A DNA stretch of 64,000 nt from Chloroflexota bacterium. GTDB taxonomy: Bacteria > Chloroflexota > Dehalococcoidia > Tepidiformales > Tepidiformaceae. The stretch is taken from the NCBI GenBank assembly GCA_016234445.1, contig JACRBT010000014.1:186001-250000 (forward strand), in the 5' to 3' direction. Shown here in pieces: positions 1 to 64,000 of the stretch. The notes under the pieces were generated by a model that had not been told where the DNA came from, ran no database searches, and was given only the letters and a program-made list of their open reading frames with translations. A program made the translations under genes and the position numbers. Position 1 is the stretch's first letter; each line of letters starts with the position of its first letter.

Positions 1-589
1 TCTGCGGGTTCAACGGCAGTTCCTGGTCCTTCGCCATCCGGATCGAAATCGACGGGAAGGTGGTGAGCCAGCTCGCGCAGCAGAGTTCCCGCCCACAGAC
101 GCCGTAACCGCCGGCCAGTTTCGCCCGGTCGCGCGCGCCGAGCTGCCGCATCTCCACCCTCGCCCCGAACCTGTCGCCCGCGCGGCGGATGAAGTCGCGG
201 TAGTCCAGGCGCTCTTCGCTCGAAAACGAAATCGTCAGCCGCTTCCCGTCGAGGGTGAATTCGGCTCCGTCGATGTGGGCGGGAAACCCGGTTTCCTCCG
301 CGAGGCGCCGCGCCTCAGGAAGGACCTCCTCTGCCCGGGTCTTCTGCGCGTCCGCCCGGCGAATGTCCTCGTCTGTCGCCAGCCGGAGGATCGGCTTGAG
401 GGGCTCGTCGCCGAGTTCGTTCACCACCACCTGGTCGGGGGCGATGACAACCCGGGCGACTTCGGGGCCGCGCGTCGTTTCGACGACGACGTATTCGCCG
501 GGATCGAGTCGCATCCCGGCGGTATGGAAGTAGAAGATCTTCCCGGCGTTTCGAAAGCGTACGCCGGCAACGCTGGGCCGTTCAGGCAT
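1..589 (-). CDS. ricT: RicT/PSP1 family protein, partial (C-terminus beyond window)
   Basis: This is a PSP1 (YaaT/RicT) family protein. In Bacillus, RicT acts with RicA and RicF in a complex that binds an Fe-S cluster and affects RNase Y and development; the role here is inferred from the family. Reading from the ATG at 589, the protein begins MPERPSVAGVRFRNAG. Near the window edge it shows the family signature GGYGVCGRELCCASWL followed by ISIRMAKDQ and LPLNPQ. The usual second Cys pair would lie off the window. The start codon lies inside the last codons of holB (8-nt overlap), so the two genes are probably translationally coupled. holB-ricT adjacency is common in bacteria. Confidence 0.93.
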   Translation of the reverse strand, partial: MPERPSVAGVRFRNAGKIFYFHTAGMRLDPGEYVVVETTRGPEVARVVIAPDQVVVNELGDEPLKPILRLATDEDIRRADAQKTRAEEVLPEARRLAEETGFPAHIDGAEFTLDGKRLTISFSSEERLDYRDFIRRAGDRFGARVEMRQLGARDRAKLAGGYGVCGRELCCASWLTTFPSISIRMAKDQELPLNPQ

Positions 590-1676
590 GTTCCTCGGAT
601 TCTTCCCCGGGGGATTCAGCCAGTGTAACTCTCGGGAAGCAAAGGAGCATGAGTTCGAACGCCCCCCGGGGGACGACGTTGGCCTGGAGGTCGGCGCGGG
701 CGCGGGTCACCGCCTTCAACGCCTCGACGAAGCCCGCCTGCGCGCCCGCCGCACTTGCCCCGGGCGCCGCGCTCTCCCGCAGCTGCGTCTCCCAGAAGGC
801 TTCCCAGGCGTCGAGTTCCGTCAGCACGGGCGCCCGGTCCCGCCGCCAGCGCTCGGTCAGGTCGTTCGCGTAGGTGAACCGCTCCGTCAGCCGCCCCGAG
901 GCCACCTTCGCGCACCGCGCCAGGATGCGGGCGCGGTCGCCCATCAGGTCCGGGTGGGCGGCGACGGCGAGGGCGCGGGCCGGGCGTCCACGGCTCTCCG
1001 CGGCGGCCCGGGCGGCGAGCGCAGGTTCCGTCCCCCGCGCCAGCAGCCCTTCTTCAATCTCGGCGCGCGGCACCGGGCGGACGTCGATCCTCCGGCAGCG
1101 GCTGCTGATCGTCTCCAGCATCGCCTCGGGCGCGGCCGTTACGAGGACGAAGTAGGTGTGGCCCGGCGGTTCCTCCAGCGTCTTCAGGATCGTATGCGAC
1201 GCATCGCGCCCGAGGCGGTCCGAAGGCTCGACCACGATCACCCGGTTCGTCGCCTCGAAGGGGTAGCGCGCCACCAGTTCGATGACGCCCCGCACCTGGC
1301 AGATGCGGATGTCGCGCGAAATGGCGTGGGAAGCGTGCCCGCTGTCACTCGGGCGCGGCCGGCAAAGCGTGTCCCCCGGCCCGAGGATGATGATGTCCGG
1401 GTGGTTCCGCTCGGCGATGTGGCGGCAGGGGCGGCACTCGCCGCAGGGCACCTCCGCGCTGCCCGGGGCCATGGCCGCGTCGGCCCCAAAGAGCGAAGGC
1501 GGCTGACCCTCGCCCCCCGCCCGGCGCTCGCAGTTCAGCAGCTGGGCCCAGTGCCGCGCGAGCATCGTCCGCCCCGTCCCCTCTGGCCCCGCGAAGAGCA
1601 ACGCATGGGGCGGCTCGGCGCTCGCGGCCAGCGCCGCCAGCTCCCGGAGGATCCCCCCATGCCCGATCACGTCCAC
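582..1676 (-). CDS. holB: DNA polymerase III subunit delta' (clamp-loader)
   Basis: This is the clamp-loader delta' subunit, which helps load the beta sliding clamp during replication. The N-terminal AAA+ domain has a Walker A-like GPEGTGRTMLA with Arg replacing the usual Lys, as expected for a subunit that need not hydrolyse ATP. It is followed by a four-Cys zinc module (one Cys, then CGECRPC) and a DxxR-like PSDRLGRDASHTILKTLEEP segment typical of DnaX/HolB. The frame stays open to 1814, but similarity begins at VDVIGHGG, so I chose the GTG at 1676 (364 aa). A longer form from 1814 cannot be excluded. A TTGTCA-18-TTTAAT promoter may lie on the minus strand near 1785-1816, overlapping the divergent promoter of the next gene. 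Confidence 0.93.
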   Translation of the reverse strand: MDVIGHGGILRELAALAASAEPPHALLFAGPEGTGRTMLARHWAQLLNCERRAGGEGQPPSLFGADAAMAPGSAEVPCGECRPCRHIAERNHPDIIILGPGDTLCRPRPSDSGHASHAISRDIRICQVRGVIELVARYPFEATNRVIVVEPSDRLGRDASHTILKTLEEPPGHTYFVLVTAAPEAMLETISSRCRRIDVRPVPRAEIEEGLLARGTEPALAARAAAESRGRPARALAVAAHPDLMGDRARILARCAKVASGRLTERFTYANDLTERWRRDRAPVLTELDAWEAFWETQLRESAAPGASAAGAQAGFVEALKAVTRARADLQANVVPRGAFELMLLCFPRVTLAESPGEESEEHA

Positions 1677-1807
1677 CGCCGTAGCGTAGGCGGCACCCCG
1701 GTCATTGGCTATGGGATGGGTGGAGCGACGACGCTCCCCGCCCGGGGCAACACCGCCGTCCCGCGGGTTACTTGAAGAATGTCGATTAAACAAGTAACTT
1801 GACCCCC

Positions 1808-1836
1808 GTGACAAGCGAGAACATATGTTCTAGACT
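1808..1836 (+). promoter_or_regulatory. Promoter with LexA-like palindrome upstream of the DUF5131 gene
   Basis: A perfect 14-bp palindrome, AGAACATATGTTCT, occupies 1818-1831. It fits the Gram-positive LexA (Cheo box) form GAAC-N4-GTTC, including the purine/pyrimidine preferences in the centre. It sits between a -35-like GTGACA (1808-1813) and a -10-like TAGACT (1831-1836) separated by 17 nt, where a bound repressor would block transcription. The expected start near 1843 leaves a leader of about 95 nt before the DUF5131 gene. A related site lies at the tcmP start codon. LexA binding is inferred; no lexA gene is in the window. Confidence 0.6.
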
Positions 1837-1939
1837 CCGATTACCCGAAGGACAGGCATTTCGGCTTCGCGAAGCGTCGAAGGAGCCGGCGATGCCGCTA
1901 TGATGTCGGCAGAACGCTTCGTTCCGGGGGGCAAGACCG

Positions 1940-2689
1940 ATGAGCGACGGTTCGACCATCGAATGGACGCAGGCAACGTGGAACCCGGTTACCGGGTGTA
2001 CGAAGGTCAGCCCGGGGTGCGCGCACTGCTATGCCGAGACGTTCGCAGAGCGCTTCCGGGGAGTCCCGGGCCATCCTTACGAGAACGGTTTTGATCTCCA
2101 GCTTCGGCCCGAGCGCCTGCGCCTCCCTCTCGAGTGGGCCAGGCCGCGGCTGGTTTTCGTCAACAGCATGAGCGATCTCTTCCACGCCGAGGTGCCGGCC
2201 GCATTCATCCGGAGCGTCTTCGAGACGATGGCCGAGGCCAGTCAGCACACATTCCAGGTGCTCACCAAGCGGCCAGAACGGGTTGCCGAGCTAGCGGATA
2301 CCCTCCCATGGCCCGACAACGTCTGGATCGGGACCTCGGTCGAGAACCAGCGTTGGACCACCCGCGTCGACGACCTCCGCCGCGTCCCGGCGCGCATCCG
2401 CTTCCTCTCCTGCGAACCGCTCCTCGGCCCGCTCAAGCTGGACCTGGCTGGGATCAGCTGGGTCATCGTCGGTGGGGAGTCCGGTCCGCGCGCCCGCCCG
2501 ATGAAGGCCGCATGGGCCGAGGGCATCAAGGAACAGTGTGAAGCGGCCGGCGTCCCCTTCTTCTTCAAGCAGTGGGGCGCTTACAACTGCGACGGCAAGC
2601 GAGTTGGCAAAGGCCGCGCCGGCCGCGAGCTCCACGGCCGCACCTGGGACGGTATGCCTACAGGAATAGTCGCTGCTGTGGGTCGTTAG
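1940..2689 (+). CDS. DUF5131 (phage Gp37/Gp68) family three-Cys protein
   Basis: This 249-residue protein belongs to the phage Gp37/Gp68 family (DUF5131). The diagnostic motif is near the N-terminus: WNPVTGC, then C-x6-C-x2-C with Cys20, Cys27 and Cys30, likely Fe-S ligands. Further family features are FVNSMSDLFH, LTKRPER, WIGTSVENQ, FLSCEPLLGPL and GGESGPRARPM, ending with FFKQWG. The family resembles radical-SAM enzymes but its reaction is unknown. It is typically found next to a 'three-Cys-motif partner' gene, and here tcmP is convergent with a 32-bp 3' overlap. The ATG at 1940 gives the conserved N-terminus. A LexA-like box lies about 110 nt upstream. The pair sits between holB and the nuo operon like an inserted cassette. 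Confidence 0.92.
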   Translation: MSDGSTIEWTQATWNPVTGCTKVSPGCAHCYAETFAERFRGVPGHPYENGFDLQLRPERLRLPLEWARPRLVFVNSMSDLFHAEVPAAFIRSVFETMAEASQHTFQVLTKRPERVAELADTLPWPDNVWIGTSVENQRWTTRVDDLRRVPARIRFLSCEPLLGPLKLDLAGISWVIVGGESGPRARPMKAAWAEGIKEQCEAAGVPFFFKQWGAYNCDGKRVGKGRAGRELHGRTWDGMPTGIVAAVGR

Positions 2690-3548
2690 GATTCATCGTC
2701 CCGAAGACATCCCGCATGATTCGCTCTCCGGCCGGGTGGTCTGAGGCGAAGATCAAGTGGTACACCAGCGAACCATTAGGCCGACGGATCTCCCTGGGTA
2801 ACACGCTGGCGTACCCCGCCGCCTCCAGGCCTCGAACGTAGCCTGCAACGTATTCAACCCGCGCCTCAGCGGGCGAGATCTCCCCGCTGCGCCGCCTCTG
2901 CCACGTTTCCCTCCACCGGCTTTGCGGCGGAAACAGGATGTTCAAGGCCATCTCGTTGTGGAGTTCGATATCCGCCTCCACGGGAAGCATCCGATTCACC
3001 CCCTCGGTCGCGAACAGGATCAGAAGCTCGGACTTGAGTGCACCCTGCCGGTGGGCGGCGACGCCGCGCACCGTCTCCCAGTGGAGCTCAGCGCCCTCAG
3101 GATCGAGCAAGATGAACGAGGGGCGGTTCCGTGGCACGAACTCTCCCATCGCTCCGACCAGATCACTGTTGGCGTCTCCCTGGAGGACGGTGGCTCGGGG
3201 ACCGAACTGGTCGATGCGCCGGCGGAGCGCCAGCACGTTTCGTTCGTCCACGTCCATGGCCAGGCATTGAGCGAACGGTGGCGCCGACTTCAAAGCGATT
3301 GGAGTTGATCCGAGAAGCCACTCTCCGGTCTCCTCGATCCGGTAAAGCCCCGGGCCGGCCATCGCATCGACGAAGTAGAACTCGCCAGCGCGCTGGCATG
3401 CCCGCCCGTAAGCTCCGAGGTAGGAGGTGAGGATGCCGAGCTTGTCCCGGGTCCAGTCATGTGCGTGCCGAACGGGCCGTATGCCGTCATCGACGACCGT
3501 GATGTCCTTGATGAACTCTTGCGACGGGCGGCGTCTGTTGGGGGGCAT
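2658..3548 (-). CDS. tcmP: Three-Cys-motif partner protein TcmP
   Basis: This 296-residue protein matches the TcmP family, defined by its genomic pairing with DUF5131 three-Cys proteins. It has a Rossmann methyltransferase-like layout: motif I-like FVDAMAGPG at about 59-67, a D-x-D acidic loop at about 99-101, GDAN at 124-127 and a motif IV-like ILLDPEG at 146-152. The C-terminal part has LIFASDHPAGERIM, typical of the family. It may be an enzyme or a nucleic-acid-binding partner; no activity is established. Its 3' end overlaps the convergent DUF5131 gene by 32 bp. A near-palindrome almost identical to the DUF5131 operator ends 3 nt before the ATG, suggesting joint control of both genes. Confidence 0.9.
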   Translation of the reverse strand: MPPNRRRPSQEFIKDITVVDDGIRPVRHAHDWTRDKLGILTSYLGAYGRACQRAGEFYFVDAMAGPGLYRIEETGEWLLGSTPIALKSAPPFAQCLAMDVDERNVLALRRRIDQFGPRATVLQGDANSDLVGAMGEFVPRNRPSFILLDPEGAELHWETVRGVAAHRQGALKSELLILFATEGVNRMLPVEADIELHNEMALNILFPPQSRWRETWQRRRSGEISPAEARVEYVAGYVRGLEAAGYASVLPREIRRPNGSLVYHLIFASDHPAGERIMRDVFGTMNPNDPQQRLFL

Positions 3549-3551
3549 GGC

Positions 3552-3565
3552 AGAACAAATATTCT
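3552..3565 (-). promoter_or_regulatory. LexA-like near-palindrome at the tcmP start
   Basis: AGAACAAATATTCT shares 12 of 14 positions with the perfect palindrome at 1818-1831 and deviates from GAAC-N4-GTTC at one base. On the minus strand it lies just before the tcmP ATG. A consensus -35 TTGACA (3580-3585) precedes it by a spacing that places the -10 region inside the site. Any transcript would start at or next to the ATG, so the mRNA could be nearly leaderless. A repressor bound here would cover both the -10 and the start codon. Confidence 0.55.
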
Positions 3566-3645
3566 ATCGCGGGCTGTTTGTCAACCAATGACCTGCGCGG
3601 AACTGCGAACGAGGATCGGCGCCCCCGAACCCCCTTTCCCTTCCC

Positions 3646-3674
3646 TTGCCCGGCCCCTTACCCGGTGCTAGTGT
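3646..3674 (+). promoter_or_regulatory. Candidate promoter of the nuo operon
   Basis: TTGCCC (3646-3651) and TAGTGT (3669-3674) are separated by 17 nt in the 277-nt gap between tcmP and nuoA. The predicted start near 3681 would give a leader of about 145 nt before nuoA. The hexamers match the consensus only moderately, so this is a weak call based on spacing and position. The rest of the gap has no gene or clear regulatory motif that I can identify. Confidence 0.3.
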
Positions 3675-3825
3675 TTGTACCGCAAATCACAACCCGGCAG
3701 CGCGCCCCCTGCAAGCTGCTGTCCAGATTCGGAGCCACGGCTGCAATGACCTCGTTTGCCGCATCGCACTTCAGCGAATCGCGGCAGCCGTGTATCGTGC
3801 GGCTTGCTCGCATGGAGGCGTCTGG

Positions 3826-4188
3826 ATGAGCTTCTACGACTCCTGGTCCGCCATCATGGTCGCCGTGATCGCGGGCTTCATCCTCGTAGGCACCGCCCTC
3901 ATCGCCACCCGCCTCCTCGCTCCCTTCGCCCGCGAACGCGGCAAGGCCGTCTCCTACGAATGCGGCATGCTCCCCATCGGCCGCAACTGGGCCCAGGTCC
4001 ACGTCCGCTACTACCTCATCGCCATCCTCTTCCTCATCTTCGACGTTGAAACCGTCTTCATCTTCCCCTGGGCGGTCACCTTCATCGACCTCCCGATGTT
4101 CGTCTTCTACGAAATGCTCGTGTTCATCGGCGTCCTCGTTCTTGGCCTGGCCTACGCGTGGCGCCGCGGCGTGTTGGAGTGGCGATGA
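3826..4188 (+). CDS. nuoA: NADH-quinone oxidoreductase subunit A
   Basis: This is the small membrane subunit NuoA (120 aa) of respiratory complex I. It has three transmembrane helices and the family motif [11 protein letters not shown], with the conserved loop Cys, followed by [12 protein letters not shown] in the second helix. The ATG at 3826 follows a GGAGGCG ribosome-binding site. Open frame upstream lacks similarity and is not used. Its stop overlaps the nuoB start (ATGA). It is the first gene of an 11-gene nuo operon. Confidence 0.97.
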
Positions 4189-4757
4189 GCGACAACCTCC
4201 CGGCGGCGACGCCACCACCCTACCTGCCCGACTTCGGCAGCGAAGCTGAACGCCTCCTGCCCGTCGCGCCCCCGAATGCCCGCGCGGTCTACAAGATCGT
4301 CCTCCCCGGGGTCATCCAGGTCGGCGCCGACACCCTCCTCGCCGTGGGCCGGAAGAGTTCCCTCTGGCCGATGACTTTCGGCCTCGCCTGCTGCGCCATT
4401 GAGATGATCGGCACCTTCATGGCCAACCACGACCTCGACCGCTTCGGCATCGTCCCCTGGCCAAGCCCCCGCCAGAGCGACGTCATGATCGTTTCCGGCA
4501 CCGTCACCAAGAAGATGGCCCCCGCGATCAAGCTCCTCTACGAACAGATGCCGAACCCGAAGTACGTCATCTCCATGGGCGCCTGCGCCACCAACGGCGG
4601 CCCCTACACCGAATACGACCGCGTCCTCCAGGGCGTCGACAAGATCATCCCGGTCGATGTCTACGTCCCCGGGTGCCCGCCCCGGCCGGAAGCGCTCCTC
4701 GAAGGCTTCCTCGCGCTCCAGCGGAAGATCATCGAAGAAAAGAGGATGGTCGGATGA
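4185..4757 (+). CDS. nuoB: NADH-quinone oxidoreductase subunit B
   Basis: NuoB (190 aa) holds cluster N2, the last Fe-S cluster before quinone. The ligands are visible: the tandem Cys pair Cys69-Cys70 in GLACCAIEM, Cys134 in GACATNGG and Cys164 in [11 protein letters not shown]. The start is the ATG in the ATGA overlap with nuoA. In-frame codons further upstream lie inside nuoA and are not conserved. It forms the connecting module with NuoC, NuoD and NuoI at the cytoplasmic face. Confidence 0.98.
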
Positions 4758-5290
4758 GCAGCACCCTGCCGCCCGTCCCCGCCGCCTCCCAGTCTCCCGC
4801 CGAGACGATCGTCGAAGCGATCCGCCGCAACCTTCCCCACGTCCCCTTCGCGGAGGGCCAGACCGCGACCGACACCGACCTGGCCGTGGCCCCCGAACAC
4901 CTGCTCGCCCTCGTCACCGGCCTGAAGACGCGCAAGGAACTCGCCTTCGACTTCCTCCGCAACATCGCCGGCGTCGACATGGAGGCGGAAGGCCTCGTTT
5001 GCAAGTACCAGCTCTATTCCTTCAAGCACGGGCATGCCCTCCAGATCACCGTCGCCTGCCCGCCGGACAACCCCCGCCTTCCCAGCCTCACTGGCCTTTA
5101 CGCCGCCGCCGACTGGCACGAGCGCGAAGCCGCCGAGATGTTCGGGCTCATCTTCGAAGGACACCCCAACCCCAAGAACCTGCTCCTCGAAGAAGACCTC
5201 CGCATCCACCCGCTCCTCAAGGCGCACCCTCTCCAGAAGGTGGAGATCCTCCAGGGCATCGAAGAAGGCCCGCCGGGGTTCAAGTTCTAA
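4754..5290 (+). CDS. nuoC: NADH-quinone oxidoreductase subunit C
   Basis: NuoC (178 aa) is the 30-kDa subunit that stabilises the quinone-binding module. The 30-kDa signature is present in [19 protein letters not shown] followed by [11 protein letters not shown]. It overlaps nuoB by ATGA and ends in a TAATG junction with nuoD, so all four first genes are likely translationally coupled. It is a separate protein here and not fused to NuoD as in enterobacteria. Confidence 0.97.
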
Positions 5291-6435
5291 TGTCGATTTG
5301 GCCCGAAGAGCGCACCTACACCCACGCCGATGGCTTCGAGACGGTCGACATGACCATCAACATCGGCCCCCAGCACCCCGCCACGCACGGGGTCTTCCGC
5401 ATGGTCCTCACCGTCGACGGCGAGATGGTGGTCGACTGCGAACCCTACATCGGCTACCTCCACCGCGGGCTCGAAAAGCTCACCGAGAACAACGACTACC
5501 GCCAGGCCATGGGCTTCTGGGACCGCACCGACTACCTCGCCGGCATGGCCTGCGAAGGCGCCTACTGCATGGCCGTCGAAAAGCTCGCCGGGATTGAAGT
5601 CCCCGAACGCGCCGAGTACATCCGCGTCATGCTGATGGAACTCTCGCGGATCAACTCCCACTTCATGTTCCTGGGCGCTTTCGGGGCCGACGTCGGCTCC
5701 TTCGGCACCAGCTTCGTCTACGCCTGGCGCGAACGCGAACGCATCTACGACCTCTTCGAAGAGGTCACCGGCGACCGAATGTTCCCCACCTACTTCCGCC
5801 CCGGCGGCGTCGCCATGGACCTCCCGGAGAACTTCGAGCCCCGCGTCCGCTGGCTCCTTGGCTCCATCCGCCAGGGCATCGAAGACCTCGACCGCCTCCT
5901 CACCGGGAACGAGATCTTCGTCGAACGCTGCACCGGCCTCAGCCCGCTGGCAACGGACCGCGCCATCAACATGGGCGTCACCGGCCCCGTCCTCCGCGCC
6001 ACCGGCCTCCCCTGGGACCTCCGCAAGGCCGAGCCCTACTCCATCTACCCGCGGATCGCCTTCGACATCCCCACCGGCCGCCAGGGCGACATCTTCGACC
6101 GCTACTTCGTCCGCCTCGCCGAGATGTACCAGAGCGCCAGGATCGTCGAGCAGTGCCTCGAGCAGATCGAGCCCGGCCTCGTCCTCAACCCGAAGCTGCC
6201 CAAGAACCTTCGCATCGACAACGGCGAATGCTACGTCCGCAACGAAGGCACCAAGGGCGAATACGGCGTCTACGCGCTCGCCCGCGGCGGCAACAAGCCC
6301 TACCGGATGAAGCTGCGGTCGCCTTCCTTCTGCAACCTGGCGGGCCTCCGGGAGATGGTCGTCGGCAACTACGTCGCCGACGCGATCATCATCCTCGGCT
6401 CGCTCGACATCGTCCTGGGCGAGGTGGACAAGTGA
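5290..6435 (+). CDS. nuoD: NADH-quinone oxidoreductase subunit D
   Basis: NuoD (381 aa) forms the quinone-binding cavity with NuoB and descends from the [NiFe]-hydrogenase large subunit. Family motifs include INIGPQHPATHGVFR, GYLHRGLEK, the conserved RINSHFMFLG, and a C-terminal DIVLGEVDK ending in the usual Arg/Lys. The start is the ATG of the TAATG overlap with nuoC. The end overlaps the GTG start of nuoH. The same reading frame is open upstream through nuoB and nuoC, but that is shadow sequence. Confidence 0.98.
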   Translation: MSIWPEERTYTHADGFETVDMTINIGPQHPATHGVFRMVLTVDGEMVVDCEPYIGYLHRGLEKLTENNDYRQAMGFWDRTDYLAGMACEGAYCMAVEKLAGIEVPERAEYIRVMLMELSRINSHFMFLGAFGADVGSFGTSFVYAWRERERIYDLFEEVTGDRMFPTYFRPGGVAMDLPENFEPRVRWLLGSIRQGIEDLDRLLTGNEIFVERCTGLSPLATDRAINMGVTGPVLRATGLPWDLRKAEPYSIYPRIAFDIPTGRQGDIFDRYFVRLAEMYQSARIVEQCLEQIEPGLVLNPKLPKNLRIDNGECYVRNEGTKGEYGVYALARGGNKPYRMKLRSPSFCNLAGLREMVVGNYVADAIIILGSLDIVLGEVDK

Positions 6436-7595
6436 GCCCCTACGTTGCATTCGGCGACCCGATCTTTGGCATCTGGAACTGGCTTGACGTGGTCGTCCGC
6501 ACGGTCCTCCTCGTGACGGTCATGACGGTTGTGGTCATGTACCTCATTTATGGCGAACGCAAGGTCGTCGCCCGGATGCAGCAGCGCCTCGGCCCCATGC
6601 GCACCGGCCCCTACGGCCTCTGGCAGAGCTTCGCCGACGCCATCAAGCTCGTCGGCAAGGAAGACATCCGCCCCACCGGCGCCGACCGCTGGGTCTTCGA
6701 ATCCGCCCCCTTCGCCACCTTCATCCCCGTCCTCATGGTCCTCGTCACCCTGCCCTTCGCGGAGAATTGGGGCGTCCGCAACCTCGCTCTCGGGATGTTC
6801 TTTGTCTTCGCCGTCCTCGGCCTGAACATCGTCGGGATCATGATGGCCGGCCTCGGTTCCGGGAATAAGTACGCCCTCCTCGGTGGCGTCCGCGCCGCCG
6901 CCCAGATGATCAGCTACGAGATCCCGCTAGTCCTCAGCCTCCTGGCCGTGGCCATGGTCGCCGGAGCCCACGCCACCGGCGACAACGCCCTCAACCTCAA
7001 CGTCATCTCAACGCTCCAGGAGGACCGGCCCTTCATCGTCCTCCAGCCCCTTGCCTTCCTCATCTTCTTCACGGCCATGCTCTCCGAACTCCACCGCGCC
7101 CCCTTCGACATCCCGGTCGCCGAATCCGAAATCGTCGGCGGCTACTTCGTCGAGTACTCCGGCATCCGCTGGTCCATGTTCCAGCTGACGGAATACGCGG
7201 CGATGTGGGCCTTCAGCATCTTCGGCTCCATCGTCTTCCTCGGCGGCTGGGAATGGCCCGGCGGCCAAGACATCGGCTGGGGCTGGCAGCTCGCCCTCAC
7301 CCTCGGCAAGAGTTTCTTCCTCATCCTCGTCATCTTCTGGGTGCGGACCACGGTGCCCCGCCTCCGGATCGACCAGCTGATGAACTTCTGCTGGAAGGTG
7401 CTCCTCCCCATGAGCATCGTCCAGATCATCGCCAACGGCTTCATCCTCGTGTACGAGTGGCCGGAAGAGCTGCTCACCGTCACGAGTGGCATCGGCGCGG
7501 TCGTGCTCATCGCCATCATCATCACCCGCGCCCTCCGCCGCCCGAAGCAGAGCCTCGTCGGCGCCTACCGCCAGGTCCAGGTGCCCGTCCGATGA
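6432..7595 (+). CDS. nuoH: NADH-quinone oxidoreductase subunit H
   Basis: NuoH (387 aa) is the eight-helix membrane subunit that links the quinone cavity to the proton channels. Visible motifs are GERKVVARMQQRLGPMRTGP, the conserved ADAIKLVGKEDI loop, SELHRAPFDIPVAESEIVGG and VRTTVPRLRIDQLM. The start is GTG in a GTGA overlap with nuoD. It is about 50 residues longer than the E. coli protein, as is common in other phyla. Confidence 0.97.
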   Translation: MSPYVAFGDPIFGIWNWLDVVVRTVLLVTVMTVVVMYLIYGERKVVARMQQRLGPMRTGPYGLWQSFADAIKLVGKEDIRPTGADRWVFESAPFATFIPVLMVLVTLPFAENWGVRNLALGMFFVFAVLGLNIVGIMMAGLGSGNKYALLGGVRAAAQMISYEIPLVLSLLAVAMVAGAHATGDNALNLNVISTLQEDRPFIVLQPLAFLIFFTAMLSELHRAPFDIPVAESEIVGGYFVEYSGIRWSMFQLTEYAAMWAFSIFGSIVFLGGWEWPGGQDIGWGWQLALTLGKSFFLILVIFWVRTTVPRLRIDQLMNFCWKVLLPMSIVQIIANGFILVYEWPEELLTVTSGIGAVVLIAIIITRALRRPKQSLVGAYRQVQVPVR

Positions 7596-8959
7596 AAGGT
7601 ATCCTCAAAGGCCTCGCCACCACCTTCTCCGTCGCCATGCGCAAGCCGGTGACGATCCAGTACCCGGACGAGCGCCATCCCCTGCCCGTCCGCCAGCGCA
7701 GCTTCCCCGTCCTGACCTGGGACTTCGAACACGACGAGCCCTTCTGCACGGGCTGCATGCTCTGCGTCCGCAACTGCCCGGTCGACTGCATGACCGCGGT
7801 GATGGGCGACAACCCCAAGTACGCGACCGGCGAAAGCAACCGCCGCAAGAGCATCCAGAAGTTCTGGATCGACTACGGCCGCTGTATGCGCTGCAACATC
7901 TGCGTCGAAGTCTGCAACTTCGAAGCCATCGTCATGGACAACACCTGGGCGGGCTTCGAACAGGTCGCCTACGACCGCCGCGACCTCCACAAGGACATCG
8001 ACGACCTGCTGAAGGTTTCGCACAGCGGCCTCCTCCCCGCCCCCTACCACCCCGCCGACGACCTCGACGCGAACGTCGCGAAGGTGGAGGGCAAGGAAGC
8101 GCCGGTGCCGCGCATGCTTGGCGCCCGCCCCGAAGCCCGCGCCGCCGCCCTCGACCGCGTCGCCCACGGCCTTCCCGCCGGGATCAAGGAACGTGAAGTC
8201 GAGGCCCCGAAGGAAGCGCCGAAGGCCGCCGCGGCCGCTGGCGCTGCCGCCGGCGAAGGCGAGGAAGTCCTCTCCGAGTCCAAGATCCGGGCCAAGCGGA
8301 TGCGCGCCGAGCGCCAGGCGAAGGAATACGAAGACCGCGGCGAACCCGTCCCCCAGGAGATCCTCGACGCCGTTGCGAAGTACCGCGCGATGAAGCCGGG
8401 AGAAGCTGCTGGCGGTGCTGCCGCGGCCGGTGGCGCGGCGGGTGCCGGCGCTGGCGGCGGAGTACCCCTGACCGGCACGAACCCCGACGGCAGCATGCGC
8501 TTCCCGCCCGGTGTCGGTGACGGCCCCAAAGGCGACCCCAACTCCGCCGAGAAGGTCCGTGCCCGCCGGATGCGCGCAGAGCGCCAGTTCAAGGAACTCA
8601 GCGCCGCCGGCGACGCCATCCCCGACGACCTCGCGAAGACGCTCTACGACCTCGGCAGCGACCTCGCGCCCGGCGGCACCATCTGGGCGACCCTCGCCGG
8701 GGCCGCTCCCGCCGCCGAAGCCGCTGGCGGCGCCGCTGCCCCCGCGGCAGAGGCCGGCGCCGGTGGCATGGTCTTCCCACCCGGCATCGGCATCGGCCCC
8801 AAGGGCGACCCCAACTCCTACGAAAAGGTCCGCGCCCGCCGCATGCGGGCCGAGCGCAAGGCGACAGAAGCAACCGCCGCCGGCGAGGCCATCCCCGACG
8901 ACGTGATGGCCACGCTCGTCGAGCTGGGGAGCCCGATGGCTTCTGGGGGGCAGGGCTAA
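7592..8959 (+). CDS. nuoI: NADH-quinone oxidoreductase subunit I with long repeat-bearing C-terminal tail
   Basis: NuoI carries two [4Fe-4S] clusters that pass electrons toward NuoB. The ferredoxin core is complete: Cys52, 55, 58, 62 and Cys98, 101, 104, 108. Ordinary NuoI ends near residue 160-200, whereas this protein has 455 residues. From about 205 it has an Ala/Gly-rich tail with three basic repeats centred on RMRAER (about 228-267, 317-358, 408-449). Repeats 2 and 3 are each preceded by FPPGxGxGPKGDPNS. The tail keeps the operon's codon bias and runs without interruption to the TAATG junction with nuoJ, so it is probably translated. Its function is unknown. The start is the ATG in the ATGA overlap with nuoH. 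Confidence 0.96.
   Translation: MKGILKGLATTFSVAMRKPVTIQYPDERHPLPVRQRSFPVLTWDFEHDEPFCTGCMLCVRNCPVDCMTAVMGDNPKYATGESNRRKSIQKFWIDYGRCMRCNICVEVCNFEAIVMDNTWAGFEQVAYDRRDLHKDIDDLLKVSHSGLLPAPYHPADDLDANVAKVEGKEAPVPRMLGARPEARAAALDRVAHGLPAGIKEREVEAPKEAPKAAAAAGAAAGEGEEVLSESKIRAKRMRAERQAKEYEDRGEPVPQEILDAVAKYRAMKPGEAAGGAAAAGGAAGAGAGGGVPLTGTNPDGSMRFPPGVGDGPKGDPNSAEKVRARRMRAERQFKELSAAGDAIPDDLAKTLYDLGSDLAPGGTIWATLAGAAPAAEAAGGAAAPAAEAGAGGMVFPPGIGIGPKGDPNSYEKVRARRMRAERKATEATAAGEAIPDDVMATLVELGSPMASGGQG
8273..8938 (+). repeat. Three in-frame repeats within the NuoI tail
   Basis: The repeats encode about 40 residues each: SESKIRAKRMRAERQ..., NSAEKVRARRMRAERQ... and NSYEKVRARRMRAERK..., each followed by a segment of the form (G)(E/D)xxPxx(I/L/V). 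Units 2 and 3 lie 91 codons apart, and their linkers are also alike, so they represent a duplication of a longer block. Linkers are almost pure Ala, Gly, Pro and Glu. Each unit is likely a short amphipathic basic helix followed by a second helix. Confidence 0.9.
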
Positions 8960-9456
8960 TGGCGACCGAAGTCCTCTGGTGGATCTTCGCCTCCGCGATC
9001 GTCGCGGTCTCCGTCGGGGTCGTCACGGCCCGCACGGTCATTCACTCCGCCATCTTCCTCATCCTCAGCCTCTGCGGCGTGGGGGCGATGTACATCTTCC
9101 TCACGGTGGAATTCCTCGCCCTCGTCCAGTTCCTCATCTACGGCGGCGCGGTCACGGTCCTCATCCTCCTCGCGCTCATGCTCACGCGCGGCGGCGGCAC
9201 CGTGACCGAGAAGCTCAACGGACCCCAGGCGCCCTTCGCGGCAGCGGCCGGGGTGGCCCTCCTCCTCATCCTCACCACCGTCGCCATCGACACGGCCTGG
9301 CCCGGCGACACCGACGACCTCCCGGACATGATCACGGTCACGCCCATCAGCGAAGGGCTCTTCATGGACTTCGGCGCGCCCTTCGTGATCGCCTCCGTCG
9401 TCCTCCTGGTCGCCCTCGTCGGGGCCATCATCCTTGCCCGCCAGGAGGACGACTAG
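8959..9456 (+). CDS. nuoJ: NADH-quinone oxidoreductase subunit J
   Basis: NuoJ (165 aa) is a five-helix membrane subunit. The conserved third-helix region LTVEFLALVQFLIYGGAVTVLILLALML is intact, including the Glu and the pi-bulge segment (YGGAVTVL). A TAATG junction links it to nuoI, and AGGAGG near its end serves nuoK. Confidence 0.97.
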   Translation: MATEVLWWIFASAIVAVSVGVVTARTVIHSAIFLILSLCGVGAMYIFLTVEFLALVQFLIYGGAVTVLILLALMLTRGGGTVTEKLNGPQAPFAAAAGVALLLILTTVAIDTAWPGDTDDLPDMITVTPISEGLFMDFGAPFVIASVVLLVALVGAIILARQEDD

Positions 9457-9458
9457 CC

Positions 9459-9767
9459 GTGGTGCCGCTCGAAAACTACCTCGTCCTCAGCGCCATCCTT
9501 TTCTCTCTCGGTGTCTATGGCGTGCTTGCCCGGCGCAACGCGGTGCTCATCCTCATGAGCGTCGAACTGATGCTGAACGCCGTCAGCCTCAACTTCGTCG
9601 CCTTCGCCGCCTACCTCGACCCGGACAAGATCACCGGCGCCATCTTCGCCATCTTCGTCATCACCGTCGCCGCGGCCGAAGTCGGCCTGGCGTTGGCCAT
9701 CGTCATCCGCCTGTTCCGCAATCGCGCCACTTCGAACGTGGACGAAGCGGCGACCATGAAGTGGTAG
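9459..9767 (+). CDS. nuoK: NADH-quinone oxidoreductase subunit K
   Basis: NuoK (101-102 aa) is a three-helix antiporter-like subunit related to MrpC. It has the two membrane glutamates expected for proton transfer, in MSVELMLNAVSLN and in AAAEVGLALAI. Two adjacent GTG codons (9459 and 9462) could start it. AGGAGG at 9443-9448 fits the first better. It follows nuoJ after 2 nt. Confidence 0.96.
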   Translation: MVPLENYLVLSAILFSLGVYGVLARRNAVLILMSVELMLNAVSLNFVAFAAYLDPDKITGAIFAIFVITVAAAEVGLALAIVIRLFRNRATSNVDEAATMKW

Positions 9768-9786
9768 AAGGGGCAGCCGCACGCTC

Positions 9787-11691
9787 ATGAATCCCGAATA
9801 CTCCTGGCTGCTTGCGGCGATCCCGGCGGCGATGTTCTTTGTCATCGCCTTCGCAGGGCGCTACCTCCCCCGCGGCGGGGACTACCTCGGCGTCGCCGCC
9901 ACTGGCGCTTCCTTCGTCCTCTTCTTCGCCCTCCTCCCCGACTTCCTCGACGTCTTCGATGCCGAAGCCCACGTGCTCGCGGTGGCGGGCTCGATCGAGT
10001 GGTCCACCATCGGCGACTTCGAACTCCGGATGGGCGTCTTCGTCGACCCGGTCACGGTCGTCATGTTCGCAGTGGTCACCACCGTCGCCCTGATGGTGAA
10101 CATCTTCTCCATCGGCTACATGAAGGGTGAGCCCCGCTACTACTGGTTCTTCGCGGTCCTCCAGCTCTTCGTCGCCTCCATGCTCATGCTCGTCATGGCC
10201 GACAACCTCCTCCTCCTCTACATCTCCTGGGAGCTGGTTGGCGTCTGTTCCTTCCTCCTCATCGGCTTCTACTGGGAAAAGCGGAGCGCCACCGAGGCGG
10301 CGAAGAAGGCGTTCATCACCACCCGCGTCGGCGACGTCGGCCTTCTCATTGGCATCCTCGTCTTCTGGAAGGAGACGAACACCTTCAACATCCAGGAGAT
10401 CATCCACATGGCGGAGGGGGGGCAGATAAGTGAAACCTACCTCTTCGTCGGCTCCATCTGCATGTTCCTCGGCGCCATGGGCAAGAGCGCCCAGGTGCCC
10501 TTCCACGTCTGGCTCCCGGACGCGATGGAGGGCCCGACCCCGGTCAGCGCCCTCATCCACGCCGCCACGATGGTCGTCGCCGGCGTCTACCTGACCGCCC
10601 GCATGCTCCCGGTCTTTGCAGTGGCCGACCACATGCTCCTGATCATCACGATCGTCGGCCTCACGACCGCCCTGCTCACCTCCGCCATCGCCTTCGCCCA
10701 GACGGACATCAAGAAAGTCCTCGCCTACTCAACGGTCGGGAAGCTCGGCCTGATGTTCGTCGCCCTCGGGTCCGGCTCCGTCACGGCGGCCATGTTCCTC
10801 CTCATGACCCACGCTTTCGTCAAGGCGCTCCTCTTCCTCGGCAGTGGCTCCGTCATCCTCGGCACCCACCACAACCAGGAGATGGACAAGCTCGGCGGCA
10901 TCTGGAAAAAGATGCCGATCACCGGGACCACGTTCTTCGTCGCCACGCTCGCCCTCGCCGGGCTTCCGCCGCTCGCCATGTTCTGGAGCGAAGACGAGCT
11001 CTTCGCCGCCGCCAAGGACGAATGGGGCCTCTGGGCACTGGCCCTCGCCATGCTCGCCGTTTTCGCCACCGGCATCTTCATGGTCCGGCTTTTCATTCGC
11101 ACCTTCACTGGCCAGCCGCGCGACCCCCACGTCTACGAGCACACCCGCGAAACGCCGGCCGTCATGACCGGCCCGCTTGTCTTCCTCTGCGTGCTCTCCG
11201 TGCTCTCCGGCCTCGTCGTCTTCCATGGCGTCGGCACGGCCCTCGGCTTCCCTGGCGGCATCTCCGAGTTCGTCTTCCAGCACGAACCCCACCGGTACGA
11301 GATCGACTGGGCGCTGGCCATCCCCTCCGTCCTCGTCGCCCTCGCCGGGGTGGCCATCGGTGCGTTCGTCTACTGGGGCAACGACCTCCGCCGCTCGACG
11401 GCGCTGGCGAACGCTCAGCCCCGCGCCTACGACCTCATCCGCAACAAGTTCTACTTCGACGAGGCCTACCAGTACGTCATCGACCGCGGCGTCCTCGGCT
11501 TCAGCTACCTCACCTCGTGGTTCGACCGCTACGTCGTCAACGATACCGGCGTCAACGGTTCCGCCGAAGTCACCGGGTACGCCGGTTCCGTTCTCAAACT
11601 ATTCCAGACTGGCCGCTTGCCCAACTACGCGATGGCGATTGCCGTCGGCGTGATTGGACTGGCGCTGGCCGGTCTCTGGCTGAGGGGCTAA
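9787..11691 (+). CDS. nuoL: NADH-quinone oxidoreductase subunit L
   Basis: NuoL (634 aa) is the distal proton-pumping subunit, related to Mrp antiporters, with about 16 helices and a long lateral helix at the C-terminus. Conserved stretches include SWELVGVCSFLLIGFYW, the key Lys region VWLPDAMEGPTPVSALIHAATMV and TDIKKVLAYSTVGKLGLMF. The ATG is at 9787, 19 nt after nuoK. No truncation is visible. Confidence 0.97.
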   Translation: MNPEYSWLLAAIPAAMFFVIAFAGRYLPRGGDYLGVAATGASFVLFFALLPDFLDVFDAEAHVLAVAGSIEWSTIGDFELRMGVFVDPVTVVMFAVVTTVALMVNIFSIGYMKGEPRYYWFFAVLQLFVASMLMLVMADNLLLLYISWELVGVCSFLLIGFYWEKRSATEAAKKAFITTRVGDVGLLIGILVFWKETNTFNIQEIIHMAEGGQISETYLFVGSICMFLGAMGKSAQVPFHVWLPDAMEGPTPVSALIHAATMVVAGVYLTARMLPVFAVADHMLLIITIVGLTTALLTSAIAFAQTDIKKVLAYSTVGKLGLMFVALGSGSVTAAMFLLMTHAFVKALLFLGSGSVILGTHHNQEMDKLGGIWKKMPITGTTFFVATLALAGLPPLAMFWSEDELFAAAKDEWGLWALALAMLAVFATGIFMVRLFIRTFTGQPRDPHVYEHTRETPAVMTGPLVFLCVLSVLSGLVVFHGVGTALGFPGGISEFVFQHEPHRYEIDWALAIPSVLVALAGVAIGAFVYWGNDLRRSTALANAQPRAYDLIRNKFYFDEAYQYVIDRGVLGFSYLTSWFDRYVVNDTGVNGSAEVTGYAGSVLKLFQTGRLPNYAMAIAVGVIGLALAGLWLRG

Positions 11692-11695
11692 CCCA

Positions 11696-13222
11696 ATGAC
11701 CTTTGATGAGGCCCAGGGCTATGTGGTCCTCGCCACCCTGATCGCACCGCTGGCGGCCATGCTCATCCTCTTCTTCGTCCCCGGCGAACAAAAGACGGCC
11801 GTCCGTTACATCTCCCTCTTTTTCGCCACGCTCATGCTGGGCGCCTCCGTCTACATCTTCGTCGCCTACCAGTTCGAGGGCCCCGCCTTCAGCGTCGAAG
11901 GCCACGGCATCCAGATGGAGTTCAAGCGCGCCTGGGTCGAAAACACCGCCTTCCTTGGCCCCGGCGGCATCACCCTCCGCCTCGGCGTCGACGGCATCTC
12001 CGCCCTGCTTGTCCTCCTCACCGGCGTCGTCGCCTTCGCCGGCACCCTCGTCTCCTGGAAGCTCGACTATCGGACGAAGGACTTCTTCCTCCTCTTCTGG
12101 ATGCTCGTCGCCGGTGTCTACGGCACCTTCTTCTCGCTCGACCTCTTCTTCTGGTTCTTCTTCTACGAACTTGCCGTCGTCCCCCTCTACCTCCTGATCG
12201 GCGTCTGGGGCTCGACCCGCAAGGAATACGGCGCCATGAAGCTGACCCTGATGCTGGTGGGTGGCTCCGCCCTCGTCTGGATCGGCATCTTCGCGGTCTT
12301 CAACGAAGCCGGCCTCGGCACCTTCGACATGCCCACCCTCTGGGCGGCCGGCGCCAACGGCACCCTCAGCCCCGAGTTCCAGAAGACGTTCTTCCCCTTC
12401 ATGGTCATCGGCTGCGGCGTCCTCGCCGCCCTCTGGCCCCTCCACACGTGGTCCCCCGACGGCCACATGTCGGCCCCTACCGCCGTCTCGATGGTCCACG
12501 CCGGCGTCCTCATGAAGCTCGGGGCCTTCGGCATCATCCGCCTCGGCATCCAGCTCATGCCCGACGGCGCCGACTACTGGATGCCCGCCCTCATGGTCCT
12601 GGGCACGGTCGGCGCGGTCTACGGGGCCGTCGCCGCACTCACCCAGCGTGACTTCAAGCTCATCTCCGGCTACAGCTCCGTCAGCCACATGGGCTACGTG
12701 CTGATGGGTCTGGCGACGATGAACTCGATCGGAATCACCGGCGCCGTCCTCCAGATGTTCTCCCACGGGGTCATGACGGCCCTCGTCTTCCTCCTCATCG
12801 GCGCCCTTTACGACCAGGCCCACACCCGCGACCTCAAGGATTTCGGCGGCATCGGCAAAGTCATGCCGATGTGGGTGGTCTTCTACAGCATCGCCGGGCT
12901 CGCGAACGTCGGCCTCCCCGCCCTTAGCGGCTTCACGGCCGAATTCCACATCTTCGTCGGCACCTTCAAGACCTACCCGCTCTTCGGCGGCCTCGCGATC
13001 TTCGCCGCCGCCCTTGCCGCCGCCTACATGCTCCGGATGTTCGCCATCGTCTTCTTCGGTCCCTTCAACCCCCGCTGGTCCAGCCTCAAGGACATGACGC
13101 CCCATGAATACATGGCCGGGGCGCTCCTCATCGGCTCCATGGTCGTGATGGGCGTCTGGTGGGCTCCCTTCACCGACCGCGTCGCCGCGACCGTAACCCT
13201 CCTTCCCGGGATGACGAGCTGA
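11696..13222 (+). CDS. nuoM: NADH-quinone oxidoreductase subunit M
   Basis: NuoM (508 aa) is the second antiporter-like pump subunit. Characteristic segments are FYELAVVPLYLLIGVWG, the region HTWSPDGHMSAPTAVSMVHA and QRDFKLISGYSSVSHMGYV. The ATG is 4 nt after nuoL. Its stop overlaps the nuoN ATG (TGATG). Length is normal. Confidence 0.97.
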   Translation: MTFDEAQGYVVLATLIAPLAAMLILFFVPGEQKTAVRYISLFFATLMLGASVYIFVAYQFEGPAFSVEGHGIQMEFKRAWVENTAFLGPGGITLRLGVDGISALLVLLTGVVAFAGTLVSWKLDYRTKDFFLLFWMLVAGVYGTFFSLDLFFWFFFYELAVVPLYLLIGVWGSTRKEYGAMKLTLMLVGGSALVWIGIFAVFNEAGLGTFDMPTLWAAGANGTLSPEFQKTFFPFMVIGCGVLAALWPLHTWSPDGHMSAPTAVSMVHAGVLMKLGAFGIIRLGIQLMPDGADYWMPALMVLGTVGAVYGAVAALTQRDFKLISGYSSVSHMGYVLMGLATMNSIGITGAVLQMFSHGVMTALVFLLIGALYDQAHTRDLKDFGGIGKVMPMWVVFYSIAGLANVGLPALSGFTAEFHIFVGTFKTYPLFGGLAIFAAALAAAYMLRMFAIVFFGPFNPRWSSLKDMTPHEYMAGALLIGSMVVMGVWWAPFTDRVAATVTLLPGMTS

Positions 13223-14727
13223 TGGAACGCGACTACACCCTCTTCATCCCCGAGTTCATCGCCGCCGGTGGCGCCGTCCTCGTCCTCGCCGCCGAGCTTA
13301 TCTACCCGAAGGTCCGCAAGGACTACCTGGCCTACTTCACCGCCGCCGTCGCGCTCGCCTGGGGCATCTCGGCGCTCTTCTACATCGGCAACACGGTCGG
13401 GAACTTCCAGGGCGTCATCCAGACCGACAACTTCACGACCTTCTTCCGCCTCCTCGGCTCGGGGATCGTCTTCGTCGTCGCCCTGCTCTCCGCCCAGTAC
13501 ATGAACAGGCGGACGAAGACCGCGGGCGAGTACTATGGCCTCCTCCTCCTCGCCGGCATCGGCATGGTCTACATGGCCGCCGCCCGCGAACTGATCACTG
13601 CCTACATCGCCCTCGAACTCCTCAGCTTCTCCCTCTACGTCCTCGTCGGCTACCTGACGAAAGACAACCTCAGCACCGAGGCCAGCCTCAAGTACATCCT
13701 CCTTGGCGCCTTCTCCAGCGCCATGTTCCTCTACGGCATGAGCCTGGTGTACGGCATCACCGGCACCACCTACTACGACGGCATCGGCGCCGCCCTCGCC
13801 GACCGCAGCGGCGACACCGACACCGCCGCCGTGGTCGGCTTCATGCTCATCCTCGCCGGGGTCGGATTCAAAGTCTCGGCCGCGCCCTTCCACATGTGGG
13901 CCCCCGACGCCTACGAAGGCGCCCCCCTGCCGATCACCGCCTTCCTTTCGACCGCGTCGAAGGCGGCCGGGTTCGCCCTCATCCTCCGGCTCTTCACGGG
14001 CCCTCTCGCCGCCAACGCCGACGACTGGAAGTGGGCTATCGCCGCCCTCGCCGCCATCACGATGACCGCCGGCAACCTCATCGCCATCCAGCAGAAGAAC
14101 CTGAAGCGCCTGGTGGCCTACAGCTCCATCGGCCAGGTCGGCTACATGCTCGTGGTCATCGCGGCCATCGGTTACGGCGACCGCGACACGGCCCAGAACG
14201 CCTCCACCGGCCTCCTCCTCCACATGGTCGGCTACGTCTGCTCGACCCTGGCGCTTTTCACGGCCCTCACCGCCTACTACAACCGCACCGGCAAGGACAC
14301 GATCGCCGGCCTCCGCGGCATGGCCGAAACCCAGCCGTTCCTCGCCACGATCGTCACCGTCTCCCTCTTCTCCTTCGCCGGCCTCCCCTTCTTCGCGGGC
14401 TTCACGACCAAGCTCTTCATGTTCCAGGGCTCTGTCACCGACGGCCTCCTCTGGCTCGTCGCCCTCGCCGTCGCGAACAGCTTCGTCAGCCTCTACTACT
14501 ACCTGATGGTCCTCCGCCAGGTGTACCTGTTCGACCCCGAACCCGGGATGAGCCGCTTCTCCGTGGGCCCGGTGCTCTGGGTGACGGGCGCCGCCCTGAC
14601 CCTCGGCGTCATCTTCATCGGCGTCTACCCTGGGCCCGTGTTCGAAGGCGCCGAACGCGCCACCGACCCCCTCTTCGGCGTCGGCGTCGACGCCGTGGAC
14701 CACGCGGCGATGGACCACTCCCACTAG
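13222..14727 (+). CDS. nuoN: NADH-quinone oxidoreductase subunit N
   Basis: NuoN (501 aa) is the third antiporter-like subunit. Conserved features include ELLSFSLYVLVGY, the FHMWAPDAYEGAPLPITAFLS channel segment and KNLKRLVAYSSIGQVGYML. The start is the ATG overlapping the nuoM stop. It is the last nuo gene: no nuoE, nuoF or nuoG follows, so the operon encodes only the membrane arm plus the connecting module. Confidence 0.97.
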   Translation: MERDYTLFIPEFIAAGGAVLVLAAELIYPKVRKDYLAYFTAAVALAWGISALFYIGNTVGNFQGVIQTDNFTTFFRLLGSGIVFVVALLSAQYMNRRTKTAGEYYGLLLLAGIGMVYMAAARELITAYIALELLSFSLYVLVGYLTKDNLSTEASLKYILLGAFSSAMFLYGMSLVYGITGTTYYDGIGAALADRSGDTDTAAVVGFMLILAGVGFKVSAAPFHMWAPDAYEGAPLPITAFLSTASKAAGFALILRLFTGPLAANADDWKWAIAALAAITMTAGNLIAIQQKNLKRLVAYSSIGQVGYMLVVIAAIGYGDRDTAQNASTGLLLHMVGYVCSTLALFTALTAYYNRTGKDTIAGLRGMAETQPFLATIVTVSLFSFAGLPFFAGFTTKLFMFQGSVTDGLLWLVALAVANSFVSLYYYLMVLRQVYLFDPEPGMSRFSVGPVLWVTGAALTLGVIFIGVYPGPVFEGAERATDPLFGVGVDAVDHAAMDHSH

Positions 14728-14943
14728 CGGTAAGGGAACACCCGGATTTCTGAACGTGGACTGTAAAGACCGCCGCTTCGTGCCGATCTGGTAACCATGA
14801 CCGTGGTACGCTAGATCCGCCAGGCGGTTCGTCTTGGGGGACGAAGCCCGGCGGGAGCCAGCAAACACTCGGGCGCCGGAACAGGGCCGCCTTTAGGGCA
14901 GCCCCGGGGTTGCTTGCGCCTGTCGAACGGCGTGGAGGTGGTT
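14728..14943 (+). other. Intergenic leader with predicted stem-loops before the MFS gene
   Basis: This 216-nt stretch has no gene. It contains at least one clear hairpin: TTCGTC (14828-14833) pairs with GACGAA (14840-14845), extendable by GG/CC across a one-base bulge. GC-rich complementary stretches follow up to about 14912. I compared it by eye with cyclic-di-GMP, cyclic-di-AMP, ZTP and guanidine riboswitch cores and found no convincing match. It may be a structured 5' leader or just GC-rich spacer. Confidence 0.35.
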
Positions 14944-16251
14944 GTGACTGGAGCGACGGGCGAACACCGGGCTCTGATGACCCAGCGAGGGCTGTACTAC
15001 ACAGCCCGTTTCTTTGGCCAGTCCGGGCAGAACCTGATGCTCGCGGCGCTCATCGTCGTGGCCGGCAAGAGTTCGGACTCAGCCGTCGGCCTGAGCAGCG
15101 TGCTCGTTGCCACCGTCCTCCCAGGCGTGATCTTCGGGCTCCTCGGCGGTGCCGTTGCCGACCGCCTCGGCCCGCCCCGTGCCTACGCCGTTGGCGCCGT
15201 CCTCCGGCTGCTCCCCCCGCTCGTCGGCGCCTTCTTCATCGGCGGCCCCACCTGGGCCTGGATGGTCGCCGCGGTGTACGCCACCGGGTCCCAGGTCTTC
15301 GCGCCCGCCGAAATGGCGATGGTCCGCGTCCTCCAGAGCAACCATGCCGGCCGGGGCCACGCCGCCCTCGTAGCCCTCCAGTATTCCGGCAACGGCCTCG
15401 GCGCCGTCGTCCTCGCGCCCGCGCTCTACTTCCTCGGCGGGCCCGCCGCGATGATGGCCGGCGCCGTCGCGAACCTCGCCCTCGTCGTCGTTTTCAGCAT
15501 CGCCCTCGCGCTCGCCCTGCGCGGTTCGCCGGCTGCCCCGAAGCCGGCGCAGCACGCCTTCAGCTTCGCCGAAACCTGCCGCTTCTTTCAGCGCGAGCAC
15601 CTCGCCCGCTACGCCATCGCCGCCTTCTCGTTCAAGGTCCTCGTCGTCAAGACGGCCGTCGTCGTCGTGCCCCTCTACCTGAGCCAGGACCTTCGCCTCG
15701 GCGCCGGGGGCATCGCCCTCCTCGCCGTCCCGGGCATCGCCGGAGTCCTCCTTGGGCTTGGCTGGGCGGCGCGTTCGCTCACCATGGCCGTCGCTGGCCA
15801 GACCATGCGCCTCTCCCTCGTCGGCATGGGCGTCGCCGGCCTCGCCCTCGCGGGCCTCGACCTCGGCGTTACCGAAGCGGTCGAGGTGAGCCGTCTCACC
15901 GGGCTCGCTCCCGGCCACGGGATCACCCCTACCGTCCTGGTTGCCGTCGTCGCCGCCTTCATCTTCGGGCTCTCCGTCGCCGGCTCCCTCCTCGGCGCCC
16001 GCGTGGCCCTCACCGAGACCGCGCCGTCGGGCCAACAGGCTCGCGTCTTCGCCGTGAAGTTCACGCTCACAGAGGCTGTCATCGCCCTGCCGCTCATGGC
16101 CGCCGGCTTCGGCACCGACGTGGGCGGCCCCCGCCTGACCCTGGCCGTCGTCGGCGCCCTCGCGCTCACCACGGTCGCACTCCTCGAACTCCCCCGCCTC
16201 CGCGAACGCCTGGCACTCGGCGCGCCCGTCCCCGAACCGCTCGCCCCGTAA
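14944..16251 (+). CDS. MFS transporter (about 12 TM)
   Basis: This is a major facilitator superfamily membrane protein of about 435 residues with some 10-12 hydrophobic helices. The MFS loop 2-3 motif appears as GAVADRLGPPRAYAVGAVLR. It is closest in character to LplT/enterobactin-exporter-type permeases, but the substrate cannot be told from sequence. The start is uncertain: GTG 14944 follows GGAGG at a 5-nt spacing. TTG 14914 and the ATG encoding MTQRGLYY (near 14977) are alternatives. It precedes a hairpin repeat and a convergent gene. Confidence 0.85.
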   Translation: MTGATGEHRALMTQRGLYYTARFFGQSGQNLMLAALIVVAGKSSDSAVGLSSVLVATVLPGVIFGLLGGAVADRLGPPRAYAVGAVLRLLPPLVGAFFIGGPTWAWMVAAVYATGSQVFAPAEMAMVRVLQSNHAGRGHAALVALQYSGNGLGAVVLAPALYFLGGPAAMMAGAVANLALVVVFSIALALALRGSPAAPKPAQHAFSFAETCRFFQREHLARYAIAAFSFKVLVVKTAVVVVPLYLSQDLRLGAGGIALLAVPGIAGVLLGLGWAARSLTMAVAGQTMRLSLVGMGVAGLALAGLDLGVTEAVEVSRLTGLAPGHGITPTVLVAVVAAFIFGLSVAGSLLGARVALTETAPSGQQARVFAVKFTLTEAVIALPLMAAGFGTDVGGPRLTLAVVGALALTTVALLELPRLRERLALGAPVPEPLAP

Positions 16252-16306
16252 CACCGCCGAAGTCACTCCCCTTCGCCGCCGAAGCGCAGCCCTCGCCGCA
16301 GGCGAA

Positions 16307-16354
16307 CTCCCCCTCGCCCGCGAAGCGGGAGCAGGGGGCCGGGGGGTGAGGGTC
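16307..16354. repeat. Convergent-gene hairpin repeat, copy 1
   Basis: This is one of five copies of a hairpin element. The inner stem is CCCGC-GAA-GCGGG inside an outer CCCCCT/AGGGGG pair, followed by the constant tail GGCCGGGGGGTGAGGG. It lies between the MFS gene and the convergent adaptor-like gene. The stop codon of the minus-strand gene (TCA at 16353-16355) directly abuts the tail. It could act as a bidirectional terminator and has REP-element character. Confidence 0.8.
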
Positions 16355-16952
16355 ACGCCGGCACAAACAGCCGCCGCGGCCGCACAGAGCCACGCCGCGC
16401 CTGGACCCGGATCAGCTCCCGGTAGGCCATCATCCAGGCCCGCCCCCAGCTCCCATACCGTTCGCTCACCTCATCCCCGGCGCTGTTCACCTTGTCGATG
16501 AGGTAGTTCGCCAGTTCCAGCGCCGCATAGGCCGCCGCCCCCGTGGCAACGACGTCCTCCAGCTGCGGGCCCAGGGTCGTCCCGGAGCCGTCGAGCGTGT
16601 GCCGGGCCGTGTAGAAGACCTTCGCGTTCTGGCCAGTCGGCGCCGTGTCGACGTCGAGCGTGAGCGCCGTGCCCCACTGCGAAAAGGCCACGTAGGCCGG
16701 CGGGAAGTCCCCCGTCGGGAACTCGACCGCGTCGACCCCAAGCAGCCCCGTCAGCGACGCCAGCGAGATGTCGCGGCTGCCCGAGGTGGTCGCGATCGTC
16801 GCCGACTTCTCCGACGGGATCGCCTGGCTGACTTCGCCGAGGGCGCGTTCGATGTGGCGGTCCAGCTGCGAGTCGGTCCAGCGGTAGGCGCCGGCGTCGG
16901 TGTCGTGGAGGTCCTTGCGGAGTTTCGTCCGGATGTCAGAAAGCGTCGTCAT
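16353..16952 (-). CDS. Phage adaptor (neck)-like protein, orphan
   Basis: This 199-residue protein begins MTTLSDIRTKLRKDLHD and continues YRWTDSQLDRHIERAL. That is the pattern of tailed-phage adaptor/head-tail connector proteins, which have an N-terminal helical bundle and a later segment describing per-element occupancy (AAAYAALELANYLIDK, ending in an Arg-rich tail). No other phage structural gene is nearby. It may be a prophage remnant or a domesticated gene. Upstream in-frame codons to 17255 run antisense to the next gene's end and are ignored. The start is the ATG at 16952. Confidence 0.7.
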   Translation of the reverse strand: MTTLSDIRTKLRKDLHDTDAGAYRWTDSQLDRHIERALGEVSQAIPSEKSATIATTSGSRDISLASLTGLLGVDAVEFPTGDFPPAYVAFSQWGTALTLDVDTAPTGQNAKVFYTARHTLDGSGTTLGPQLEDVVATGAAAYAALELANYLIDKVNSAGDEVSERYGSWGRAWMMAYRELIRVQARRGSVRPRRLFVPA

Positions 16953-17022
16953 GCCCCGTACGGTGCCGCGCGCCCACCTCACTTCCAAGGCGGCCATGTC
17001 ACCCGACAGCCCCGGCGATCGG

Positions 17023-17640
17023 TCACTGTGCCGGGACGACTCCGAACGTGTCGAGGGCCGCCTGCCGGCATTCGTCGAACACGCTGCCTGGCAGCCCCGC
17101 GGCTTCGAGGAGGTCGAGCATGCGGCGGATCGGCGCGTCCGTGGGGACGCCGCTGACGCCGCGGCGCGTGAGGCACCTGGCGATCTCGGCCCGCGCCTGG
17201 TCGGCCTTGCTCGGGCCGGTGGCGCGGGCGGCGAGGTAGGCGGCATTGACCTCATCGGCGAAAGCCTTGCGGCACTCCCTCGCCGCGGCCTGGTAGCGCG
17301 AGCCTTCCGAACTGCTGCTGGTGGTGAATGACCACGTCAGCCAGCCGTCTCCCTGGTCTCTCGGGGTGACCTCGAACCCGCGTTCAGCCAGGCAGCCCAC
17401 CGTTGCCTGGACCGAGGACTCATCCTCTGCCCGCGTCACGACGCCGTCCGCGAGGATGGCGGCCTGGAGTGCGGGTGTCCCGCCCGGCTCCTCGGTGGGA
17501 AGCTCCCCGGCGGAAGGCCGGGTAGAATCACCGCTCAACAGGCCCGCGACGGCGAAGGCGATCGCTCCCGCCAGCGCCGCGGCGAGGACCGCCGCCACTG
17601 CTGTCGCAGGCCAGGAGACCGTGCGGCGGTTCGTCGTCAT
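17023..17640 (-). CDS. Membrane-anchored four-Cys protein (paralogue A)
   Basis: This is a 205-residue protein of unknown function. An N-terminal basic stretch is followed by one helix (about 12-36), then an extracytoplasmic domain beginning after a low-complexity Ser/Pro/Glu linker. The domain has ALQAAILADGVVTRAEDESS and four Cys in the contexts VGCLAERGF, RECRKA, IARCLTRRG and DECRQA. All are shared with the neighbouring paralogue, so two disulfides are likely. It is probably anchored on the outer face of the membrane. It lies 65 bp downstream of its paralogue and could share its transcript. Confidence 0.75.
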   Translation of the reverse strand: MTTNRRTVSWPATAVAAVLAAALAGAIAFAVAGLLSGDSTRPSAGELPTEEPGGTPALQAAILADGVVTRAEDESSVQATVGCLAERGFEVTPRDQGDGWLTWSFTTSSSSEGSRYQAAARECRKAFADEVNAAYLAARATGPSKADQARAEIARCLTRRGVSGVPTDAPIRRMLDLLEAAGLPGSVFDECRQAALDTFGVVPAQ

Positions 17641-17705
17641 TCAGCCTCCACCGGCAGGCGGCGGCCACATCCGCCGCCGCCTGGAGCCCCGAGCGACCGC
17701 CCGGG

Positions 17706-18338
17706 TCACTCGTTGGGGACAACCCCGTACTTCTCCGAGGCCATGCCCGCGCATTGGTAGAACGAGCTGCTCGCCTGACCGGCTTTCGCGACGGCATCAA
17801 GCATCTTCAGCAGGGGCGCGTCTTCGGCAACGCCTTGCACGCCGCGGCCCACAAGGCACTGGGCGATCGCGGACCGCGACTGTTCGACGGTTGCCAGGTC
17901 GGCCTGCCGGGCCTCCCCGAGCGCCACGGCGTAGACGAGGGCCACGTCCCGTTCGTTGGCGATGTGGCACTCCTGGTAGGCGGCCTTGTACCGCGCGCCT
18001 TCAGCGGTATCCGCGGTCGCAAAGGTCAGCCGCAGCCAGCCGTCGCCCCGGTCCTCCGGGGAGACCGTGAACCCGCGCTCGGCCAGGCAGCCCACGGTCG
18101 CCTGGACCGCCGAGAGGTACTCCTCCCGTGTGACGACCCCGTCCGCCAGGATGGCAGCCTGCGAAGGGGTGGTCTCGCCCAACCGTTCGGCGGCCAGTTC
18201 CGCCGGGGAGCGGTGCGCGGGGTTGCCTCCGCGGTCGCCCGCGAGCGCAATCGTCACCGCGCCAGCAAGGACCGCCGCCAAGACTGCGGCGGCCGCCACC
18301 ACTCGCCAGGACACCGTTTTCAGAGTGAACATCAGCAC
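17706..18338 (-). CDS. Membrane-anchored four-Cys protein (paralogue B)
   Basis: This 210-residue protein is the upstream tandem copy of the previous gene. It has one N-terminal helix (about 12-33) and the same domain: SQAAILADGVVTREEYLSA, VGCLAERGFTVSPEDRGDGW, QECHIANE, IAQCLVGRGVQG and YQCAGMASEKYGVV. All four Cys positions match those of paralogue A. The start is ATG 18338, or the second Met two codons on. A TTGCCG-17-TAGGCT promoter lies about 70 nt upstream. Function is not recognised. Confidence 0.75.
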   Translation of the reverse strand: MLMFTLKTVSWRVVAAAAVLAAVLAGAVTIALAGDRGGNPAHRSPAELAAERLGETTPSQAAILADGVVTREEYLSAVQATVGCLAERGFTVSPEDRGDGWLRLTFATADTAEGARYKAAYQECHIANERDVALVYAVALGEARQADLATVEQSRSAIAQCLVGRGVQGVAEDAPLLKMLDAVAKAGQASSSFYQCAGMASEKYGVVPNE

Positions 18339-18408
18339 ACCTCCGGCCGATTCGATGTGGACGCCAAGGGAGCGTCGTCATCGAACCGTCGACTGTTCGG
18401 ACGAGTCG

Positions 18409-18437
18409 AGCCTAGACCGCGCAAAGCAACGCGGCAA
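18409..18437 (-). promoter_or_regulatory. Candidate promoter for the four-Cys gene pair
   Basis: On the minus strand TTGCCG (18432-18437) and TAGGCT (18409-18414) are separated by 17 nt, ahead of the gene starting at 18338. The 263-nt gap 18339-18601 otherwise holds only a short GGGGAATCACCCC hairpin (about 18538-18550) after the response-regulator gene, which may help terminate it. Confidence 0.35.
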
Positions 18438-18601
18438 GTAAACTCTCTGCAAAGTTCGCCGGCCGGCGCGGCTCAGTTGTCACCGAGTTCACCACGAAAA
18501 TTGCCGGAGTTGTCGTTTCTGTCGCGCATTCCTGGCGGGGTGATTCCCCTCACACTCCCGCCCACCGCCGGCATCCCGCATCCCAGGGGAGCCACCCGCC
18601 G

Positions 18602-19282
18602 CTACTCGTCCGCCGCTTCCTGCCGCGCCTCCGCCACCAGCCGGTAGCCCACGTTTCGCACCGTCTCGATGAACGAGTGCCCCCGGATCTCGATCTTCGA
18701 CCGTATCCGCCGGATGTGGACGTCCACCGTCCGCGCCCCGCCGAAGTAGTCGTAGCCCCAGACGCGGTTGAGCAACTGCTCCCGCGTGAACACGCGCCCG
18801 GCGTTCATCGCCAGGAAGCGGAGGAGTTCGTACTCCTTGAAGGTCATGACCAGCGCTTCGCCGTCCACCGTCACCCGGTAGTTCGAAAGGTCGAGCGTCA
18901 GCGCCCCGCAGTTGACGAAGTTCTCGCTGTCGATCCCGTGCCGCCGCCAGAGCGCCCGCTCGATCCGCCGCGCCACCTCCGCTGCCGAGGCCGCCAGGCT
19001 CACGAAGTCGTCCACCGCCAGGTCGGCCGTCACCCGTGCCAGCTGTTCGTCGGCGGCGATGGCGATCTGGACGACCCCGCGCTCGGCGTACGTCTCCTGG
19101 AGGATGGCGAAGGCCGCGGGCGGGATGTCGCGCAGGTCGAGGAGGACGACGTCAGCCGAGCCGCCTTCGTCTGCGGCCAATCGCTCCGGGGTCACCACCG
19201 GCGCGGTCAGCCCGGCACGCTCCAGCGCCGGCCCGAGGCGGGCGACGTCCGGGTGCCGGGTGACCACGAAGACCGTGCGCAT
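18602..19282 (-). CDS. OmpR/PhoB-type response regulator with degenerate receiver, orphan
   Basis: This 226-residue regulator has an N-terminal receiver-like domain and a C-terminal winged helix (about 125-218) with YELLRFLAMNAGRVFTREQLL, TVDVHIRRIRSKIE and VRNVGYRLV. Asp49 lies at the phosphorylation position (VVLLDLRD). However, the N-terminal acidic pair is missing (FVVTRHPD), the switch Thr/Ser position appears to be Ala (QIAIAADE), and no conserved Lys is visible near residue 95. No histidine kinase is adjacent. It may work without phosphorylation. Target genes are unknown; its downstream neighbours are the four-Cys pair. Confidence 0.88.
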   Translation of the reverse strand: MRTVFVVTRHPDVARLGPALERAGLTAPVVTPERLAADEGGSADVVLLDLRDIPPAAFAILQETYAERGVVQIAIAADEQLARVTADLAVDDFVSLAASAAEVARRIERALWRRHGIDSENFVNCGALTLDLSNYRVTVDGEALVMTFKEYELLRFLAMNAGRVFTREQLLNRVWGYDYFGGARTVDVHIRRIRSKIEIRGHSFIETVRNVGYRLVAEARQEAADE

Positions 19283-19342
19283 GGGGCTGCCTTCCCGCGG
19301 GGTTCGGCCCAGTATACCCCGCCGGCGTAGCTCACCCGCGGG

Positions 19343-19582
19343 TTACTTCTTGCCGGCCAGGTCCTTCCAGATGGGCCAGTCGATCGCCCTGTGGCGCCAG
19401 AACGCCCCGACGATGATCCCAATGCCCGCCGCGAAGCCGCCGATGATCATCCACCGGTCGCTCCCGTCCGCGGCAGCATATCCCAGGGTGATCATCCCCG
19501 CTCCGGCAACCAGCGCCGGCAACGCCACCGGAACGTGCCCTTCCTCGCCGTTTGCGATCGCGTTCGTGAGCCAGCTTTTCAT
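19343..19582 (-). CDS. Small membrane protein with two TM segments
   Basis: This 79-residue protein starts MKSWLTNAIANGEEGHVP. It has two hydrophobic stretches (about 19-38 and 44-62) linked by AADGSDRW and a C-terminal basic, Trp-containing tail ending LAGKK. No family is recognised. The upstream extension of the frame to 19717 is antisense low-complexity coding and is not used. It precedes the response-regulator gene by 60 nt on the same strand. Confidence 0.6.
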   Translation of the reverse strand: MKSWLTNAIANGEEGHVPVALPALVAGAGMITLGYAAADGSDRWMIIGGFAAGIGIIVGAFWRHRAIDWPIWKDLAGKK

Positions 19583-19646
19583 ACCCGATGCCCTCCCAGT
19601 TGGTGTCCGCGGAATCCTAGCACACTCAGGCAAGGGGTCAGCCGCG

Positions 19647-20873
19647 TCACGCCCGCGCGAGCCGCGCCTCGAGCCGCGCCCGCCGCTTGCGGATCGCCTC
19701 GATCCCGGTCTCACCACCGGTCGCCCCGGGGCGGATCAGCCCGCGTTCGACCAGCGCCACCGCCTCCGAGACGAGCACCCAGGCCGCCGCGACGTCCTTC
19801 CGCCGGTGCTCCTCGATCTTCGCCAGCTCCACGTAGGGCGTCAGACGCCGGCTCCGGGGGTCGTCGACCAGGCTTCGCCAGGCCCGCGCCGCCGCGTCCC
19901 AATCGCCAAGCCGCACCAGGCAGCGTGCCAACCGCTCCATCGCCTCCAGCCGTTCGGCCCGCCCAGGGTTGGCCGCCAGCACCGCTTCGTACCGGCGCGC
20001 CGCCGCCGCCAGGTCCCCTTCGTATTCGGCCGCCCGGGCCGACTGCAGCGGGTAGCTCCCCTCCTCGTCGCAGACCGCCGCCAGTTGCGCCGCCAACGCC
20101 ACCAGCGAAAGCACGTCCCAGGCGTTGTGGCGGAGCACCGGGAGGATGTGGGTCGGGTCGCTGCTGCGCTGGAAGCGGAAATAACGCTCGGGGGCTTCGT
20201 GCGAGGGGCAGTCGTCGTCTCGCTCGAACTCCAGCAGCTCCACCTCCATCCGCGTCAGCTTGTGCGAATCGAACGTCCCCCGGAACAGCCGCCGGTTCGG
20301 GTGCAACAGGTCAAGGTGCGGCAGCTCGCGGAACTTCGGCTTCATCCGCGAAAGGATGTAGCGCGACTCCAACAGCGGCAGGTCGAACGACTTCCCGTTG
20401 TAGCTCACGAGCGCCCCGGCGCCCGCCAGTTCCTCCGCGATCCCGCCGAGAAGGCCGCCTTCGTATTGCGGCGCCGGGAGCAGGTATTGCCGCAGCTTCA
20501 GCAGCGAGCCGTCGAATCGCGCCACGCCGGCCATGAAGACCATTGAGCCGGCGCCCCCGAGCCCGGTCGTCTCCGTGTCCACGTAGAGGAAGTCGCGCGG
20601 CGAGCAGTCGCCGATGCGCGGGTCCTTCGTCTGTCCCGCCAGCTTCCTGGGGTCGACCGATAGCGCCCGGTGCAGGGCCACCGAACCATGCTCGTGGCCC
20701 GCTTCGTAGACACTTTCAACCACGTAACCCGGCCCGTGCGGCGATTGGAACCAGCGCCCGCCCAGCGCCGAGAGGTCCGCCATCTCGGTCACGCTGTCGG
20801 TCCGCGCAGCGGGGATGCCGTGGGCGGGCTGGTTCAGCGCCGCGCGCAGCTTTTCGCGAAGGTCAGCGGCCAT
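19647..20873 (-). CDS. YprB-type ribonuclease H-like exonuclease with TPR-like C-terminus
   Basis: This 408-residue protein has the YprB RNase H-like domain. The exonuclease I motif is LYVDTETTGLGG (about 96-107), with SYNGKSFDLPLLESR and later HNAWDVLSLVALA supplying the other acidic residues of a DEDDh-like site. From about 290 the protein changes to helical repeats (AARRYEAVLAANPGRAERL, LGDWDAAARAWRSL) resembling TPRs. It likely trims or repairs nucleic acid in the cytoplasm. The start is ATG 20873. A minus-strand -10-like TATACT lies at 20905-20910. It is downstream of murJ by 45 nt. Confidence 0.85.
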   Translation of the reverse strand: MAADLREKLRAALNQPAHGIPAARTDSVTEMADLSALGGRWFQSPHGPGYVVESVYEAGHEHGSVALHRALSVDPRKLAGQTKDPRIGDCSPRDFLYVDTETTGLGGAGSMVFMAGVARFDGSLLKLRQYLLPAPQYEGGLLGGIAEELAGAGALVSYNGKSFDLPLLESRYILSRMKPKFRELPHLDLLHPNRRLFRGTFDSHKLTRMEVELLEFERDDDCPSHEAPERYFRFQRSSDPTHILPVLRHNAWDVLSLVALAAQLAAVCDEEGSYPLQSARAAEYEGDLAAAARRYEAVLAANPGRAERLEAMERLARCLVRLGDWDAAARAWRSLVDDPRSRRLTPYVELAKIEEHRRKDVAAAWVLVSEAVALVERGLIRPGATGGETGIEAIRKRRARLEARLARA

Positions 20874-20918
20874 GGGTTCTCAGCCGTGCGAACATTTGTG
20901 CGGCAGTATACACCACCC

Positions 20919-22604
20919 TCACGGCGACGGCCCCCCTGTCAGGTCGAAGAGGTCTGTCTCGGCTTCGCTCAGCTCCGGGAGCACCTCGTCGGGGGTTGCC
21001 GTCCTCGCCCCTCGCCCCAGCCTGCCGCGCAGCCGTCGCATCGCTTCGCCCATCTCCTCCACACGCAGCAGGTTGGCCATCCCCGCGTACGCGAGCGCCC
21101 CCGCCCCCGCCCCCGCCACGGCCGTGACCGCCCGCTCCAGCAGCGCCTCGTTATCCGCGGCGCCGAACCCAACCGCCAGGACCAGCGCCATCACCCCGCC
21201 GGCGACCGCGAACCGCCCGATCGCCCCGAGGTCGGCCGCCGCGTCCCCGCCCAGCCGCCGCAGGTAGGCCCGGTAGAGCAACAGCCATTCCGCCCACGCT
21301 GCCGCCGACACCGCGAACGCCAGCCCCCGGTGCTCGAACCGGTCCCAGAACAGCGCGCTCAGCGCCAGGTTCACCGCTACCGCGACGACCGCCAGCATCA
21401 CCGGCGTCCGCGTGTCGCCGACCGCATAGAAGCCGCGGCTGTGGATTTCGATGCCCGCCTGGGGGACGATGCCGAGGCAGTAGAACGCCAGCGCCGCCGC
21501 CACGATGGCCGTGTCGCTGGCGGCGAACTCGCCCCGTTGGAGCAGCAGGGCCGTCACCGGTTCGCGCAGCAGCGCCAGGCCCAGTGCCGCCGGGATCGTC
21601 AGGAACATGATCACCCGCAGCGCCCGCGAAACCGCCTCCCGGAGCGCCAGGTGGTCGTCGTCGGCCGCGTGTTCCGCCAGCCGCGGGAACACGGCCGTCG
21701 AGATCGCCATCCCGAAGATCGCCAGCGGCAACCCGGCCAGCAGCCATGCGTAGGTCATGTCCGAAATCTCGGCCGAGCCGAGCTTCGTCGCGAAGAACAT
21801 CGTTATCAGGAAGTTGACTTGCGCCGCCGCGAGGCCAACCACCCGCGGCCCCATCAGCCGTGCCACCTCCCGCGTCGAGGCCGCCCAGGCGAAGCTCACC
21901 CGGAAGCGCATCCGTTCGCGCACCAGCCCCGGCAACTGCACCACCAGGTGGAGCGCCGAGCCGATGACCACCCCCGCCGCCAGCCCTTCCACTCCCCATG
22001 GCCCCGAAAGGGCCACCGCCCCGAAGATGATCGCGAGGTTGTAGAGCATTGGCGCGATCGCCGGGAGCAAGAACTGCTGCCGCCCGTTGAGGATCCCCGT
22101 CACCATCCCGCTGACCGAGAAGAACAGCGGCGAGAGCAGCATCAGCCGCGTCAGTTCGACCGCCTTGTCCGTCAGCTCGTCGTGGCGGCCGACGTCTTTC
22201 CCCAGGCCGGGCGCCAGCAGTGGCACGAGCAGCGGCGCGAAGACGAACGCCACCGCGCAAAGCGCCGCCGTCGCCGCCGTGACCAGCGTGAGGATGTTGC
22301 TCGCCAGCCGCCAGGCCTGCTCGGTGCCTTCCCGCCGGTAGATCCGCGCGAAGACCGGGATGAAGGCGCTCCCCAGCGTCGCCCCCGCCAGCACCTGGAA
22401 GATGAGGTCCGGAACCCGGAACGCGACCCAGTAGGCGCCGAGTTCTGGCTGCGACCCGAACGCGTCGGCGATGACCACGGTGCGAAGGACGCCGAGCAGC
22501 CGCGACCCGAGGAACCCGAAGGCGACGATGGCGGCGGCGATAGCCAGCCCGCCCGCTCGTGACGGGGGTCCGTTCGTTTCCAGGTCCGCGGCGGTCTCCG
22601 CCAT
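20919..22604 (-). CDS. murJ: Lipid II flippase MurJ
   Basis: MurJ (MviN) flips lipid II across the cytoplasmic membrane for peptidoglycan synthesis. The 561-residue protein has about 14 helices and the family's N-terminal SRLLGVLRTVVIADAFG, FRVPDLIFQVLAGATLGSAF and the central FFATKLGSAEISDMTYAW and GMAISTAVFPRLAEHAA. A cytoplasmic C-terminal extension is acidic. I chose MAETAADLE at 22604; codons further upstream encode non-conserved sequence. Presence of MurJ indicates a peptidoglycan-making cell. Confidence 0.93.
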   Translation of the reverse strand: MAETAADLETNGPPSRAGGLAIAAAIVAFGFLGSRLLGVLRTVVIADAFGSQPELGAYWVAFRVPDLIFQVLAGATLGSAFIPVFARIYRREGTEQAWRLASNILTLVTAATAALCAVAFVFAPLLVPLLAPGLGKDVGRHDELTDKAVELTRLMLLSPLFFSVSGMVTGILNGRQQFLLPAIAPMLYNLAIIFGAVALSGPWGVEGLAAGVVIGSALHLVVQLPGLVRERMRFRVSFAWAASTREVARLMGPRVVGLAAAQVNFLITMFFATKLGSAEISDMTYAWLLAGLPLAIFGMAISTAVFPRLAEHAADDDHLALREAVSRALRVIMFLTIPAALGLALLREPVTALLLQRGEFAASDTAIVAAALAFYCLGIVPQAGIEIHSRGFYAVGDTRTPVMLAVVAVAVNLALSALFWDRFEHRGLAFAVSAAAWAEWLLLYRAYLRRLGGDAAADLGAIGRFAVAGGVMALVLAVGFGAADNEALLERAVTAVAGAGAGALAYAGMANLLRVEEMGEAMRRLRGRLGRGARTATPDEVLPELSEAETDLFDLTGGPSP

Positions 22605-22684
22605 TGCGGCGGATCGTACGGTTTCCGGGCCATCCGGTCGCCCCGCGCTTGCAGGCTCTGCCCGATTGGCCCACGCTCCATGCC

Positions 22685-23734
22685 ATGCGAGCCATCGCCG
22701 TCGCGCTGTTCCTGCTCGTTGCCCTGGCCGCATCCGTGGGTTGCCGCGGCGGGAACGACGACAACGTCCCCACGAACACCCCCGCGGCGGCCGCGTCGCG
22801 AACCGCGCCCAGGACGGCCGGGGCCTCGCCGGGTGCGATCGCGTCCGCTTCCCCCTCCGGCAGACCCGGCGAGTTCGTCCGCCGCCTCAAGCACGGCGGC
22901 CGCGACCGCGGTTACATCCTCCACGTCCCGGCCATTTACAGCGCCGCCCGGCCCATGCCGCTTGTTTTCGCCCTCCACGGCGGCGGTGGCGAAGCGAAGG
23001 GGATTGCCCCCCTCAGCGGCCTCTCCCGCCTCGGCGACCGCGAAGGCTTCATCGTCGTCTACCCGGAAGGCGTCGAGGGGTCGTGGAACGACGGCCGCGA
23101 GGACCCGGACGTGCCCGCCCAACGCCTCAAGGTCGACGACGTCGGCTTCATCACCGCCATCATCGACGACGTCTCCGGCGACTACGCGGTCGACCCCCGA
23201 CGCGTCTACGCGATGGGCATCTCGAACGGCGGCTTCATGTCCCACCGGCTCGGCTGTGAACTCTCTGGCCGCATCGCCGCCATCGGCCCAATCGTCGCCA
23301 CGCTGCCGGAGGCGCTGGACTGCCGTCCCGGGCGCGCCGTCCCGGTCGTCATGTTCGTGGGCGACGCCGACCCGCTGGTGCCCTACGAAGGCGGCCACGT
23401 CCAGCTCGGCCTGGGGCGCGAACGCTCCAGCGTCATCCTCTCGGCGCAGGCCACCGCCCACTTCTGGGCCACGAACAACGGCTGCAACCGGGCCGCCGTC
23501 GCCTTCTCGTCGCTCCCCGACAACGACAAGAGCGACGGCGTCCGCATCCGCCGGGAGGCCTATTCCGGCTGCCGCGCCGGGGCGGATGTGCTCCTCTATG
23601 TCATGGAGGGTGGCGGCCACGTCTGGCCCGGTGGCCCGCAGTATTCGCCACAGATTGTCATCGGCCGCGCCACCCACGACATCGACGCCAGCGAGATCGC
23701 CTGGGCGTTCTTCAAGGAGCACCCGCTGCCGTAG
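22685..23734 (+). CDS. Secreted PHB-depolymerase/LpqC-type esterase lipoprotein
   Basis: This 349-residue alpha/beta hydrolase resembles polyhydroxybutyrate depolymerase and feruloyl esterase (LpqC) proteins. The N-terminal signal ends in SVGC, a lipobox-like site, followed by a long Ala/Ser/Pro linker, so it is probably a lipoprotein. The catalytic set is visible: nucleophile in MGISNGGFMS, Asp in GDADPLVPYEGG and His in GGGHVWPGG. HGGGG forms the oxyanion region. The start is ATG 22685, divergent from murJ with 80 nt between them. The true substrate is uncertain. Confidence 0.88.
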   Translation: MRAIAVALFLLVALAASVGCRGGNDDNVPTNTPAAAASRTAPRTAGASPGAIASASPSGRPGEFVRRLKHGGRDRGYILHVPAIYSAARPMPLVFALHGGGGEAKGIAPLSGLSRLGDREGFIVVYPEGVEGSWNDGREDPDVPAQRLKVDDVGFITAIIDDVSGDYAVDPRRVYAMGISNGGFMSHRLGCELSGRIAAIGPIVATLPEALDCRPGRAVPVVMFVGDADPLVPYEGGHVQLGLGRERSSVILSAQATAHFWATNNGCNRAAVAFSSLPDNDKSDGVRIRREAYSGCRAGADVLLYVMEGGGHVWPGGPQYSPQIVIGRATHDIDASEIAWAFFKEHPLP

Positions 23735-23786
23735 TGCATCGCCGGAGACAGTTGGATCTGGGAGACTCCACCCGCTACGCGGCCAA

Positions 23787-23833
23787 CTCCCCCTCTCCTA
23801 CGCAAGTAGGAGAGGGGGCCGGGGGGTGAGGGG
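23787..23833. repeat. Convergent-gene hairpin repeat, copy 2
   Basis: This copy forms a perfect 13-bp stem: CCCCCTCTCCTAC (23789-23801) pairs with GTAGGAGAGGGGG (23806-23818) around a GCAA tetraloop. The constant tail GGCCGGGGGGTGAGGGG follows. It lies between the esterase gene and the convergent nitroreductase gene. Its arms differ from other copies but remain complementary. Confidence 0.85.
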
Positions 23834-23841
23834 CTGCCTCC

Positions 23842-24417
23842 TCAGGCCCAGGGTTCGCCGAAACGCTCCCGGTAGGTGACTTCGGCTACGGGCCGCCGCT
23901 TGTTGCGTCCCGCCGGGCGCTCCGGCCATCCCATGGGGATGATCGCGTGCACCGATACCGATTCGGGGAGGCCAAGCACCGGGCGAATCTCAGCTTCCCG
24001 GCTCTTCCAGCGCGTGGTGAGCACGGTCCCGAGGCCGAGCGCCTGTGCCGCCAGGAGAAGGTTCTGGACCGCGGGGTAGATCGACGCCCCAAGCGCCGCC
24101 GAGGCCGACTCGCCCGTGCCGAAGGGCTGCTCGGAACAGACGGCGATAAGGACGGGGACGTCCTTCCAGGGGGTGCGGTCCGGGGCGGTCGCGCCATACA
24201 GCTGGCCACCGAGTTCGTCGAAGATCGCCCCCAGTTGCTGCTTCGTTGCCGCGTCCCGGATGACGATGAAGCGCCACGGCTGGACGTTGCGGGCGCTCGG
24301 GGCGCGCGTTGCCGCCGCGAGCACCTTCGTGATCAGCGAATCTTCGATCGGCTGGCCGGTGAACTTTCGTACCGCCCGCTGGCGGGCCAGGAACGCGTTG
24401 AACTCGTCGAACTCCAT
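23842..24417 (-). CDS. Nitroreductase family protein
   Basis: This 191-residue FMN-dependent nitroreductase starts MEFDEFNAFLARQRAVRKF. It has the family pattern R-xx-R-xF at the N-terminus, then ATRAPSARNVQPWRFIVI, which binds FMN, and a C-terminal IIPMGWPERPAGRNKRRP. It likely reduces a nitro, quinone or similar substrate with NAD(P)H. It follows thpR and the amidohydrolase gene on the same strand with 23 nt between it and thpR, so co-transcription is likely. The physiological substrate is unknown. Confidence 0.9.
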   Translation of the reverse strand: MEFDEFNAFLARQRAVRKFTGQPIEDSLITKVLAAATRAPSARNVQPWRFIVIRDAATKQQLGAIFDELGGQLYGATAPDRTPWKDVPVLIAVCSEQPFGTGESASAALGASIYPAVQNLLLAAQALGLGTVLTTRWKSREAEIRPVLGLPESVSVHAIIPMGWPERPAGRNKRRPVAEVTYRERFGEPWA

Positions 24418-24440
24418 CGGGACACCCTCTCTGGGGAGTG

Positions 24441-25052
24441 TTAGCCGGGGGCGGGGACGGCGACCCGGAGCGGGAAGGTCGCGAGGACTTCGTAGGCCGC
24501 GCCCTGCATCGTCAGGCGGCTTCGCATCAGCGAGACGTGCGCCGTCCGCCAGGAAACGCCGGGCACGTCCATCTTCCCGACCGCGACTTCGATCTCGGCC
24601 CGGCGGCGGGTCGGCACTTCGTCGCGCACGCGGCCGAGGGTCAGGTGGGGGCGGAACGGGCGCCGCTCGGGTTCGAATCCGACCACGGCGAGGGCGGCGT
24701 TGACGGCCCGAACCAGCGCTTCCAGCCGCAGCACGTCGCCGGCGATGCCGACCCACATGAGCCGCAGCCCTTCACGCCCGCCGAAGGTGCCGATGTTCGA
24801 AAACTCGAGTTCGAACGGCGAATGGCCCACCACCGCTTCCTGGATGCCGAGCTTGATCGCCGGGAGCTTCTTCACCGGGACTTCGCCGAGGAACTTGAGG
24901 GTGACATGCACGCCCTCGGCCCGGATCCAGCGGACGTCGGCGCCGCTGCGCGAACGCAACGTCTCAATGACCTCGCCGATCGAGGCTTTCACGTCGTCGG
25001 GCACTTCGCAGGCGACGAACAGCCTGACGTGGTCTGGTGCGATCTCACTCAT
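24441..25052 (-). CDS. thpR: RNA 2',3'-cyclic phosphodiesterase
   Basis: This 203-residue protein is a 2H phosphoesterase (LigT/ThpR). The two catalytic HxTx motifs are HVTLKF (about 49-54) and HLTLGR (about 136-141), with RLFVACEVPDDV at the start and the 2H-type spacing. It opens 2',3'-cyclic phosphates at RNA ends. The ATG overlaps the stop of the amidohydrolase gene (ATGA). Confidence 0.92.
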   Translation of the reverse strand: MSEIAPDHVRLFVACEVPDDVKASIGEVIETLRSRSGADVRWIRAEGVHVTLKFLGEVPVKKLPAIKLGIQEAVVGHSPFELEFSNIGTFGGREGLRLMWVGIAGDVLRLEALVRAVNAALAVVGFEPERRPFRPHLTLGRVRDEVPTRRRAEIEVAVGKMDVPGVSWRTAHVSLMRSRLTMQGAAYEVLATFPLRVAVPAPG

Positions 25053-25894
25053 GAATGATGTCTATCCGAAAACAGGGTATCGGCGTTTCCGCCACACACT
25101 GCGAACGCGACCTTGCCGGGCAGGAGCGCCTGGAGGCGTTGGAGCTGGCGCCGGGGCGATTGCAGCGGGTAATCCGAGCCGAAGAGCACGCGCCCGGGAC
25201 CGGCAAGGTCCACCAGCCGCGAAACACTGTCATCATCATACAACAATTCCGAGGCCGCGGTATCGAACCAGACATTCTGAAGTGTGGCCCTTACCTCCGG
25301 CATTTGCAGATAGAACGACAACCCTCCGCCGAGGTGCGCCGCGATCATCTTCGTCCCCGGGTGCTTCGCCGCCAGCAGGCAGAGTTCCACCGGCGTGATT
25401 CCCCCGGCCTTGCCCGGGTAGGCGTGGCCGACGGGTTCGCTCACGTGCCAGAGCAACACCGCCCCCGCTTCGGCGGCCAGCGCGCAGAGCCGGTCGCCCG
25501 CCGCCCCCAGGGGGTCCCAGCCCTGGTCCTGGGGCCGCAGTTCCCCGAACCCCCGCACTCCCCGCGCCAGCGCCTCGCCCGCCCAGGCCTCCCAGCCGGG
25601 GAGCGCCGGGTTCACCGGCGCAAGCGGGATCAGCCGTGGCTCTTCCGCCGCGGCCGCGACGATGTATTCGCCCTGCTCCCGGATGTCCGCCTCGGCCCTG
25701 AACGCGAACCCCGCTGCCACCGCGCGGTCCATGCCGGCCTCGTCCATCGCCCGGAGGAGGCCGCCGGCGTCGGCTATCTTCGCCTCCGGCGAGCCGTACA
25801 TCTCCGCGAAGGTTGCGTCGCGGGCGGCGAGCCGCTCCCGGCCCTCCCGCTGCGCTGGCGCGAAGATGTGGGTGTGAGCGTCGATCAGGGTCAC
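25049..25894 (-). CDS. Amidohydrolase family (TIM-barrel) protein
   Basis: This 281-residue metal-dependent hydrolase has the amidohydrolase 2 pattern: HTH in LIDAHTHIF at the N-terminus, LLWHVSEPVG, MIAAHLGGG and the C-terminal LFGSDYPLQSP Asp. Such proteins include decarboxylases and lactonases; the substrate here is unknown. GTG at 25894 is the best start, as upstream frame is antisense to the CoA-transferase region. It overlaps thpR and probably forms an operon with it and the nitroreductase. Confidence 0.85.
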   Translation of the reverse strand: MTLIDAHTHIFAPAQREGRERLAARDATFAEMYGSPEAKIADAGGLLRAMDEAGMDRAVAAGFAFRAEADIREQGEYIVAAAAEEPRLIPLAPVNPALPGWEAWAGEALARGVRGFGELRPQDQGWDPLGAAGDRLCALAAEAGAVLLWHVSEPVGHAYPGKAGGITPVELCLLAAKHPGTKMIAAHLGGGLSFYLQMPEVRATLQNVWFDTAASELLYDDDSVSRLVDLAGPGRVLFGSDYPLQSPRRQLQRLQALLPGKVAFAVCGGNADTLFSDRHHS

Positions 25895-25932
25895 GACAGG
25901 AATGCTACCAGACGCGGCAAACCCCCCGGCCG

Positions 25933-28239
25933 CTATGCCTGGCGGACGATCCCCTCCGCGACCAGGTGGCGGATTCGTTCGTCCGAAAACCCGAATTCGG
26001 CCAGGATCTCCGCGCTCTGCTCGCCGATGAGCGGCGCCCGGTAGGCGAACCCGCCCGGCGTCCGGCTGTAGTCGGCGTACCCCCGGATCGCGGTCACCAC
26101 GCCGAGTTCCGGGTGGACGTAGTCCCGCAAGAAGTTGTTGGCGGCGATCCAGGGGTCCGTGAAGATCTCTTCCACCCGGGTCGTCGGCGCCGCCGGCACT
26201 CCCCGCGCGAGCAGCCGGTCGAGCGCGTCGTCGCGGGTGAACCCCGCCAGCGCCCCCGCGATCAGGTCCGCCAACGCCCCCTTGCCCGGCTCGCGAAGCG
26301 CCTGTTCCGCCGTCATCCGGCCCGCCCATTCGCCGTGCCCGAGCCCAACGCAAAGGTGCTGGTACTGCTCCGGTGTCGAACACGAAACCGCCAGCCAGCC
26401 GTCGCTGCATTCGTAGTGACGTTGAAGCGCGCGCGGCCCGATGAAGTCCAGCCCCCCGACCGGCGCCGGCGGCCGGCCTTCGTACCAGGTCACTTCGCCC
26501 GACTGGAACAGGACGCTCTGGCTCGCCAGGCACGTCTGCACTTCCTGCCCCAGGCCCGTCCGTTCGCGGGCATAGAGCGCCGTCTGCATCGCGAAGGCGG
26601 CCATCATCGCGCTGGCCGAGTCGTTCACCGCGATCTGGTGGAAGATCGGCTCGTCGTCGCCGCCCTGGGCAGCCATCATCCCGCTCCGCGCCTGCATCAG
26701 GGGGTCGAAGCCGGGGTCGCGCGAAAGTTCGCCTTCGGGGCCGTAGCCCGTGACCGAACAGGTGATGATCCGGGGGTTGATCGCGGCCAGGCTGGCGTAG
26801 TCGACACCCAGGCGTTCGCGCACGCCCACCCGGTAGTTGTCCAGGACGACGTCGCACTTGAGCACCAGTTCGTAGAAGACCTCGCGCCCTTCGTCCGTCT
26901 TCATGTCGAGGGCGAGGCTGCGTTTGCCCTGGTTGTGGCCGAAGAAACTGAGCCCGTAAGGACGGAAGGGGTCCCCGTCGAGCGGCTCAATCTTGATGAC
27001 CGTCGCCCCGAGGTTCGCCAGGATCGCCGGCGCGAATGTCCCCGCGATGAAGGCGCCGAGGTCGATCACTTTGATCCCCGCGAGCGGCCCGCCCGGGGCC
27101 GCGGCCGTGTCCGCGGGGGACGACGGTGCGCTGGCGGGCAGGGCCGCGATCTCTGCCGGCTGCGCATCCTTCATCAGGTGGCGGACCGAGCCCGGCGTCG
27201 CCGCGAGTTTCGCGCTCACCCCCGTCACGGCGACGGTCCCCAGCTTCGGGTGCTCCAATTCCACCCGCATCTGGTTCGCGGCGACGGTCTCCCCGGCGAA
27301 CCACTCCTCGCGTATGCCCACCGGCCCCTTGGGGACGCCCGCGTCCTGGAGTATCTGCATCCACTCCTCGCGCGGCTTCTCTTTGAACCGCGCCTCCATC
27401 CGTTCCAGCACCACTTTCGCGATCGCCGGCTGGAGCAGGTTCGTGAACTCGCCCTCGACCCCCTCCATGCCCAGGATGTCGATGAGCCCTACGGCCTCCA
27501 GCGCCTTGAAGAAGAAGGGCGCCGTCAGCGAACCGAGGAAGAACCACTTGCCGTCGGCGCATTCATAGAGCCGGTAGTGGGGCCAGCCGCCGCGGCTGCC
27601 GACGCGCCCCTGCCGCATGATCCCTTCCATCTTCGTGGCGCCCGCACTCTGCACCGACGCGACCGCGTTCAGGCCGCTCACCGTCACCGCCTGCCCGATC
27701 CCGCTCCGGGTCCGTTCGATGAGCGCCGCCGCGATCGCGTTCGCCGAGATCGTGGCGTGGCCATAGCTCACCTGCGGCGTGATCAGGTGCACCGGCGTCC
27801 CCGCATAGCTGAACTGCAGGAACGAACACCCCGAAACCGCGGTCAGGAGACCGTCGTCCGGGGGGAGCTGGCTCCAGCGGCCGGTCGTGCCGTAGGGCGG
27901 GAGCCAGGCGTGGATGAGCCGCGGGTTCGCCGCACAGACCGTCGCCGCGTCCAATCCGAGCCGTTCCAGTTCGCCCGGCGCCGCGTCGAAGACGGCCACG
28001 TCCGCCCCGGCGATCAGCTCGCGGGCGGCGTGCAGGCCCTCGTAGCGATGGAGGTCCAGGACCATGCGCCGTTTGTTCCGGTTCCAGCAGAGATAGCCGG
28101 GGTGGTCCTTCATCCGGTCGCCGGCGGGTGGCTCAACCTTCACCACGTCGGCCTCGAAGTCGGCCAGGAGCATGGTCGCCATCGGCCCGGCGACGCCCTG
28201 CGTAAAGTCGATGATGCGAATGTCCCGGTAGGCGCTCAC
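25933..28239 (-). CDS. Tandem-domain family III CoA-transferase
   Basis: This 768-residue protein consists of two CoA-transferase family III domains in series. The first runs about 1-370, starting VSAYRDIRIIDFTQGVAGPM. The second is about 395-768, starting GIKVIDLGAFIAGTFAPAILA. Each domain has its own KVEP/KIEP segment and later GLGQxV-type region, and a short Ala/Pro linker separates them. Family III enzymes normally work as interlocked homodimers moving CoA between organic acids, so a fused dimer is plausible. The GTG at 28239 starts just before the conserved sequence. Substrate unknown; bile-acid, carnitine or succinyl-CoA-type enzymes share this fold. Confidence 0.9.
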   Translation of the reverse strand: MSAYRDIRIIDFTQGVAGPMATMLLADFEADVVKVEPPAGDRMKDHPGYLCWNRNKRRMVLDLHRYEGLHAARELIAGADVAVFDAAPGELERLGLDAATVCAANPRLIHAWLPPYGTTGRWSQLPPDDGLLTAVSGCSFLQFSYAGTPVHLITPQVSYGHATISANAIAAALIERTRSGIGQAVTVSGLNAVASVQSAGATKMEGIMRQGRVGSRGGWPHYRLYECADGKWFFLGSLTAPFFFKALEAVGLIDILGMEGVEGEFTNLLQPAIAKVVLERMEARFKEKPREEWMQILQDAGVPKGPVGIREEWFAGETVAANQMRVELEHPKLGTVAVTGVSAKLAATPGSVRHLMKDAQPAEIAALPASAPSSPADTAAAPGGPLAGIKVIDLGAFIAGTFAPAILANLGATVIKIEPLDGDPFRPYGLSFFGHNQGKRSLALDMKTDEGREVFYELVLKCDVVLDNYRVGVRERLGVDYASLAAINPRIITCSVTGYGPEGELSRDPGFDPLMQARSGMMAAQGGDDEPIFHQIAVNDSASAMMAAFAMQTALYARERTGLGQEVQTCLASQSVLFQSGEVTWYEGRPPAPVGGLDFIGPRALQRHYECSDGWLAVSCSTPEQYQHLCVGLGHGEWAGRMTAEQALREPGKGALADLIAGALAGFTRDDALDRLLARGVPAAPTTRVEEIFTDPWIAANNFLRDYVHPELGVVTAIRGYADYSRTPGGFAYRAPLIGEQSAEILAEFGFSDERIRHLVAEGIVRQA

Positions 28240-28315
28240 GCCGCCGAAGTATACGCAGTCCCGGCGATCGGGGCCGCCCCCACGCGCCTCCGAATTGGAC
28301 GATACTGGAAGGACG

Positions 28316-29332
28316 ATGAGCATCCGCTCGCCCCGTGGCGCCCCGGCCGTCTGCCTCGCCCTCGCGGCCCTTGCCGCGGTCTTCTTCCTGGCCTGCAGCG
28401 CCAAGGACGGCGACACCCCCGTGACCGCGACGCCCACCGCCCCCGTCGCCGGGGAATCGGCCCTCTTCGCCGCCCGCCTCGACCTCGCCGGGCGTCTCCG
28501 CATCGCTCCGGTCGACGTCCAACTTCGCCAGCTCCGCGGGGCAGGCTGGGACAGCTGCGCCGGCGTTGGCCTCCCCGGCAAGGCCTGCCGCGAACTCTTC
28601 GGGGCGGGGATCATCGCCAGCTTCCGCGCCGAAGGGAAAGGCTACCGCTACCACATATTCGGCAACGACTTCTACGCCACCGACTTCATCAAGGGTGCGA
28701 CCATCAGCGACGGCTCACCGTTGCCGAACCAGATGCGGATCGACTTCGGCGCCGTCCTTGCCGAATACAGCCGCCTCGAACTCGTGCAGCTGCGGCTCAG
28801 CCCGGCAAGGATCGTCACTGCTCGCATCACGAACATCGTCCCGGCCGGCTTCAGCAGCTCCTGCCCCGGCTTCATCCCCAGGGGAGTCGACGCCTGCACC
28901 ACGGACCTGGTCCCCGGCGACGTCATCCTCATCGCCGGCAGCGACGGCAGGACCTATCGCTACCACGTTGGCGCGGCCTTTGGCGTCGTCGCGACCGACT
29001 TCGAGTTTGGGAAGATCACCATGGAACCGGACCCGCGCGCGATCGAGCTCCAGGGCAAGATGCGCTTCGACCTCGCCCGCCGCCTCGGTCTCCGCGACGA
29101 CGAAATCGCCCTCAAATCCTACCGCGAGGTCACGTGGCCCGACGGCTGCCTTGGCGTGTCGAAGCCCGGCGTCATGTGCACGCAGGCACTCGTCCCGGGC
29201 GGCTTCCTCGCCATCTACACCGACCCGGCCGGCAAGGACTACCGTTACCACGGCCTCATCACCGAGCCGCGCTTCATCGCCGCCAGCTTTGAACGCGGCG
29301 CCACCCTCACAGACCCGATCTTCGGCGACTGA
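28316..29332 (+). CDS. Lipoprotein with three repeated Cys-pair domains
   Basis: This 338-residue lipoprotein has a signal peptide ending at FLAC. Three repeats of about 90-100 residues follow. Each has D-L-A-x-R-L-like helices, a Cys-pair element (WDSCAGVGLPGKAC, then FSSSCPGFIPRGVDAC, then WPDGCLGVSKPGVMC) and YRYH. The third repeat resembles the widespread but unnamed domain containing WPDG-SLGCP. It is likely exposed at the cell surface; no enzymatic motif is visible. The start is ATG 28316 after GGAAGGA. It is divergent from the CoA-transferase gene. Confidence 0.8.
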   Translation: MSIRSPRGAPAVCLALAALAAVFFLACSAKDGDTPVTATPTAPVAGESALFAARLDLAGRLRIAPVDVQLRQLRGAGWDSCAGVGLPGKACRELFGAGIIASFRAEGKGYRYHIFGNDFYATDFIKGATISDGSPLPNQMRIDFGAVLAEYSRLELVQLRLSPARIVTARITNIVPAGFSSSCPGFIPRGVDACTTDLVPGDVILIAGSDGRTYRYHVGAAFGVVATDFEFGKITMEPDPRAIELQGKMRFDLARRLGLRDDEIALKSYREVTWPDGCLGVSKPGVMCTQALVPGGFLAIYTDPAGKDYRYHGLITEPRFIAASFERGATLTDPIFGD

Positions 29333-29397
29333 GCGCCGCGCCTGATCCATCGCGAAGAGCGTCGGCGCTCAGAGAAGCTGGGCGTTACACCGTTCCC

Positions 29398-29446
29398 TCC
29401 CCCTCTCCCCCACTTCGTGGGGAGAGGGGGCCGGGGGGTGAGGGGC
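29398..29446. repeat. Convergent-gene hairpin repeat, copy 3
   Basis: A CCCCCTCTCCCC(C)AC / GTGGGGAGAGGGGG stem, with one bulged C and a TTC loop, is followed by GGCCGGGGGGTGAGGGG. It lies between the triple-repeat lipoprotein gene and the convergent hydrolase gene, whose stop codon follows 3 nt after the tail. Confidence 0.85.
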
Positions 29447-29448
29447 TC

Positions 29449-30357
29449 CTAGACCGCGACCAGCCCCGTGCGCTGGCGGACGAACTGGCCGATCCGTTCG
29501 ATCGCCTGCTGCCCTTCCGGGAGCATCGCCGCGAAGAGGTGCCAGACGTGGATCATGTCCTCCCACGGCTCCAGGGTGACCTCCACGCCCGCGGCCTTTG
29601 CCTTCGCCGCTACCCGGGTCGAGTCGTCGAGGAGCGTCTCGGAGGTTCCGACCTGGATCAGCAGCGGCGGCAGGCCACGGTAGTCGGCGTAGAGCGGCGC
29701 GGCCAGCGGGTTGCGGGGGTCGGCGCCACCCAGGTACATCGCCGCCATCCCGGCCAGACCGGCCTTCTGGACCATCGGGTCAACCGCGGCCTTCGTCGTC
29801 ATCGACTCGCCGATCCCCTCCATGTCGGTCCACGGCGAAATCGGCGCCGCCGCGGCGGGCAGGGCGACCCCCTGACCCCGCAGGGCGACCAGCGTCGCCA
29901 GCGTCAGCCCGCCACCAGCCGAGTCGCCGCTGATGACCATGCGGCTGGGAGCGACTCCCTGCGCCAGCAGCCAGCGATAGGCCGCGACCGCGTCCTCGAC
30001 CGCCGCCGGGAAGGGATGCTCCGGCCCCATTCGGTAGTCGAGCGAGAGGACACGCGCCCCCGAGGCCCGGGAGAGCCGCTGGGTCAGGTCGCGGTGCGAA
30101 GCCGGCGACCCGATGACGTAGCCGCCGCCGTGGAGGTAGAGGATGACGGTCGCGGGGTCGGCGTTTCCCGCCACGACCCATTCGGCCTTGACGCCGCCCG
30201 CGTCCACCGGCGTGACCGTGACGTCGGCCGGCAGGGGGCCGAACATCGCCGCCATCGCCTCGAAGCCTGCGCGCATCTCCTGGATGGTCGCATTCGGGTC
30301 GGCCACGGGCCGCGACTTGAACATGGTGATGAGATTCTGAAGTTCCTGGCTGGCCAT
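29449..30357 (-). CDS. Alpha/beta hydrolase, hormone-sensitive lipase type
   Basis: This 302-residue esterase shows the HSL-family motif HGGGYVIGS, nucleophile GDSAGGG, and a C-terminal acid/base region around ETLLDDSTRV and DMIHVWHLF. SLDYRMGPEHPFPAAVED is also typical. The start is ATG 30357, with GGAGG eight bases upstream. It likely hydrolyses short-chain esters in the cytoplasm; the substrate is unknown. Confidence 0.92.
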   Translation of the reverse strand: MASQELQNLITMFKSRPVADPNATIQEMRAGFEAMAAMFGPLPADVTVTPVDAGGVKAEWVVAGNADPATVILYLHGGGYVIGSPASHRDLTQRLSRASGARVLSLDYRMGPEHPFPAAVEDAVAAYRWLLAQGVAPSRMVISGDSAGGGLTLATLVALRGQGVALPAAAAPISPWTDMEGIGESMTTKAAVDPMVQKAGLAGMAAMYLGGADPRNPLAAPLYADYRGLPPLLIQVGTSETLLDDSTRVAAKAKAAGVEVTLEPWEDMIHVWHLFAAMLPEGQQAIERIGQFVRQRTGLVAV

Positions 30358-30535
30358 CTGCCGCCTCCGGGGGTGGGATAACGGCGCATCATAGGCCATA
30401 CGGGGACAGTTGTGGTCAAGGCGATGGCAGCCGGATGGTGGCTGCGCGTCGCCGCGCACGACGTCCACATCCCGCGCGATGGTCCAGGTCCTCGGCGGCG
30501 CGTCATGGGCGTATAGTTCAGGCAGGGAGTTTCCA

Positions 30536-31213
30536 ATGGACGCCACCACCGACCCCGTCGTCAGCGGCCCGCGCTATACCGTTGCCGAAGCCGCCCGGCT
30601 TGCCGGGACGAGCCCACAGAATGTCCGCCGTTGGCTCTTTGGGTACGAAGCCCCGGGTCACCGGATGAAGCCAGTGCTTGGCCTCCGCGACCGGGAACAG
30701 GCCCCGCTGGTCTCGTTCCTTGATCTGTGCGAGCTCGCGGTGGTCGCCGCATTCAGGCGAGCCGAGCACGCCGTCACGCTGGAGCGGCTACGGCGCGCCC
30801 ACCAGTACGCCCGGGAGGTCCTGCGCGTCAGCCACCCGTTCGCCAGCGACCGCATCGCGACAGAAGGCGGCCATGTGCTCCTCGACTTCGAGCGCTCCCA
30901 TCCGGGTCCCGGCCGCCTTGTCCTCAACCTCCATGGGCAGATCTGCCTTCCGCTGCCGGTCTCCGAAGTCCTCCGGCGCTTTGAATACGACGAGGTTGCC
31001 CACATGGCCCGCCGCTTCTTCCTCTACCGGCGCGACATCCCCGTTGTGGTCGACCCGGAGCGTGGCTCCGGCCTGCCCACGATCGCCGGCCGCAACCTCC
31101 GCGCCTCGGTGATCCTTGCTCGCTGGAAGGCGGGCCAGGGCATCGCGTCGCTCGCGGAGGACTTCGAACTCGAACCACCAGTCATTGAGGCGGCGCTCCG
31201 AGCCGCGGCGTGA
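30536..31213 (+). CDS. DUF433-type antitoxin with N-terminal HTH
   Basis: This 225-residue protein looks like the larger DUF433 antitoxins. Its N-terminal region YTVAEAARLAGTSPQNVRRWL is a MerR-like helix-turn-helix. The middle is of unknown role. The C-terminal segment, ending FELEPPVIEAALRAA, is the DUF433 helix-turn-helix-like core. It ends in a GTGA overlap with the PIN-like gene, the usual antitoxin-toxin order. A TATAGT -10-like element lies at 30512-30517. It probably represses its own operon. Confidence 0.75.
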   Translation: MDATTDPVVSGPRYTVAEAARLAGTSPQNVRRWLFGYEAPGHRMKPVLGLRDREQAPLVSFLDLCELAVVAAFRRAEHAVTLERLRRAHQYAREVLRVSHPFASDRIATEGGHVLLDFERSHPGPGRLVLNLHGQICLPLPVSEVLRRFEYDEVAHMARRFFLYRRDIPVVVDPERGSGLPTIAGRNLRASVILARWKAGQGIASLAEDFELEPPVIEAALRAAA

Positions 31214-31599
31214 AGGTCTTCTTCGACGAGGACAACGGTACCGCCATCCCCAGGGCGCTCCGCGGGGTTGGCGCTCCCAACGCCGACATCCTCTTTCCGC
31301 GGCCCGGTGGCCCCATCCTACCCGGGGCGCCGGATGTCGAGTGGCTCGAATTCGTCGGCCGCAACGGCTACCTTGCGATCTCACAGAACCGCCACATCCT
31401 CGACGTGCCCGTGGAGCGGGAAGCCCTCATCCGGGAATCCTGTGGCGTCGTCTTCCTGGCGAATGGCGAGCAACCCGCCTACCGCGCTCTCCAGTTGCTG
31501 CTCAATCGCTGGGACTGGCTTCAGACGCTGGACGCCAACGAGACCCGGCCGTTCGCGTACATCCTGCCGTTCCGGGGGAAGGCGGCGAAGGTCATCTGA
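31210..31599 (+). CDS. PIN-like (DUF5615-type) putative toxin
   Basis: This 129-residue protein starts KVFFDEDNG after a GTG codon and resembles DUF5615/PIN-like proteins, with early acidic residues (DEDN) and a central SQNRHILDVPVE. The family is thought to act as an RNase in toxin-antitoxin pairs. Compared with the second pair in this window (61395-62068), its sequence is more divergent and its typical T-x-DxDF element is replaced by SQNRHI, so nuclease activity is uncertain. The start overlaps the antitoxin stop (GTGA). Confidence 0.65.
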   Translation: MKVFFDEDNGTAIPRALRGVGAPNADILFPRPGGPILPGAPDVEWLEFVGRNGYLAISQNRHILDVPVEREALIRESCGVVFLANGEQPAYRALQLLLNRWDWLQTLDANETRPFAYILPFRGKAAKVI

Positions 31600-31614
31600 C
31601 GGATCGGGAGCCTT

Positions 31615-32220
31615 TCAGTTGACCTCCAGCACCTGCCAGACCGCGGCCTCCACCTGCCCCGGTGGCAGCGTCGCGTCGACGATCACCCAGTGGCCGTCCT
31701 TCGCCTCCGCCATCAACCGCCGGTAGCCGGCCCACACCCGCCGGTGGAAGTCGAGGCCCTCCGTCCCCGTGCGGATCGCCTCCGTCTCGCCGTGCTTGCG
31801 GGCGAGCCCCAGCGCCGGGTCGATCTCCAGGTAGACCACGAGGTCGGGTTCGAGGCCGCCCGTCGCCGCCCGGTCGGCCGCCCGCAGCGTCGCCAGGTCC
31901 AGCCCCCGGCCGTGTCCCTGGTAGGCGAGCGTGCTTGGGGAAAAGCGGTCGCAGAGGACGATCGCCCCGCGTTCCAGCGCCGGCCGGATGACCTCGTGGA
32001 CGATCTGGGCCCGGGCGGCGAGGAAGGCGAACGCCTCCGCCCAGGGGGTCAGGTGTTCGTGGAGCAGCTCCCGGATCTTCTCGCCCGCCGCGGTGCCGCC
32101 GGGTTCGCGCGTGAGCACGCAGTCGCGCCCGGCCTCGTTCAGCCGACGGGCGATGGCGGCCGCCAGGGTGCTCTTTCCGGAGCCCTCGCCGCCTTCGAAG
32201 ACGATGAATCGTGGCGCCGT
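31615..32220 (-). CDS. tmk: Thymidylate kinase, apparent ACG start
   Basis: Tmk phosphorylates dTMP to dTDP and is normally essential. The P-loop is EGGEGSGKST (about 9-18), followed by LTREPGGT, CDRFSPSTLAYQGHGRGL and the DR-x-Y-type region. No ATG, GTG or TTG precedes the P-loop in frame: the next in-frame codon upstream of interest is the R3H gene's stop. AGGAGG lies 6 nt before an ACG at 32218-32220, at the position where homologues have Met (x-A-P-R-F-I-V-F-E-G-G). I take ACG as the start (201 aa), a normal Tmk length. A GTG at 32118 would remove the P-loop. A sequencing error is the main alternative. Confidence 0.85.
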   Translation of the reverse strand, partial: TAPRFIVFEGGEGSGKSTLAAAIARRLNEAGRDCVLTREPGGTAAGEKIRELLHEHLTPWAEAFAFLAARAQIVHEVIRPALERGAIVLCDRFSPSTLAYQGHGRGLDLATLRAADRAATGGLEPDLVVYLEIDPALGLARKHGETEAIRTGTEGLDFHRRVWAGYRRLMAEAKDGHWVIVDATLPPGQVEAAVWQVLEVN

Positions 32221-32256
32221 GGCCGGCCTCCTTCGCCGCCTGCCGGGTCTGCCGCG

Positions 32257-33972
32257 CTAGGGCACGCCGGGCGGGAACGGGAGGATAGTAACCCGGCGGT
32301 GGGGTTCCTTGCCCGTGCTCGTGCTTTCCAGGTTGAAGCGCCCCGCGATCTGGTGCTGGACGCGCCGCACGTAGCTGTTCGCCGGCGGCAATTCCACGGC
32401 CCGGCCCTTGTCCATCACCTGGGCGATCGCGTCCTCCGTGTCCTTGAACACTTCAGTCATCGGGTCGCGCCGCCCGCCAGCCCGTTCGCCCCCGCGAAAC
32501 TGCAGCAGCACCTGTTCCATCTGGTAGGCCGTGTTCGCCTTCACCACGTAGATCGGGATGTTCCGCTCCTCCGCCTCCCGGACGAGCGCGGGCTTGCGCC
32601 GGTAGTAGGTGCGGAGCGTCACGAGGGCGTCGGCGTTGCGGATGTCCGAAACCAGTTCCACGGGCACGCCCGTGCTCCGCATGGCCTGTTCCAGCCGCGC
32701 CCGGGAAACCCCGAAGGGGCAGAGCTTCACGGCGGTTTCGCCCATGGCCCGGAGCCGCGAAGGCGCCCGGTCCTCGCGCTCGAAGGGCTCGGCGTCGAAT
32801 TCGGGCGGCTGGTAGCTGGCGGCTGGCCCGTGGCCATTGCCGTTGCCGTTGCGCCGGGGGCTCGCCAGCCCGAGTTCGAGCGTCGCCGAGGGGCCGCGCC
32901 GGAGGTTCCGGCCGCTCCGCCCCTCCTCCGCCGGCCGCTCTTCCTTGACGATCTCGATCCGGCCGCCCGGTCCCAGTTGCCGGACTTCCGGCGGCGCCTG
33001 GTAGCCGCGGAGGAGCGCGTCCACCGTCGCCCCGACGTCCGGGTGCAGCGCCACCTTCTGCCAGGACTGGATCTCAACGATCACCTCGAAGGTCGGCGGC
33101 GCCTTCCGTTCGAGGATCGACTTCTGCGTCCCCCGGCGGCGCGCCTCTTCGTCGCCCAGGGTCACCGACTGGATGCCGCCCACCAGGTCCGCCAGGGTCG
33201 GGTTCATCATCAGGTTTTCGAGCGACGTGCCGTGGGCCGTCCCCACCAGCTGGACGCCACGCTCGGCGATAGTCCGGGCCGCCGCCGCTTCGAGTTCGGT
33301 CCCGATCTCGTCGATGACGATGACCTCGGGCATGTGGTTCTCCACCGCCTCGATCATCACCCCGTGCTGCAACGCCGGCGTCGCGACCTGCATCCGCCGC
33401 GCCCCGCCGATCGCCGGGTGGGGGATGTCGCCGTCGCCGCCGATCTCGTTCGAGGTGTCGACGATGATGACGCGCTTGTTGGCGTCGTCGGCGAGCACCC
33501 GCGCCACTTCCCGGAGCATCGTCGTCTTGCCCACGCCCGGCCGCCCGAGGAGGAGGATGCTCTTGCCGCCGCGGACGAGGTCGTCGATGACGCGGATGGT
33601 GCCGTAGACCGCCCGCCCGATCCGGCAGGTGAGGCCCACGATCTTGTCCTTGCGGTTGCGGATGCAGGAAATCCGGTGGAGGGTGCGTTCGATCCCGGCG
33701 CGGTTGTCCAGCCCGAATTCGCCGACGTGGTCGATCACGTACTGGATGTCGTCTTCGGTCACTTCGTCGTGGCTGAGCACCACTTCGCGGCCCGGGTAGC
33801 GCGCTTCCGGGAGCCGCCCAAGGTCCATCACCACTTCGAGCAGCCCGACCCGCCGCTCCGCGTCCTTAAAGACTTCGCAGATGCGAGGGGGGAGGGCTTC
33901 GAGAAGGAGGTCCAGGTCGTCCGTGACGATCTGTTCTCCGGGGATAAGGTCCGGCTGTTGGATATTGCTCAC
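32257..33972 (-). CDS. SpoIIIAA/Ycf45-like AAA ATPase with C-terminal R3H domain
   Basis: This 571-residue protein is of the Ycf45 type. The N-terminal part (about 20-120) precedes a AAA+ ATPase with Walker [10 protein letters not shown], a Walker B-like VIVIDEIGT and an arginine-rich region after it. A low-complexity Gly/Asn/Arg section follows, then a domain around 430-500. The last 60 residues form an R3H domain ([15 protein letters not shown] and HRRVTI), which binds single-stranded nucleic acid. GTG 33972 is the start. The function is unknown, possibly RNA- or DNA-linked. Genes run GNAT-like, this gene, tmk. Confidence 0.9.
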
Positions 33973-33974
33973 GT

Positions 33975-34904
33975 CTACTGCGGCGCCAGCGGCATGTCTG
34001 CCGGCACCGTGGCCACCTCCTTCACCAGGCTCGGGTTCAGCACGGCCATCCGCCGCGCACACACCAGCCGGGTCCCAAGGGCAGTGTACCCCCGCGCCCG
34101 GGCATTGCGTTCGATTTCTCCCTGGAAGCCCTTAATCACCAGCACTCCCCTCGCGTCGAGCTCGCGTTCCACCACGTCCAGGACGGCGCTAGCGGCGCCT
34201 TCGATCCCTTCGTCGACGAGCACGTGCGCCTCGCGGTGGCCGATCCCCGCCCAGCCCGCCAGGCTGCCCGCGCCATCGAGGACGAAGTGCCTCTGGACAT
34301 CGTACGAATCCAGGACAGCGCGCCACTCCTGCTGGACGACCGCCTCCTGGCGCCGGACCGTCTCCGGCACCGCGCGGCAGTAGAGCCGGAAGAGCGCCGC
34401 CCGGTCGCCGCGGACGGCCGGACGGAAGGCACTGCCGGTCCCCCCCGAAGGCGGGTGTGGCAGGGCGTGGAGATGTTCGAAGGAGTAGGCCATGAAGCCG
34501 CCCTGGCGGACGGCGGTCCCGTGGGGCGAACCTTCGGGGTAGCGGAGGAAAACGCTCCGGCCGCCCCGGCGCGCGACTTCGTCCCCGGCCGCGCTGAGGA
34601 GCGCGCGCACGGTGTCGTCGTCTTTTTCTCGCGCGATCCGGAGCGACGCGGCTTCCCAGCAGGCGCCCCCCGAGAGTTCGCGGATGGTCAGCACGCCCCG
34701 GTAGCGCAGTCCCCGCTTCACGCCGAGCACGGCCGTCCGCGAGATCTTCGGCAGGTGCGACAGCCCCGTCGCCGCAAGCCCGGAGGTGAGCAGCAGGCTC
34801 TCTTCGCCGCGCATCGCGATCACTTCCGTGTCCAGCCGCCGCAGCTGCGGCCAGAGCGTCGCCGCGTCGATCGGGCTCAGCGATTCCGCGCGCAACTCAC
34901 TCAT
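33975..34904 (-). CDS. GNAT-like two-domain protein, function unknown
   Basis: This 309-residue protein has two regions resembling acetyltransferase folds. The C-terminal part contains a GNAT-like [15 protein letters not shown] and [16 protein letters not shown]. The N-terminal region has no clear motif. The gene lies 2 nt upstream of the R3H ATPase gene and overlaps pdxT by 8 nt at its start, so it is probably part of a pdxT-GNAT-R3H-tmk transcript. Substrate unknown. Confidence 0.65.
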
Positions 34905-35505
34905 GGCCGTTTCGCCCGATGGTCAGGAAGAGTTCGTGCAACCGCGTGTCCCCCGTCAGCTCCGGGTGGAACGAAGTCGCGAGGAGGTTGCCTTCGCGGG
35001 CGGCGACCACGGTCCCGTCGGGGAGGGTGGCGATCGCCTCGGCCGGGGCCCTGACTTCTTCGATCTGGGGGGCGCGGATGAAGACCGCGTGGAAGGGTTC
35101 GCCTTCGATGCCCTTCACGTCGAGGGCGGCTTCGAAGCTGTCCACCTGCCGCCCGAAGGCGTTCCGGCGCACGCTGATGTCCATCATCTCGATCCCCGGC
35201 CGGTCCAGCCGGTCGACGTTGCGGGCGAGGAGGATGGCGCCGGCGCAGGTGCCCCAGACCGGCCGGCCGCTGTCGCAGAAGTCGCGCAGGGGCTGCTGGA
35301 AGCCGTTGCTGAGGATAAGCCGGGCGATGGTCGTGCTTTCGCCGCCGGGGATGATGAGCGCGTCGAGCCCTTCGAGTTGGGCCGGCTTGCGGACCTCGCG
35401 GACTTCGTGGCCCATCCGTTCCAGCATCTCGCGGTGCTCACGGAAGTCCCCCTGGAGGGCGAGGACCCCGACCGTCTTTCGTCCGTTGGAGTGCAAAGTC
35501 GTCAT
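34897..35505 (-). CDS. pdxT: Pyridoxal 5'-phosphate synthase glutaminase subunit
   Basis: PdxT (202 aa) releases ammonia from glutamine for PdxS in vitamin B6 synthesis. It starts MTTLHSNGRKTVGVLALQGD; the class I glutaminase features are IPGGESTT, the Cys in GTCAGAILLA, and the catalytic FHPELTGD near the end. pdxS, often adjacent, is not in this window. The upstream start at 35520 adds only five residues and is less likely. Confidence 0.95.
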   Translation of the reverse strand: MTTLHSNGRKTVGVLALQGDFREHREMLERMGHEVREVRKPAQLEGLDALIIPGGESTTIARLILSNGFQQPLRDFCDSGRPVWGTCAGAILLARNVDRLDRPGIEMMDISVRRNAFGRQVDSFEAALDVKGIEGEPFHAVFIRAPQIEEVRAPAEAIATLPDGTVVAAREGNLLATSFHPELTGDTRLHELFLTIGRNGHE

Positions 35506-36144
35506 TGGCGGGCAGGCCACGGCCGCACGCCGCCGGGCCGGGTCGTGCAGGGGTTTGTCGAAAGCTGGTTGCGTTGTTTCAGTGCGAAGGGCCGCGTCGG
35601 AAGCATCCTGTGCGTGCTGATCTCAGTGTAGCGCATCCCCGCCCCCCGCCGACACAACGAGGTCCGAGGTCCGAGGTCCGAGGTTCTCGCCGTGGCCCAT
35701 CCGCACCGCGACTGGAAAGGAGCGGCGCCGGTGGTCCCCTACGGCTGTCGGCTCTCGGCTCTCGGCTCTCGGCTGTCGGCTGTCGGCTGTCGGGCCACCG
35801 CGCCTCAGCACGCGCCCCATCCGCACCGCGACTGGAAAGGAGCGGCGCCGGTAGTCCCCTACGGCTGTCGGCTGTCGGGCCACGGCGCCTCAGCACGCAC
35901 CGCCATCCGTACCGCGCCCGCGAGTAGCGGCGACGGCGGTCTCGTCGTCCTGGTGGCCCGGCATGGTGAGCACACGGGAAGACCACTCCTTTACAGTCGT
36001 GGCACGGCGAACCGCGCGTCGTGCGTCATCCGTACCGCGACTGGAAAGGAGCGGCGCCGGTGGTCCCCTACGGCTGTCGGCTCTCGGCTGTCGGCTGTCG
36101 GGCCACCGCGCCCCGGGCGGGCGCTGTTCGTTAGAACATATGTG
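35506..36144. other. Noncoding repeat-rich region upstream of the split-barrel genes
   Basis: No convincing gene lies here. From about 35659 there are heptamer runs of GGTCCGA (35660-35684) and CGGCTCT/CGGCTGT (35748-35792 and elsewhere). At least three copies of a block beginning CATCCGCACCGCGACTGG (or CATCCGTACCGCG) and continuing AAAGGAGCGGCGCCGGT are found at 35696-35750, 35816-35870 and 36026-36080, with a degraded one at about 35902. A separate element, ACTCC-TTTACAGTCGTGGC, is at about 35982-36005. All have relatives at 43.4-43.9 kb. Open frames across it are low-complexity repeats. Confidence 0.8.
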
Positions 36145-36173
36145 TTGACAGCCGGGCGCCTCCGCCGTACTCT
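36133..36173 (+). promoter_or_regulatory. Promoter with half LexA-like box before the FMN split-barrel pair
   Basis: TTGACA (36145-36150) and TACTCT (36168-36173) are 17 nt apart, giving a start near 36180 and a short leader before the gene at 36194. Immediately upstream, 36133-36143 reads AGAACATATGT, identical over 11 bases to the palindrome at 1818-1831, but its right half is GTTGACA and not GTTCT. Confidence 0.5.
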
Positions 36174-36193
36174 CGCCGCCACGGGAGGGCACC

Positions 36194-36679
36194 ATGGCAA
36201 CCTGGGCCGAATTCGCCGCCGCCGCACCGGAGATGGCCGCCGCCGGCCGTGCGCTCCTCTACCAGTTCGGCCCCGGCCTCGGCTATCTCGCCACCGTCCG
36301 CAAGGATGGCGGCCCTCGCCTCCACCCCTTCTGCCCCACCGTCGCCGAAGGGGGCATCTTCGGGCTTATCATCCCCTCGCCAAAGCAGGGCGACCTCCTC
36401 CGCGACGGCCGCTACGCCATCCACTCCTTCCCGAAACCGGACAGCGACGACGAGTTCTATCTGGCCGGCACCGCCCGCCGGGTTGACGACGCGGCCCTCC
36501 GCGCGGCCGTCCTCGCCGCCTACCTCTCGACCGGCGCCACGTCCGAGGGCCACGAAACCTTCTTCGAATTCGACATCGAACGCGCCCTCCTCGCCATCTA
36601 CCCGAAGCGCGGGGAGGGCCCCGGCTGGCCCCCGGCCTACACGAAATGGCGCGACCCCGCGGTGCGAAGGAGGTCCTGA
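36194..36679 (+). CDS. Pyridoxamine 5'-phosphate oxidase-type FMN split-barrel protein A
   Basis: This 161-residue protein has the flavin split-barrel pattern: an early helix, LGYLATVRKDGGPRLHPFCP, then FGLIIPSPKQGDLLRDGRYAIHSF and LAGTARRVDDAALR. Members bind FMN or F420 and reduce various substrates. It ends in a TGATG junction with a 164-residue paralogue, so the two are co-translated. The start is ATG 36194 after GGGAGGG. Confidence 0.88.
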   Translation: MATWAEFAAAAPEMAAAGRALLYQFGPGLGYLATVRKDGGPRLHPFCPTVAEGGIFGLIIPSPKQGDLLRDGRYAIHSFPKPDSDDEFYLAGTARRVDDAALRAAVLAAYLSTGATSEGHETFFEFDIERALLAIYPKRGEGPGWPPAYTKWRDPAVRRRS

Positions 36680-37173
36680 TGGCAACCTGGTCCGACTTCG
36701 CCGCCGCCGCCCCGGAGATGGCAGCCCGTGGCGAGTGGCTCCTGGGGCAAAACGGCGGCGTCGCCTTCCTCGCCACGGTACGGAAAGACGGCTCTCCCCA
36801 GCTTCACCCGGTGATGCCCCAGCTCGTCGACGGCGGGCTCTACGTCTTCATCGTCGAGTTCAGTTCGAAGGCCCATGACCTCGCAAACCGGGGCTCCTAC
36901 GCCCTCCACGCCATCCCCGCCGGTCCCCAGAACGAGGAGTTCTTGGTCCGCGGCCGCGCCCGCCAAATCGACGACGCCGCAATCCGCGCCCGCGCGGTCG
37001 AGGTCTGCGGCTACCCGAAGATGGACTGGGAGACGCTCTACCACTTCGACATCGAACACGGGCTCACCACGACCTGGGCAAACTGGGGTACGGTCCACCC
37101 GGAGCCCGTGTTCCGGCGCTGGCGCGAAGGCGGCACCGTGGAAGCCGTCGGGGGCGAAACCACCGGGGGCTGA
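36679..37173 (+). CDS. Pyridoxamine 5'-phosphate oxidase-type FMN split-barrel protein B
   Basis: This tandem paralogue (164 aa) shares MATWxDFAAAAPEMAA, ATVRKDG, a central loop with VEFSSKAHDLANRGSYALHA and RGRARQIDDAAIR. AAGGAGG precedes the ATG at 36679. Two related subunits could form a heterodimer. Substrate unknown. It is followed by unrelated GNAT genes after 54 nt. Confidence 0.88.
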   Translation: MATWSDFAAAAPEMAARGEWLLGQNGGVAFLATVRKDGSPQLHPVMPQLVDGGLYVFIVEFSSKAHDLANRGSYALHAIPAGPQNEEFLVRGRARQIDDAAIRARAVEVCGYPKMDWETLYHFDIEHGLTTTWANWGTVHPEPVFRRWREGGTVEAVGGETTGG

Positions 37174-37227
37174 CCGATGACGCCGCCGCTCCGGTAGAAT
37201 GCCGCCCATGCCCGCAAGGACCGCCCG

Positions 37228-37800
37228 ATGACCCACAACGCCTGGCACGGCGAGACAGTGCGCCTCCGCGCCATCGAGCCATCGGACTGGACGGTCTTCC
37301 GCGACATCTGGCTCGACACCGAGGCCGCCCAGCGGCAGTGGCTTGTCCAGCTGCCCCGCGGCGACGAAGCGATCCGGAAGTGGGTCGAAGAACGCTCCCT
37401 CGCCACTCCCGGCCGCGAGAGCGACGAGTGGCACGGCATCATCGAAGACCCCGAGGGCCAGGCGGCGGGCGAGGTCATGACCGTGAACTGCAACCTTCGA
37501 GACGGCGTCTTCGACTACGGCGTCGGGCTGCTCTCGGCCTATCGCGGCCGCGGCTATGCCTTCGACGCCGCCCGCGTCCTCCTCCGCTACTACTTTGAGG
37601 AGCGCCGCTACGGCAAGGCCCAGTGCGCCGTCGCCGACTTCAACGAGCAGTCGCTGCGGCTCCAGCGCAGGCTCGGTTTCCGCGAAGAGGGGCGGCGGCG
37701 GGCCGCGTTCTTCACCGGCGGCGAAAGCTTCGGCGAGGTTATCTTCGGGATCACGGCGGAAGAATTCGCGGCGATCCACGGCCGGTCGGTGCTGCAGTGA
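37228..37800 (+). CDS. GNAT N-acetyltransferase A (RimJ/RimL-like)
   Basis: This 190-residue acetyltransferase starts with a GETVRLRAIEPSDW region typical of RimJ/RimL-like enzymes. The acetyl-CoA-binding motif is in VGLLSAYRGRGYAFDAARVL (Q/R-x-x-G-x-G/A type), and KAQCAVADFNEQSLRLQRRLGF is the conserved C-terminal region. It overlaps the next GNAT gene by GTGA. A TAGAAT -10-like hexamer is at 37195-37200. Substrate unknown. Confidence 0.88.
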   Translation: MTHNAWHGETVRLRAIEPSDWTVFRDIWLDTEAAQRQWLVQLPRGDEAIRKWVEERSLATPGRESDEWHGIIEDPEGQAAGEVMTVNCNLRDGVFDYGVGLLSAYRGRGYAFDAARVLLRYYFEERRYGKAQCAVADFNEQSLRLQRRLGFREEGRRRAAFFTGGESFGEVIFGITAEEFAAIHGRSVLQ

Positions 37801-38369
37801 GCGAGTCTCCCGCGCCGGCGAGTTGGCAGGGCAAGACCGTCCGCCTGCGCGCCGTCGACACCACCGACTGGGCCGCCTTCTTCGCCGCCGATGGGGACAC
37901 CGAAGCCGCCCGCCACGGCTGGCACATCCCCATGCCGCGGAGCATGGCCGGGGCCCGGGCCTGGGCCGAAGAGAAGGCGGCCCGCCAGCCTTCAGCCAAC
38001 GACGACAACTGGTTCTGGGCGATCGCCGACGCCGAGGGCAGTCCCGTCGGTTCCATAAACACCCATGGCTGCGACCGCCGCAACGGGAACTTCGAATACG
38101 GCATCGCGATCTTTCGCGAACACTGGGGCCGCGGCTACGCGCCCGCCGCCATCGAACTCATGCTCCGGTTCATGTTCGGCGAACGGCGCTACCACAAGTG
38201 CAATTCGTTCGTGTACGCCTTCAACGACCGCTCGCTTCGCATGCACGAAGAGTTCGGTTTCGTCACCGAGGGCCGGATTCGCGACCAGATCTTCACGGCC
38301 GGCCGCCACCACGACAGCGTCGTCCTCGGGATCACCGCGGCGGAATTCTTCGCCCGCTACGGCCGCTGA
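37797..38369 (+). CDS. GNAT N-acetyltransferase B, tandem paralogue
   Basis: This 190-residue paralogue begins at GTG 37797, overlapping the stop of the first. It has GKTVRLRAVDTTDW, YGIAIFREHWGRGYAPAAIEL as the acetyl-CoA motif and YAFNDRSLRMHEEFGF. The two genes are probably an old tandem duplication. Confidence 0.88.
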   Translation: MSESPAPASWQGKTVRLRAVDTTDWAAFFAADGDTEAARHGWHIPMPRSMAGARAWAEEKAARQPSANDDNWFWAIADAEGSPVGSINTHGCDRRNGNFEYGIAIFREHWGRGYAPAAIELMLRFMFGERRYHKCNSFVYAFNDRSLRMHEEFGFVTEGRIRDQIFTAGRHHDSVVLGITAAEFFARYGR

Positions 38370-38380
38370 CGCGCTTCCGC

Positions 38381-38386
38381 TACACT
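38381..38386 (+). promoter_or_regulatory. -10-like TACACT before the ferredoxin gene
   Basis: TACACT lies 37 nt before the ferredoxin ATG. The transcript would start near 38393 with a short leader carrying GGAGGG. The same hexamer type (TACACT, TAGACT, TAGAAT) recurs upstream of several genes in this window. Confidence 0.35.
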
Positions 38387-38422
38387 ACCGTCGGCGGCCA
38401 ACCCGCTTCCCCGGAGGGACCA

Positions 38423-38617
38423 ATGCCTCGCCTCAGCGTCGACACGAAGAAGTGCCTCAAGAGCGGCCAGTGCACCTATCTCCACCCGGACCTCCTTCAG
38501 GAAGGCCCCGACGGCCGCCCGGTCGTGCTGGTCGCCGAACCGTCCGGCGCTCAGATCCAGGAAGCCGAAGACGCGGCCGAGATCTGCCCGGCTATGGCGA
38601 TCATCCTCGAAGCCTGA
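38423..38617 (+). CDS. Small three-Cys ferredoxin ([3Fe-4S] type)
   Basis: This 64-residue protein has Cys11, Cys17 and Cys55 in the arrangement C-x5-C...C-P (KKCLKSGQC and EICPA). That is the pattern of monocluster ferredoxins with a [3Fe-4S] cluster (the central position is Ser14), used by cytochromes P450 and similar partners. No P450 or other obvious partner is in the window. GGAGGG precedes ATG 38423. The convergent CotH gene ends 30 nt later. Confidence 0.88.
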   Translation: MPRLSVDTKKCLKSGQCTYLHPDLLQEGPDGRPVVLVAEPSGAQIQEAEDAAEICPAMAIILEA

Positions 38618-38647
38618 CGACGGCGCTTCCCGCTCCGCGGGCGTCCT

Positions 38648-40126
38648 TCAGCGCGGCAGGCTGACGCCCGCGGTGTCGGCCTGGGTCTGGAGCGCGGACC
38701 GGAGGTTCTTCGCCTGGGTGTCGAGAACGTCCGGGTCGTAGAGCTCCGGCCGGGTGCCAAGCAGGGCCAGGATGCGGGTGAGTTCCTTCCCGTCGGCGCC
38801 GGAGGCGTAGATCGCGTCATACACCTCGGCGCGCGCGGCGGCGTAAAGGTCCGCGAACGCGGGGGAGGCGAGGAACCGGTCCTTGAGGGCGTTGCCGCCG
38901 AGCGGTCCCCTGCCCCCCGCGGCCGGGTTGGCCGGGCCGCCGCCCGCCGGCCCCCCGGCCACGGGGACCCCGTTCTGCACCCCGCCGGCGGGCGCCCCTC
39001 CGGCGGGCGCCCCCTGCCTGCCTCCAGCCGGAGCGGCGCCTTGCCCGCCAGCCTGCCCGCCGCCGCCGGCCCCACCGAGGATGCGGCCGAAGGGGGACAG
39101 GGCAAGGTTCATGTCCCAGCTGATGATCGTGAACTTGCCCGTCTCGCGGTCGTACCAGAGGTAGTAGTTCTGGCCCGGCCCGCCCATGTCGTCGAAGTTC
39201 CCGAGGAGGCTCTGGAGCGCCAGGTACCTGGCCAGCGACTCGACCTCCACGTGCTGGGCGAGGTTGGCCGCGAACTCCTCGTCGGACGCCTCCGAGACCC
39301 ATCGCAAGAGGTCGATCAGGGGCTTGAGGTCCTGCTGCTTCTTGAGGGTGACCTGGGTGAACGCGTCGTCGTAGGCGAGCGGGTCTTCGCCGAGATAGGT
39401 GAAGTGCCCCGTGCTGAGTGACTTGTAGAGCACGCCGTCGTTTTCGAAGTTGTCGTCGGCGAACTCGCCCATGGGGACCTCGACGGCGAGCCGGAGGACG
39501 GCGTTGGCGCCGTTCACGCTGACGGTCGTGTACATCCACTTCTGCGACGGCTCCCCGGCGACGGCCACGAGTTCAAGGGCAAGCGCCTCGTTGATGGCGC
39601 TGCTGATGGAAGTCACGGGGCGGAGGGCGAGTTCTTCGTAGCCCTGGTAGCGCTGCCCCTTCACGTATTCGTCGAAGCTGACGAGCCATGGTAGCCGGGA
39701 TGGTTCCCCGAAGGAGGTCGCGGCTGCGAGCCCGCCCCCGGCTCCCCCGCGTTGCCCTCCGCCGGCCAGGCCGCGCAACGTCGAGTTCCCCTTGAGGCGA
39801 ATGCCGACGCTGCTCATGGTGGTCCCGTCGATCGTGATCGAAGCCTCGATGAAGCTCTTGTCGCCGGTCGCCTTGTAGTCCGCGACCATGCGCTCGTAGG
39901 CGGCCTGGTCGAAGCTGATCGTGATTTCGTGGACGAACCCTTCGTCGAAGACGCTGGCGCTGCCCTCGATGTCCTCAGCCTCGACGGCGGGCTCTGAGTC
40001 GTCGGCGGGCACCGTGGAGACGAAGGGCGCGAGCCTCGTGTTGCCGAAGCCCAGGGTCAGGACGACGAACCCGGCCCCGAACAAAACCACGAAGCGGCGG
40101 TTGCGTCTCCAGCGAAGCGATCTCAT
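38648..40126 (-). CDS. CotH-type kinase domain protein with Gly/Ala-rich inserts
   Basis: This 492-residue protein has an N-terminal membrane segment (about 11-28) and a CotH-type fold: IRLKGNST, a central ALxLELVAVAGEPSQKWMYT region, and a C-terminal QSLLGNFDDMGGPGQNYYLWYD and KFTIISWDMNLAL. CotH is a divergent secreted protein kinase in Bacillus and pathogenic fungi. Two low-complexity inserts, at about 121-137 and 351-411, are Gly/Ala/Pro-rich. It is downstream of DUF4956 by 8 nt. In CotH the metal ligand is often Asp where this has Asn in WDMN, so activity needs testing. Confidence 0.85.
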   Translation of the reverse strand: MRSLRWRRNRRFVVLFGAGFVVLTLGFGNTRLAPFVSTVPADDSEPAVEAEDIEGSASVFDEGFVHEITISFDQAAYERMVADYKATGDKSFIEASITIDGTTMSSVGIRLKGNSTLRGLAGGGQRGGAGGGLAAATSFGEPSRLPWLVSFDEYVKGQRYQGYEELALRPVTSISSAINEALALELVAVAGEPSQKWMYTTVSVNGANAVLRLAVEVPMGEFADDNFENDGVLYKSLSTGHFTYLGEDPLAYDDAFTQVTLKKQQDLKPLIDLLRWVSEASDEEFAANLAQHVEVESLARYLALQSLLGNFDDMGGPGQNYYLWYDRETGKFTIISWDMNLALSPFGRILGGAGGGGQAGGQGAAPAGGRQGAPAGGAPAGGVQNGVPVAGGPAGGGPANPAAGGRGPLGGNALKDRFLASPAFADLYAAARAEVYDAIYASGADGKELTRILALLGTRPELYDPDVLDTQAKNLRSALQTQADTAGVSLPR

Positions 40127-40134
40127 GGCGGCAC

Positions 40135-40824
40135 CTACAGATCCGTGCGGTCGTAGCCGGTCAGGAGGGTGACCTTCTGGCCGCCTGTCCGTTCCTGGAG
40201 CGCATTTATCAACTCGGCCGGTTTTGTCCCGGACTTCAGGCGGATGGAATACATCAGTTCGGTGAGCGCGCCCGCCCGGATGCTTTCGATGCTGACGAGG
40301 TCCGAACGGCTGGCGTAGCGCAGGAACACGTCGTCGAGCGCGGCAGAGTAGTCGGTCCCCGACGGCACCTGGACCTTCGCGATCTGGCTCTGGATGTCGA
40401 GCTTGAACCAGTCGAGCCGCTCCATGAGGAAGATGACGCCGCTGATCGCGACGGTGGCGACGGCGGCGAGCGAGTAGAACCGGGTGCCGGTGGCCATGCC
40501 GATCGCCATCGCGAAGAAGATGAAGCCGACGTCGCGGGTCTCTTTCACCGCGTTCCGGAAGCGGATGATGGAGAGCGCCCCGACGAGGGAGAAGGCGCGG
40601 GCGAGGTTGGAACCGACCACAAGCATGATCAGGGCGACGATCATGCCCATGAAGACGAGGGTCTGCACGTAGGTCTGGCTGTAGGAGATGCCGCGGTGGG
40701 TGGCACGGTAAGTCAGCCCGACGATCGAGCAGAGGGCAAAGGAAAGGACCATCGCGAGGGCCATGTCGGCCACGGTGAACGTGCCGGTGAGGTCCTCGAA
40801 GCCTTCGAAGATGGTGATGTCCAA
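40135..40824 (-). CDS. DUF4956 membrane protein
   Basis: This 229-residue protein has four or so N-terminal helices and a C-terminal cytoplasmic domain. RFRNAVKETRDVGFIFFAMAIGM is the strong family signature of DUF4956. It begins at TTG 40824, after GGAAGGAACC; no ATG or GTG fits better. The family is strongly linked in genomes to VTC-domain and CotH proteins, as here. Its function is unknown. Confidence 0.9.
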   Translation of the reverse strand: MDITIFEGFEDLTGTFTVADMALAMVLSFALCSIVGLTYRATHRGISYSQTYVQTLVFMGMIVALIMLVVGSNLARAFSLVGALSIIRFRNAVKETRDVGFIFFAMAIGMATGTRFYSLAAVATVAISGVIFLMERLDWFKLDIQSQIAKVQVPSGTDYSAALDDVFLRYASRSDLVSIESIRAGALTELMYSIRLKSGTKPAELINALQERTGGQKVTLLTGYDRTDL

Positions 40825-40846
40825 CGGGTCTGGTTCCTTCCTTCGG

Positions 40847-41644
40847 TTATTCCTCGGGGACGTGCGAGGCGGACCGCGGCGCCCGGCCGTACGCCTCGAT
40901 GCTCTGGCAGTACTTGGAGAGGCGGACCAGCTGGAGGTTGTGGCGCGCCACGCATTCGGTGAGCCAGTAGGGTACGCGCTCGTTCACCTTTAGCTCCATC
41001 ACGGAGAGTTCAGGGTGGACGACGAAGCGGTTCTCCGAAGGCATGCCCAGGTCCAGGTCGCGGTCCCGCCCGCGGATGTGGCTGTCGACGGTGACGCGGA
41101 GGCGCCCGTCCTCCTCGGCGCCGAGGAAGGCCTCGCGCACATAGCCGACCACCGACACCGGGATCAGCCGGAGCTGGGCGACGAGGACCAGGATCTCTTC
41201 GACGAAGCGTTCGTCACCGGGGTCGCAGGCCTGGGGTTCGAGGCCGGAGCACAGGCGGAGCGCTTCGGAATACGGCAGCCGGGCGCGGCGCTTCTGGGTG
41301 GCGCGGTTGACCCGCTGCTTGATTTCCACCCAGACCGGGGTGTCGGGTGTGAGCGTCTCGGGTGGGCCGTAATGGCGGATCCGCAGCTTCCGCCGGAACC
41401 GCTCGCCGTCGATCTTCTCCCAGTAGAAGCGGAGGTCGGGCGTGTCGTAGTAGCAGCTCCAGACGGGGTAGAACCCGTCGACCCCGTGGGCGTCCGGGGT
41501 GAGGACGCGGCTGAATTCGTCACGGACGCGGGCGACGAGGGTGCGGTCGGCGATGTACTTCAACTCGAACCGGTTGAAGAGCCGGACCGCGCCATGGGCG
41601 GCCGAAGGCTGTTCCCGGTCCGCAACGAGGACTGGGTTGTTCAC
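40847..41644 (-). CDS. VTC-domain (polyphosphate polymerase) protein
   Basis: This 265-residue protein has the VTC tunnel-domain pattern: FELKYIADRTLV, YYDTPDLRFYWEKIDGERFRRK followed by RIRHYG, VWVEIKQRVNRATQKRR and later MELKVNERVP. In yeast the Vtc4 domain makes inorganic polyphosphate from ATP. The basic residues lining the tunnel appear present. GTG 41644 is the start. It is the first of a VTC, DUF4956, CotH operon, separated by 22 and 8 nt. Confidence 0.9.
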   Translation of the reverse strand: MNNPVLVADREQPSAAHGAVRLFNRFELKYIADRTLVARVRDEFSRVLTPDAHGVDGFYPVWSCYYDTPDLRFYWEKIDGERFRRKLRIRHYGPPETLTPDTPVWVEIKQRVNRATQKRRARLPYSEALRLCSGLEPQACDPGDERFVEEILVLVAQLRLIPVSVVGYVREAFLGAEEDGRLRVTVDSHIRGRDRDLDLGMPSENRFVVHPELSVMELKVNERVPYWLTECVARHNLQLVRLSKYCQSIEAYGRAPRSASHVPEE

Positions 41645-41753
41645 CGAAAACCCCCGGGCAGGAGTACGCCTGGCGCTAGCATGGCGTTAGTGAAACGTAC
41701 GCCGCGATTGGATGTGTTGCGAATCTGCCAAAGGTTGGCGGCGAAGGCAAGCC

Positions 41754-43400
41754 TCAGCCGTCGATCCGGACGACGCCGGCCGCCCCGTCGATCGTGATCA
41801 GCGCCCCGTCCGGGATCAGCTGCGTGCCCACGCGGGTGCCCATGACCGCCGGGATGCCGTATTCGCGCGCCACCACGGCGCCGTGCGACAAGGCACCCCC
41901 GCTGTCCGCGACGATCCCGCCGATGCTCGCGAAGAGCGGCGTCCAGGCCGGCGTCGTCGTGTCACAGACGAGGATGTCGCCGTCCTCCAGCCGCTCGGAG
42001 TCGGCGAGCGTGCGGATCACGCGTGCCCGCCCGGTGGCAACGCCTCGTGCCCCCGGGTTCCCGTTCACCACTTTCGGGTCGCGCGAGGCCTCGACCTCGA
42101 AGCCCCCGAAATCCCGCCGGAACGGATCTTCCGCGCCTTGCGGGGGCATCGAACCGAGGTCCCGCGGCGGGATGACGTTCTGCCAGCGGGCTACCTCCGC
42201 CTTCCGCTCCGCGGCCACTGCCCGCCGATCCGAGCGGTCGCCGCCAAGGAACTGGCGGACCTCGGCCAGCGCCAGGTAGGGGAAGTCGGTGGCGTCGACG
42301 AGCAGGCCCTGGGCGGCCATCCGCCGGCCTATCTCCGCGAACGGCAACCGCGCCGCGGCCAGGTACTTCTGGTCGATGTGGAAGTTGTGGTTCTCCAGCA
42401 GCCGCGGGTAGTCGCGCGCTGCGGCCAGCACGGCTTCGAACTCGGCAAGGGCCGCCGGGTCCCCGGCCAGCCGTGCCCGGAGCCCGTCCGCGAGCGCGGC
42501 CGCCCTCTCGGCGCCCTTACGCTGGTCGTCCGCGGGGTCGGTCGCGACCTTCAGCATCAGACGGACGTTGTCGATCGCTGCAGCCGGGTTCTCCACCCAC
42601 GAGGGGTCGTACAGGTCGAAGCTCCCGCTCCGCCAGCCGTAGACGCGGAGGTAGCCGCCGAGCCCGGCGAGGAACTCTCGCCCGCCATCGGTCGCCCCGA
42701 GCATCCGAAGCGCGTCGTTCGCGGGGTGCCCCGCGATCACCTGCTTCACCTCGGGGGAGGCGCCCTGCGCCAGCTGCCAGAGCTTGCTGCCCGACTCGAC
42801 CGAGAGGTTCCACTCGCCCTGCATCAGTTCGTAAGCGTCCAGGCCCTGCATCCCGAAGAGCCTCTCGCAGGTCTGCTTCAGGATCCCCGCAAGCTGGAAG
42901 CCGGGGAAGAGGTCGAAATGGAGCTCCCAGACGCGATCCATCTTTTCGACCGCCCAGTCCACGAGGGCCGCGAGCTCCGCGTTCGAGGCCCGGGCGTAGT
43001 CGGCATCGATGAGGCGCGCGTTCGCTTCCTCGACTTCCGGCAGGAACTCGGTCTCCCAGGTGCGGTACATCGTGAAGCCGCGCTCTTTCACGGACGCCTG
43101 CATCCGTTCCTCCACGCCCTCCATCAGGCTGAAGTCGGGGACCATGGCAGCGTAGAGGAAGGTGTTGATCCGCCGGGTGCGGACGTGGGCGATTGGCGCG
43201 CCCATCTTGCGGAGCCCCGCAGCTAGCTGGCGAAAGATCGCCGTCCCCGCGATGTCGAAGGCGAGCGGGCTCACCGGGAGCGGCAGGTGCTGCTGGTCCC
43301 AGGACCACTGCAGCATCGCCTCCTCCGGCGATTCCCATGTGACGGGGAAGTCGTCGCGCGGCGGGATTGGCGTGGGCATGGGCATTCCGGCTGCGGTCAT
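41754..43400 (-). CDS. PEP-utilising-type phosphohistidine swivel protein
   Basis: This 548-residue protein ends with a phosphohistidine swivelling domain: FASIGGIVADSGGALSHGAVVAREYGIPAV, with His in GALSHG. Upstream is a long helical segment (about 60-430) related to the middle of rifampicin phosphotransferase and PEP synthase-like proteins. There is no ATP-grasp PPDK domain at the N-terminus, so an ATP-binding partner may be encoded elsewhere. The start is ATG 43400 after GAGGAG. Substrate unknown. Confidence 0.82.
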   Translation of the reverse strand: MTAAGMPMPTPIPPRDDFPVTWESPEEAMLQWSWDQQHLPLPVSPLAFDIAGTAIFRQLAAGLRKMGAPIAHVRTRRINTFLYAAMVPDFSLMEGVEERMQASVKERGFTMYRTWETEFLPEVEEANARLIDADYARASNAELAALVDWAVEKMDRVWELHFDLFPGFQLAGILKQTCERLFGMQGLDAYELMQGEWNLSVESGSKLWQLAQGASPEVKQVIAGHPANDALRMLGATDGGREFLAGLGGYLRVYGWRSGSFDLYDPSWVENPAAAIDNVRLMLKVATDPADDQRKGAERAAALADGLRARLAGDPAALAEFEAVLAAARDYPRLLENHNFHIDQKYLAAARLPFAEIGRRMAAQGLLVDATDFPYLALAEVRQFLGGDRSDRRAVAAERKAEVARWQNVIPPRDLGSMPPQGAEDPFRRDFGGFEVEASRDPKVVNGNPGARGVATGRARVIRTLADSERLEDGDILVCDTTTPAWTPLFASIGGIVADSGGALSHGAVVAREYGIPAVMGTRVGTQLIPDGALITIDGAAGVVRIDG

Positions 43401-43660
43401 GGGTGGGCTCCTCAACGGTGGGTGGGTTGACGAGTGATCCTACTGCACGGGACGACCGCAGGGTGTGTGAACCAGCACACCCATCCCATCCCCACCGCGC
43501 GGGGGGATAGCGGGTGGTCTCATCCCCCATAGCCGTGCCGCGCCCGTGAGGAAGCGGTTGTCACGAGCCGCCACAATGTTGCGGCGTTAGCTCCCTGCCG
43601 CCGGCGCTGGGAGGCCACGCGGGAACCACTCCTTCACAGTCGTGGCACGGCGATTTGGCA

Positions 43661-43933
43661 ACCAGCACACCCATCCCATCCCCACCGCGACGGGGACGGA
43701 GCGGCGACGTTGCGCCGGCACACCCTGCCCCGCGGGGGCATCGCGGCGAGGCGAGGGGGATGGGTTGCGTCCGGTGCGGCCAGGGTCGGCCGCGGCTACC
43801 AGCACACCCATCCCATCCGCACCGCGACGGGGACGGAGCGGCGGAGGTGCGCCCGGCACACCCTGCCGCGGGGGGGGCATCCCGCGGAGGCGATGGGTTG
43901 CGTCCGGTGCGGCCAGGGTCGGCCGCGGCTACC
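43661..43933. repeat. 137-bp tandem direct repeat (two units)
   Basis: Unit 1 spans 43661-43797 and unit 2 spans 43798-43933. They align along their whole length with scattered substitutions and small indels near the GC-rich middle. Each unit contains the core CATCCCATCC[C/G]CACCGCGAC and ends TGCGTCCGGTGCGGCCAGGG. The divergence shows the duplication is not very recent. Confidence 0.85.
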
Positions 43934-43958
43934 GGGGCAGCGGAAGCACCTCGTCGCG

Positions 43959-43964
43959 TAGACT
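43959..43964 (+). promoter_or_regulatory. -10-like TAGACT giving a leaderless start
   Basis: TAGACT lies so that transcription starting 7 nt after its last base would begin at the ATG at 43971. There is no ribosome-binding site between them, so the MFS mRNA may be leaderless. No good -35 hexamer is visible. Confidence 0.4.
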
Positions 43965-43970
43965 GTTTCG

Positions 43971-45395
43971 ATGACCTTCCCCGGCCACGCCGCCGCGCCT
44001 TCCGCTGACCCCGTGCGCCCCCATAGCGGCTGGGCGATGCGCTTCCCCCCGGGCCTCGCCTCCCTCCTCGCCCCCCTGAACTCGACCATGATCGCCGTCG
44101 CCCTCCCGGAGATCCGTTCCCAGTTCCACGTCGGCGTCGGGGCGCTCATGGTCCTCGTCAGCACCTACCTCATCGCCGTCGCGGTCAGCCAGCCCGTCGG
44201 CGGCCGGCTCGGCGACGCCTTCGGCCAGCTGACGGTTGTGCGCGCGGGCCTCGTCGTCTTCGCCGCTTCCTCCATCGCCACCGCCCTCGCCTGGGACTTC
44301 CCGAGCCTCGTCGTCCTGCGGTCGCTGCAGGGCGTCGCGGCGGCCCTCGTCGCCCCCAACATCTCCGCCTACATGCGCAAGCGGGTCGCCCCGGAGAACC
44401 TCGGCTCCGCCCTGGGCTTCAACGGCGCCGCCACCTCTTTCGGGGCAGCCATTGGCCCCGTCGCGGGGGGATTGCTCCTCGGCCTGGGCAGCTGGCGCAT
44501 CCTCTTTCTCGTCAACGTGCCCCTCGCGCTTCTCGCCCTCGTGCTGATGGGCGGGCTCCCGGGCGTGGCCGGGCGCGGCCGTCAGAGCCTCAACCTCGAC
44601 CTCGTCTCCCTCGCGACGCTCGCCGCCGCCTTCGCCGGGATGTCTCTCCTCGGCAGCTCGACGCGCCTCCACAATCCCACCCTTGTCGCCTTCGGCGTCG
44701 CCGTCTTCCCGGCGGCGGTCCTGGCCTACGCATTGCGGTACCGGCAGAAGGGCGGCGTCGTCGACCTTCGCCTCTTCACCAGCCGGACCTACTGGGCCGC
44801 CGCCGCCGGGACGAGCCTTTCGAACCTCGTCATGTACACCACCCTCCTCGCCATGCCCGTCTACCTCGGCGACCTTCGCGGCCTCGGCGACGCGCCGATC
44901 GGGTTCGTCCTCTTCGCCCTCAGCTTCGTGATGGTCGCGATCTCGCCGGTTTCCGGCGCGTGGTCCGACGGCAAGGGCGCCCGCCCCCTGATGGCCTTCG
45001 GCGCCTCGATCCTCGTGGCCGTGACGCTCGCCATTGCGCTCGGGCTCGAAGCGTCGCCAATCGTCGTCGTCGTCCTCTTGATGGGCCTCCTCGGCTTCGG
45101 CTTCGGGCTCCAGCAGGCCGCGCTCCAGTCGGCCGGGCTCCAGGCGTGGCCCCGCGAGATGGCCGGTTCCGCCTCCGGCACGCTCTCGATGATGCGCTAC
45201 GTCGGGTCGGTCACAGGCGCGGCGGTGCTCGCCCTTGTCCTCGGCTCAGACCCCGGCGGTGACCAGTTCCGGCTGCTCTTCGGCTGTCTCGGCGTCTTCG
45301 CCCTGGCGAACGTGGCCGTGGCGCTCGCCAGCACTCCACCGCGGCTCACGTCGAGCGACTCGGCCTTCGCCGCCTCGCCGGCCACCGGCGGCTGA
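43971..45395 (+). CDS. MFS drug:H+ antiporter-like transporter (DHA2/EmrB type)
   Basis: This 474-residue transporter has about 14 hydrophobic helices. The first helix includes LNSTMIAVALPEIRSQF, matching the DHA2 motif with the usual Asp replaced by Asn. VSQPVGGRLGDAFGQLTVVRAG is the loop 2-3 motif, and GFNGAATSFGAAIGPVAGG is the motif C-like exporter signature. It likely exports a small molecule. The substrate cannot be told. Confidence 0.9.
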   Translation: MTFPGHAAAPSADPVRPHSGWAMRFPPGLASLLAPLNSTMIAVALPEIRSQFHVGVGALMVLVSTYLIAVAVSQPVGGRLGDAFGQLTVVRAGLVVFAASSIATALAWDFPSLVVLRSLQGVAAALVAPNISAYMRKRVAPENLGSALGFNGAATSFGAAIGPVAGGLLLGLGSWRILFLVNVPLALLALVLMGGLPGVAGRGRQSLNLDLVSLATLAAAFAGMSLLGSSTRLHNPTLVAFGVAVFPAAVLAYALRYRQKGGVVDLRLFTSRTYWAAAAGTSLSNLVMYTTLLAMPVYLGDLRGLGDAPIGFVLFALSFVMVAISPVSGAWSDGKGARPLMAFGASILVAVTLAIALGLEASPIVVVVLLMGLLGFGFGLQQAALQSAGLQAWPREMAGSASGTLSMMRYVGSVTGAAVLALVLGSDPGGDQFRLLFGCLGVFALANVAVALASTPPRLTSSDSAFAASPATGG

Positions 45396-45440
45396 CGGCC
45401 CCTACTCGACAACGGCCTCGCGATCCGCTTCACTCCCGCC

Positions 45441-46235
45441 ATGGACTACCACGAACTCACCCTCGAACGCGCCGAAGGCATCGCCACCGTCACCCTCAAC
45501 CGCCCCGAAAAGCTCAACGCCCTCAACCGCGACCTCCAGCAGGAGATCCTCGCCGTCTGCGACGAACTCAAGCGCGACGACAGCGTCCGCGCCGTCGTCA
45601 TCACCGGCGCCGGCCGCGGCTTCTGCTCCGGCGCCGACCTCACCGGCCCGCGCCCGGCGGAACACACCCCTTCCTGGCAGGAGATGCTGGACGAAGACAG
45701 CTGGGTCGGCCGCCAGGCCCGCGCGGTCTACTACATCGACAAGCCGACCATCGCGGCCGTCAATGGCGTCGCCGCCGGGGCGGGCATGTCCATCGCGCTC
45801 GCCTGCGACATCCGGGTCGGCAGCGAAAACGCGCGCTTCAAGACCGTGTTCATCGAACGCGCCCTCGCCCCGGACGCCGGGATGACCTACTTCCTCCCCC
45901 GCATCGTCGGCACCGGCAACGCCATGGACATGATCCTCACGAGCCGCACCGTCGGCGCCGAGGAGGCGAAGGCGATGGGCCTCCTCCAGCGACTCGTCCC
46001 CGCCGCCAGCCTCGTCGCCGAGGCCCAGGAGGTCGCCCGCCAGGTCGCTGCCCACCCGCCGATGGCGGCGATGGCCTCGAAGCGCTCGGTGATGCGCAGC
46101 CTCGACAACAACTTCGAAGACCAGCTGCGCTACGAGATCCGCGCCATCGAGCTTTCGCGCCGCGCCACGAACGACGCCCGCGAATCGGTCGAGGCCTTCC
46201 GCGAAAAACGCCAGCCGAAGTACACCGGGCATTGA
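45441..46235 (+). CDS. Enoyl-CoA hydratase/isomerase family protein
   Basis: This 264-residue crotonase-fold protein has the oxyanion-hole segment TGAGRGFCSGADL and the second AAVNGVAAGAGMSIALACDI. GNAMDMILTSRTVGAEEAKAMGL is the conserved later region. It probably acts on an acyl-CoA. The first catalytic Glu is not evident at its usual place in the oxyanion region; EEAKAMGL is present. Hydratase or isomerase cannot be separated from sequence alone. ATG 45441 is the start. Confidence 0.9.
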   Translation: MDYHELTLERAEGIATVTLNRPEKLNALNRDLQQEILAVCDELKRDDSVRAVVITGAGRGFCSGADLTGPRPAEHTPSWQEMLDEDSWVGRQARAVYYIDKPTIAAVNGVAAGAGMSIALACDIRVGSENARFKTVFIERALAPDAGMTYFLPRIVGTGNAMDMILTSRTVGAEEAKAMGLLQRLVPAASLVAEAQEVARQVAAHPPMAAMASKRSVMRSLDNNFEDQLRYEIRAIELSRRATNDARESVEAFREKRQPKYTGH

Positions 46236-46295
46236 TCCCGGCAGCGGCGCAGCCCCGCATAATGAGGAGATGACCCACCGCCCGGCGCCCCGCCC

Positions 46296-47081
46296 GTGAC
46301 CCCGCGCGTCCTCCTCCTCCACGGCCTCCTGGCGAGCAGCGCCGCCTGGCTGCCCCTGCGCCGCGAACTCGGCTCGAGCGTCGACGTCATCGCGCCGGAC
46401 CTCCTCGGCTATGGAGCCTCCCCCCGGCCGGCCGGCGACTACACCCTGGAGCGCGTCGTCGCGCACCTGGTCCCGCTGGTCGAACGCGAACGGCCGACTC
46501 ACGTCCTCGGCCACTCGATGGGAGGGATCGTCGCCCTCGCCCTCGCGCGGGAGCTGCCCGGCCACTTCGAGCGCGTCGGGCTCGCGGGTCTCCCCGTCTA
46601 TTCGGATCGCGGCGACGGCCTCGCCCACCTCCACCGCCGGGGGCCGCTCTTCCGCGCCCTCCTCCACTCCGACGTCGTCACTCACTTCGGCTGCGACGCC
46701 CTCCACCAGGCGCGACGGGCGTGGGGGCCGTTCTCGCCCCTGTTCGACAAGCGCCGGCCCCGGGAGGTACTCGTGACCATCTTCGACCACAGCCGCGCGA
46801 GCCACTCCGGCAGCTTCGACAACATCGTCTTCGCCGGCCTCGCGGAGGCGCTCGCCGCCGCACAATCCAGCCCCATCGCCGCCCTCCACGGCGCGCGCGA
46901 CCACTCCGCCCCCATCGACCGCGTCCGTGCCCTCGCTGGCCGCCACGGCTGGGACCTCGCGGTCGCCCCCACGGCCGGCCACCAGCTCGTCATCGAACGC
47001 CCGCGGCTGACCGCGAGCTGGATCCGGGAGCGCCTGCTGGCCCCGGCCGCCTCCACCGCGACCGCCCCGGTGGCTTCGTGA
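46296..47081 (+). CDS. Alpha/beta hydrolase
   Basis: This 261-residue hydrolase starts at GTG 46296 with TPRVLLLHGLLASSAAW. The nucleophile elbow is GHSMGG, and the C-terminal GHQLVIERP supplies the His. The pattern is that of esterase/lipase or meta-cleavage-type hydrolases. It overlaps the methyltransferase start by GTGA. CATAAT at 46257-46262 may be its -10. Confidence 0.85.
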   Translation: MTPRVLLLHGLLASSAAWLPLRRELGSSVDVIAPDLLGYGASPRPAGDYTLERVVAHLVPLVERERPTHVLGHSMGGIVALALARELPGHFERVGLAGLPVYSDRGDGLAHLHRRGPLFRALLHSDVVTHFGCDALHQARRAWGPFSPLFDKRRPREVLVTIFDHSRASHSGSFDNIVFAGLAEALAAAQSSPIAALHGARDHSAPIDRVRALAGRHGWDLAVAPTAGHQLVIERPRLTASWIRERLLAPAASTATAPVAS

Positions 47082-47905
47082 ACGCCGCCGACGCCTACCG
47101 CGCCCGCGTCGAAGCCGTCGCGGCCCAGCAGGCCCGCCTCGCTGCCTCCGCCGAAGGCCCCTCCTGGGACCGCATGGCGGCGAGCTTTCGCCTCGACCCC
47201 CGGCGGGAAATGGACCGCAACCTCGCCGCCCTCGCCGAATTCGTCGAACCGGATGACGTCGTCGTCGACGTTGGCGGGGGCGCCGGCCGTGTGTGCCTGC
47301 CGCTCGCCCTCAGCTGCCGCGAAGTCGTCAACGTCGACCCGTCGCCGGGCATGTGCGAGCAGTTCGCCGCCTCGGCCCAGGAGGCGGGGATCACGAACGC
47401 GAGGGCCGTCTGCGCCGGCTGGGAGGAGGCCGAGGGCGTGAGCGGCGACGTCGTCCTCGCCTTCAACGTCACCTACTTCGTCGCGGACATCGTCCCGTTC
47501 GTCGAGAAGCTGGCCGCGGCCGCCCGCCGTCGCGTCGTCATCGGCGCCTGGAGTGTCCCGCCCCCGAACCGCGACGCCGCGATCTTCGAGGTGATGACGG
47601 GCGAGCCCCAGGAGCTCTATCCCGGCCACACGGAGCTCCTGCCCGTGCTCTGGGAGATGGGGATCCTCCCCGACATCCGCGTGCTCCCCGAGCCCTTCAC
47701 GGGCCGCGCCGGCGGTGGCCCCACCCGCGAAGAGACGATCGAGGCGACGATCGCCCAGGTCCGCCCGCTCGACCGCGAAGCCGCCCGCGAGCGCCTCGAA
47801 GCCGCCTTCGACACCCTCTTCGTCGAGACCCCCCGGGGCTTCCGCCCCGCCCAACGCCGCGACAGCCGCGAGATGCTGATCACCTGGGAGGTCTCGCCCC
47901 TGTAG
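47078..47905 (+). CDS. Class I SAM-dependent methyltransferase
   Basis: This 275-residue enzyme has motif I VVVDVGGGAGRVCLPLA, acidic motif II VVNVDPSPGMCEQF, and VVLAFNVTYFVADI as motif IV. The GTG start overlaps the upstream hydrolase stop. Substrate unknown; coupling to the hydrolase suggests a shared pathway. Confidence 0.85.
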   Translation: MNAADAYRARVEAVAAQQARLAASAEGPSWDRMAASFRLDPRREMDRNLAALAEFVEPDDVVVDVGGGAGRVCLPLALSCREVVNVDPSPGMCEQFAASAQEAGITNARAVCAGWEEAEGVSGDVVLAFNVTYFVADIVPFVEKLAAAARRRVVIGAWSVPPPNRDAAIFEVMTGEPQELYPGHTELLPVLWEMGILPDIRVLPEPFTGRAGGGPTREETIEATIAQVRPLDREAARERLEAAFDTLFVETPRGFRPAQRRDSREMLITWEVSPL

Positions 47906-47955
47906 CGGGTGTCACACCGGAGCGGCTTCTTTTCGGCACTCACCGCCCCCTGCGC

Positions 47956-47961
47956 TACACT
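47956..47961 (+). promoter_or_regulatory. -10-like TACACT giving a leaderless start
   Basis: TACACT ends 7 nt before the A of the DUF362 ATG (47968), so transcription would begin at the start codon. No ribosome-binding site lies between. No convincing -35 is visible. Confidence 0.45.
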
Positions 47962-47967
47962 GATCCC

Positions 47968-49092
47968 ATGACCCTCGAACCCACCACCGGCCAGGCCGCC
48001 TGGACCCCGCCCACCCGCGAGGCCCTCGTCTCCGTCCTCTATACGAGCGCCCCCACCGTCATCGAAGACTTCGGCAAGCTCATGGAGCTCGCCCACTTCC
48101 GCCAGCACCTGCCCCAGGCCAGCGAAACCCTCCTCAAGGTCAACATCAGCTGGCAGCACTACTTCCCGGGCTGCAGCACCAGCCCCTGGCAGCTCGACGC
48201 CGTTGCCACCACCCTCGAAAGGGCCGGCTACGACCGCATCCGCCCGGTCCAGAACGGCACCGTCGTCGTCAATTCGCACGAGGGCGAAAAGGGCAACAAG
48301 CACGACCGCGTCTTCGACAAGCACGGCCTCAAGCCGGTCCACCTCCAGGACCCGGGCGCCCGCTGGATCCCCTATGCCCCGAAGGGCGAAATGCTCGTCC
48401 TCGACAAGATCTTCCCGGACGGGATCGAGATCCCGGAGATGTTCATCGGCACGAACATCATCCACATGCCCACCCTCAAGACCCACGTTTTCACGACCAT
48501 GACCGGCGCGATGAAGAACGCCTTTGGCGGCCTCCTCAACAACCGCCGGCACTGGACCCATTCGGTCATCAACGAAACCCTGGTCGACCTCCTCCGCATC
48601 CAGCAGGAGATCCACACCGGCATCTTCGCCGTCATGGACGGCACCATCGCCGGCGACGGCCCCGGCCCCCGCGCCATGCGCCCGCACGTCAAGAACGTCA
48701 TCCTCGCCAGCTCCGACCAGGTCGCCATCGACGCGGTGGCGGCGAAGATGATGGGCTTCGACCCGATGTGCCTGCCGTTCATCCGCCTCGCCCACGAAGC
48801 CGGCCTCGGCGTCGGCGACCCCACCCAGATCACCGTCGAAGGGCTCGACATCTCGGGCGTGAATTTCGGCTTCAGCGGCGACGAAGACACCTTCGCCAGC
48901 TGGGGCCAGAAGCAGATCTACTGGGGCAAGCTCCACCGCTTCGAGAAGTTCCTCCTCCGGACGCCCCTTGTCCCCTGGAGCTTCTGGGCGAGCAACGTCT
49001 ACCACAACTACTACTGGTACCCGCTCTTCGGGAAGCGCCGGATCAACCGCCTCCTGGAAACCGAATGGGGCAAGCTCTTCAAGAGCTACTGA
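47968..49092 (+). CDS. DUF362 domain protein
   Basis: This 374-residue DUF362 protein is of the kind often near Fe-S or redox genes. Typical segments are LLKVNISWQHYFPGCSTSPWQLD, IIHMPTLKTHVFTTMTGAMKNAFGG, VMDGTIAGDGPGPRAM and VAIDAVAAKMMGFDP. There is no attached ferredoxin domain. The function is unknown. No clear operon partner is seen; the following CopD-like gene starts 88 nt later. Confidence 0.9.
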   Translation: MTLEPTTGQAAWTPPTREALVSVLYTSAPTVIEDFGKLMELAHFRQHLPQASETLLKVNISWQHYFPGCSTSPWQLDAVATTLERAGYDRIRPVQNGTVVVNSHEGEKGNKHDRVFDKHGLKPVHLQDPGARWIPYAPKGEMLVLDKIFPDGIEIPEMFIGTNIIHMPTLKTHVFTTMTGAMKNAFGGLLNNRRHWTHSVINETLVDLLRIQQEIHTGIFAVMDGTIAGDGPGPRAMRPHVKNVILASSDQVAIDAVAAKMMGFDPMCLPFIRLAHEAGLGVGDPTQITVEGLDISGVNFGFSGDEDTFASWGQKQIYWGKLHRFEKFLLRTPLVPWSFWASNVYHNYYWYPLFGKRRINRLLETEWGKLFKSY

Positions 49093-49180
49093 GCGCGGCC
49101 TTCCTTTACTCGCCGCCCTTTGCCCTTCGGCGGCCCTCCTGTCTAATCGATCCACACCCCGCCCGCCGGAGCGTTCCTTC

Positions 49181-49711
49181 GTGGACAACACCCTGCACAT
49201 CATCGCGATCTGGATGCACATCCTCGGGATCGCCCTCTTCGTCGGCCCCCAGTTCTTTCTCGCCGTCGGCTGGGTCGCCGCCTCCCGGCAGATCACCGAC
49301 ATGCCCACGCGGATCCGGGCGATGCGCGTCGTCACCCGCCGTTTCGGCTACCTCGGCGGCGTTGGGCTCGGCCTCATCCTCGTCGCCGGCACCTACCTCA
49401 TCGCCACCTGGCGCGACTACTACAGCTATCCCGACGATGCGGCCTTCACCGGCGTGCCCTACGGCGTAATCTTCATCATCAAGATGAACGTCCTCGCCGT
49501 GATGCTCATCGTCCTCGCCATCCACACCTTCTGGGCCGGCCCGCGGCTGATCACCGCCATCGAAGCCGAAGCCGAAGGCACCGGCACGCCGGCCCGGACG
49601 CGCTCGGCGCGCATGGTCTCGATGACCCTCAGCATCGCCGGCCTCGCCCTCGCCCTCGCCATCATGGTGATGGGCGCGATGATGAACACAAAGAACTACT
49701 CGCTTTCCTGA
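49181..49711 (+). CDS. CopD-like/DUF4149-type four-helix membrane protein
   Basis: This 176-residue membrane protein begins at GTG 49181 with a helix IIAIWMHILGIALFVGPQFFLAV, where an in-membrane His may bind haem or copper. It has four helices in all, with a short loop region IATWRDYYSYPDDAAFTGV. The pattern resembles CopD and DUF4149 proteins. Its substrate is not known. Confidence 0.75.
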   Translation: MDNTLHIIAIWMHILGIALFVGPQFFLAVGWVAASRQITDMPTRIRAMRVVTRRFGYLGGVGLGLILVAGTYLIATWRDYYSYPDDAAFTGVPYGVIFIIKMNVLAVMLIVLAIHTFWAGPRLITAIEAEAEGTGTPARTRSARMVSMTLSIAGLALALAIMVMGAMMNTKNYSLS

Positions 49712-49811
49712 CTCGTCCCCGGGGTGGCCAGCGGCGGCGGCCTGTGGCACCCTGAACGGGCGGGGGCATCCCGCCCGGTGGCCGCACCGGGCGCTGAAGG
49801 AAGGTGGACCG

Positions 49812-50570
49812 ATGTCCTGCCGCCGCATCTCCTTGCTCCTCGCCACGGTCGCCCTTGCCCTGCTCGCCACCGCCTGCGGCTCCGGCGACGATGACGACGC
49901 GACCCCGACGCCAGGTGGCGGCACCCCCGCGGCCTCGCCTTCGTCCAGCGCGAGCCCGGCGCCGACACCGAAGCCCACCCAGATCCCACTCGCGACGCAA
50001 CTCGCCCGCAGCGCCGAATTCGCCGTCTACCTGGTCAGCGAAGGCGACACCTGGGACTCGATCGGCACCCTCTTCGGCGTCCCCTCCCCCACCCTCAAGG
50101 CCGACAACCAGACCCAGGCGGCGACCCCTACCCCGGGCAGCCTGGTCGGCATCCGCATGCTCCTCACGATCCCCGGGAGCATCTTCCCCGAGGCGTCCCT
50201 CCAGCGAGCGCTCCCCGGCGTCATCGTTTTTCGCCCCACGCAGGCGCTCCGCGGCTTCTACCTCGACCGAATCATCCTCCACAACGTCATCGTCCACGAC
50301 GGGAACCCCGCCTCCGAAGGCGTCGGCTACAGCATGGTCTACTGGCTCGCCGACCGACCCGCCTTCAAAGGCGGCAGCCTCGACCCGGAAGCGAAGGCAG
50401 TCGAGCTCCTCTTCGCCGTCACCGCCGGGCTGGGCGCGCCATCGACGACCGTCCCGACCATCCACCGGTTCACCCGCGACGGCGTCCAGTACACCGTCCA
50501 GACCGGCGAAGCCGCAAAGCAGTCCCCCGCCGAAATCGCCGCCATGCTCGAACCCGTCCCCCTCCCCTGA
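49812..50570 (+). CDS. LysM-type lipoprotein
   Basis: This 252-residue lipoprotein has a signal peptide ending LLATAC, a disordered Thr/Ser/Pro linker, and a LysM-like repeat: LVSEGDTWDSIGTLFGVPSPTLKADNQ (about 77-103). LysM domains bind peptidoglycan or chitin. The rest has no recognised domain. Start ATG 49812, after GGAAGG. Confidence 0.85.
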   Translation: MSCRRISLLLATVALALLATACGSGDDDDATPTPGGGTPAASPSSSASPAPTPKPTQIPLATQLARSAEFAVYLVSEGDTWDSIGTLFGVPSPTLKADNQTQAATPTPGSLVGIRMLLTIPGSIFPEASLQRALPGVIVFRPTQALRGFYLDRIILHNVIVHDGNPASEGVGYSMVYWLADRPAFKGGSLDPEAKAVELLFAVTAGLGAPSTTVPTIHRFTRDGVQYTVQTGEAAKQSPAEIAAMLEPVPLP

Positions 50571-50582
50571 CATCCGCTCCCC

Positions 50583-50694
50583 CGCCCCGCAAAGCGGGAA
50601 CCAGGCGCCCCCTCGCCCCGCGAAGCGGGGACGACGCGTCGCTCCCCCTCGCCCCGCGAAGCGGGGAGCAGGGGGCCGGGGGGTGAGGGGTCAC
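50583..50694. repeat. Convergent-gene hairpin repeat, copy 4 with degraded upstream units
   Basis: The last unit, 50642-50694, has CCCCGC-GAA-GCGGGG inside CTCCCCCTC... and the constant tail GGCCGGGGGGTGAGGGG. Two partial units without the tail precede it (CCCGC-AAA-GCGGG near 50585-50600; CCCCGC-GAA-GCGGGG near 50616-50630). It lies between the LysM gene and the convergent DinB-family gene, whose stop codon abuts the tail. Confidence 0.85.
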
Positions 50695-51158
50695 CCCACC
50701 GCCGCTCGCGCCTGTTTCAGGTGCATCACCAGGTGGCCCGCGATCCGCCATTCGGCGATCACCCGGACCGCCACATCGCTCCCGTCCGGTTGCCTGCCCA
50801 CCGCATCCCAACCCGCCGCCGGGATTGACCGGAGCGTCTCCACCGCCGCGGCGATGGTCGCCCGGATTGCCGCCGCGGCCTCCACCGGCCCCCGACCCTC
50901 CAGGGTGCTGATCGCGGCCAGGCGGCCCGGGTCGTCAAGGTTGCGGCCAATCGCCCGCCCCGGCTCGGCGGCGACAAGCGCGCACTGCCGCGCGAACGTC
51001 GCCGGGAACTCGGCAACATGCCCGCTCAGCTCCGCCGCCGACCACGCCTCGGGCTCGGGCCGCCGGTGGAACGCCTCGTCGGAGAGCGTCTCGATGAACG
51101 CCGCGAACGCCTCGCCGGTGGCGAGCGTGGTGGCGATAGCCTCTTCAGACGAACTCAT
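50691..51158 (-). CDS. DinB-family protein
   Basis: This 155-residue four-helix protein fits the DinB/YfiT family. It has the pattern EAWSAAELSGHVAEF with a metal-binding-type His, and WRIAGHLVMHLKQA, with two further His. These would form the three-His metal site. Such proteins are often thiol transferases or unknown. Confidence 0.8.
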   Translation of the reverse strand: MSSSEEAIATTLATGEAFAAFIETLSDEAFHRRPEPEAWSAAELSGHVAEFPATFARQCALVAAEPGRAIGRNLDDPGRLAAISTLEGRGPVEAAAAIRATIAAAVETLRSIPAAGWDAVGRQPDGSDVAVRVIAEWRIAGHLVMHLKQARAAVG

Positions 51159-51223
51159 GGGCAGTCCCCCTCGGCCAACTGTTCAGCGGCCTGCCCATCC
51201 TACCGCCGCCTCGACGGTGGGAG

Positions 51224-51229
51224 TACACT
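51224..51229 (+). promoter_or_regulatory. -10-like TACACT before the metallopeptidase gene
   Basis: TACACT lies 28 nt before the GTG at 51258, with a possible ribosome-binding site ACGGAGG between. It fits the recurrent hexamer type seen in this window. Confidence 0.35.
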
Positions 51230-51257
51230 CGGGGCGCGGAGCCACGGAGGCGGAAGC

Positions 51258-52736
51258 GTGCGCGTCGCGAAGGTTCTCCTGGCCGTCCTCGCAGGCCTCT
51301 CGGCCCTGGGCCTCACAACCGGGCTCGCCCCCGCCGAAGAGGCCCTCTTCCCCCGCGAAAACCACTGGTGGCGGGCGACGCCGTCCGTGCTCTGGTGCAA
51401 CGACCCCTCCTCGACCACGACGATGGAGTTCCATGTCGCCGGCCGCACAGACGTGGTCAAGGTCGAAGTCGAAACCGCCTCCAACCAGCTCGTGGACCTC
51501 TACGACGACGGCACCCATGGCGATGCCACCGCGGGCGACCTCGTCTTTACGCGCTCCGGGGTGCGCCCGCTCTGCGCCGAAAGCGCGCTCCGCTATGGCC
51601 GTTCGGCCGCGACCTATGGCGGGCGGTTCTGGGTGACGCTCGCCAGCACGGCCCGCATCCCGGCCTGGCATCAGTACAGCCTGGGCTTCGTCCATTCCCG
51701 CTTCGAAGGCGCATTCGCCGTCAAGAACCTTGGCGGGGGCTTGAGCGCGACGGCCTACGCGTTCTTCATCAACGACGCCGCCCACGACGTCATCGACGGC
51801 TACCCGGTCGCGACGGTGTTCTGCGGCACCACGAACTTCCGCGCCTACCAGCAGCTCTACAGCGTCCTCCCCGACGCCTTCGACGTGGCCATCGTCACCC
51901 CCGGGGAGACGCTCTTCCGCCCGGACGGCTTCGGCGAGAACGTCCCCTACAACGTCCTTGTCGCGAACAGCGTCCAGCACATTGGGCTGCCGATCGTCGA
52001 CCACACGGCCGCTTTCGGGTCGGCGGGGCGCCTGCGGAGCACGGTGTACGAATCGTTTGGCGACATCCAGATCTTCGACCACGAAGTTGCCCACACCTGG
52101 GGCGCCGGGATAGGCGGCTCCCTGGGATTGACCGACGGCGCCCAGGGTCACTGGGACGACATGTCGGACATCGGCGGCCAGCTGGGCGCCTACTACTTCG
52201 GTCCGGGCGGCGTCATCGGGCACTTCGCCGCGAACGGTGACGGCACCTGGCGGATCGTCGCAAACACGACGAACGAGCCCTATTCCCCGTTGGAACTGTA
52301 CGTCATGGGCCTGATCCCCGCGGACCAGGTCCCTCCGGTCCACGTCCTGACCAACCCCAACCTCAGCGACCCCCAACGCGTCACCGCCACGTCGGTCCAG
52401 ACACGGACCATCCAGGAGATCATGACGAGCGCGGGCGGGCCCCGGATCCCGGACTCCAGCGCCTCGCCGAAACGGTTCGACGTCGCCTACATCGTCACCC
52501 AGGACCGGCCCTTCGACGACGCGGCCTACGCCTACTTCTCGCTCCTGGCCTACGCGCTGCAGAGCCGCCTCCCGCCCGAGTCGCCCGACATGTACGCCCC
52601 CTTCTTCTGGGCCACGGGACGCCGCGCGACCATGAATACCCGCCTGCCCGTCGCCCTCCCCGAGCCGGTGGGGCTACCGGGCACCGCCTATGTCGGCCCG
52701 TTCCGTCTCAACGCGGCCGGGGTCGCGAAGCAGTGA
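51258..52736 (+). CDS. Secreted HExxH zinc metallopeptidase-like protein
   Basis: This 492-residue protein has a signal peptide (about 1-27). An N-terminal domain with DLYDDGTHGDATAGDLVF (about 80-97) is of the choice-of-anchor/DDGxHGD type. The central region has a zinc-binding HEVAH (275-279) in QIFDHEVAHTWGAGIG. A further His, in GHWDDMSDIGG, could be a ligand. The family is not recognised, but a secreted metallopeptidase is the likeliest reading. GTG 51258 follows GGAGGCGGAAGC. Confidence 0.7.
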   Translation: MRVAKVLLAVLAGLSALGLTTGLAPAEEALFPRENHWWRATPSVLWCNDPSSTTTMEFHVAGRTDVVKVEVETASNQLVDLYDDGTHGDATAGDLVFTRSGVRPLCAESALRYGRSAATYGGRFWVTLASTARIPAWHQYSLGFVHSRFEGAFAVKNLGGGLSATAYAFFINDAAHDVIDGYPVATVFCGTTNFRAYQQLYSVLPDAFDVAIVTPGETLFRPDGFGENVPYNVLVANSVQHIGLPIVDHTAAFGSAGRLRSTVYESFGDIQIFDHEVAHTWGAGIGGSLGLTDGAQGHWDDMSDIGGQLGAYYFGPGGVIGHFAANGDGTWRIVANTTNEPYSPLELYVMGLIPADQVPPVHVLTNPNLSDPQRVTATSVQTRTIQEIMTSAGGPRIPDSSASPKRFDVAYIVTQDRPFDDAAYAYFSLLAYALQSRLPPESPDMYAPFFWATGRRATMNTRLPVALPEPVGLPGTAYVGPFRLNAAGVAKQ

Positions 52737-52746
52737 CGGGGGAACG

Positions 52747-53187
52747 TCAGCGCGGGTAGAGGATCATCTGGGTACAGCGAAAGAGGGCGATCGGCTTGCC
52801 CGTCGCCTCGTCGCTCACCGTCGCGTCCCAGACCTGCGTGGTCCGGCCGCCGTGGACCATCGTCGCCCGGCAGGCGATAGCGCCTGCCCGGACGGTGCCG
52901 AGGTGGTTCGTCTTGGTCTCGACGGTGGTGAAGCCCGTCGCGCCTTCGGGCCAGGAGACGGTGCAGCCGTAGCCGCAGAGCGTGTCGGCGAGCGCGACCA
53001 CCGTCGCGGCGTGGAGGAATCCGTTCGGCGCCCAGAGTTCGGGGCGAACTTCGACTCGCCCGGCCATGAACCCGGCCCGCACCTCCGTCACTTCGACCCC
53101 GACCATGCCGGGGAGGTGTTGCCGCGACCGGTCGTTCCAGTAGGCGGGAGTGAGTTGGGGGCGGGTGTCGGGTGCCGGTTCGGTCAT
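52747..53187 (-). CDS. PaaI-type hotdog thioesterase
   Basis: This 146-residue protein has the hotdog thioesterase pattern: PELWAPNGFLHAATVVALADTLCGYGC and FTTVETKTNHLGTVRAG. It likely hydrolyses an acyl-CoA. The first segment has an Asn-Gly where other families have HGG. The gene is downstream of the subtilase gene on the same strand. Confidence 0.88.
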   Translation of the reverse strand: MTEPAPDTRPQLTPAYWNDRSRQHLPGMVGVEVTEVRAGFMAGRVEVRPELWAPNGFLHAATVVALADTLCGYGCTVSWPEGATGFTTVETKTNHLGTVRAGAIACRATMVHGGRTTQVWDATVSDEATGKPIALFRCTQMILYPR

Positions 53188-53282
53188 CCGGAAAGTGTGG
53201 CGGCTGCCGCGGCGCCCTGTCCAGCGGACGGCGCCCCGGTGCCGCCGCCGCTATGCGCGATGGCCGCCCGCCGCGCTGCTGA

Positions 53283-55898
53283 TCAGGGACCTGCCGTGGC
53301 CGTCAGCGTGAACCCGGATGCCGCTTTGTAGCCGTACACCCCGATGTACCACGTGCCCGCGGCCGGGTTCGGCAGGGTGCAGGTCTCGTTGTTCGTGCCG
53401 GCCAGCCAGGACCCGCACTGGTAGATGGAGAGCGTCGGCTTCGACCCGTTGCGCACGTACAGGTCCGCGTCGCCCGTCCCGCCTGACGTCGTCACCGAAA
53501 GTTGGGTCGCCCCGGACGGCACCACGATGCAGTAGTACTTCCACCCGTTCAAAGCGACGGACTGGCTGGCGACGGCCGCGCCGCTGGTCAGCGTCGTCAC
53601 CCCCGAACCGCAGATCCCGGCCGGGACGTTGAAGTTGGCAGTGACCGACTTGCTGGCGCTCATCGTCACGTTCACGGGGTTGGTGGTCCCGCTTGCGGCG
53701 CCGGACCAGTTCGCAAAGGTGTTGCCGGAAGCCGGCGTGGCGGTCAGCTGCACGACCGCGTTCACCGTGTATTGTCCCGCCGGGCAACCGAGCGAATTGG
53801 CCGGGCTCGCCGAGATCGTCCCGCTCCCGGAGGGGTTGACGGTCTTCGTCAGCGTGTAGCAGCCGCCGGGCGACGAGGTCATGCTCGCGGTAATGGTGAT
53901 CCCGGACGCGGAGGAACTCCCGTACAAGCCGATGTACCACGTACCCGCGGTAGGGTTCGACTGGCTGCAGGACTCGGCATTCCCGCTCGAACGCGACCGG
54001 CAGCCGTAGACGGAACTCGTGGGTTTCGAGTCAAAGCGAAGGTACAGGTCCGCGTTCCCGGACCCTCCCGTGGTCGTTACCGCCAGGTTCGTCGTCCCGG
54101 ACGGCACCGTGACGCAGTAGTACTTCCACGCCCCAACGCCGACCGACTGGCTGCCGAGGGCCACGCCGTTCGCCAGGCTCGTGACTCCCGCGCCACAGCT
54201 GCTCGTCGGGACGTTGAAGTTGGCGGTGACCGACTTGTTGGCGCTCATCGTCACGTTCACGGGGTTGCCTGTGCCGCTTGCGTCGCCCGACCAATTCGCA
54301 AAGGTGTTGCCGGACCCCGCGGTGGCGGTCAGCTGCACGGCCGCGTTCAGGGTGTACTGCCCCGTCGGGCAACCGGAGGAATTGGCCGGGCTTCTCCCGA
54401 CGCTCCCGCTCCCGGGCGGGGTCACCCCGGTCGTCAGCGAGTAGCAAGTGCTGGACGGCGGCGTCGAGCCGGTGCAGCTGACGCCGACCGCGGTCAGGGC
54501 CGCGCACACGTCCAGGCGGTGCTTCGTGATGGTGTTTCGCGTGTCGGTGACGTTCGGGCCGGTGGTGGTGAGCGCGGTCTCCAGTTGGGCCGCGGTCGCG
54601 CCCGGTGCGGCCGAGCGAAGGACGGCGAGGGCGCCGGCCACGTGGGGCGCGGCCATGGAGGTCCCGCTGAGCGTCGCGGTACCGAGTTTGTAGGGGCCGG
54701 TGATCTGGGAGCCGGGCGCCAGCAGCGAGAGGTAGCTTGCCGAGTTCGAGAAGCAGGTCACCTTGTCGGCTGCGGTTGTTGAATCGGTACAGCTGGACCA
54801 CTTGAGCGTACCCATGTTCGCGTCGTAGACGGCGCCAACGCTGATCGCGCCGGGGGTGCAGGCGGGGGCACTGAGCCCACCGGTGGAGCCGCCGTTCCCG
54901 GAGGCGATGGCTGTCAGGATGCCGGCGTTGCGCAGGTTCGCGATCGGTCCCACGTAGGGGTTCGCGTACGTGAAGATGTAGGGAGGAGTGAACGAGATCT
55001 CGGTGAAGGTGCTGCACTGCGACGAATACGTAGCACTGCCGCCGAGACTCATGTTCACGGAGGCGATGTTGTACGTCGCACGGTTGTTGTAGACCCAGTT
55101 GAGGGCGTCCAGGATGTCGCTGTCGGAGGCCCCGTTCCCATCGAAGACGTCCAGCGCAAGGATCTTCGCGCCGGGAGCGACGCCGAGGGCAATCCCGGCG
55201 ACGTTCGTGCCGTGGCCGTTCTCATCGCGGGCGCCGTCGTTCGGCGCGAAGTCCTGGGCATAGGCGACCTTGCAGGAACCACCGGGCACGCTGCACGCCC
55301 CGAAGGCCGTGTTCCCGTATTCAACGCCCGTGTCGATGATCGCGACCGACTTGCCGGCCCCGGTTTTCCCGAGGGCCGCCGCCGCCGGCTGGTTGATCAG
55401 CGGCAGGCTCTGGGCGAGGGTAGCTGTATAGACGTGGTTCGCCGTCACCCCGGCGACGAGCGGCGACCGCAGGAGCGCCGCCAGCGACGCCGCGCTGTCG
55501 AACCCGGCGAACTGGATCCCGAAGCTGTCGTAGTCGCGGAGCACCGCCACGCCGGGCCCGGCCGAACCGACGGCATCCGCTTTCCGTGCCGAAAGCGACG
55601 AACGCACGAACCCGGAGATGAACTCGTTGTCGAAGGGGAGGCCGAAGCTGGCGCGGAGGGCGGCGGCCGTCGCCTGGATCGAGGCGTCGTCGAAGATGAC
55701 CATGCCCTGCGCCGAGCCGGTGTTGACCACGGCATCGTAGACCGCCGGGTCGAGGCGGCCCGCCGCGACCTGGGCGGCAAGTTCGTCTTCCGGGCTGGCG
55801 GCTCCCCGGGCGGCCGCGGGCATCAGCGCGAGCAGGACCGTCAGCAGCGTCAGGGCAAGCAGCGCCGCGAATGGGGGCATGGGGCGACGGGTGGGCAC
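53283..55898 (-). CDS. Secreted subtilase (S8) with two repeat/PPC module pairs
   Basis: This 871-residue secreted protease starts at GTG 55898, preceded by GGAGGA. A signal peptide (to about 32) is followed by an inhibitor-like propeptide and the S8 catalytic triad: Asp189 in VAIIDTGVEYG, His229 in NGHGTNVAG, Ser414 in GTSMAAPHVAG. The C-terminal half has two copies of a module: an InlB-type repeat with NTFANWSG and SVTANFNVP, then a pre-peptidase C-terminal (PPC) domain with WKYYC and ADLYxR, both with Cys pairs. It is likely extracellular. Thioesterase gene follows. Confidence 0.92.
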   Translation of the reverse strand: MPTRRPMPPFAALLALTLLTVLLALMPAAARGAASPEDELAAQVAAGRLDPAVYDAVVNTGSAQGMVIFDDASIQATAAALRASFGLPFDNEFISGFVRSSLSARKADAVGSAGPGVAVLRDYDSFGIQFAGFDSAASLAALLRSPLVAGVTANHVYTATLAQSLPLINQPAAAALGKTGAGKSVAIIDTGVEYGNTAFGACSVPGGSCKVAYAQDFAPNDGARDENGHGTNVAGIALGVAPGAKILALDVFDGNGASDSDILDALNWVYNNRATYNIASVNMSLGGSATYSSQCSTFTEISFTPPYIFTYANPYVGPIANLRNAGILTAIASGNGGSTGGLSAPACTPGAISVGAVYDANMGTLKWSSCTDSTTAADKVTCFSNSASYLSLLAPGSQITGPYKLGTATLSGTSMAAPHVAGALAVLRSAAPGATAAQLETALTTTGPNVTDTRNTITKHRLDVCAALTAVGVSCTGSTPPSSTCYSLTTGVTPPGSGSVGRSPANSSGCPTGQYTLNAAVQLTATAGSGNTFANWSGDASGTGNPVNVTMSANKSVTANFNVPTSSCGAGVTSLANGVALGSQSVGVGAWKYYCVTVPSGTTNLAVTTTGGSGNADLYLRFDSKPTSSVYGCRSRSSGNAESCSQSNPTAGTWYIGLYGSSSASGITITASMTSSPGGCYTLTKTVNPSGSGTISASPANSLGCPAGQYTVNAVVQLTATPASGNTFANWSGAASGTTNPVNVTMSASKSVTANFNVPAGICGSGVTTLTSGAAVASQSVALNGWKYYCIVVPSGATQLSVTTSGGTGDADLYVRNGSKPTLSIYQCGSWLAGTNNETCTLPNPAAGTWYIGVYGYKAASGFTLTATAGP

Positions 55899-56011
55899 AG
55901 GTTCCTCCGCAAGCGCCCGCCGGCTTCGAGCAGGCACCACCAGCCATCGTACTATGCTGGCAATACGTAGCATCGGCCGTTTCGGATGATGCCGCTACCC
56001 TCGCACGGCCT

Positions 56012-56335
56012 CTATTGCACCGGTTCGAGGATCGCCGACATGCTTCCTTTACATTCCGGCATCAGGGGGTCGGCGCCGAAGCCGTGGATCTGCTCCTGCT
56101 TCAAACGCGCCTCCTCTTCGCCCCCGGTGAACACGATCGCCCGGCCCTGGCTGTCCACCACGCAGGCGATCGCGAAGCCCTTCTCGGCGGAGTAGCCGAA
56201 GACCGCCCCCAGCATGATCACCACGTACTGGTAGGTGTGGCTGTCGTCGTCCAGGAGAACGACGTGGTAGAGCGGTGCGAACCCGGTGTCCGTGTCTTCG
56301 AAGACCTCGGCTCCGGGCTTCGTTGTGGTGGCCAT
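56012..56335 (-). CDS. ClpS-like Clp protease adaptor, altered N-degron site
   Basis: ClpS delivers N-degron substrates to ClpAP/ClpCP. This 107-residue protein has PLYHVVLLDDDSHTYQYVV, where the classical N-D-D becomes D-D-D, then MLGAVFGYSAEKGF and VDSQGRAIVFTG. The conserved His that contacts the N-terminal residue (in vH..G) is replaced by Asp61. It probably recognises different degrons or has another adaptor role. The start is ATG 56335. Confidence 0.85.
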   Translation of the reverse strand: MATTTKPGAEVFEDTDTGFAPLYHVVLLDDDSHTYQYVVIMLGAVFGYSAEKGFAIACVVDSQGRAIVFTGGEEEARLKQEQIHGFGADPLMPECKGSMSAILEPVQ

Positions 56336-56441
56336 GGGAGAGTCATCCTACGAAAGCATGGGTCAAGGAGCCACGGGGCGAAGCAGCAACCGGCGTCGGA
56401 ACGTAACCGCGCGCCCGCCGTGGTTGTGTGGCGGCGATCGC

Positions 56442-56483
56442 TTGCGCCCCTCGATCGCACCCGGTAGGATTGTTGACACAATC
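56442..56483 (+). promoter_or_regulatory. Promoter and palindromic operator of the Rrf2-cys operon
   Basis: GATTGT-TGAC-ACAATC (56468-56483) is a perfect inverted repeat with a 4-nt spacer. A promoter TTGCGC (56442-56447) with 17-nt spacing to TAGGAT (56465-56470) overlaps it on its left arm, and the transcript would start within the palindrome. A protein bound there would block the promoter. The first gene encodes an Rrf2-type regulator, so autoregulation is likely. Confidence 0.55.
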
Positions 56484-56526
56484 ACTCGACTTTCTTGGAG
56501 GGGGCGGTCACCGGCCGCCCGGCATC

Positions 56527-56964
56527 ATGCGGGTTTCCACGCGAAGCGACTACGGACTGCGCGCTCTCATTGAACTGGCCGGCCACTACGGCCGGGGGCC
56601 GCTGCAGTCCTCCGAGATCGCCCTTCGCCGCCACATCCCCGAACAGTACCTCGACCAGCTCCTCACCAGCCTCCGCAAGGCCGGGTTCATCCGCTCCGTC
56701 CGGGGGCCCTCCGGCGGCCACGAACTCGTGAGGCCGCCCCAGGAAGTCTGCGTCCGCGAAGTCATCGCGGCGCTCGAAGGCAGCCTTTCCCCCGTGGCCT
56801 GGCTCGACGAGCCCCCCGAACTGACCGACCACCCCCATCACTGCGGCCAGCGCGAAATCTGGGAGCGCATCCGCGACGCCACCGGCGAAATCCTCGCCTC
56901 GTATTCGGTCGCCGACCTGCTCGAACGCGAGCCCCAGGCCACCACCGGGAGGTACACCATATGA
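56527..56964 (+). CDS. Rrf2 family regulator (CymR-like)
   Basis: This 145-residue Rrf2 protein starts MRVSTRSDYGLRALIELAGHYG with the winged HTH pattern IPEQYLDQLLTSLRKAGFIRSVRGPSGGHEL. It has only scattered Cys (in VCVREVI and HHCGQR), without the three-Cys cluster of IscR/NsrR. It stands at the head of a cysteine biosynthesis operon and so resembles CymR, which controls sulfur metabolism with CysK. It overlaps cysK by ATGA. The ATG at 56527 is chosen. Confidence 0.92.
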   Translation: MRVSTRSDYGLRALIELAGHYGRGPLQSSEIALRRHIPEQYLDQLLTSLRKAGFIRSVRGPSGGHELVRPPQEVCVREVIAALEGSLSPVAWLDEPPELTDHPHHCGQREIWERIRDATGEILASYSVADLLEREPQATTGRYTI

Positions 56965-57893
56965 CCACCGCGACCGCCAGGCCGCTGGTTGCGAACTCGG
57001 TGCTCGAACTGATCGGGGCGACCCCGCTCGTGCGCCTCAATCGCGTCAACCCACCCGGCACCACCATCCTCGGCAAGCTCGAAAACCTGAACCCCGGCGG
57101 CAGCGTCAAGGACCGCATCGCCCTGTCCATGATCGAGGACGCCGAGCGCGCCGGCCGCCTGAAGCCGGGCGCCACCATTGTCGAACCCACCTCCGGCAAC
57201 ACCGGCATCGGCCTCGCGCTTGTCGCCGCCGTGAAGGGCTACCGGCTTATCCTCACCATGCCCGAGGACATGTCGCTCGAACGCCGCCGCCTCCTCGAAC
57301 GCTACGGCGCCGAACTCCACCTGACGCCCGCGATCGAAGGCATGACCGGCGCCGTCTTCGCCGCGAAGCAGCTCGTCGAAAAGCACAAAGACTACTTCAT
57401 GCCCCAGCAGTTCGAGAACGAAGCCAACCCCGAGATCCACCGGCGCACCACCGCCCGCGAGATCATCGACGCGACCGGCGGCAAGCTCGACGCCTTCGTC
57501 GCCGGCGTCGGCACGGGCGGCACGATCACCGGCGTCGGCGACGTCCTCCACCGCGAACTGGGCGACCGCGTCCACGTTATCGCCGTCGAACCCGCGCGTT
57601 CGCCCGTGCTGAGCGGCGGCCGCGCCGGGATGCACGGCATCCAGGGCATCGGCGCGAGCTTCGTCCCCGGGGTGCTCGACCGCGGCGTCTACGAAGAAGT
57701 GATCCGTGTGGAAGACCGCGACGCCATCGCCATGACCCGCCGCCTGGCCCGGGAAGAGGGCCTCCTCGTCGGGATCTCCGCCGGGGCCAACGTCTTCGCC
57801 GCCGCCAAAGTTGCACAACGGCTGGGCGAAGGCGCTACGGTAGTGACAATGCTCTGCGATACCGGCGAACGCTACCTGAGCGTGAATATGTGA
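56961..57893 (+). CDS. cysK: Cysteine synthase A-type (O-acetylserine sulfhydrylase)
   Basis: This 310-residue PLP enzyme makes cysteine from O-acetylserine and sulfide. The PLP Lys is Lys50 in NPGGSVKDR, with the phosphate-binding TSGNTG and the glycine-rich GTGGTITGVG. It lacks the C-terminal extension found on the second synthase of the operon, so the two enzymes probably use different sulfur donors. ATGA overlap with the Rrf2 gene. Confidence 0.95.
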   Translation: MTTATARPLVANSVLELIGATPLVRLNRVNPPGTTILGKLENLNPGGSVKDRIALSMIEDAERAGRLKPGATIVEPTSGNTGIGLALVAAVKGYRLILTMPEDMSLERRRLLERYGAELHLTPAIEGMTGAVFAAKQLVEKHKDYFMPQQFENEANPEIHRRTTAREIIDATGGKLDAFVAGVGTGGTITGVGDVLHRELGDRVHVIAVEPARSPVLSGGRAGMHGIQGIGASFVPGVLDRGVYEEVIRVEDRDAIAMTRRLAREEGLLVGISAGANVFAAAKVAQRLGEGATVVTMLCDTGERYLSVNM

Positions 57894-57973
57894 CCATGGA
57901 CACCCACCGCGCCGCCCCCGAACCGGGGCCGGCGGCAAGCGAAACAACGCACGGCCCCACCAAGGAGGAAGCC

Positions 57974-59080
57974 ATGTCAGTCAGCGTCTACATCCCCACC
58001 CCCTTTCGCCACCTCGTGGGCAACCGGGCCAGCGTCAAGGCCCGTGGCGACACCGTGCGCGACGTCATCTCCGACCTCGACAGCCAGTTCCCCGGCTTCC
58101 GCGCCCAATTGCTGGACCCCCAGGGCCACCTCGCCCAGCACATCAACGTCTACGTGAACCAGGTCGAGATCGAAAACCTCCAGGGCGAGTCCACTCCCCT
58201 GAAGAACGGCGACGAACTGGCCGTGATCCCTGCCCTCGCCGGCGGCGCCCAGACAGTCATGACCCCGGAAATGGTCGACCGCTACAGCCGCCACCTGATC
58301 ATGCCCCAGGTCGGGAGCGTCGGGCAGCGGAGGATCATGGAGGCGAGCGTCCTGATCATCGGCGCCGGCGGCCTCGGCTCGCCGGTGGCGCTCTACCTCG
58401 CCCTCGCCGGCGTCGGCAAGGTGGGCATCGTCGACTTCGACGTCGTCGACCGCTCGAACCTCCAGCGCCAGATCCTCCACGTCACCGACAGTATCGGCGT
58501 CCCCAAGGTGGAGTCCGCCCGCCGGACGCTCCTCTCCCACAACCCGCACATCGACGTCGTGACCCACGAAGAGCCGATCACCAGCGACAACGCCTTCCGG
58601 ATCATCGAGGGCTACGACATCGTCGTGAACGGCGCCGACAACTTCGCCACCCGCTACCTGGTGAACGACGCCGCCTACCTGCTCCGCAAGCCCCTCGTCG
58701 ACGGCTCAATCCTGATGTTCGACGGCCAGGCGACGACCTACATCCCCGGCAAGGGCTGCTACCGCTGCCTCTACCCGGCGCCGCCTCCCCCCGGCATGGT
58801 CCCCAGCTGCGCCGAAGCCGGCGTCCTCGGCGCCATGTGCGCGACCATCGGCAGCATCCAGGCCACCGAGGTCCTCAAGCTCATCCTTGAGATCGGCGAC
58901 CCGCTCGTGAACCGGCTGCTCCTTTACGACGCCCTCTCGCTCGAGACCCGGATCGTCAAGGTCCGCCGCGACCCGGAATGCCCGCTTTGCGGCGACAACC
59001 CGACGATCAGTGAACTCATCGACTACGAACAGTTCTGCGGCGCACCCATCCCCCACGCCGCCGCGCCGTTCGGCGGCTAG
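57974..59080 (+). CDS. Sulfur carrier (MoaD/ThiS-like) - MoeB/ThiF E1 fusion
   Basis: This 368-residue protein joins a beta-grasp sulfur carrier (1-92) to an E1-like adenylyltransferase (about 97-368). The carrier part ends PALAGGAQ, with Gly90-Gly91 followed by Ala and the E1 domain. The E1 part has GAGGLGSPVALYLALAGVG for ATP and a zinc site at CYRC (262, 265) and CPLC (336, 339), plus PSCAEAGVLGAMCA. It lacks the rhodanese domain of MoeZ. The ATG at 57974 follows AAGGAGG; a longer frame to 57890 is less likely. It probably activates the CysO-like carrier. How the fused carrier is used is unclear. Confidence 0.88.
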   Translation: MSVSVYIPTPFRHLVGNRASVKARGDTVRDVISDLDSQFPGFRAQLLDPQGHLAQHINVYVNQVEIENLQGESTPLKNGDELAVIPALAGGAQTVMTPEMVDRYSRHLIMPQVGSVGQRRIMEASVLIIGAGGLGSPVALYLALAGVGKVGIVDFDVVDRSNLQRQILHVTDSIGVPKVESARRTLLSHNPHIDVVTHEEPITSDNAFRIIEGYDIVVNGADNFATRYLVNDAAYLLRKPLVDGSILMFDGQATTYIPGKGCYRCLYPAPPPPGMVPSCAEAGVLGAMCATIGSIQATEVLKLILEIGDPLVNRLLLYDALSLETRIVKVRRDPECPLCGDNPTISELIDYEQFCGAPIPHAAAPFGG

Positions 59081-59098
59081 ACCAGGAAAGGACCCCAC

Positions 59099-59395
59099 GT
59101 GACTGCTGCGACTACCCCATCCATCCAGGTCCGCGTGACCGCCGTGCTTCAGAAGTTCACGAACGGCCAGAAGACGGTCGAAGCGCGCGGCGCCACCGTC
59201 GCCGAGGTCCTGGACGACATCGAAAGCCGCTACCCCGGCTTCCGCTCCCAGATGTATGGCGGCGACGGCAAGCTCCACCGCTTCGTCAACGTCTACCTGA
59301 ACGACGAGGACATCCGCTACACCGGCGGCGTCGACACCGCCCTCAAGCAGGGGGACGTGCTCGACATCCTCCCGGCGCTGGCCGGCGGCGCCTGA
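59099..59395 (+). CDS. cysO: CysO-like sulfur carrier protein ending in GGA
   Basis: This 98-residue MoaD/ThiS-family carrier starts at GTG 59099. It has DIESRYPGFRSQ, VNVYLNDEDIR and ends ILPALAGGA. CysO of mycobacteria ends in GG; here one Ala follows, so removal of this residue may be needed before thiocarboxylation. It lies between the E1 fusion and cysM, the arrangement expected for thiocarboxylate-based cysteine synthesis. Confidence 0.9.
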   Translation: MTAATTPSIQVRVTAVLQKFTNGQKTVEARGATVAEVLDDIESRYPGFRSQMYGGDGKLHRFVNVYLNDEDIRYTGGVDTALKQGDVLDILPALAGGA

Positions 59396-59427
59396 GTGGC
59401 TGCCCGCGCGAGCCTCGGAGTACGGCG

Positions 59428-60372
59428 ATGACGCTCTATTCGTCGGTGCTGGACCTGATCGGCAACACGCCGATGGTCGAGCTGCGTTCGTTCGCGCCCC
59501 GGCCCGGCGTCCACATCTATGCCAAGCTCGAAGGCCAGAACCCCACCGGCTCGGTCAAGGACCGCATCGCCAAGTACATGATCGAGGCGGCCGAAAAGAA
59601 GGGCCTCCTCAAGCCCGGCGACACCATCCTCGAACCCACCTCCGGGAACACCGGCATCGGCCTCGCCATGATCGGCCGCGTGAAGGGCTACCACGTCATC
59701 TGCGTCATGCCCGAATCCGTCAGCGAAGAGCGCACCCAGCTCCTTCGCGCCTTCGGGGCCGAGATCATCTACACGCCCGGCGACCTCGGTTCGAACGGCT
59801 CCATCGCCCGCGCCAAGGAGATCGTCGCCGAGAACCCCGGCAAGTACTACTTCCCCTACCAGTACGGCAACGAGGCCAACCCCCGCGCCCACTACGAGAC
59901 GACCGGCCCGGAGATCCTCCGCGACCTCCCCCAGACCACCGTCTTTGTGGCCGGCCTGGGCACCGGCGGCACCATCACCGGCGTCGGCCGCTACCTGAAA
60001 GACCACAAGCCCGGCGTCAAGGTCATCGCTGCCGCCCCCCACCCCGGCGACCTCGTCCAGGGGCTCCGGGCGATGGAAGAAGGCTTCATCCCCGAGGTCT
60101 TCGACGAGTCCGTCCTCGATGGCAAGATCGTCGTCGACAGCAAGTCGAGCTTCGCCATGTCGCGCGAACTGACGCACAAAGAGGGGCTCTTCGTCGGGAT
60201 CAGCTGCGGCTCGGTCGTGCGCGCGGCGCTCAAGGCGGCGGAACGGCTGGAGGGCGAACAGCACCTCGTCTGCCTCCTCGCTGACGGCGGCTGGAAGTAC
60301 CTGAGTTCGAACCTCTGGACCGTGGACTGGGAAGACCAGCCGGAAGACGTGGAGACGAAGATCTGGTGGTGA
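59428..60372 (+). CDS. cysM: CysO-dependent cysteine synthase (CysM type)
   Basis: This 314-residue PLP enzyme has Lys44 in NPTGSVKDR, TSGNTG and GTGGTITG. Unlike CysK it ends with the extension DGGWKYLSSNLWTVDWEDQPED, which resembles the C-terminal tail that closes the active site of M. tuberculosis CysM. This supports use of a protein thiocarboxylate as sulfur donor, possibly with O-phosphoserine. The last 117 nt are duplicated downstream at 61252-61368. Confidence 0.93.
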   Translation: MTLYSSVLDLIGNTPMVELRSFAPRPGVHIYAKLEGQNPTGSVKDRIAKYMIEAAEKKGLLKPGDTILEPTSGNTGIGLAMIGRVKGYHVICVMPESVSEERTQLLRAFGAEIIYTPGDLGSNGSIARAKEIVAENPGKYYFPYQYGNEANPRAHYETTGPEILRDLPQTTVFVAGLGTGGTITGVGRYLKDHKPGVKVIAAAPHPGDLVQGLRAMEEGFIPEVFDESVLDGKIVVDSKSSFAMSRELTHKEGLFVGISCGSVVRAALKAAERLEGEQHLVCLLADGGWKYLSSNLWTVDWEDQPEDVETKIWW

Positions 60373-60394
60373 GTGAAGCCCGACCTGCCAGGCG

Positions 60395-61162
60395 CTATTT
60401 CGTCCGGGCACCGGAGATGAGTCTCGCGTAGCCGAGGACCTTCTTTCCTTTTAGCGGGAACGGGAGCACCAACAGCTCCGAGCATGGGCGGTCCTCCTCG
60501 ATCTCTCCGCCTTTCTCGCGAACGCGCCCCGACAGAAGGTCATTGTTGGGAAAGGCCTTCGGATCCGAAAAGAGATCGAAGAAGACGAAGCGCCCGCCTC
60601 GACGCAGTACGCGGAGGGCCTCGCTCACACTCGCTGTCTTGTCCTGGACATCGCGAACTTCGTGGAAGCACAGGCAACTGACGACGCAGTCGAACTGCTC
60701 ATCGTCGAAGGGGAGCCGAGACGCGGAGCCCTGGACAAACGAACACCGTTCCGCCACCCCCTCGATCTCTGCATTGCGGTCACATGCAGCCTGCGAGTAC
60801 TGCCAGTCCCTTCCCCAGAAATCCAGGCCTGTTACATGGCGGTCTGCGTGGACCTTGGCCAGTTCGATAGACAGGGCACCGTTCCCGCATCCGATGTCGA
60901 GGACAGTCGTCCCCGAAGCTCGTTCAACCAGCAGCCGGTGGATTCGATGCTGGTAGCCGCCCCCGCGATCCGAGAAGCGATGGCTGGTCAACCCAATGAC
61001 CATGAGGATCCAGCCAAAGAGCGCCGCCGGGACGAGGAAGACGAGGGCCCAGCGACTCCAGAAGCTCAGCATGGCAAGGGCAAAGGAGAAGGTCGTCAAC
61101 ACTCCGAAAGCGACAATCGCTTTGGGGCGGATCCAGGTTCCGTATTGCGGCCGGTCCGTCAC
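60395..61162 (-). CDS. Class I methyltransferase with N-terminal membrane helices
   Basis: This 255-residue protein has two hydrophobic helices (about 14-60) and then a SAM-binding domain: VLDIGCGNGALSIELA, GLDFWGRDW, FDCVVSCLCFHEV and LRVLRRGGRFVFFD. It is likely anchored in the membrane facing the cytoplasm. Its base composition is less GC-biased than its neighbours. It sits between the two copies of the cysM 3' end, on the opposite strand, which suggests insertion. Confidence 0.85.
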   Translation of the reverse strand: MTDRPQYGTWIRPKAIVAFGVLTTFSFALAMLSFWSRWALVFLVPAALFGWILMVIGLTSHRFSDRGGGYQHRIHRLLVERASGTTVLDIGCGNGALSIELAKVHADRHVTGLDFWGRDWQYSQAACDRNAEIEGVAERCSFVQGSASRLPFDDEQFDCVVSCLCFHEVRDVQDKTASVSEALRVLRRGGRFVFFDLFSDPKAFPNNDLLSGRVREKGGEIEEDRPCSELLVLPFPLKGKKVLGYARLISGARTK

Positions 61163-61242
61163 GGCGCCATCGTGCCAACGGCCGGCTTTGCGGGCAAGTG
61201 AGTGACTCCCGCAGCCATAGTTGGATTCCCTGGACGATACGC

Positions 61243-61368
61243 ATGGAAAGCGAGCAGTACCTCGTCTGCCTCCTCGCCGACGGCGGCTGGAAGTACCTGA
61301 GCTCGAACCTCTGGACCGGGGACTGGGAAGACCAGCCGGAAGACGTGGAAACCAAGATCCGGTGGTGA
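61243..61368 (+). pseudogene. cysM 3'-end fragment
   Basis: This 41-codon fragment encodes MESEQYLVCLLADGGWKYLSS followed by NLWTGDWEDQPEDVETKIRW. It is a copy of the last 39 codons of cysM (60256-60372) with about eight base differences in 117 (roughly 93% identity) and two or three changed residues (His to Tyr, Val to Gly, Trp to Arg). The rest of the gene is missing, so it is a remnant. Confidence 0.92.
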
Positions 61369-61394
61369 GCTGCTGAGCAGACCGGGCGCTCCGG

Positions 61395-61760
61395 TCAGTG
61401 GCGGCGCGGAGCCTCGGTCAGAAAGACGACTTCGTTGGTCATGTCCTCGGGGGCCACGCGGGCGGAAAGCTCGGAAAGCCGCCGGGCCAGCTCTCCGACC
61501 GAGACCAATTGGGTCCTGATGACGATCCCGCCATGCGTACCCCCGGCTCGCATCAGGTCGCGGTGAAGGCGGGCGAAGTCACGTTTGTTGGCCGTGACCA
61601 GCACACGTCCTTCCGACGAGCTGAACCGGAGATGGGATGCATCGTCCATCCCGGCCATAGGCGTGTCCTCGGCGCGAACGGCGTCGATCGCCCGGCCCCG
61701 AAGCGCGCGCAACAGAGGGAGGCTGCCGCTGTCGTCGTCGAAGTAGAACCGCAGTGTCAC
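61395..61760 (-). CDS. PIN-like (DUF5615) toxin
   Basis: This 121-residue protein starts at GTG 61760, overlapping the DUF433 antitoxin stop. It has the DUF5615 pattern: FYFDDDSGSLPLLRALRGRAID, GMDDASHL and GRVLVTANKRDFARLH, with clustered acidic residues. It probably acts as an RNase toxin. Confidence 0.85.
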   Translation of the reverse strand: MTLRFYFDDDSGSLPLLRALRGRAIDAVRAEDTPMAGMDDASHLRFSSSEGRVLVTANKRDFARLHRDLMRAGGTHGGIVIRTQLVSVGELARRLSELSARVAPEDMTNEVVFLTEAPRRH

Positions 61761-62068
61761 ACGGGGAGTTTGCCGGTTCGCCGGTATTCCTCGGCGTCCC
61801 TCTCGGTCTCTTCGTCCATCGCGACGATCTCGGCGTCGATTCGGTCCTTGTTCAGCAGGTAGAAGGCCAGGGCCGCATACACCTGCCCGAGGCTCAGCGC
61901 GGGATGGTAGTCATCCACGATTTCTTCCGGAGAGGACCCCTGGAGCGTAAGCACGGCGATCCGGTCCACGGTGATCCCGGTGCCGGCGATGAACGGCCGC
62001 CCGCCGCGATAGCCTTCGCGGCGCTGGATAATGGAGCCGATCTCGACGAGTCCTTCGGTCGCTGCCAT
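61757..62068 (-). CDS. DUF433 antitoxin
   Basis: This 103-residue antitoxin has GGRPFIAGTGITVDRI, then EEIVDDYHPALSLGQVYAALAFYLLNK, the classic DUF433 helix-turn-helix. The ATG at 62068 is chosen. Longer frames upstream are not conserved. It precedes and overlaps the PIN-like gene. Confidence 0.92.
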   Translation of the reverse strand: MAATEGLVEIGSIIQRREGYRGGRPFIAGTGITVDRIAVLTLQGSSPEEIVDDYHPALSLGQVYAALAFYLLNKDRIDAEIVAMDEETERDAEEYRRTGKLPV

Positions 62069-62129
62069 GGCACCAGTGTAGCACCCCCGAATCCGCAGGC
62101 CGCGCCCACCCCCGTTCCCGCGGCGCTGC

Positions 62130-62135
62130 CATAAT
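62130..62135 (+). promoter_or_regulatory. -10-like CATAAT before the SDR gene
   Basis: CATAAT lies 28 nt before the SDR ATG. A GAGGAG ribosome-binding site sits at the expected place between. No clear -35 is visible, but the DUF433 promoter region is divergent here. Confidence 0.35.
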
Positions 62136-62162
62136 GAGCGAAACACCTCCGAGGAGTCTCCC

Positions 62163-63137
62163 ATGGCGTTCACCGTCGACGCGGATCGGTTCCGCTACCC
62201 CGAAGAGCTGGCGGTGGGCGTCAAGGGCAAGCGCGTCCTCATTAGCGGCGCCGGCAAGGACGGCGGCCTCGGCCAGTCCTTCGCCCTCGCCGCCGGCCTC
62301 AACGGCGCTGCCAGCGTCGCCGTCCACTTCCACCGCAGCTACGCCGACGGCTTCGACCTCGTCAACAAGCTCCGCGCCGAGGGCGTCAACGCCTTCCCCC
62401 TCCAGGCCGACGTCACCAACATGGGCGACCTCTGGGCCACCCGCAGCTACGTCATCGAGCAGATGGGCGGGCTGCCCCCGAACCTCGTGATCTGCAATTC
62501 GGGGCTGACGGAGAAGGGCTACCAGTTCGGCCGGGCGCTGCGCGAAGTCGAGGGCGAACCGCGCGCCGTCCGCCGTGCGCGCGTCCGCCAGCACTTCATC
62601 GACAACCTCGAAGAGTCACGCCAGGTCCTCGACACCAAGATCGACGGGTTCCTCGCCATGACCCACCTCTGGGCCGGGGAGGCGGTGTACCACAACGAGC
62701 CCCTCCAGATCGTCTACATCTCCTCCCGCCAGGCCATCGATCCGGGCGTCAGCGTCCCCGGGTACGCCATCTCGAACTGGGCCGTGCTCCAGCTCCCTGC
62801 CGTCCTCGCCGTCAACCTCGGCAAGAGCGCGAGCCTGATCTCCGCCTACTCGGTCCTCTACCCCTTCGTGAGAACCGGCATGACCGGCGAGTACGCCGAG
62901 AACGCCCGCGTCTTCGGCCGCTGGCAACCGCGCATGCTGGAAACCTACGAAGCCGCCGAGTCGTTCATGCAGGTCCTTGCCCGGCCGGTGGAAGAGACGA
63001 ACGGCGGCATGTTCGAAGTGAAGGTCGACCTCGACGCCTCCGCCGAAGGCGCCGTCCGGGTGGCGTGGGAGCGCGTCCGCTTCGACGTCCGCGAAGAACC
63101 TGTGCCCTGGGACGCCCTGGTCTACCGCCCCGGATAG
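62163..63137 (+). CDS. SDR-fold oxidoreductase with altered active site
   Basis: This 324-residue protein has the SDR Rossmann start KRVLISGAGKDGGLGQSFALAAG, an unusually extended glycine motif, and ICNSGLT in place of NNAG. The active-site region is YISSRQAIDPGVSVPGYAISN, with Tyr followed by a position where Lys is expected but Asn is found. It resembles trans-acyl or enoyl reductase-type SDRs, so catalysis may differ or be lost. ATG 62163. Confidence 0.82.
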   Translation: MAFTVDADRFRYPEELAVGVKGKRVLISGAGKDGGLGQSFALAAGLNGAASVAVHFHRSYADGFDLVNKLRAEGVNAFPLQADVTNMGDLWATRSYVIEQMGGLPPNLVICNSGLTEKGYQFGRALREVEGEPRAVRRARVRQHFIDNLEESRQVLDTKIDGFLAMTHLWAGEAVYHNEPLQIVYISSRQAIDPGVSVPGYAISNWAVLQLPAVLAVNLGKSASLISAYSVLYPFVRTGMTGEYAENARVFGRWQPRMLETYEAAESFMQVLARPVEETNGGMFEVKVDLDASAEGAVRVAWERVRFDVREEPVPWDALVYRPG

Positions 63138-63164
63138 CCCGCCCCGCGCTGGGCACAGCGCCAT

Positions 63165-63213
63165 CTCCCCCTCGCCCACGAAGTGGGAGCAGGGGGCCGG
63201 GGGGTGAGGGTCA
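63165..63213. repeat. Convergent-gene hairpin repeat, copy 5
   Basis: The stem CCCAC-GAA-GTGGG inside CTCCCCCTC...AGGGGG is followed by GGCCGGGGGGTGAGGG. It lies between the SDR gene and the convergent ABC gene, whose stop codon abuts the tail. Confidence 0.85.
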
Positions 63214-63918
63214 CGCCAGGTGCGCGGCGACCTCTTCGTGGGTCGTCTTCCGGAGGTCGCCGCCTTCCAGCCAGAGGATGCGGTCCGCCGTCCGGTGGGC
63301 GCGAAGGTCGTGCGTCACCATCAGGATGCCCACGCCCTGGTCCTGGGCGATGGCCCGGAAGAGGCCCATCAGGTCGTTCGCCCGGCGCTCGTCGAGGCTG
63401 GCGGTGGGCTCGTCGGCCAGCAGCAGCGAGGCGTTGTTCGCGATCGCCCGGGCGATCGAGACCCGCTGCTGTTCACCGCCGCTGAGCTGCTTCGGGTACT
63501 TGTCCATCCGGTGGCCGAGCCCCATCAGTTCGAGGATGTTGCGGGCGCGCTCCTTCGCATGCTTGCCGTGCTGCCCCGCCAGCCCCAGCGCATACTCGAC
63601 GTTTTCGTAGCAGGTCAGCGCCTGGAGCAGGTTGAACCCCTGGAAGACGAATCCGATCTTCTCCCGCCTCACCTTCGAAAGCTGCGACTGCGAGAGGTCC
63701 TGGATCTCCTCGCCGAGCACTTCCACTGTCCCCGACGTCGGCCGCTGGAGCGCGCCGCCGATCGTCAGCATCGTCGTCTTGCCCGCCCCGGAGGGACCCA
63801 TAACGGCGACCACTTCCCCGGCTTCGAGCTCCATGCCCACGTGGTTCAGGATGCAGACTTCGCTGTCGCCTGAGCCATAGACCTTCACGACGTCGGTGAG
63901 CCGGAGGATGACGCTCAT
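63211..63918 (-). CDS. ABC transporter ATP-binding protein (MacB/LolD type)
   Basis: This 235-residue ATPase has Walker A GPSGAGKTT, Q-loop FVFQGFNLL, signature LSGGEQQR and Walker B LLLADEPTASLD. Family features point to the MacB/LolD/FtsE-like subfamily. The start MSVILRLTDVVK is at 63918; the frame further upstream overlaps the permease gene. It likely pairs with the FtsX-like permease that ends just upstream. Confidence 0.95.
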   Translation of the reverse strand: MSVILRLTDVVKVYGSGDSEVCILNHVGMELEAGEVVAVMGPSGAGKTTMLTIGGALQRPTSGTVEVLGEEIQDLSQSQLSKVRREKIGFVFQGFNLLQALTCYENVEYALGLAGQHGKHAKERARNILELMGLGHRMDKYPKQLSGGEQQRVSIARAIANNASLLLADEPTASLDERRANDLMGLFRAIAQDQGVGILMVTHDLRAHRTADRILWLEGGDLRKTTHEEVAAHLA

Positions 63919-64000
63919 GCCTTGAACACCGTCAGCGGGTCGACGCGGACCACGCGCTGGATGGGCAGCCACGACGCGAGCAGGCTCATGGCGGCGGTCG
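63915..64000 (-). CDS. ABC transporter FtsX-like permease, partial (C-terminus)
   Basis: The last 27 codons read AAMSLLASWLPIQRVVRVDP then LTVFKA and a stop in an ATGA overlap with the ATPase start. The ending R-V-D-P-L resembles the C-terminus of FtsX/MacB permeases. The rest lies beyond the window. Confidence 0.8.
   Translation of the reverse strand, partial: TAAMSLLASWLPIQRVVRVDPLTVFKA

Follow-up and report, generated by a model that had tools for sequence, protein, structure and literature searches.

A putative ACG start codon in a thymidylate kinase gene of a Chloroflexota bacterium, and near-cognate starts in related genomes

The infC gene of Escherichia coli starts with the codon AUU and is autoregulated by its product, IF3. 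Near-cognate start codons are also found in Staphylococcus aureus and Bacillus subtilis, e.g. in infC (AUA), ccpN (AUA) and cvfC1 (AUU); the conserved AUA/AUU starts of S. aureus have extended Shine-Dalgarno (SD) sequences and give approximately 10% of the AUG yield, with values up to 30% (PMC13009471). The seven strongest initiators of E. coli include AUC and do not include ACG (PMC12350097). Searches of published papers, whose coverage of the literature is incomplete, yielded no ACG start in a bacterial chromosome.

Thymidylate kinase (Tmk) is an essential enzyme that is needed in modest amounts. The sequence analyzed here (termed the window) is a 64,000 nt stretch of the genome of an uncultured Dehalococcoidia bacterium (Chloroflexota), and an open reading frame on its reverse strand displays clear similarities to Tmk: 157.4 bits with NCBIfam TIGR00041 (cut-off 83.25) and 152 bits with Pfam PF02223 (2e-44; cut-off 27). 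The motifs GGEGSGKST (the P-loop), REPGGT and CDRF...YQG..RG are intact, and all residues that are invariant in 21 homologues from the family are kept. It is the sole thymidylate kinase gene of the genome. A second intact tmk elsewhere had been named in the preliminary description as a finding that would speak against its reading; none was detected with PF02223 in this genome, which is 97% complete. The features of the locus are shown in Table 1.

Table 1. Position of tmk, its proposed initiation signals and the upstream gene in the window
Feature	Position	Strand	Remarks
tmk, thymidylate (dTMP) kinase	31615..32220	-	201 codons from ACG, plus TGA stop
Proposed tmk start codon, ACG	32218..32220	-	At the GTG/ATG start position of relatives
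First in-frame canonical start of tmk, GTG	32116..32118	-	3′ of the P-loop
Shine-Dalgarno sequence of tmk, AAGGAGG	32227..32233	-	6 nt before ACG; AGGAGG at 32227-32232
TAG stop of the AAA/R3H gene	32257..32259	-	In the tmk frame; 36 nt lie between it and ACG
SpoIIIAA-like ATPase (AAA)/R3H gene	32257..34062	-	TIGR02858, 1e-19; Jag/EloR R3H part, 1.5e-4; both under curated cut-offs

No ATG, GTG or TTG is present in the tmk frame between the TAG of the upstream R3H gene and the P-loop, as is evident from both the nt sequence and its translation. The TAG is followed by 16 sense codons (CGC GGC AGA CCC GGC AGG CGG CGA AGG AGG CCG GCC ACG GCG CCA CGA) and then by the conserved Phe of FIVFEGGEGSGKST. 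Twelve of these codons lie between the TAG and the ACG (contig position C1:218218-218220). Reading from this ACG gives ACG GCG CCA CGA TTC ATC GTC TTC GAA GGC, with a predicted N-terminus of MAPRF, i.e. (M)APRFIVFEGGEGSGK, while a start at the first canonical codon, the GTG, gives a 167-residue protein without the P-loop. In a set of 104 tmk genes with a recognizable N-terminus, taken from the family and from named genomes, the window tmk is the only one in which no canonical start is found on reading back to the upstream stop. A gene-finder written for the purpose and trained on the 277-kb contig shows that the coding signal of tmk extends to near the proposed ACG; by the coding signal that precedes the first canonical start, tmk ranks first among 236 genes of the contig.

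The ACG is preceded by a strong SD with a spacer of 6 nt (ccggcc). Matches longer than its 7 nt are found at just 2 of 219 assigned starts on the contig, and only 0.35% of all ACG triplets there have an AGGAGG 4–10 nt upstream. In the window tmk such an SD precedes a near-cognate codon, which occupies the place of the start codon in homologues. The preliminary description had reported the missing canonical starts, an AGGAGG exactly 6 nt before this ACG, and an ACG at the place where other Tmk proteins have Met; the sequence bears out the first two with the coordinates right, and the GTG and ATG starts of relatives do align with the ACG.

The combination of AGGAGG, spacer and ACG shows no enrichment over the genome (279 occurrences, against 293 in reversed controls); in 1.07 Mb the ratio is 0.92-fold, compared with 1.41-fold for ATG. 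Thus ACG is not a routine start in this genome. RNA around the tmk start folds no less than shuffled sequence (z 0.18), and no special structure was found there. A search for an initiator tRNA with a CGU anticodon gave none, the only form with the conserved stem-loop pattern being CAU. A missing IF3 was also considered and rejected, infC being present. The 16S sequence, the 3′ end of which bears the anti-SD, is incomplete in this assembly.

In the other genera of the family, tmk starts with GTG, ATG or TTG, and a canonical start is present in every other family tmk that was compared. Many of these starts are four codons upstream of the conserved Phe (VSGRF, MPGKF), and the window ACG has the same spacing (MAPRF). 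Where the R3H neighbor is recognized in relatives, it mostly overlaps tmk, the shared letters being GTGA or ATGA. The 16 nt before the start were also tabulated for 35 other tmk genes of the family, and in none of them do they contain an SD of at least 5 nt. In the window genome the overlap is absent and there is a 36-nt gap with a 7-nt SD. The junction appears to have been rebuilt, with the overlap swapped for an SD. A second tmk that seemed to lack a start, in G019, was rejected on inspection: an ATG lies 31 codons upstream, and the tandem AATCCCCAATCC-type repeats that precede this gene are read from it as an extension of the N-terminus.

In a survey of 1.07 Mb of the window genome, two conserved genes besides tmk were found without a canonical start, and both have their near-cognate codon behind a strong SD. 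One is a short-chain dehydrogenase (G000 C2:315731-316714, minus strand) that has no ATG, GTG or TTG start. Its leader reads AGGAGG CACACC CTG GCA TCG TCC CAA TTC, with CTG 6 nt after AGGAGG, and its closest relative (76% identity) has ATG at the position of the CTG (ATG GCG AAT CAG TTT). The other is the cell-division gene ftsW, described below. Further ACG starts were not found among ~1,300 genes of two genomes. Of the other top matches of the screen, most turned out to be genes with ordinary starts, or else antisense or pseudogene calls. Two further loci were assigned to their kinds by eye. A TauE/SafE-like permease (G012 C1:367253-368158, plus strand) lacks a canonical start ahead of its first membrane segment; its candidate start is a CTG that follows GGGAG. 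A HicA-like open reading frame of 72 codons (G000 C2:59713-59928, minus strand) has no canonical start until codon 42; an ATG nearby in another frame points to a frameshift or to decay of a toxin gene.

The ftsW locus (G000 C2:645748-647121, plus strand) reads GGAGGT GACGCC ATA GCC. The ATA lies behind GGAGG and overlaps the UAG stop of murD as AUAG. Among 38 family genomes this site is ATA in 25, ATG in 12 and neither in one (G001). Four of the 25 ATA genes also have an ATG or GTG 3–11 codons before the conserved PDY motif; the remaining 21 have no nearby alternative. Both states occur within one genus, G017 having ATG and G023 ATA (ggaggtggcgccATGA and ggaggtggcgccATAG), and the state changes at least seven times on the ftsW tree, many forks of which are weakly supported. 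In a control survey of 400 kb from a relative with a single-contig genome, ftsW was again top-ranked. In G001, the ATAG of the junction is AGAG, the murD stop is lost, and neither a usual nor a near-cognate start is present there. Sequencing error is not a credible source of an AUA distributed in this manner. As it is common to 25 of 38 genomes, near-cognate initiation appears to be real, though rare, in the family. By sequence comparison, from which both results come, the conserved AUA of ftsW is firmer and more general than the ACG of tmk.

That tmk initiates at positions 32218–32220 is very probable from the position, the SD and the presence of a single tmk, and this part of the preliminary description stands. 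It had left two possibilities for the codon: a genuine weak start, or a wrong base in the assembly. If the true base is T, tmk has an ATG at the same site, and the C came either from an error in the consensus or assembly or from a minority variant in a mixed population. A single substitution separates ACG from ATG, the codon is known from one metagenome-type assembly, all relatives have canonical starts, and the SD and its position suit an ATG equally well. The error rate was approached with the same 1.07 Mb, taken as stretches, and a sample of 912 genes. For these genes the ratio of stop-creating to start-destroying single substitutions is 10.3 to 1, and in simulations the screen detects internal stops and lost starts with equal sensitivity (~56% at a threshold of 3.5). 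About ten internal stops are therefore expected for each lost start, yet among the top 30 matches no ordinary gene has one; the broken genes in the survey are RHS-type genes and the HicA-like open reading frame, i.e. kinds that decay naturally. This disfavors a random base error. In addition, an error is not an option for the ftsW AUA of this lineage, and a weak start would need just such an unusual SD. With ~900 clean genes and other near-cognate starts at hand, a wrong base is less likely than it first seemed, and is considered unlikely though still deserving of some weight.

Initiation elsewhere has much less in its favor. Translation from another non-canonical codon, e.g. the ATC at 32203–32205, or by read-through of the R3H stop, is improbable. 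AUC is among the seven best initiators in E. coli (PMC12350097), but the distance from the SD to the ATC is 21 nt, and a start there would remove part of strand beta-1, which precedes the P-loop. The R3H gene and tmk share a frame in the window, with only the 12 sense codons from TAG to ACG between them; about one third of gene pairs would be expected to do so, and in most relatives with a recognized R3H gene the overlap is out of frame. As the shared frame is not usual in relatives and the fusion is unconserved, a read-through product is unlikely. There remains the thought that tmk is decaying, or that only the truncated GTG-started open reading frame is made, which is indeed all that a gene caller limited to ATG, GTG and TTG could call. 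It is scarcely believable for the only copy of an essential enzyme, with the P-loop and all invariant residues intact and a coding signal that reaches near the proposed start.

The reading preferred here is that the ACG is truly in the genome and is used as the tmk start under the direction of the SD, which is probable on the genomic evidence. The strong SD would place the fMet-tRNA (CAU anticodon) on the ACG and would offset the weak codon-anticodon pairing, with C facing A in the middle. In the window lineage, 36 nt separate the end of the R3H gene from the ACG, and tmk may now rely on the SD for its initiation. Ribosomes would start at the ACG with a yield that is low but enough. The preliminary description suggested that a weak start possibly serves to keep Tmk low; low Tmk could also be no more than its cost, and the relatives suggest another history, in which the stop-start overlap was lost and a strong SD gained. 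The identity of the codon as ACG comes from one assembly, the other genera of the family having GTG, ATG or TTG as the tmk start.

Near-cognate starts behind strong SDs (ftsW AUA, dehydrogenase CTG) appear to be tolerated in a few genes of this lineage, and the ACG of tmk may be an extreme example. It is tentatively proposed, with slightly less than even confidence, that this is a family with permissive initiation whose essential genes depend on near-cognate starts behind strong SDs (ftsW AUA across many genera, tmk ACG in one), and that tmk is a natural instance of ACG initiation in an essential bacterial chromosomal gene. A real ACG would show to what extent a poor start codon in an essential gene can be compensated by a strong SD. 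The occurrence of AUA and AUG at one ftsW site within one genus offers a comparative system in which selection for weak starts could be told apart from mere tolerance of them. Gene callers in common use recognize only ATG, GTG and TTG as starts, and thus a gene such as tmk would be truncated past its active site or lost.

The tmk genes of the family encode the same protein as the window tmk and, where seen, have the same operon position. They differ in having a canonical start without a strong SD, often overlapping the upstream stop, whereas the window tmk has a separate site with a strong SD and ACG. The E. coli infC gene is similar in that an essential gene has a near-cognate start; unlike the case of infC and IF3, we know of no regulatory link between Tmk and start codon selection. 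The infC, ccpN and cvfC1 genes of S. aureus and B. subtilis share with tmk a weak codon, an unusually strong SD and the absence of a canonical alternative. Their codons have third-base mismatches, are conserved across species and were measured by ribosome profiling and reporters, whereas the ACG of tmk has a middle-base mismatch and is seen in the sequence of one genome.
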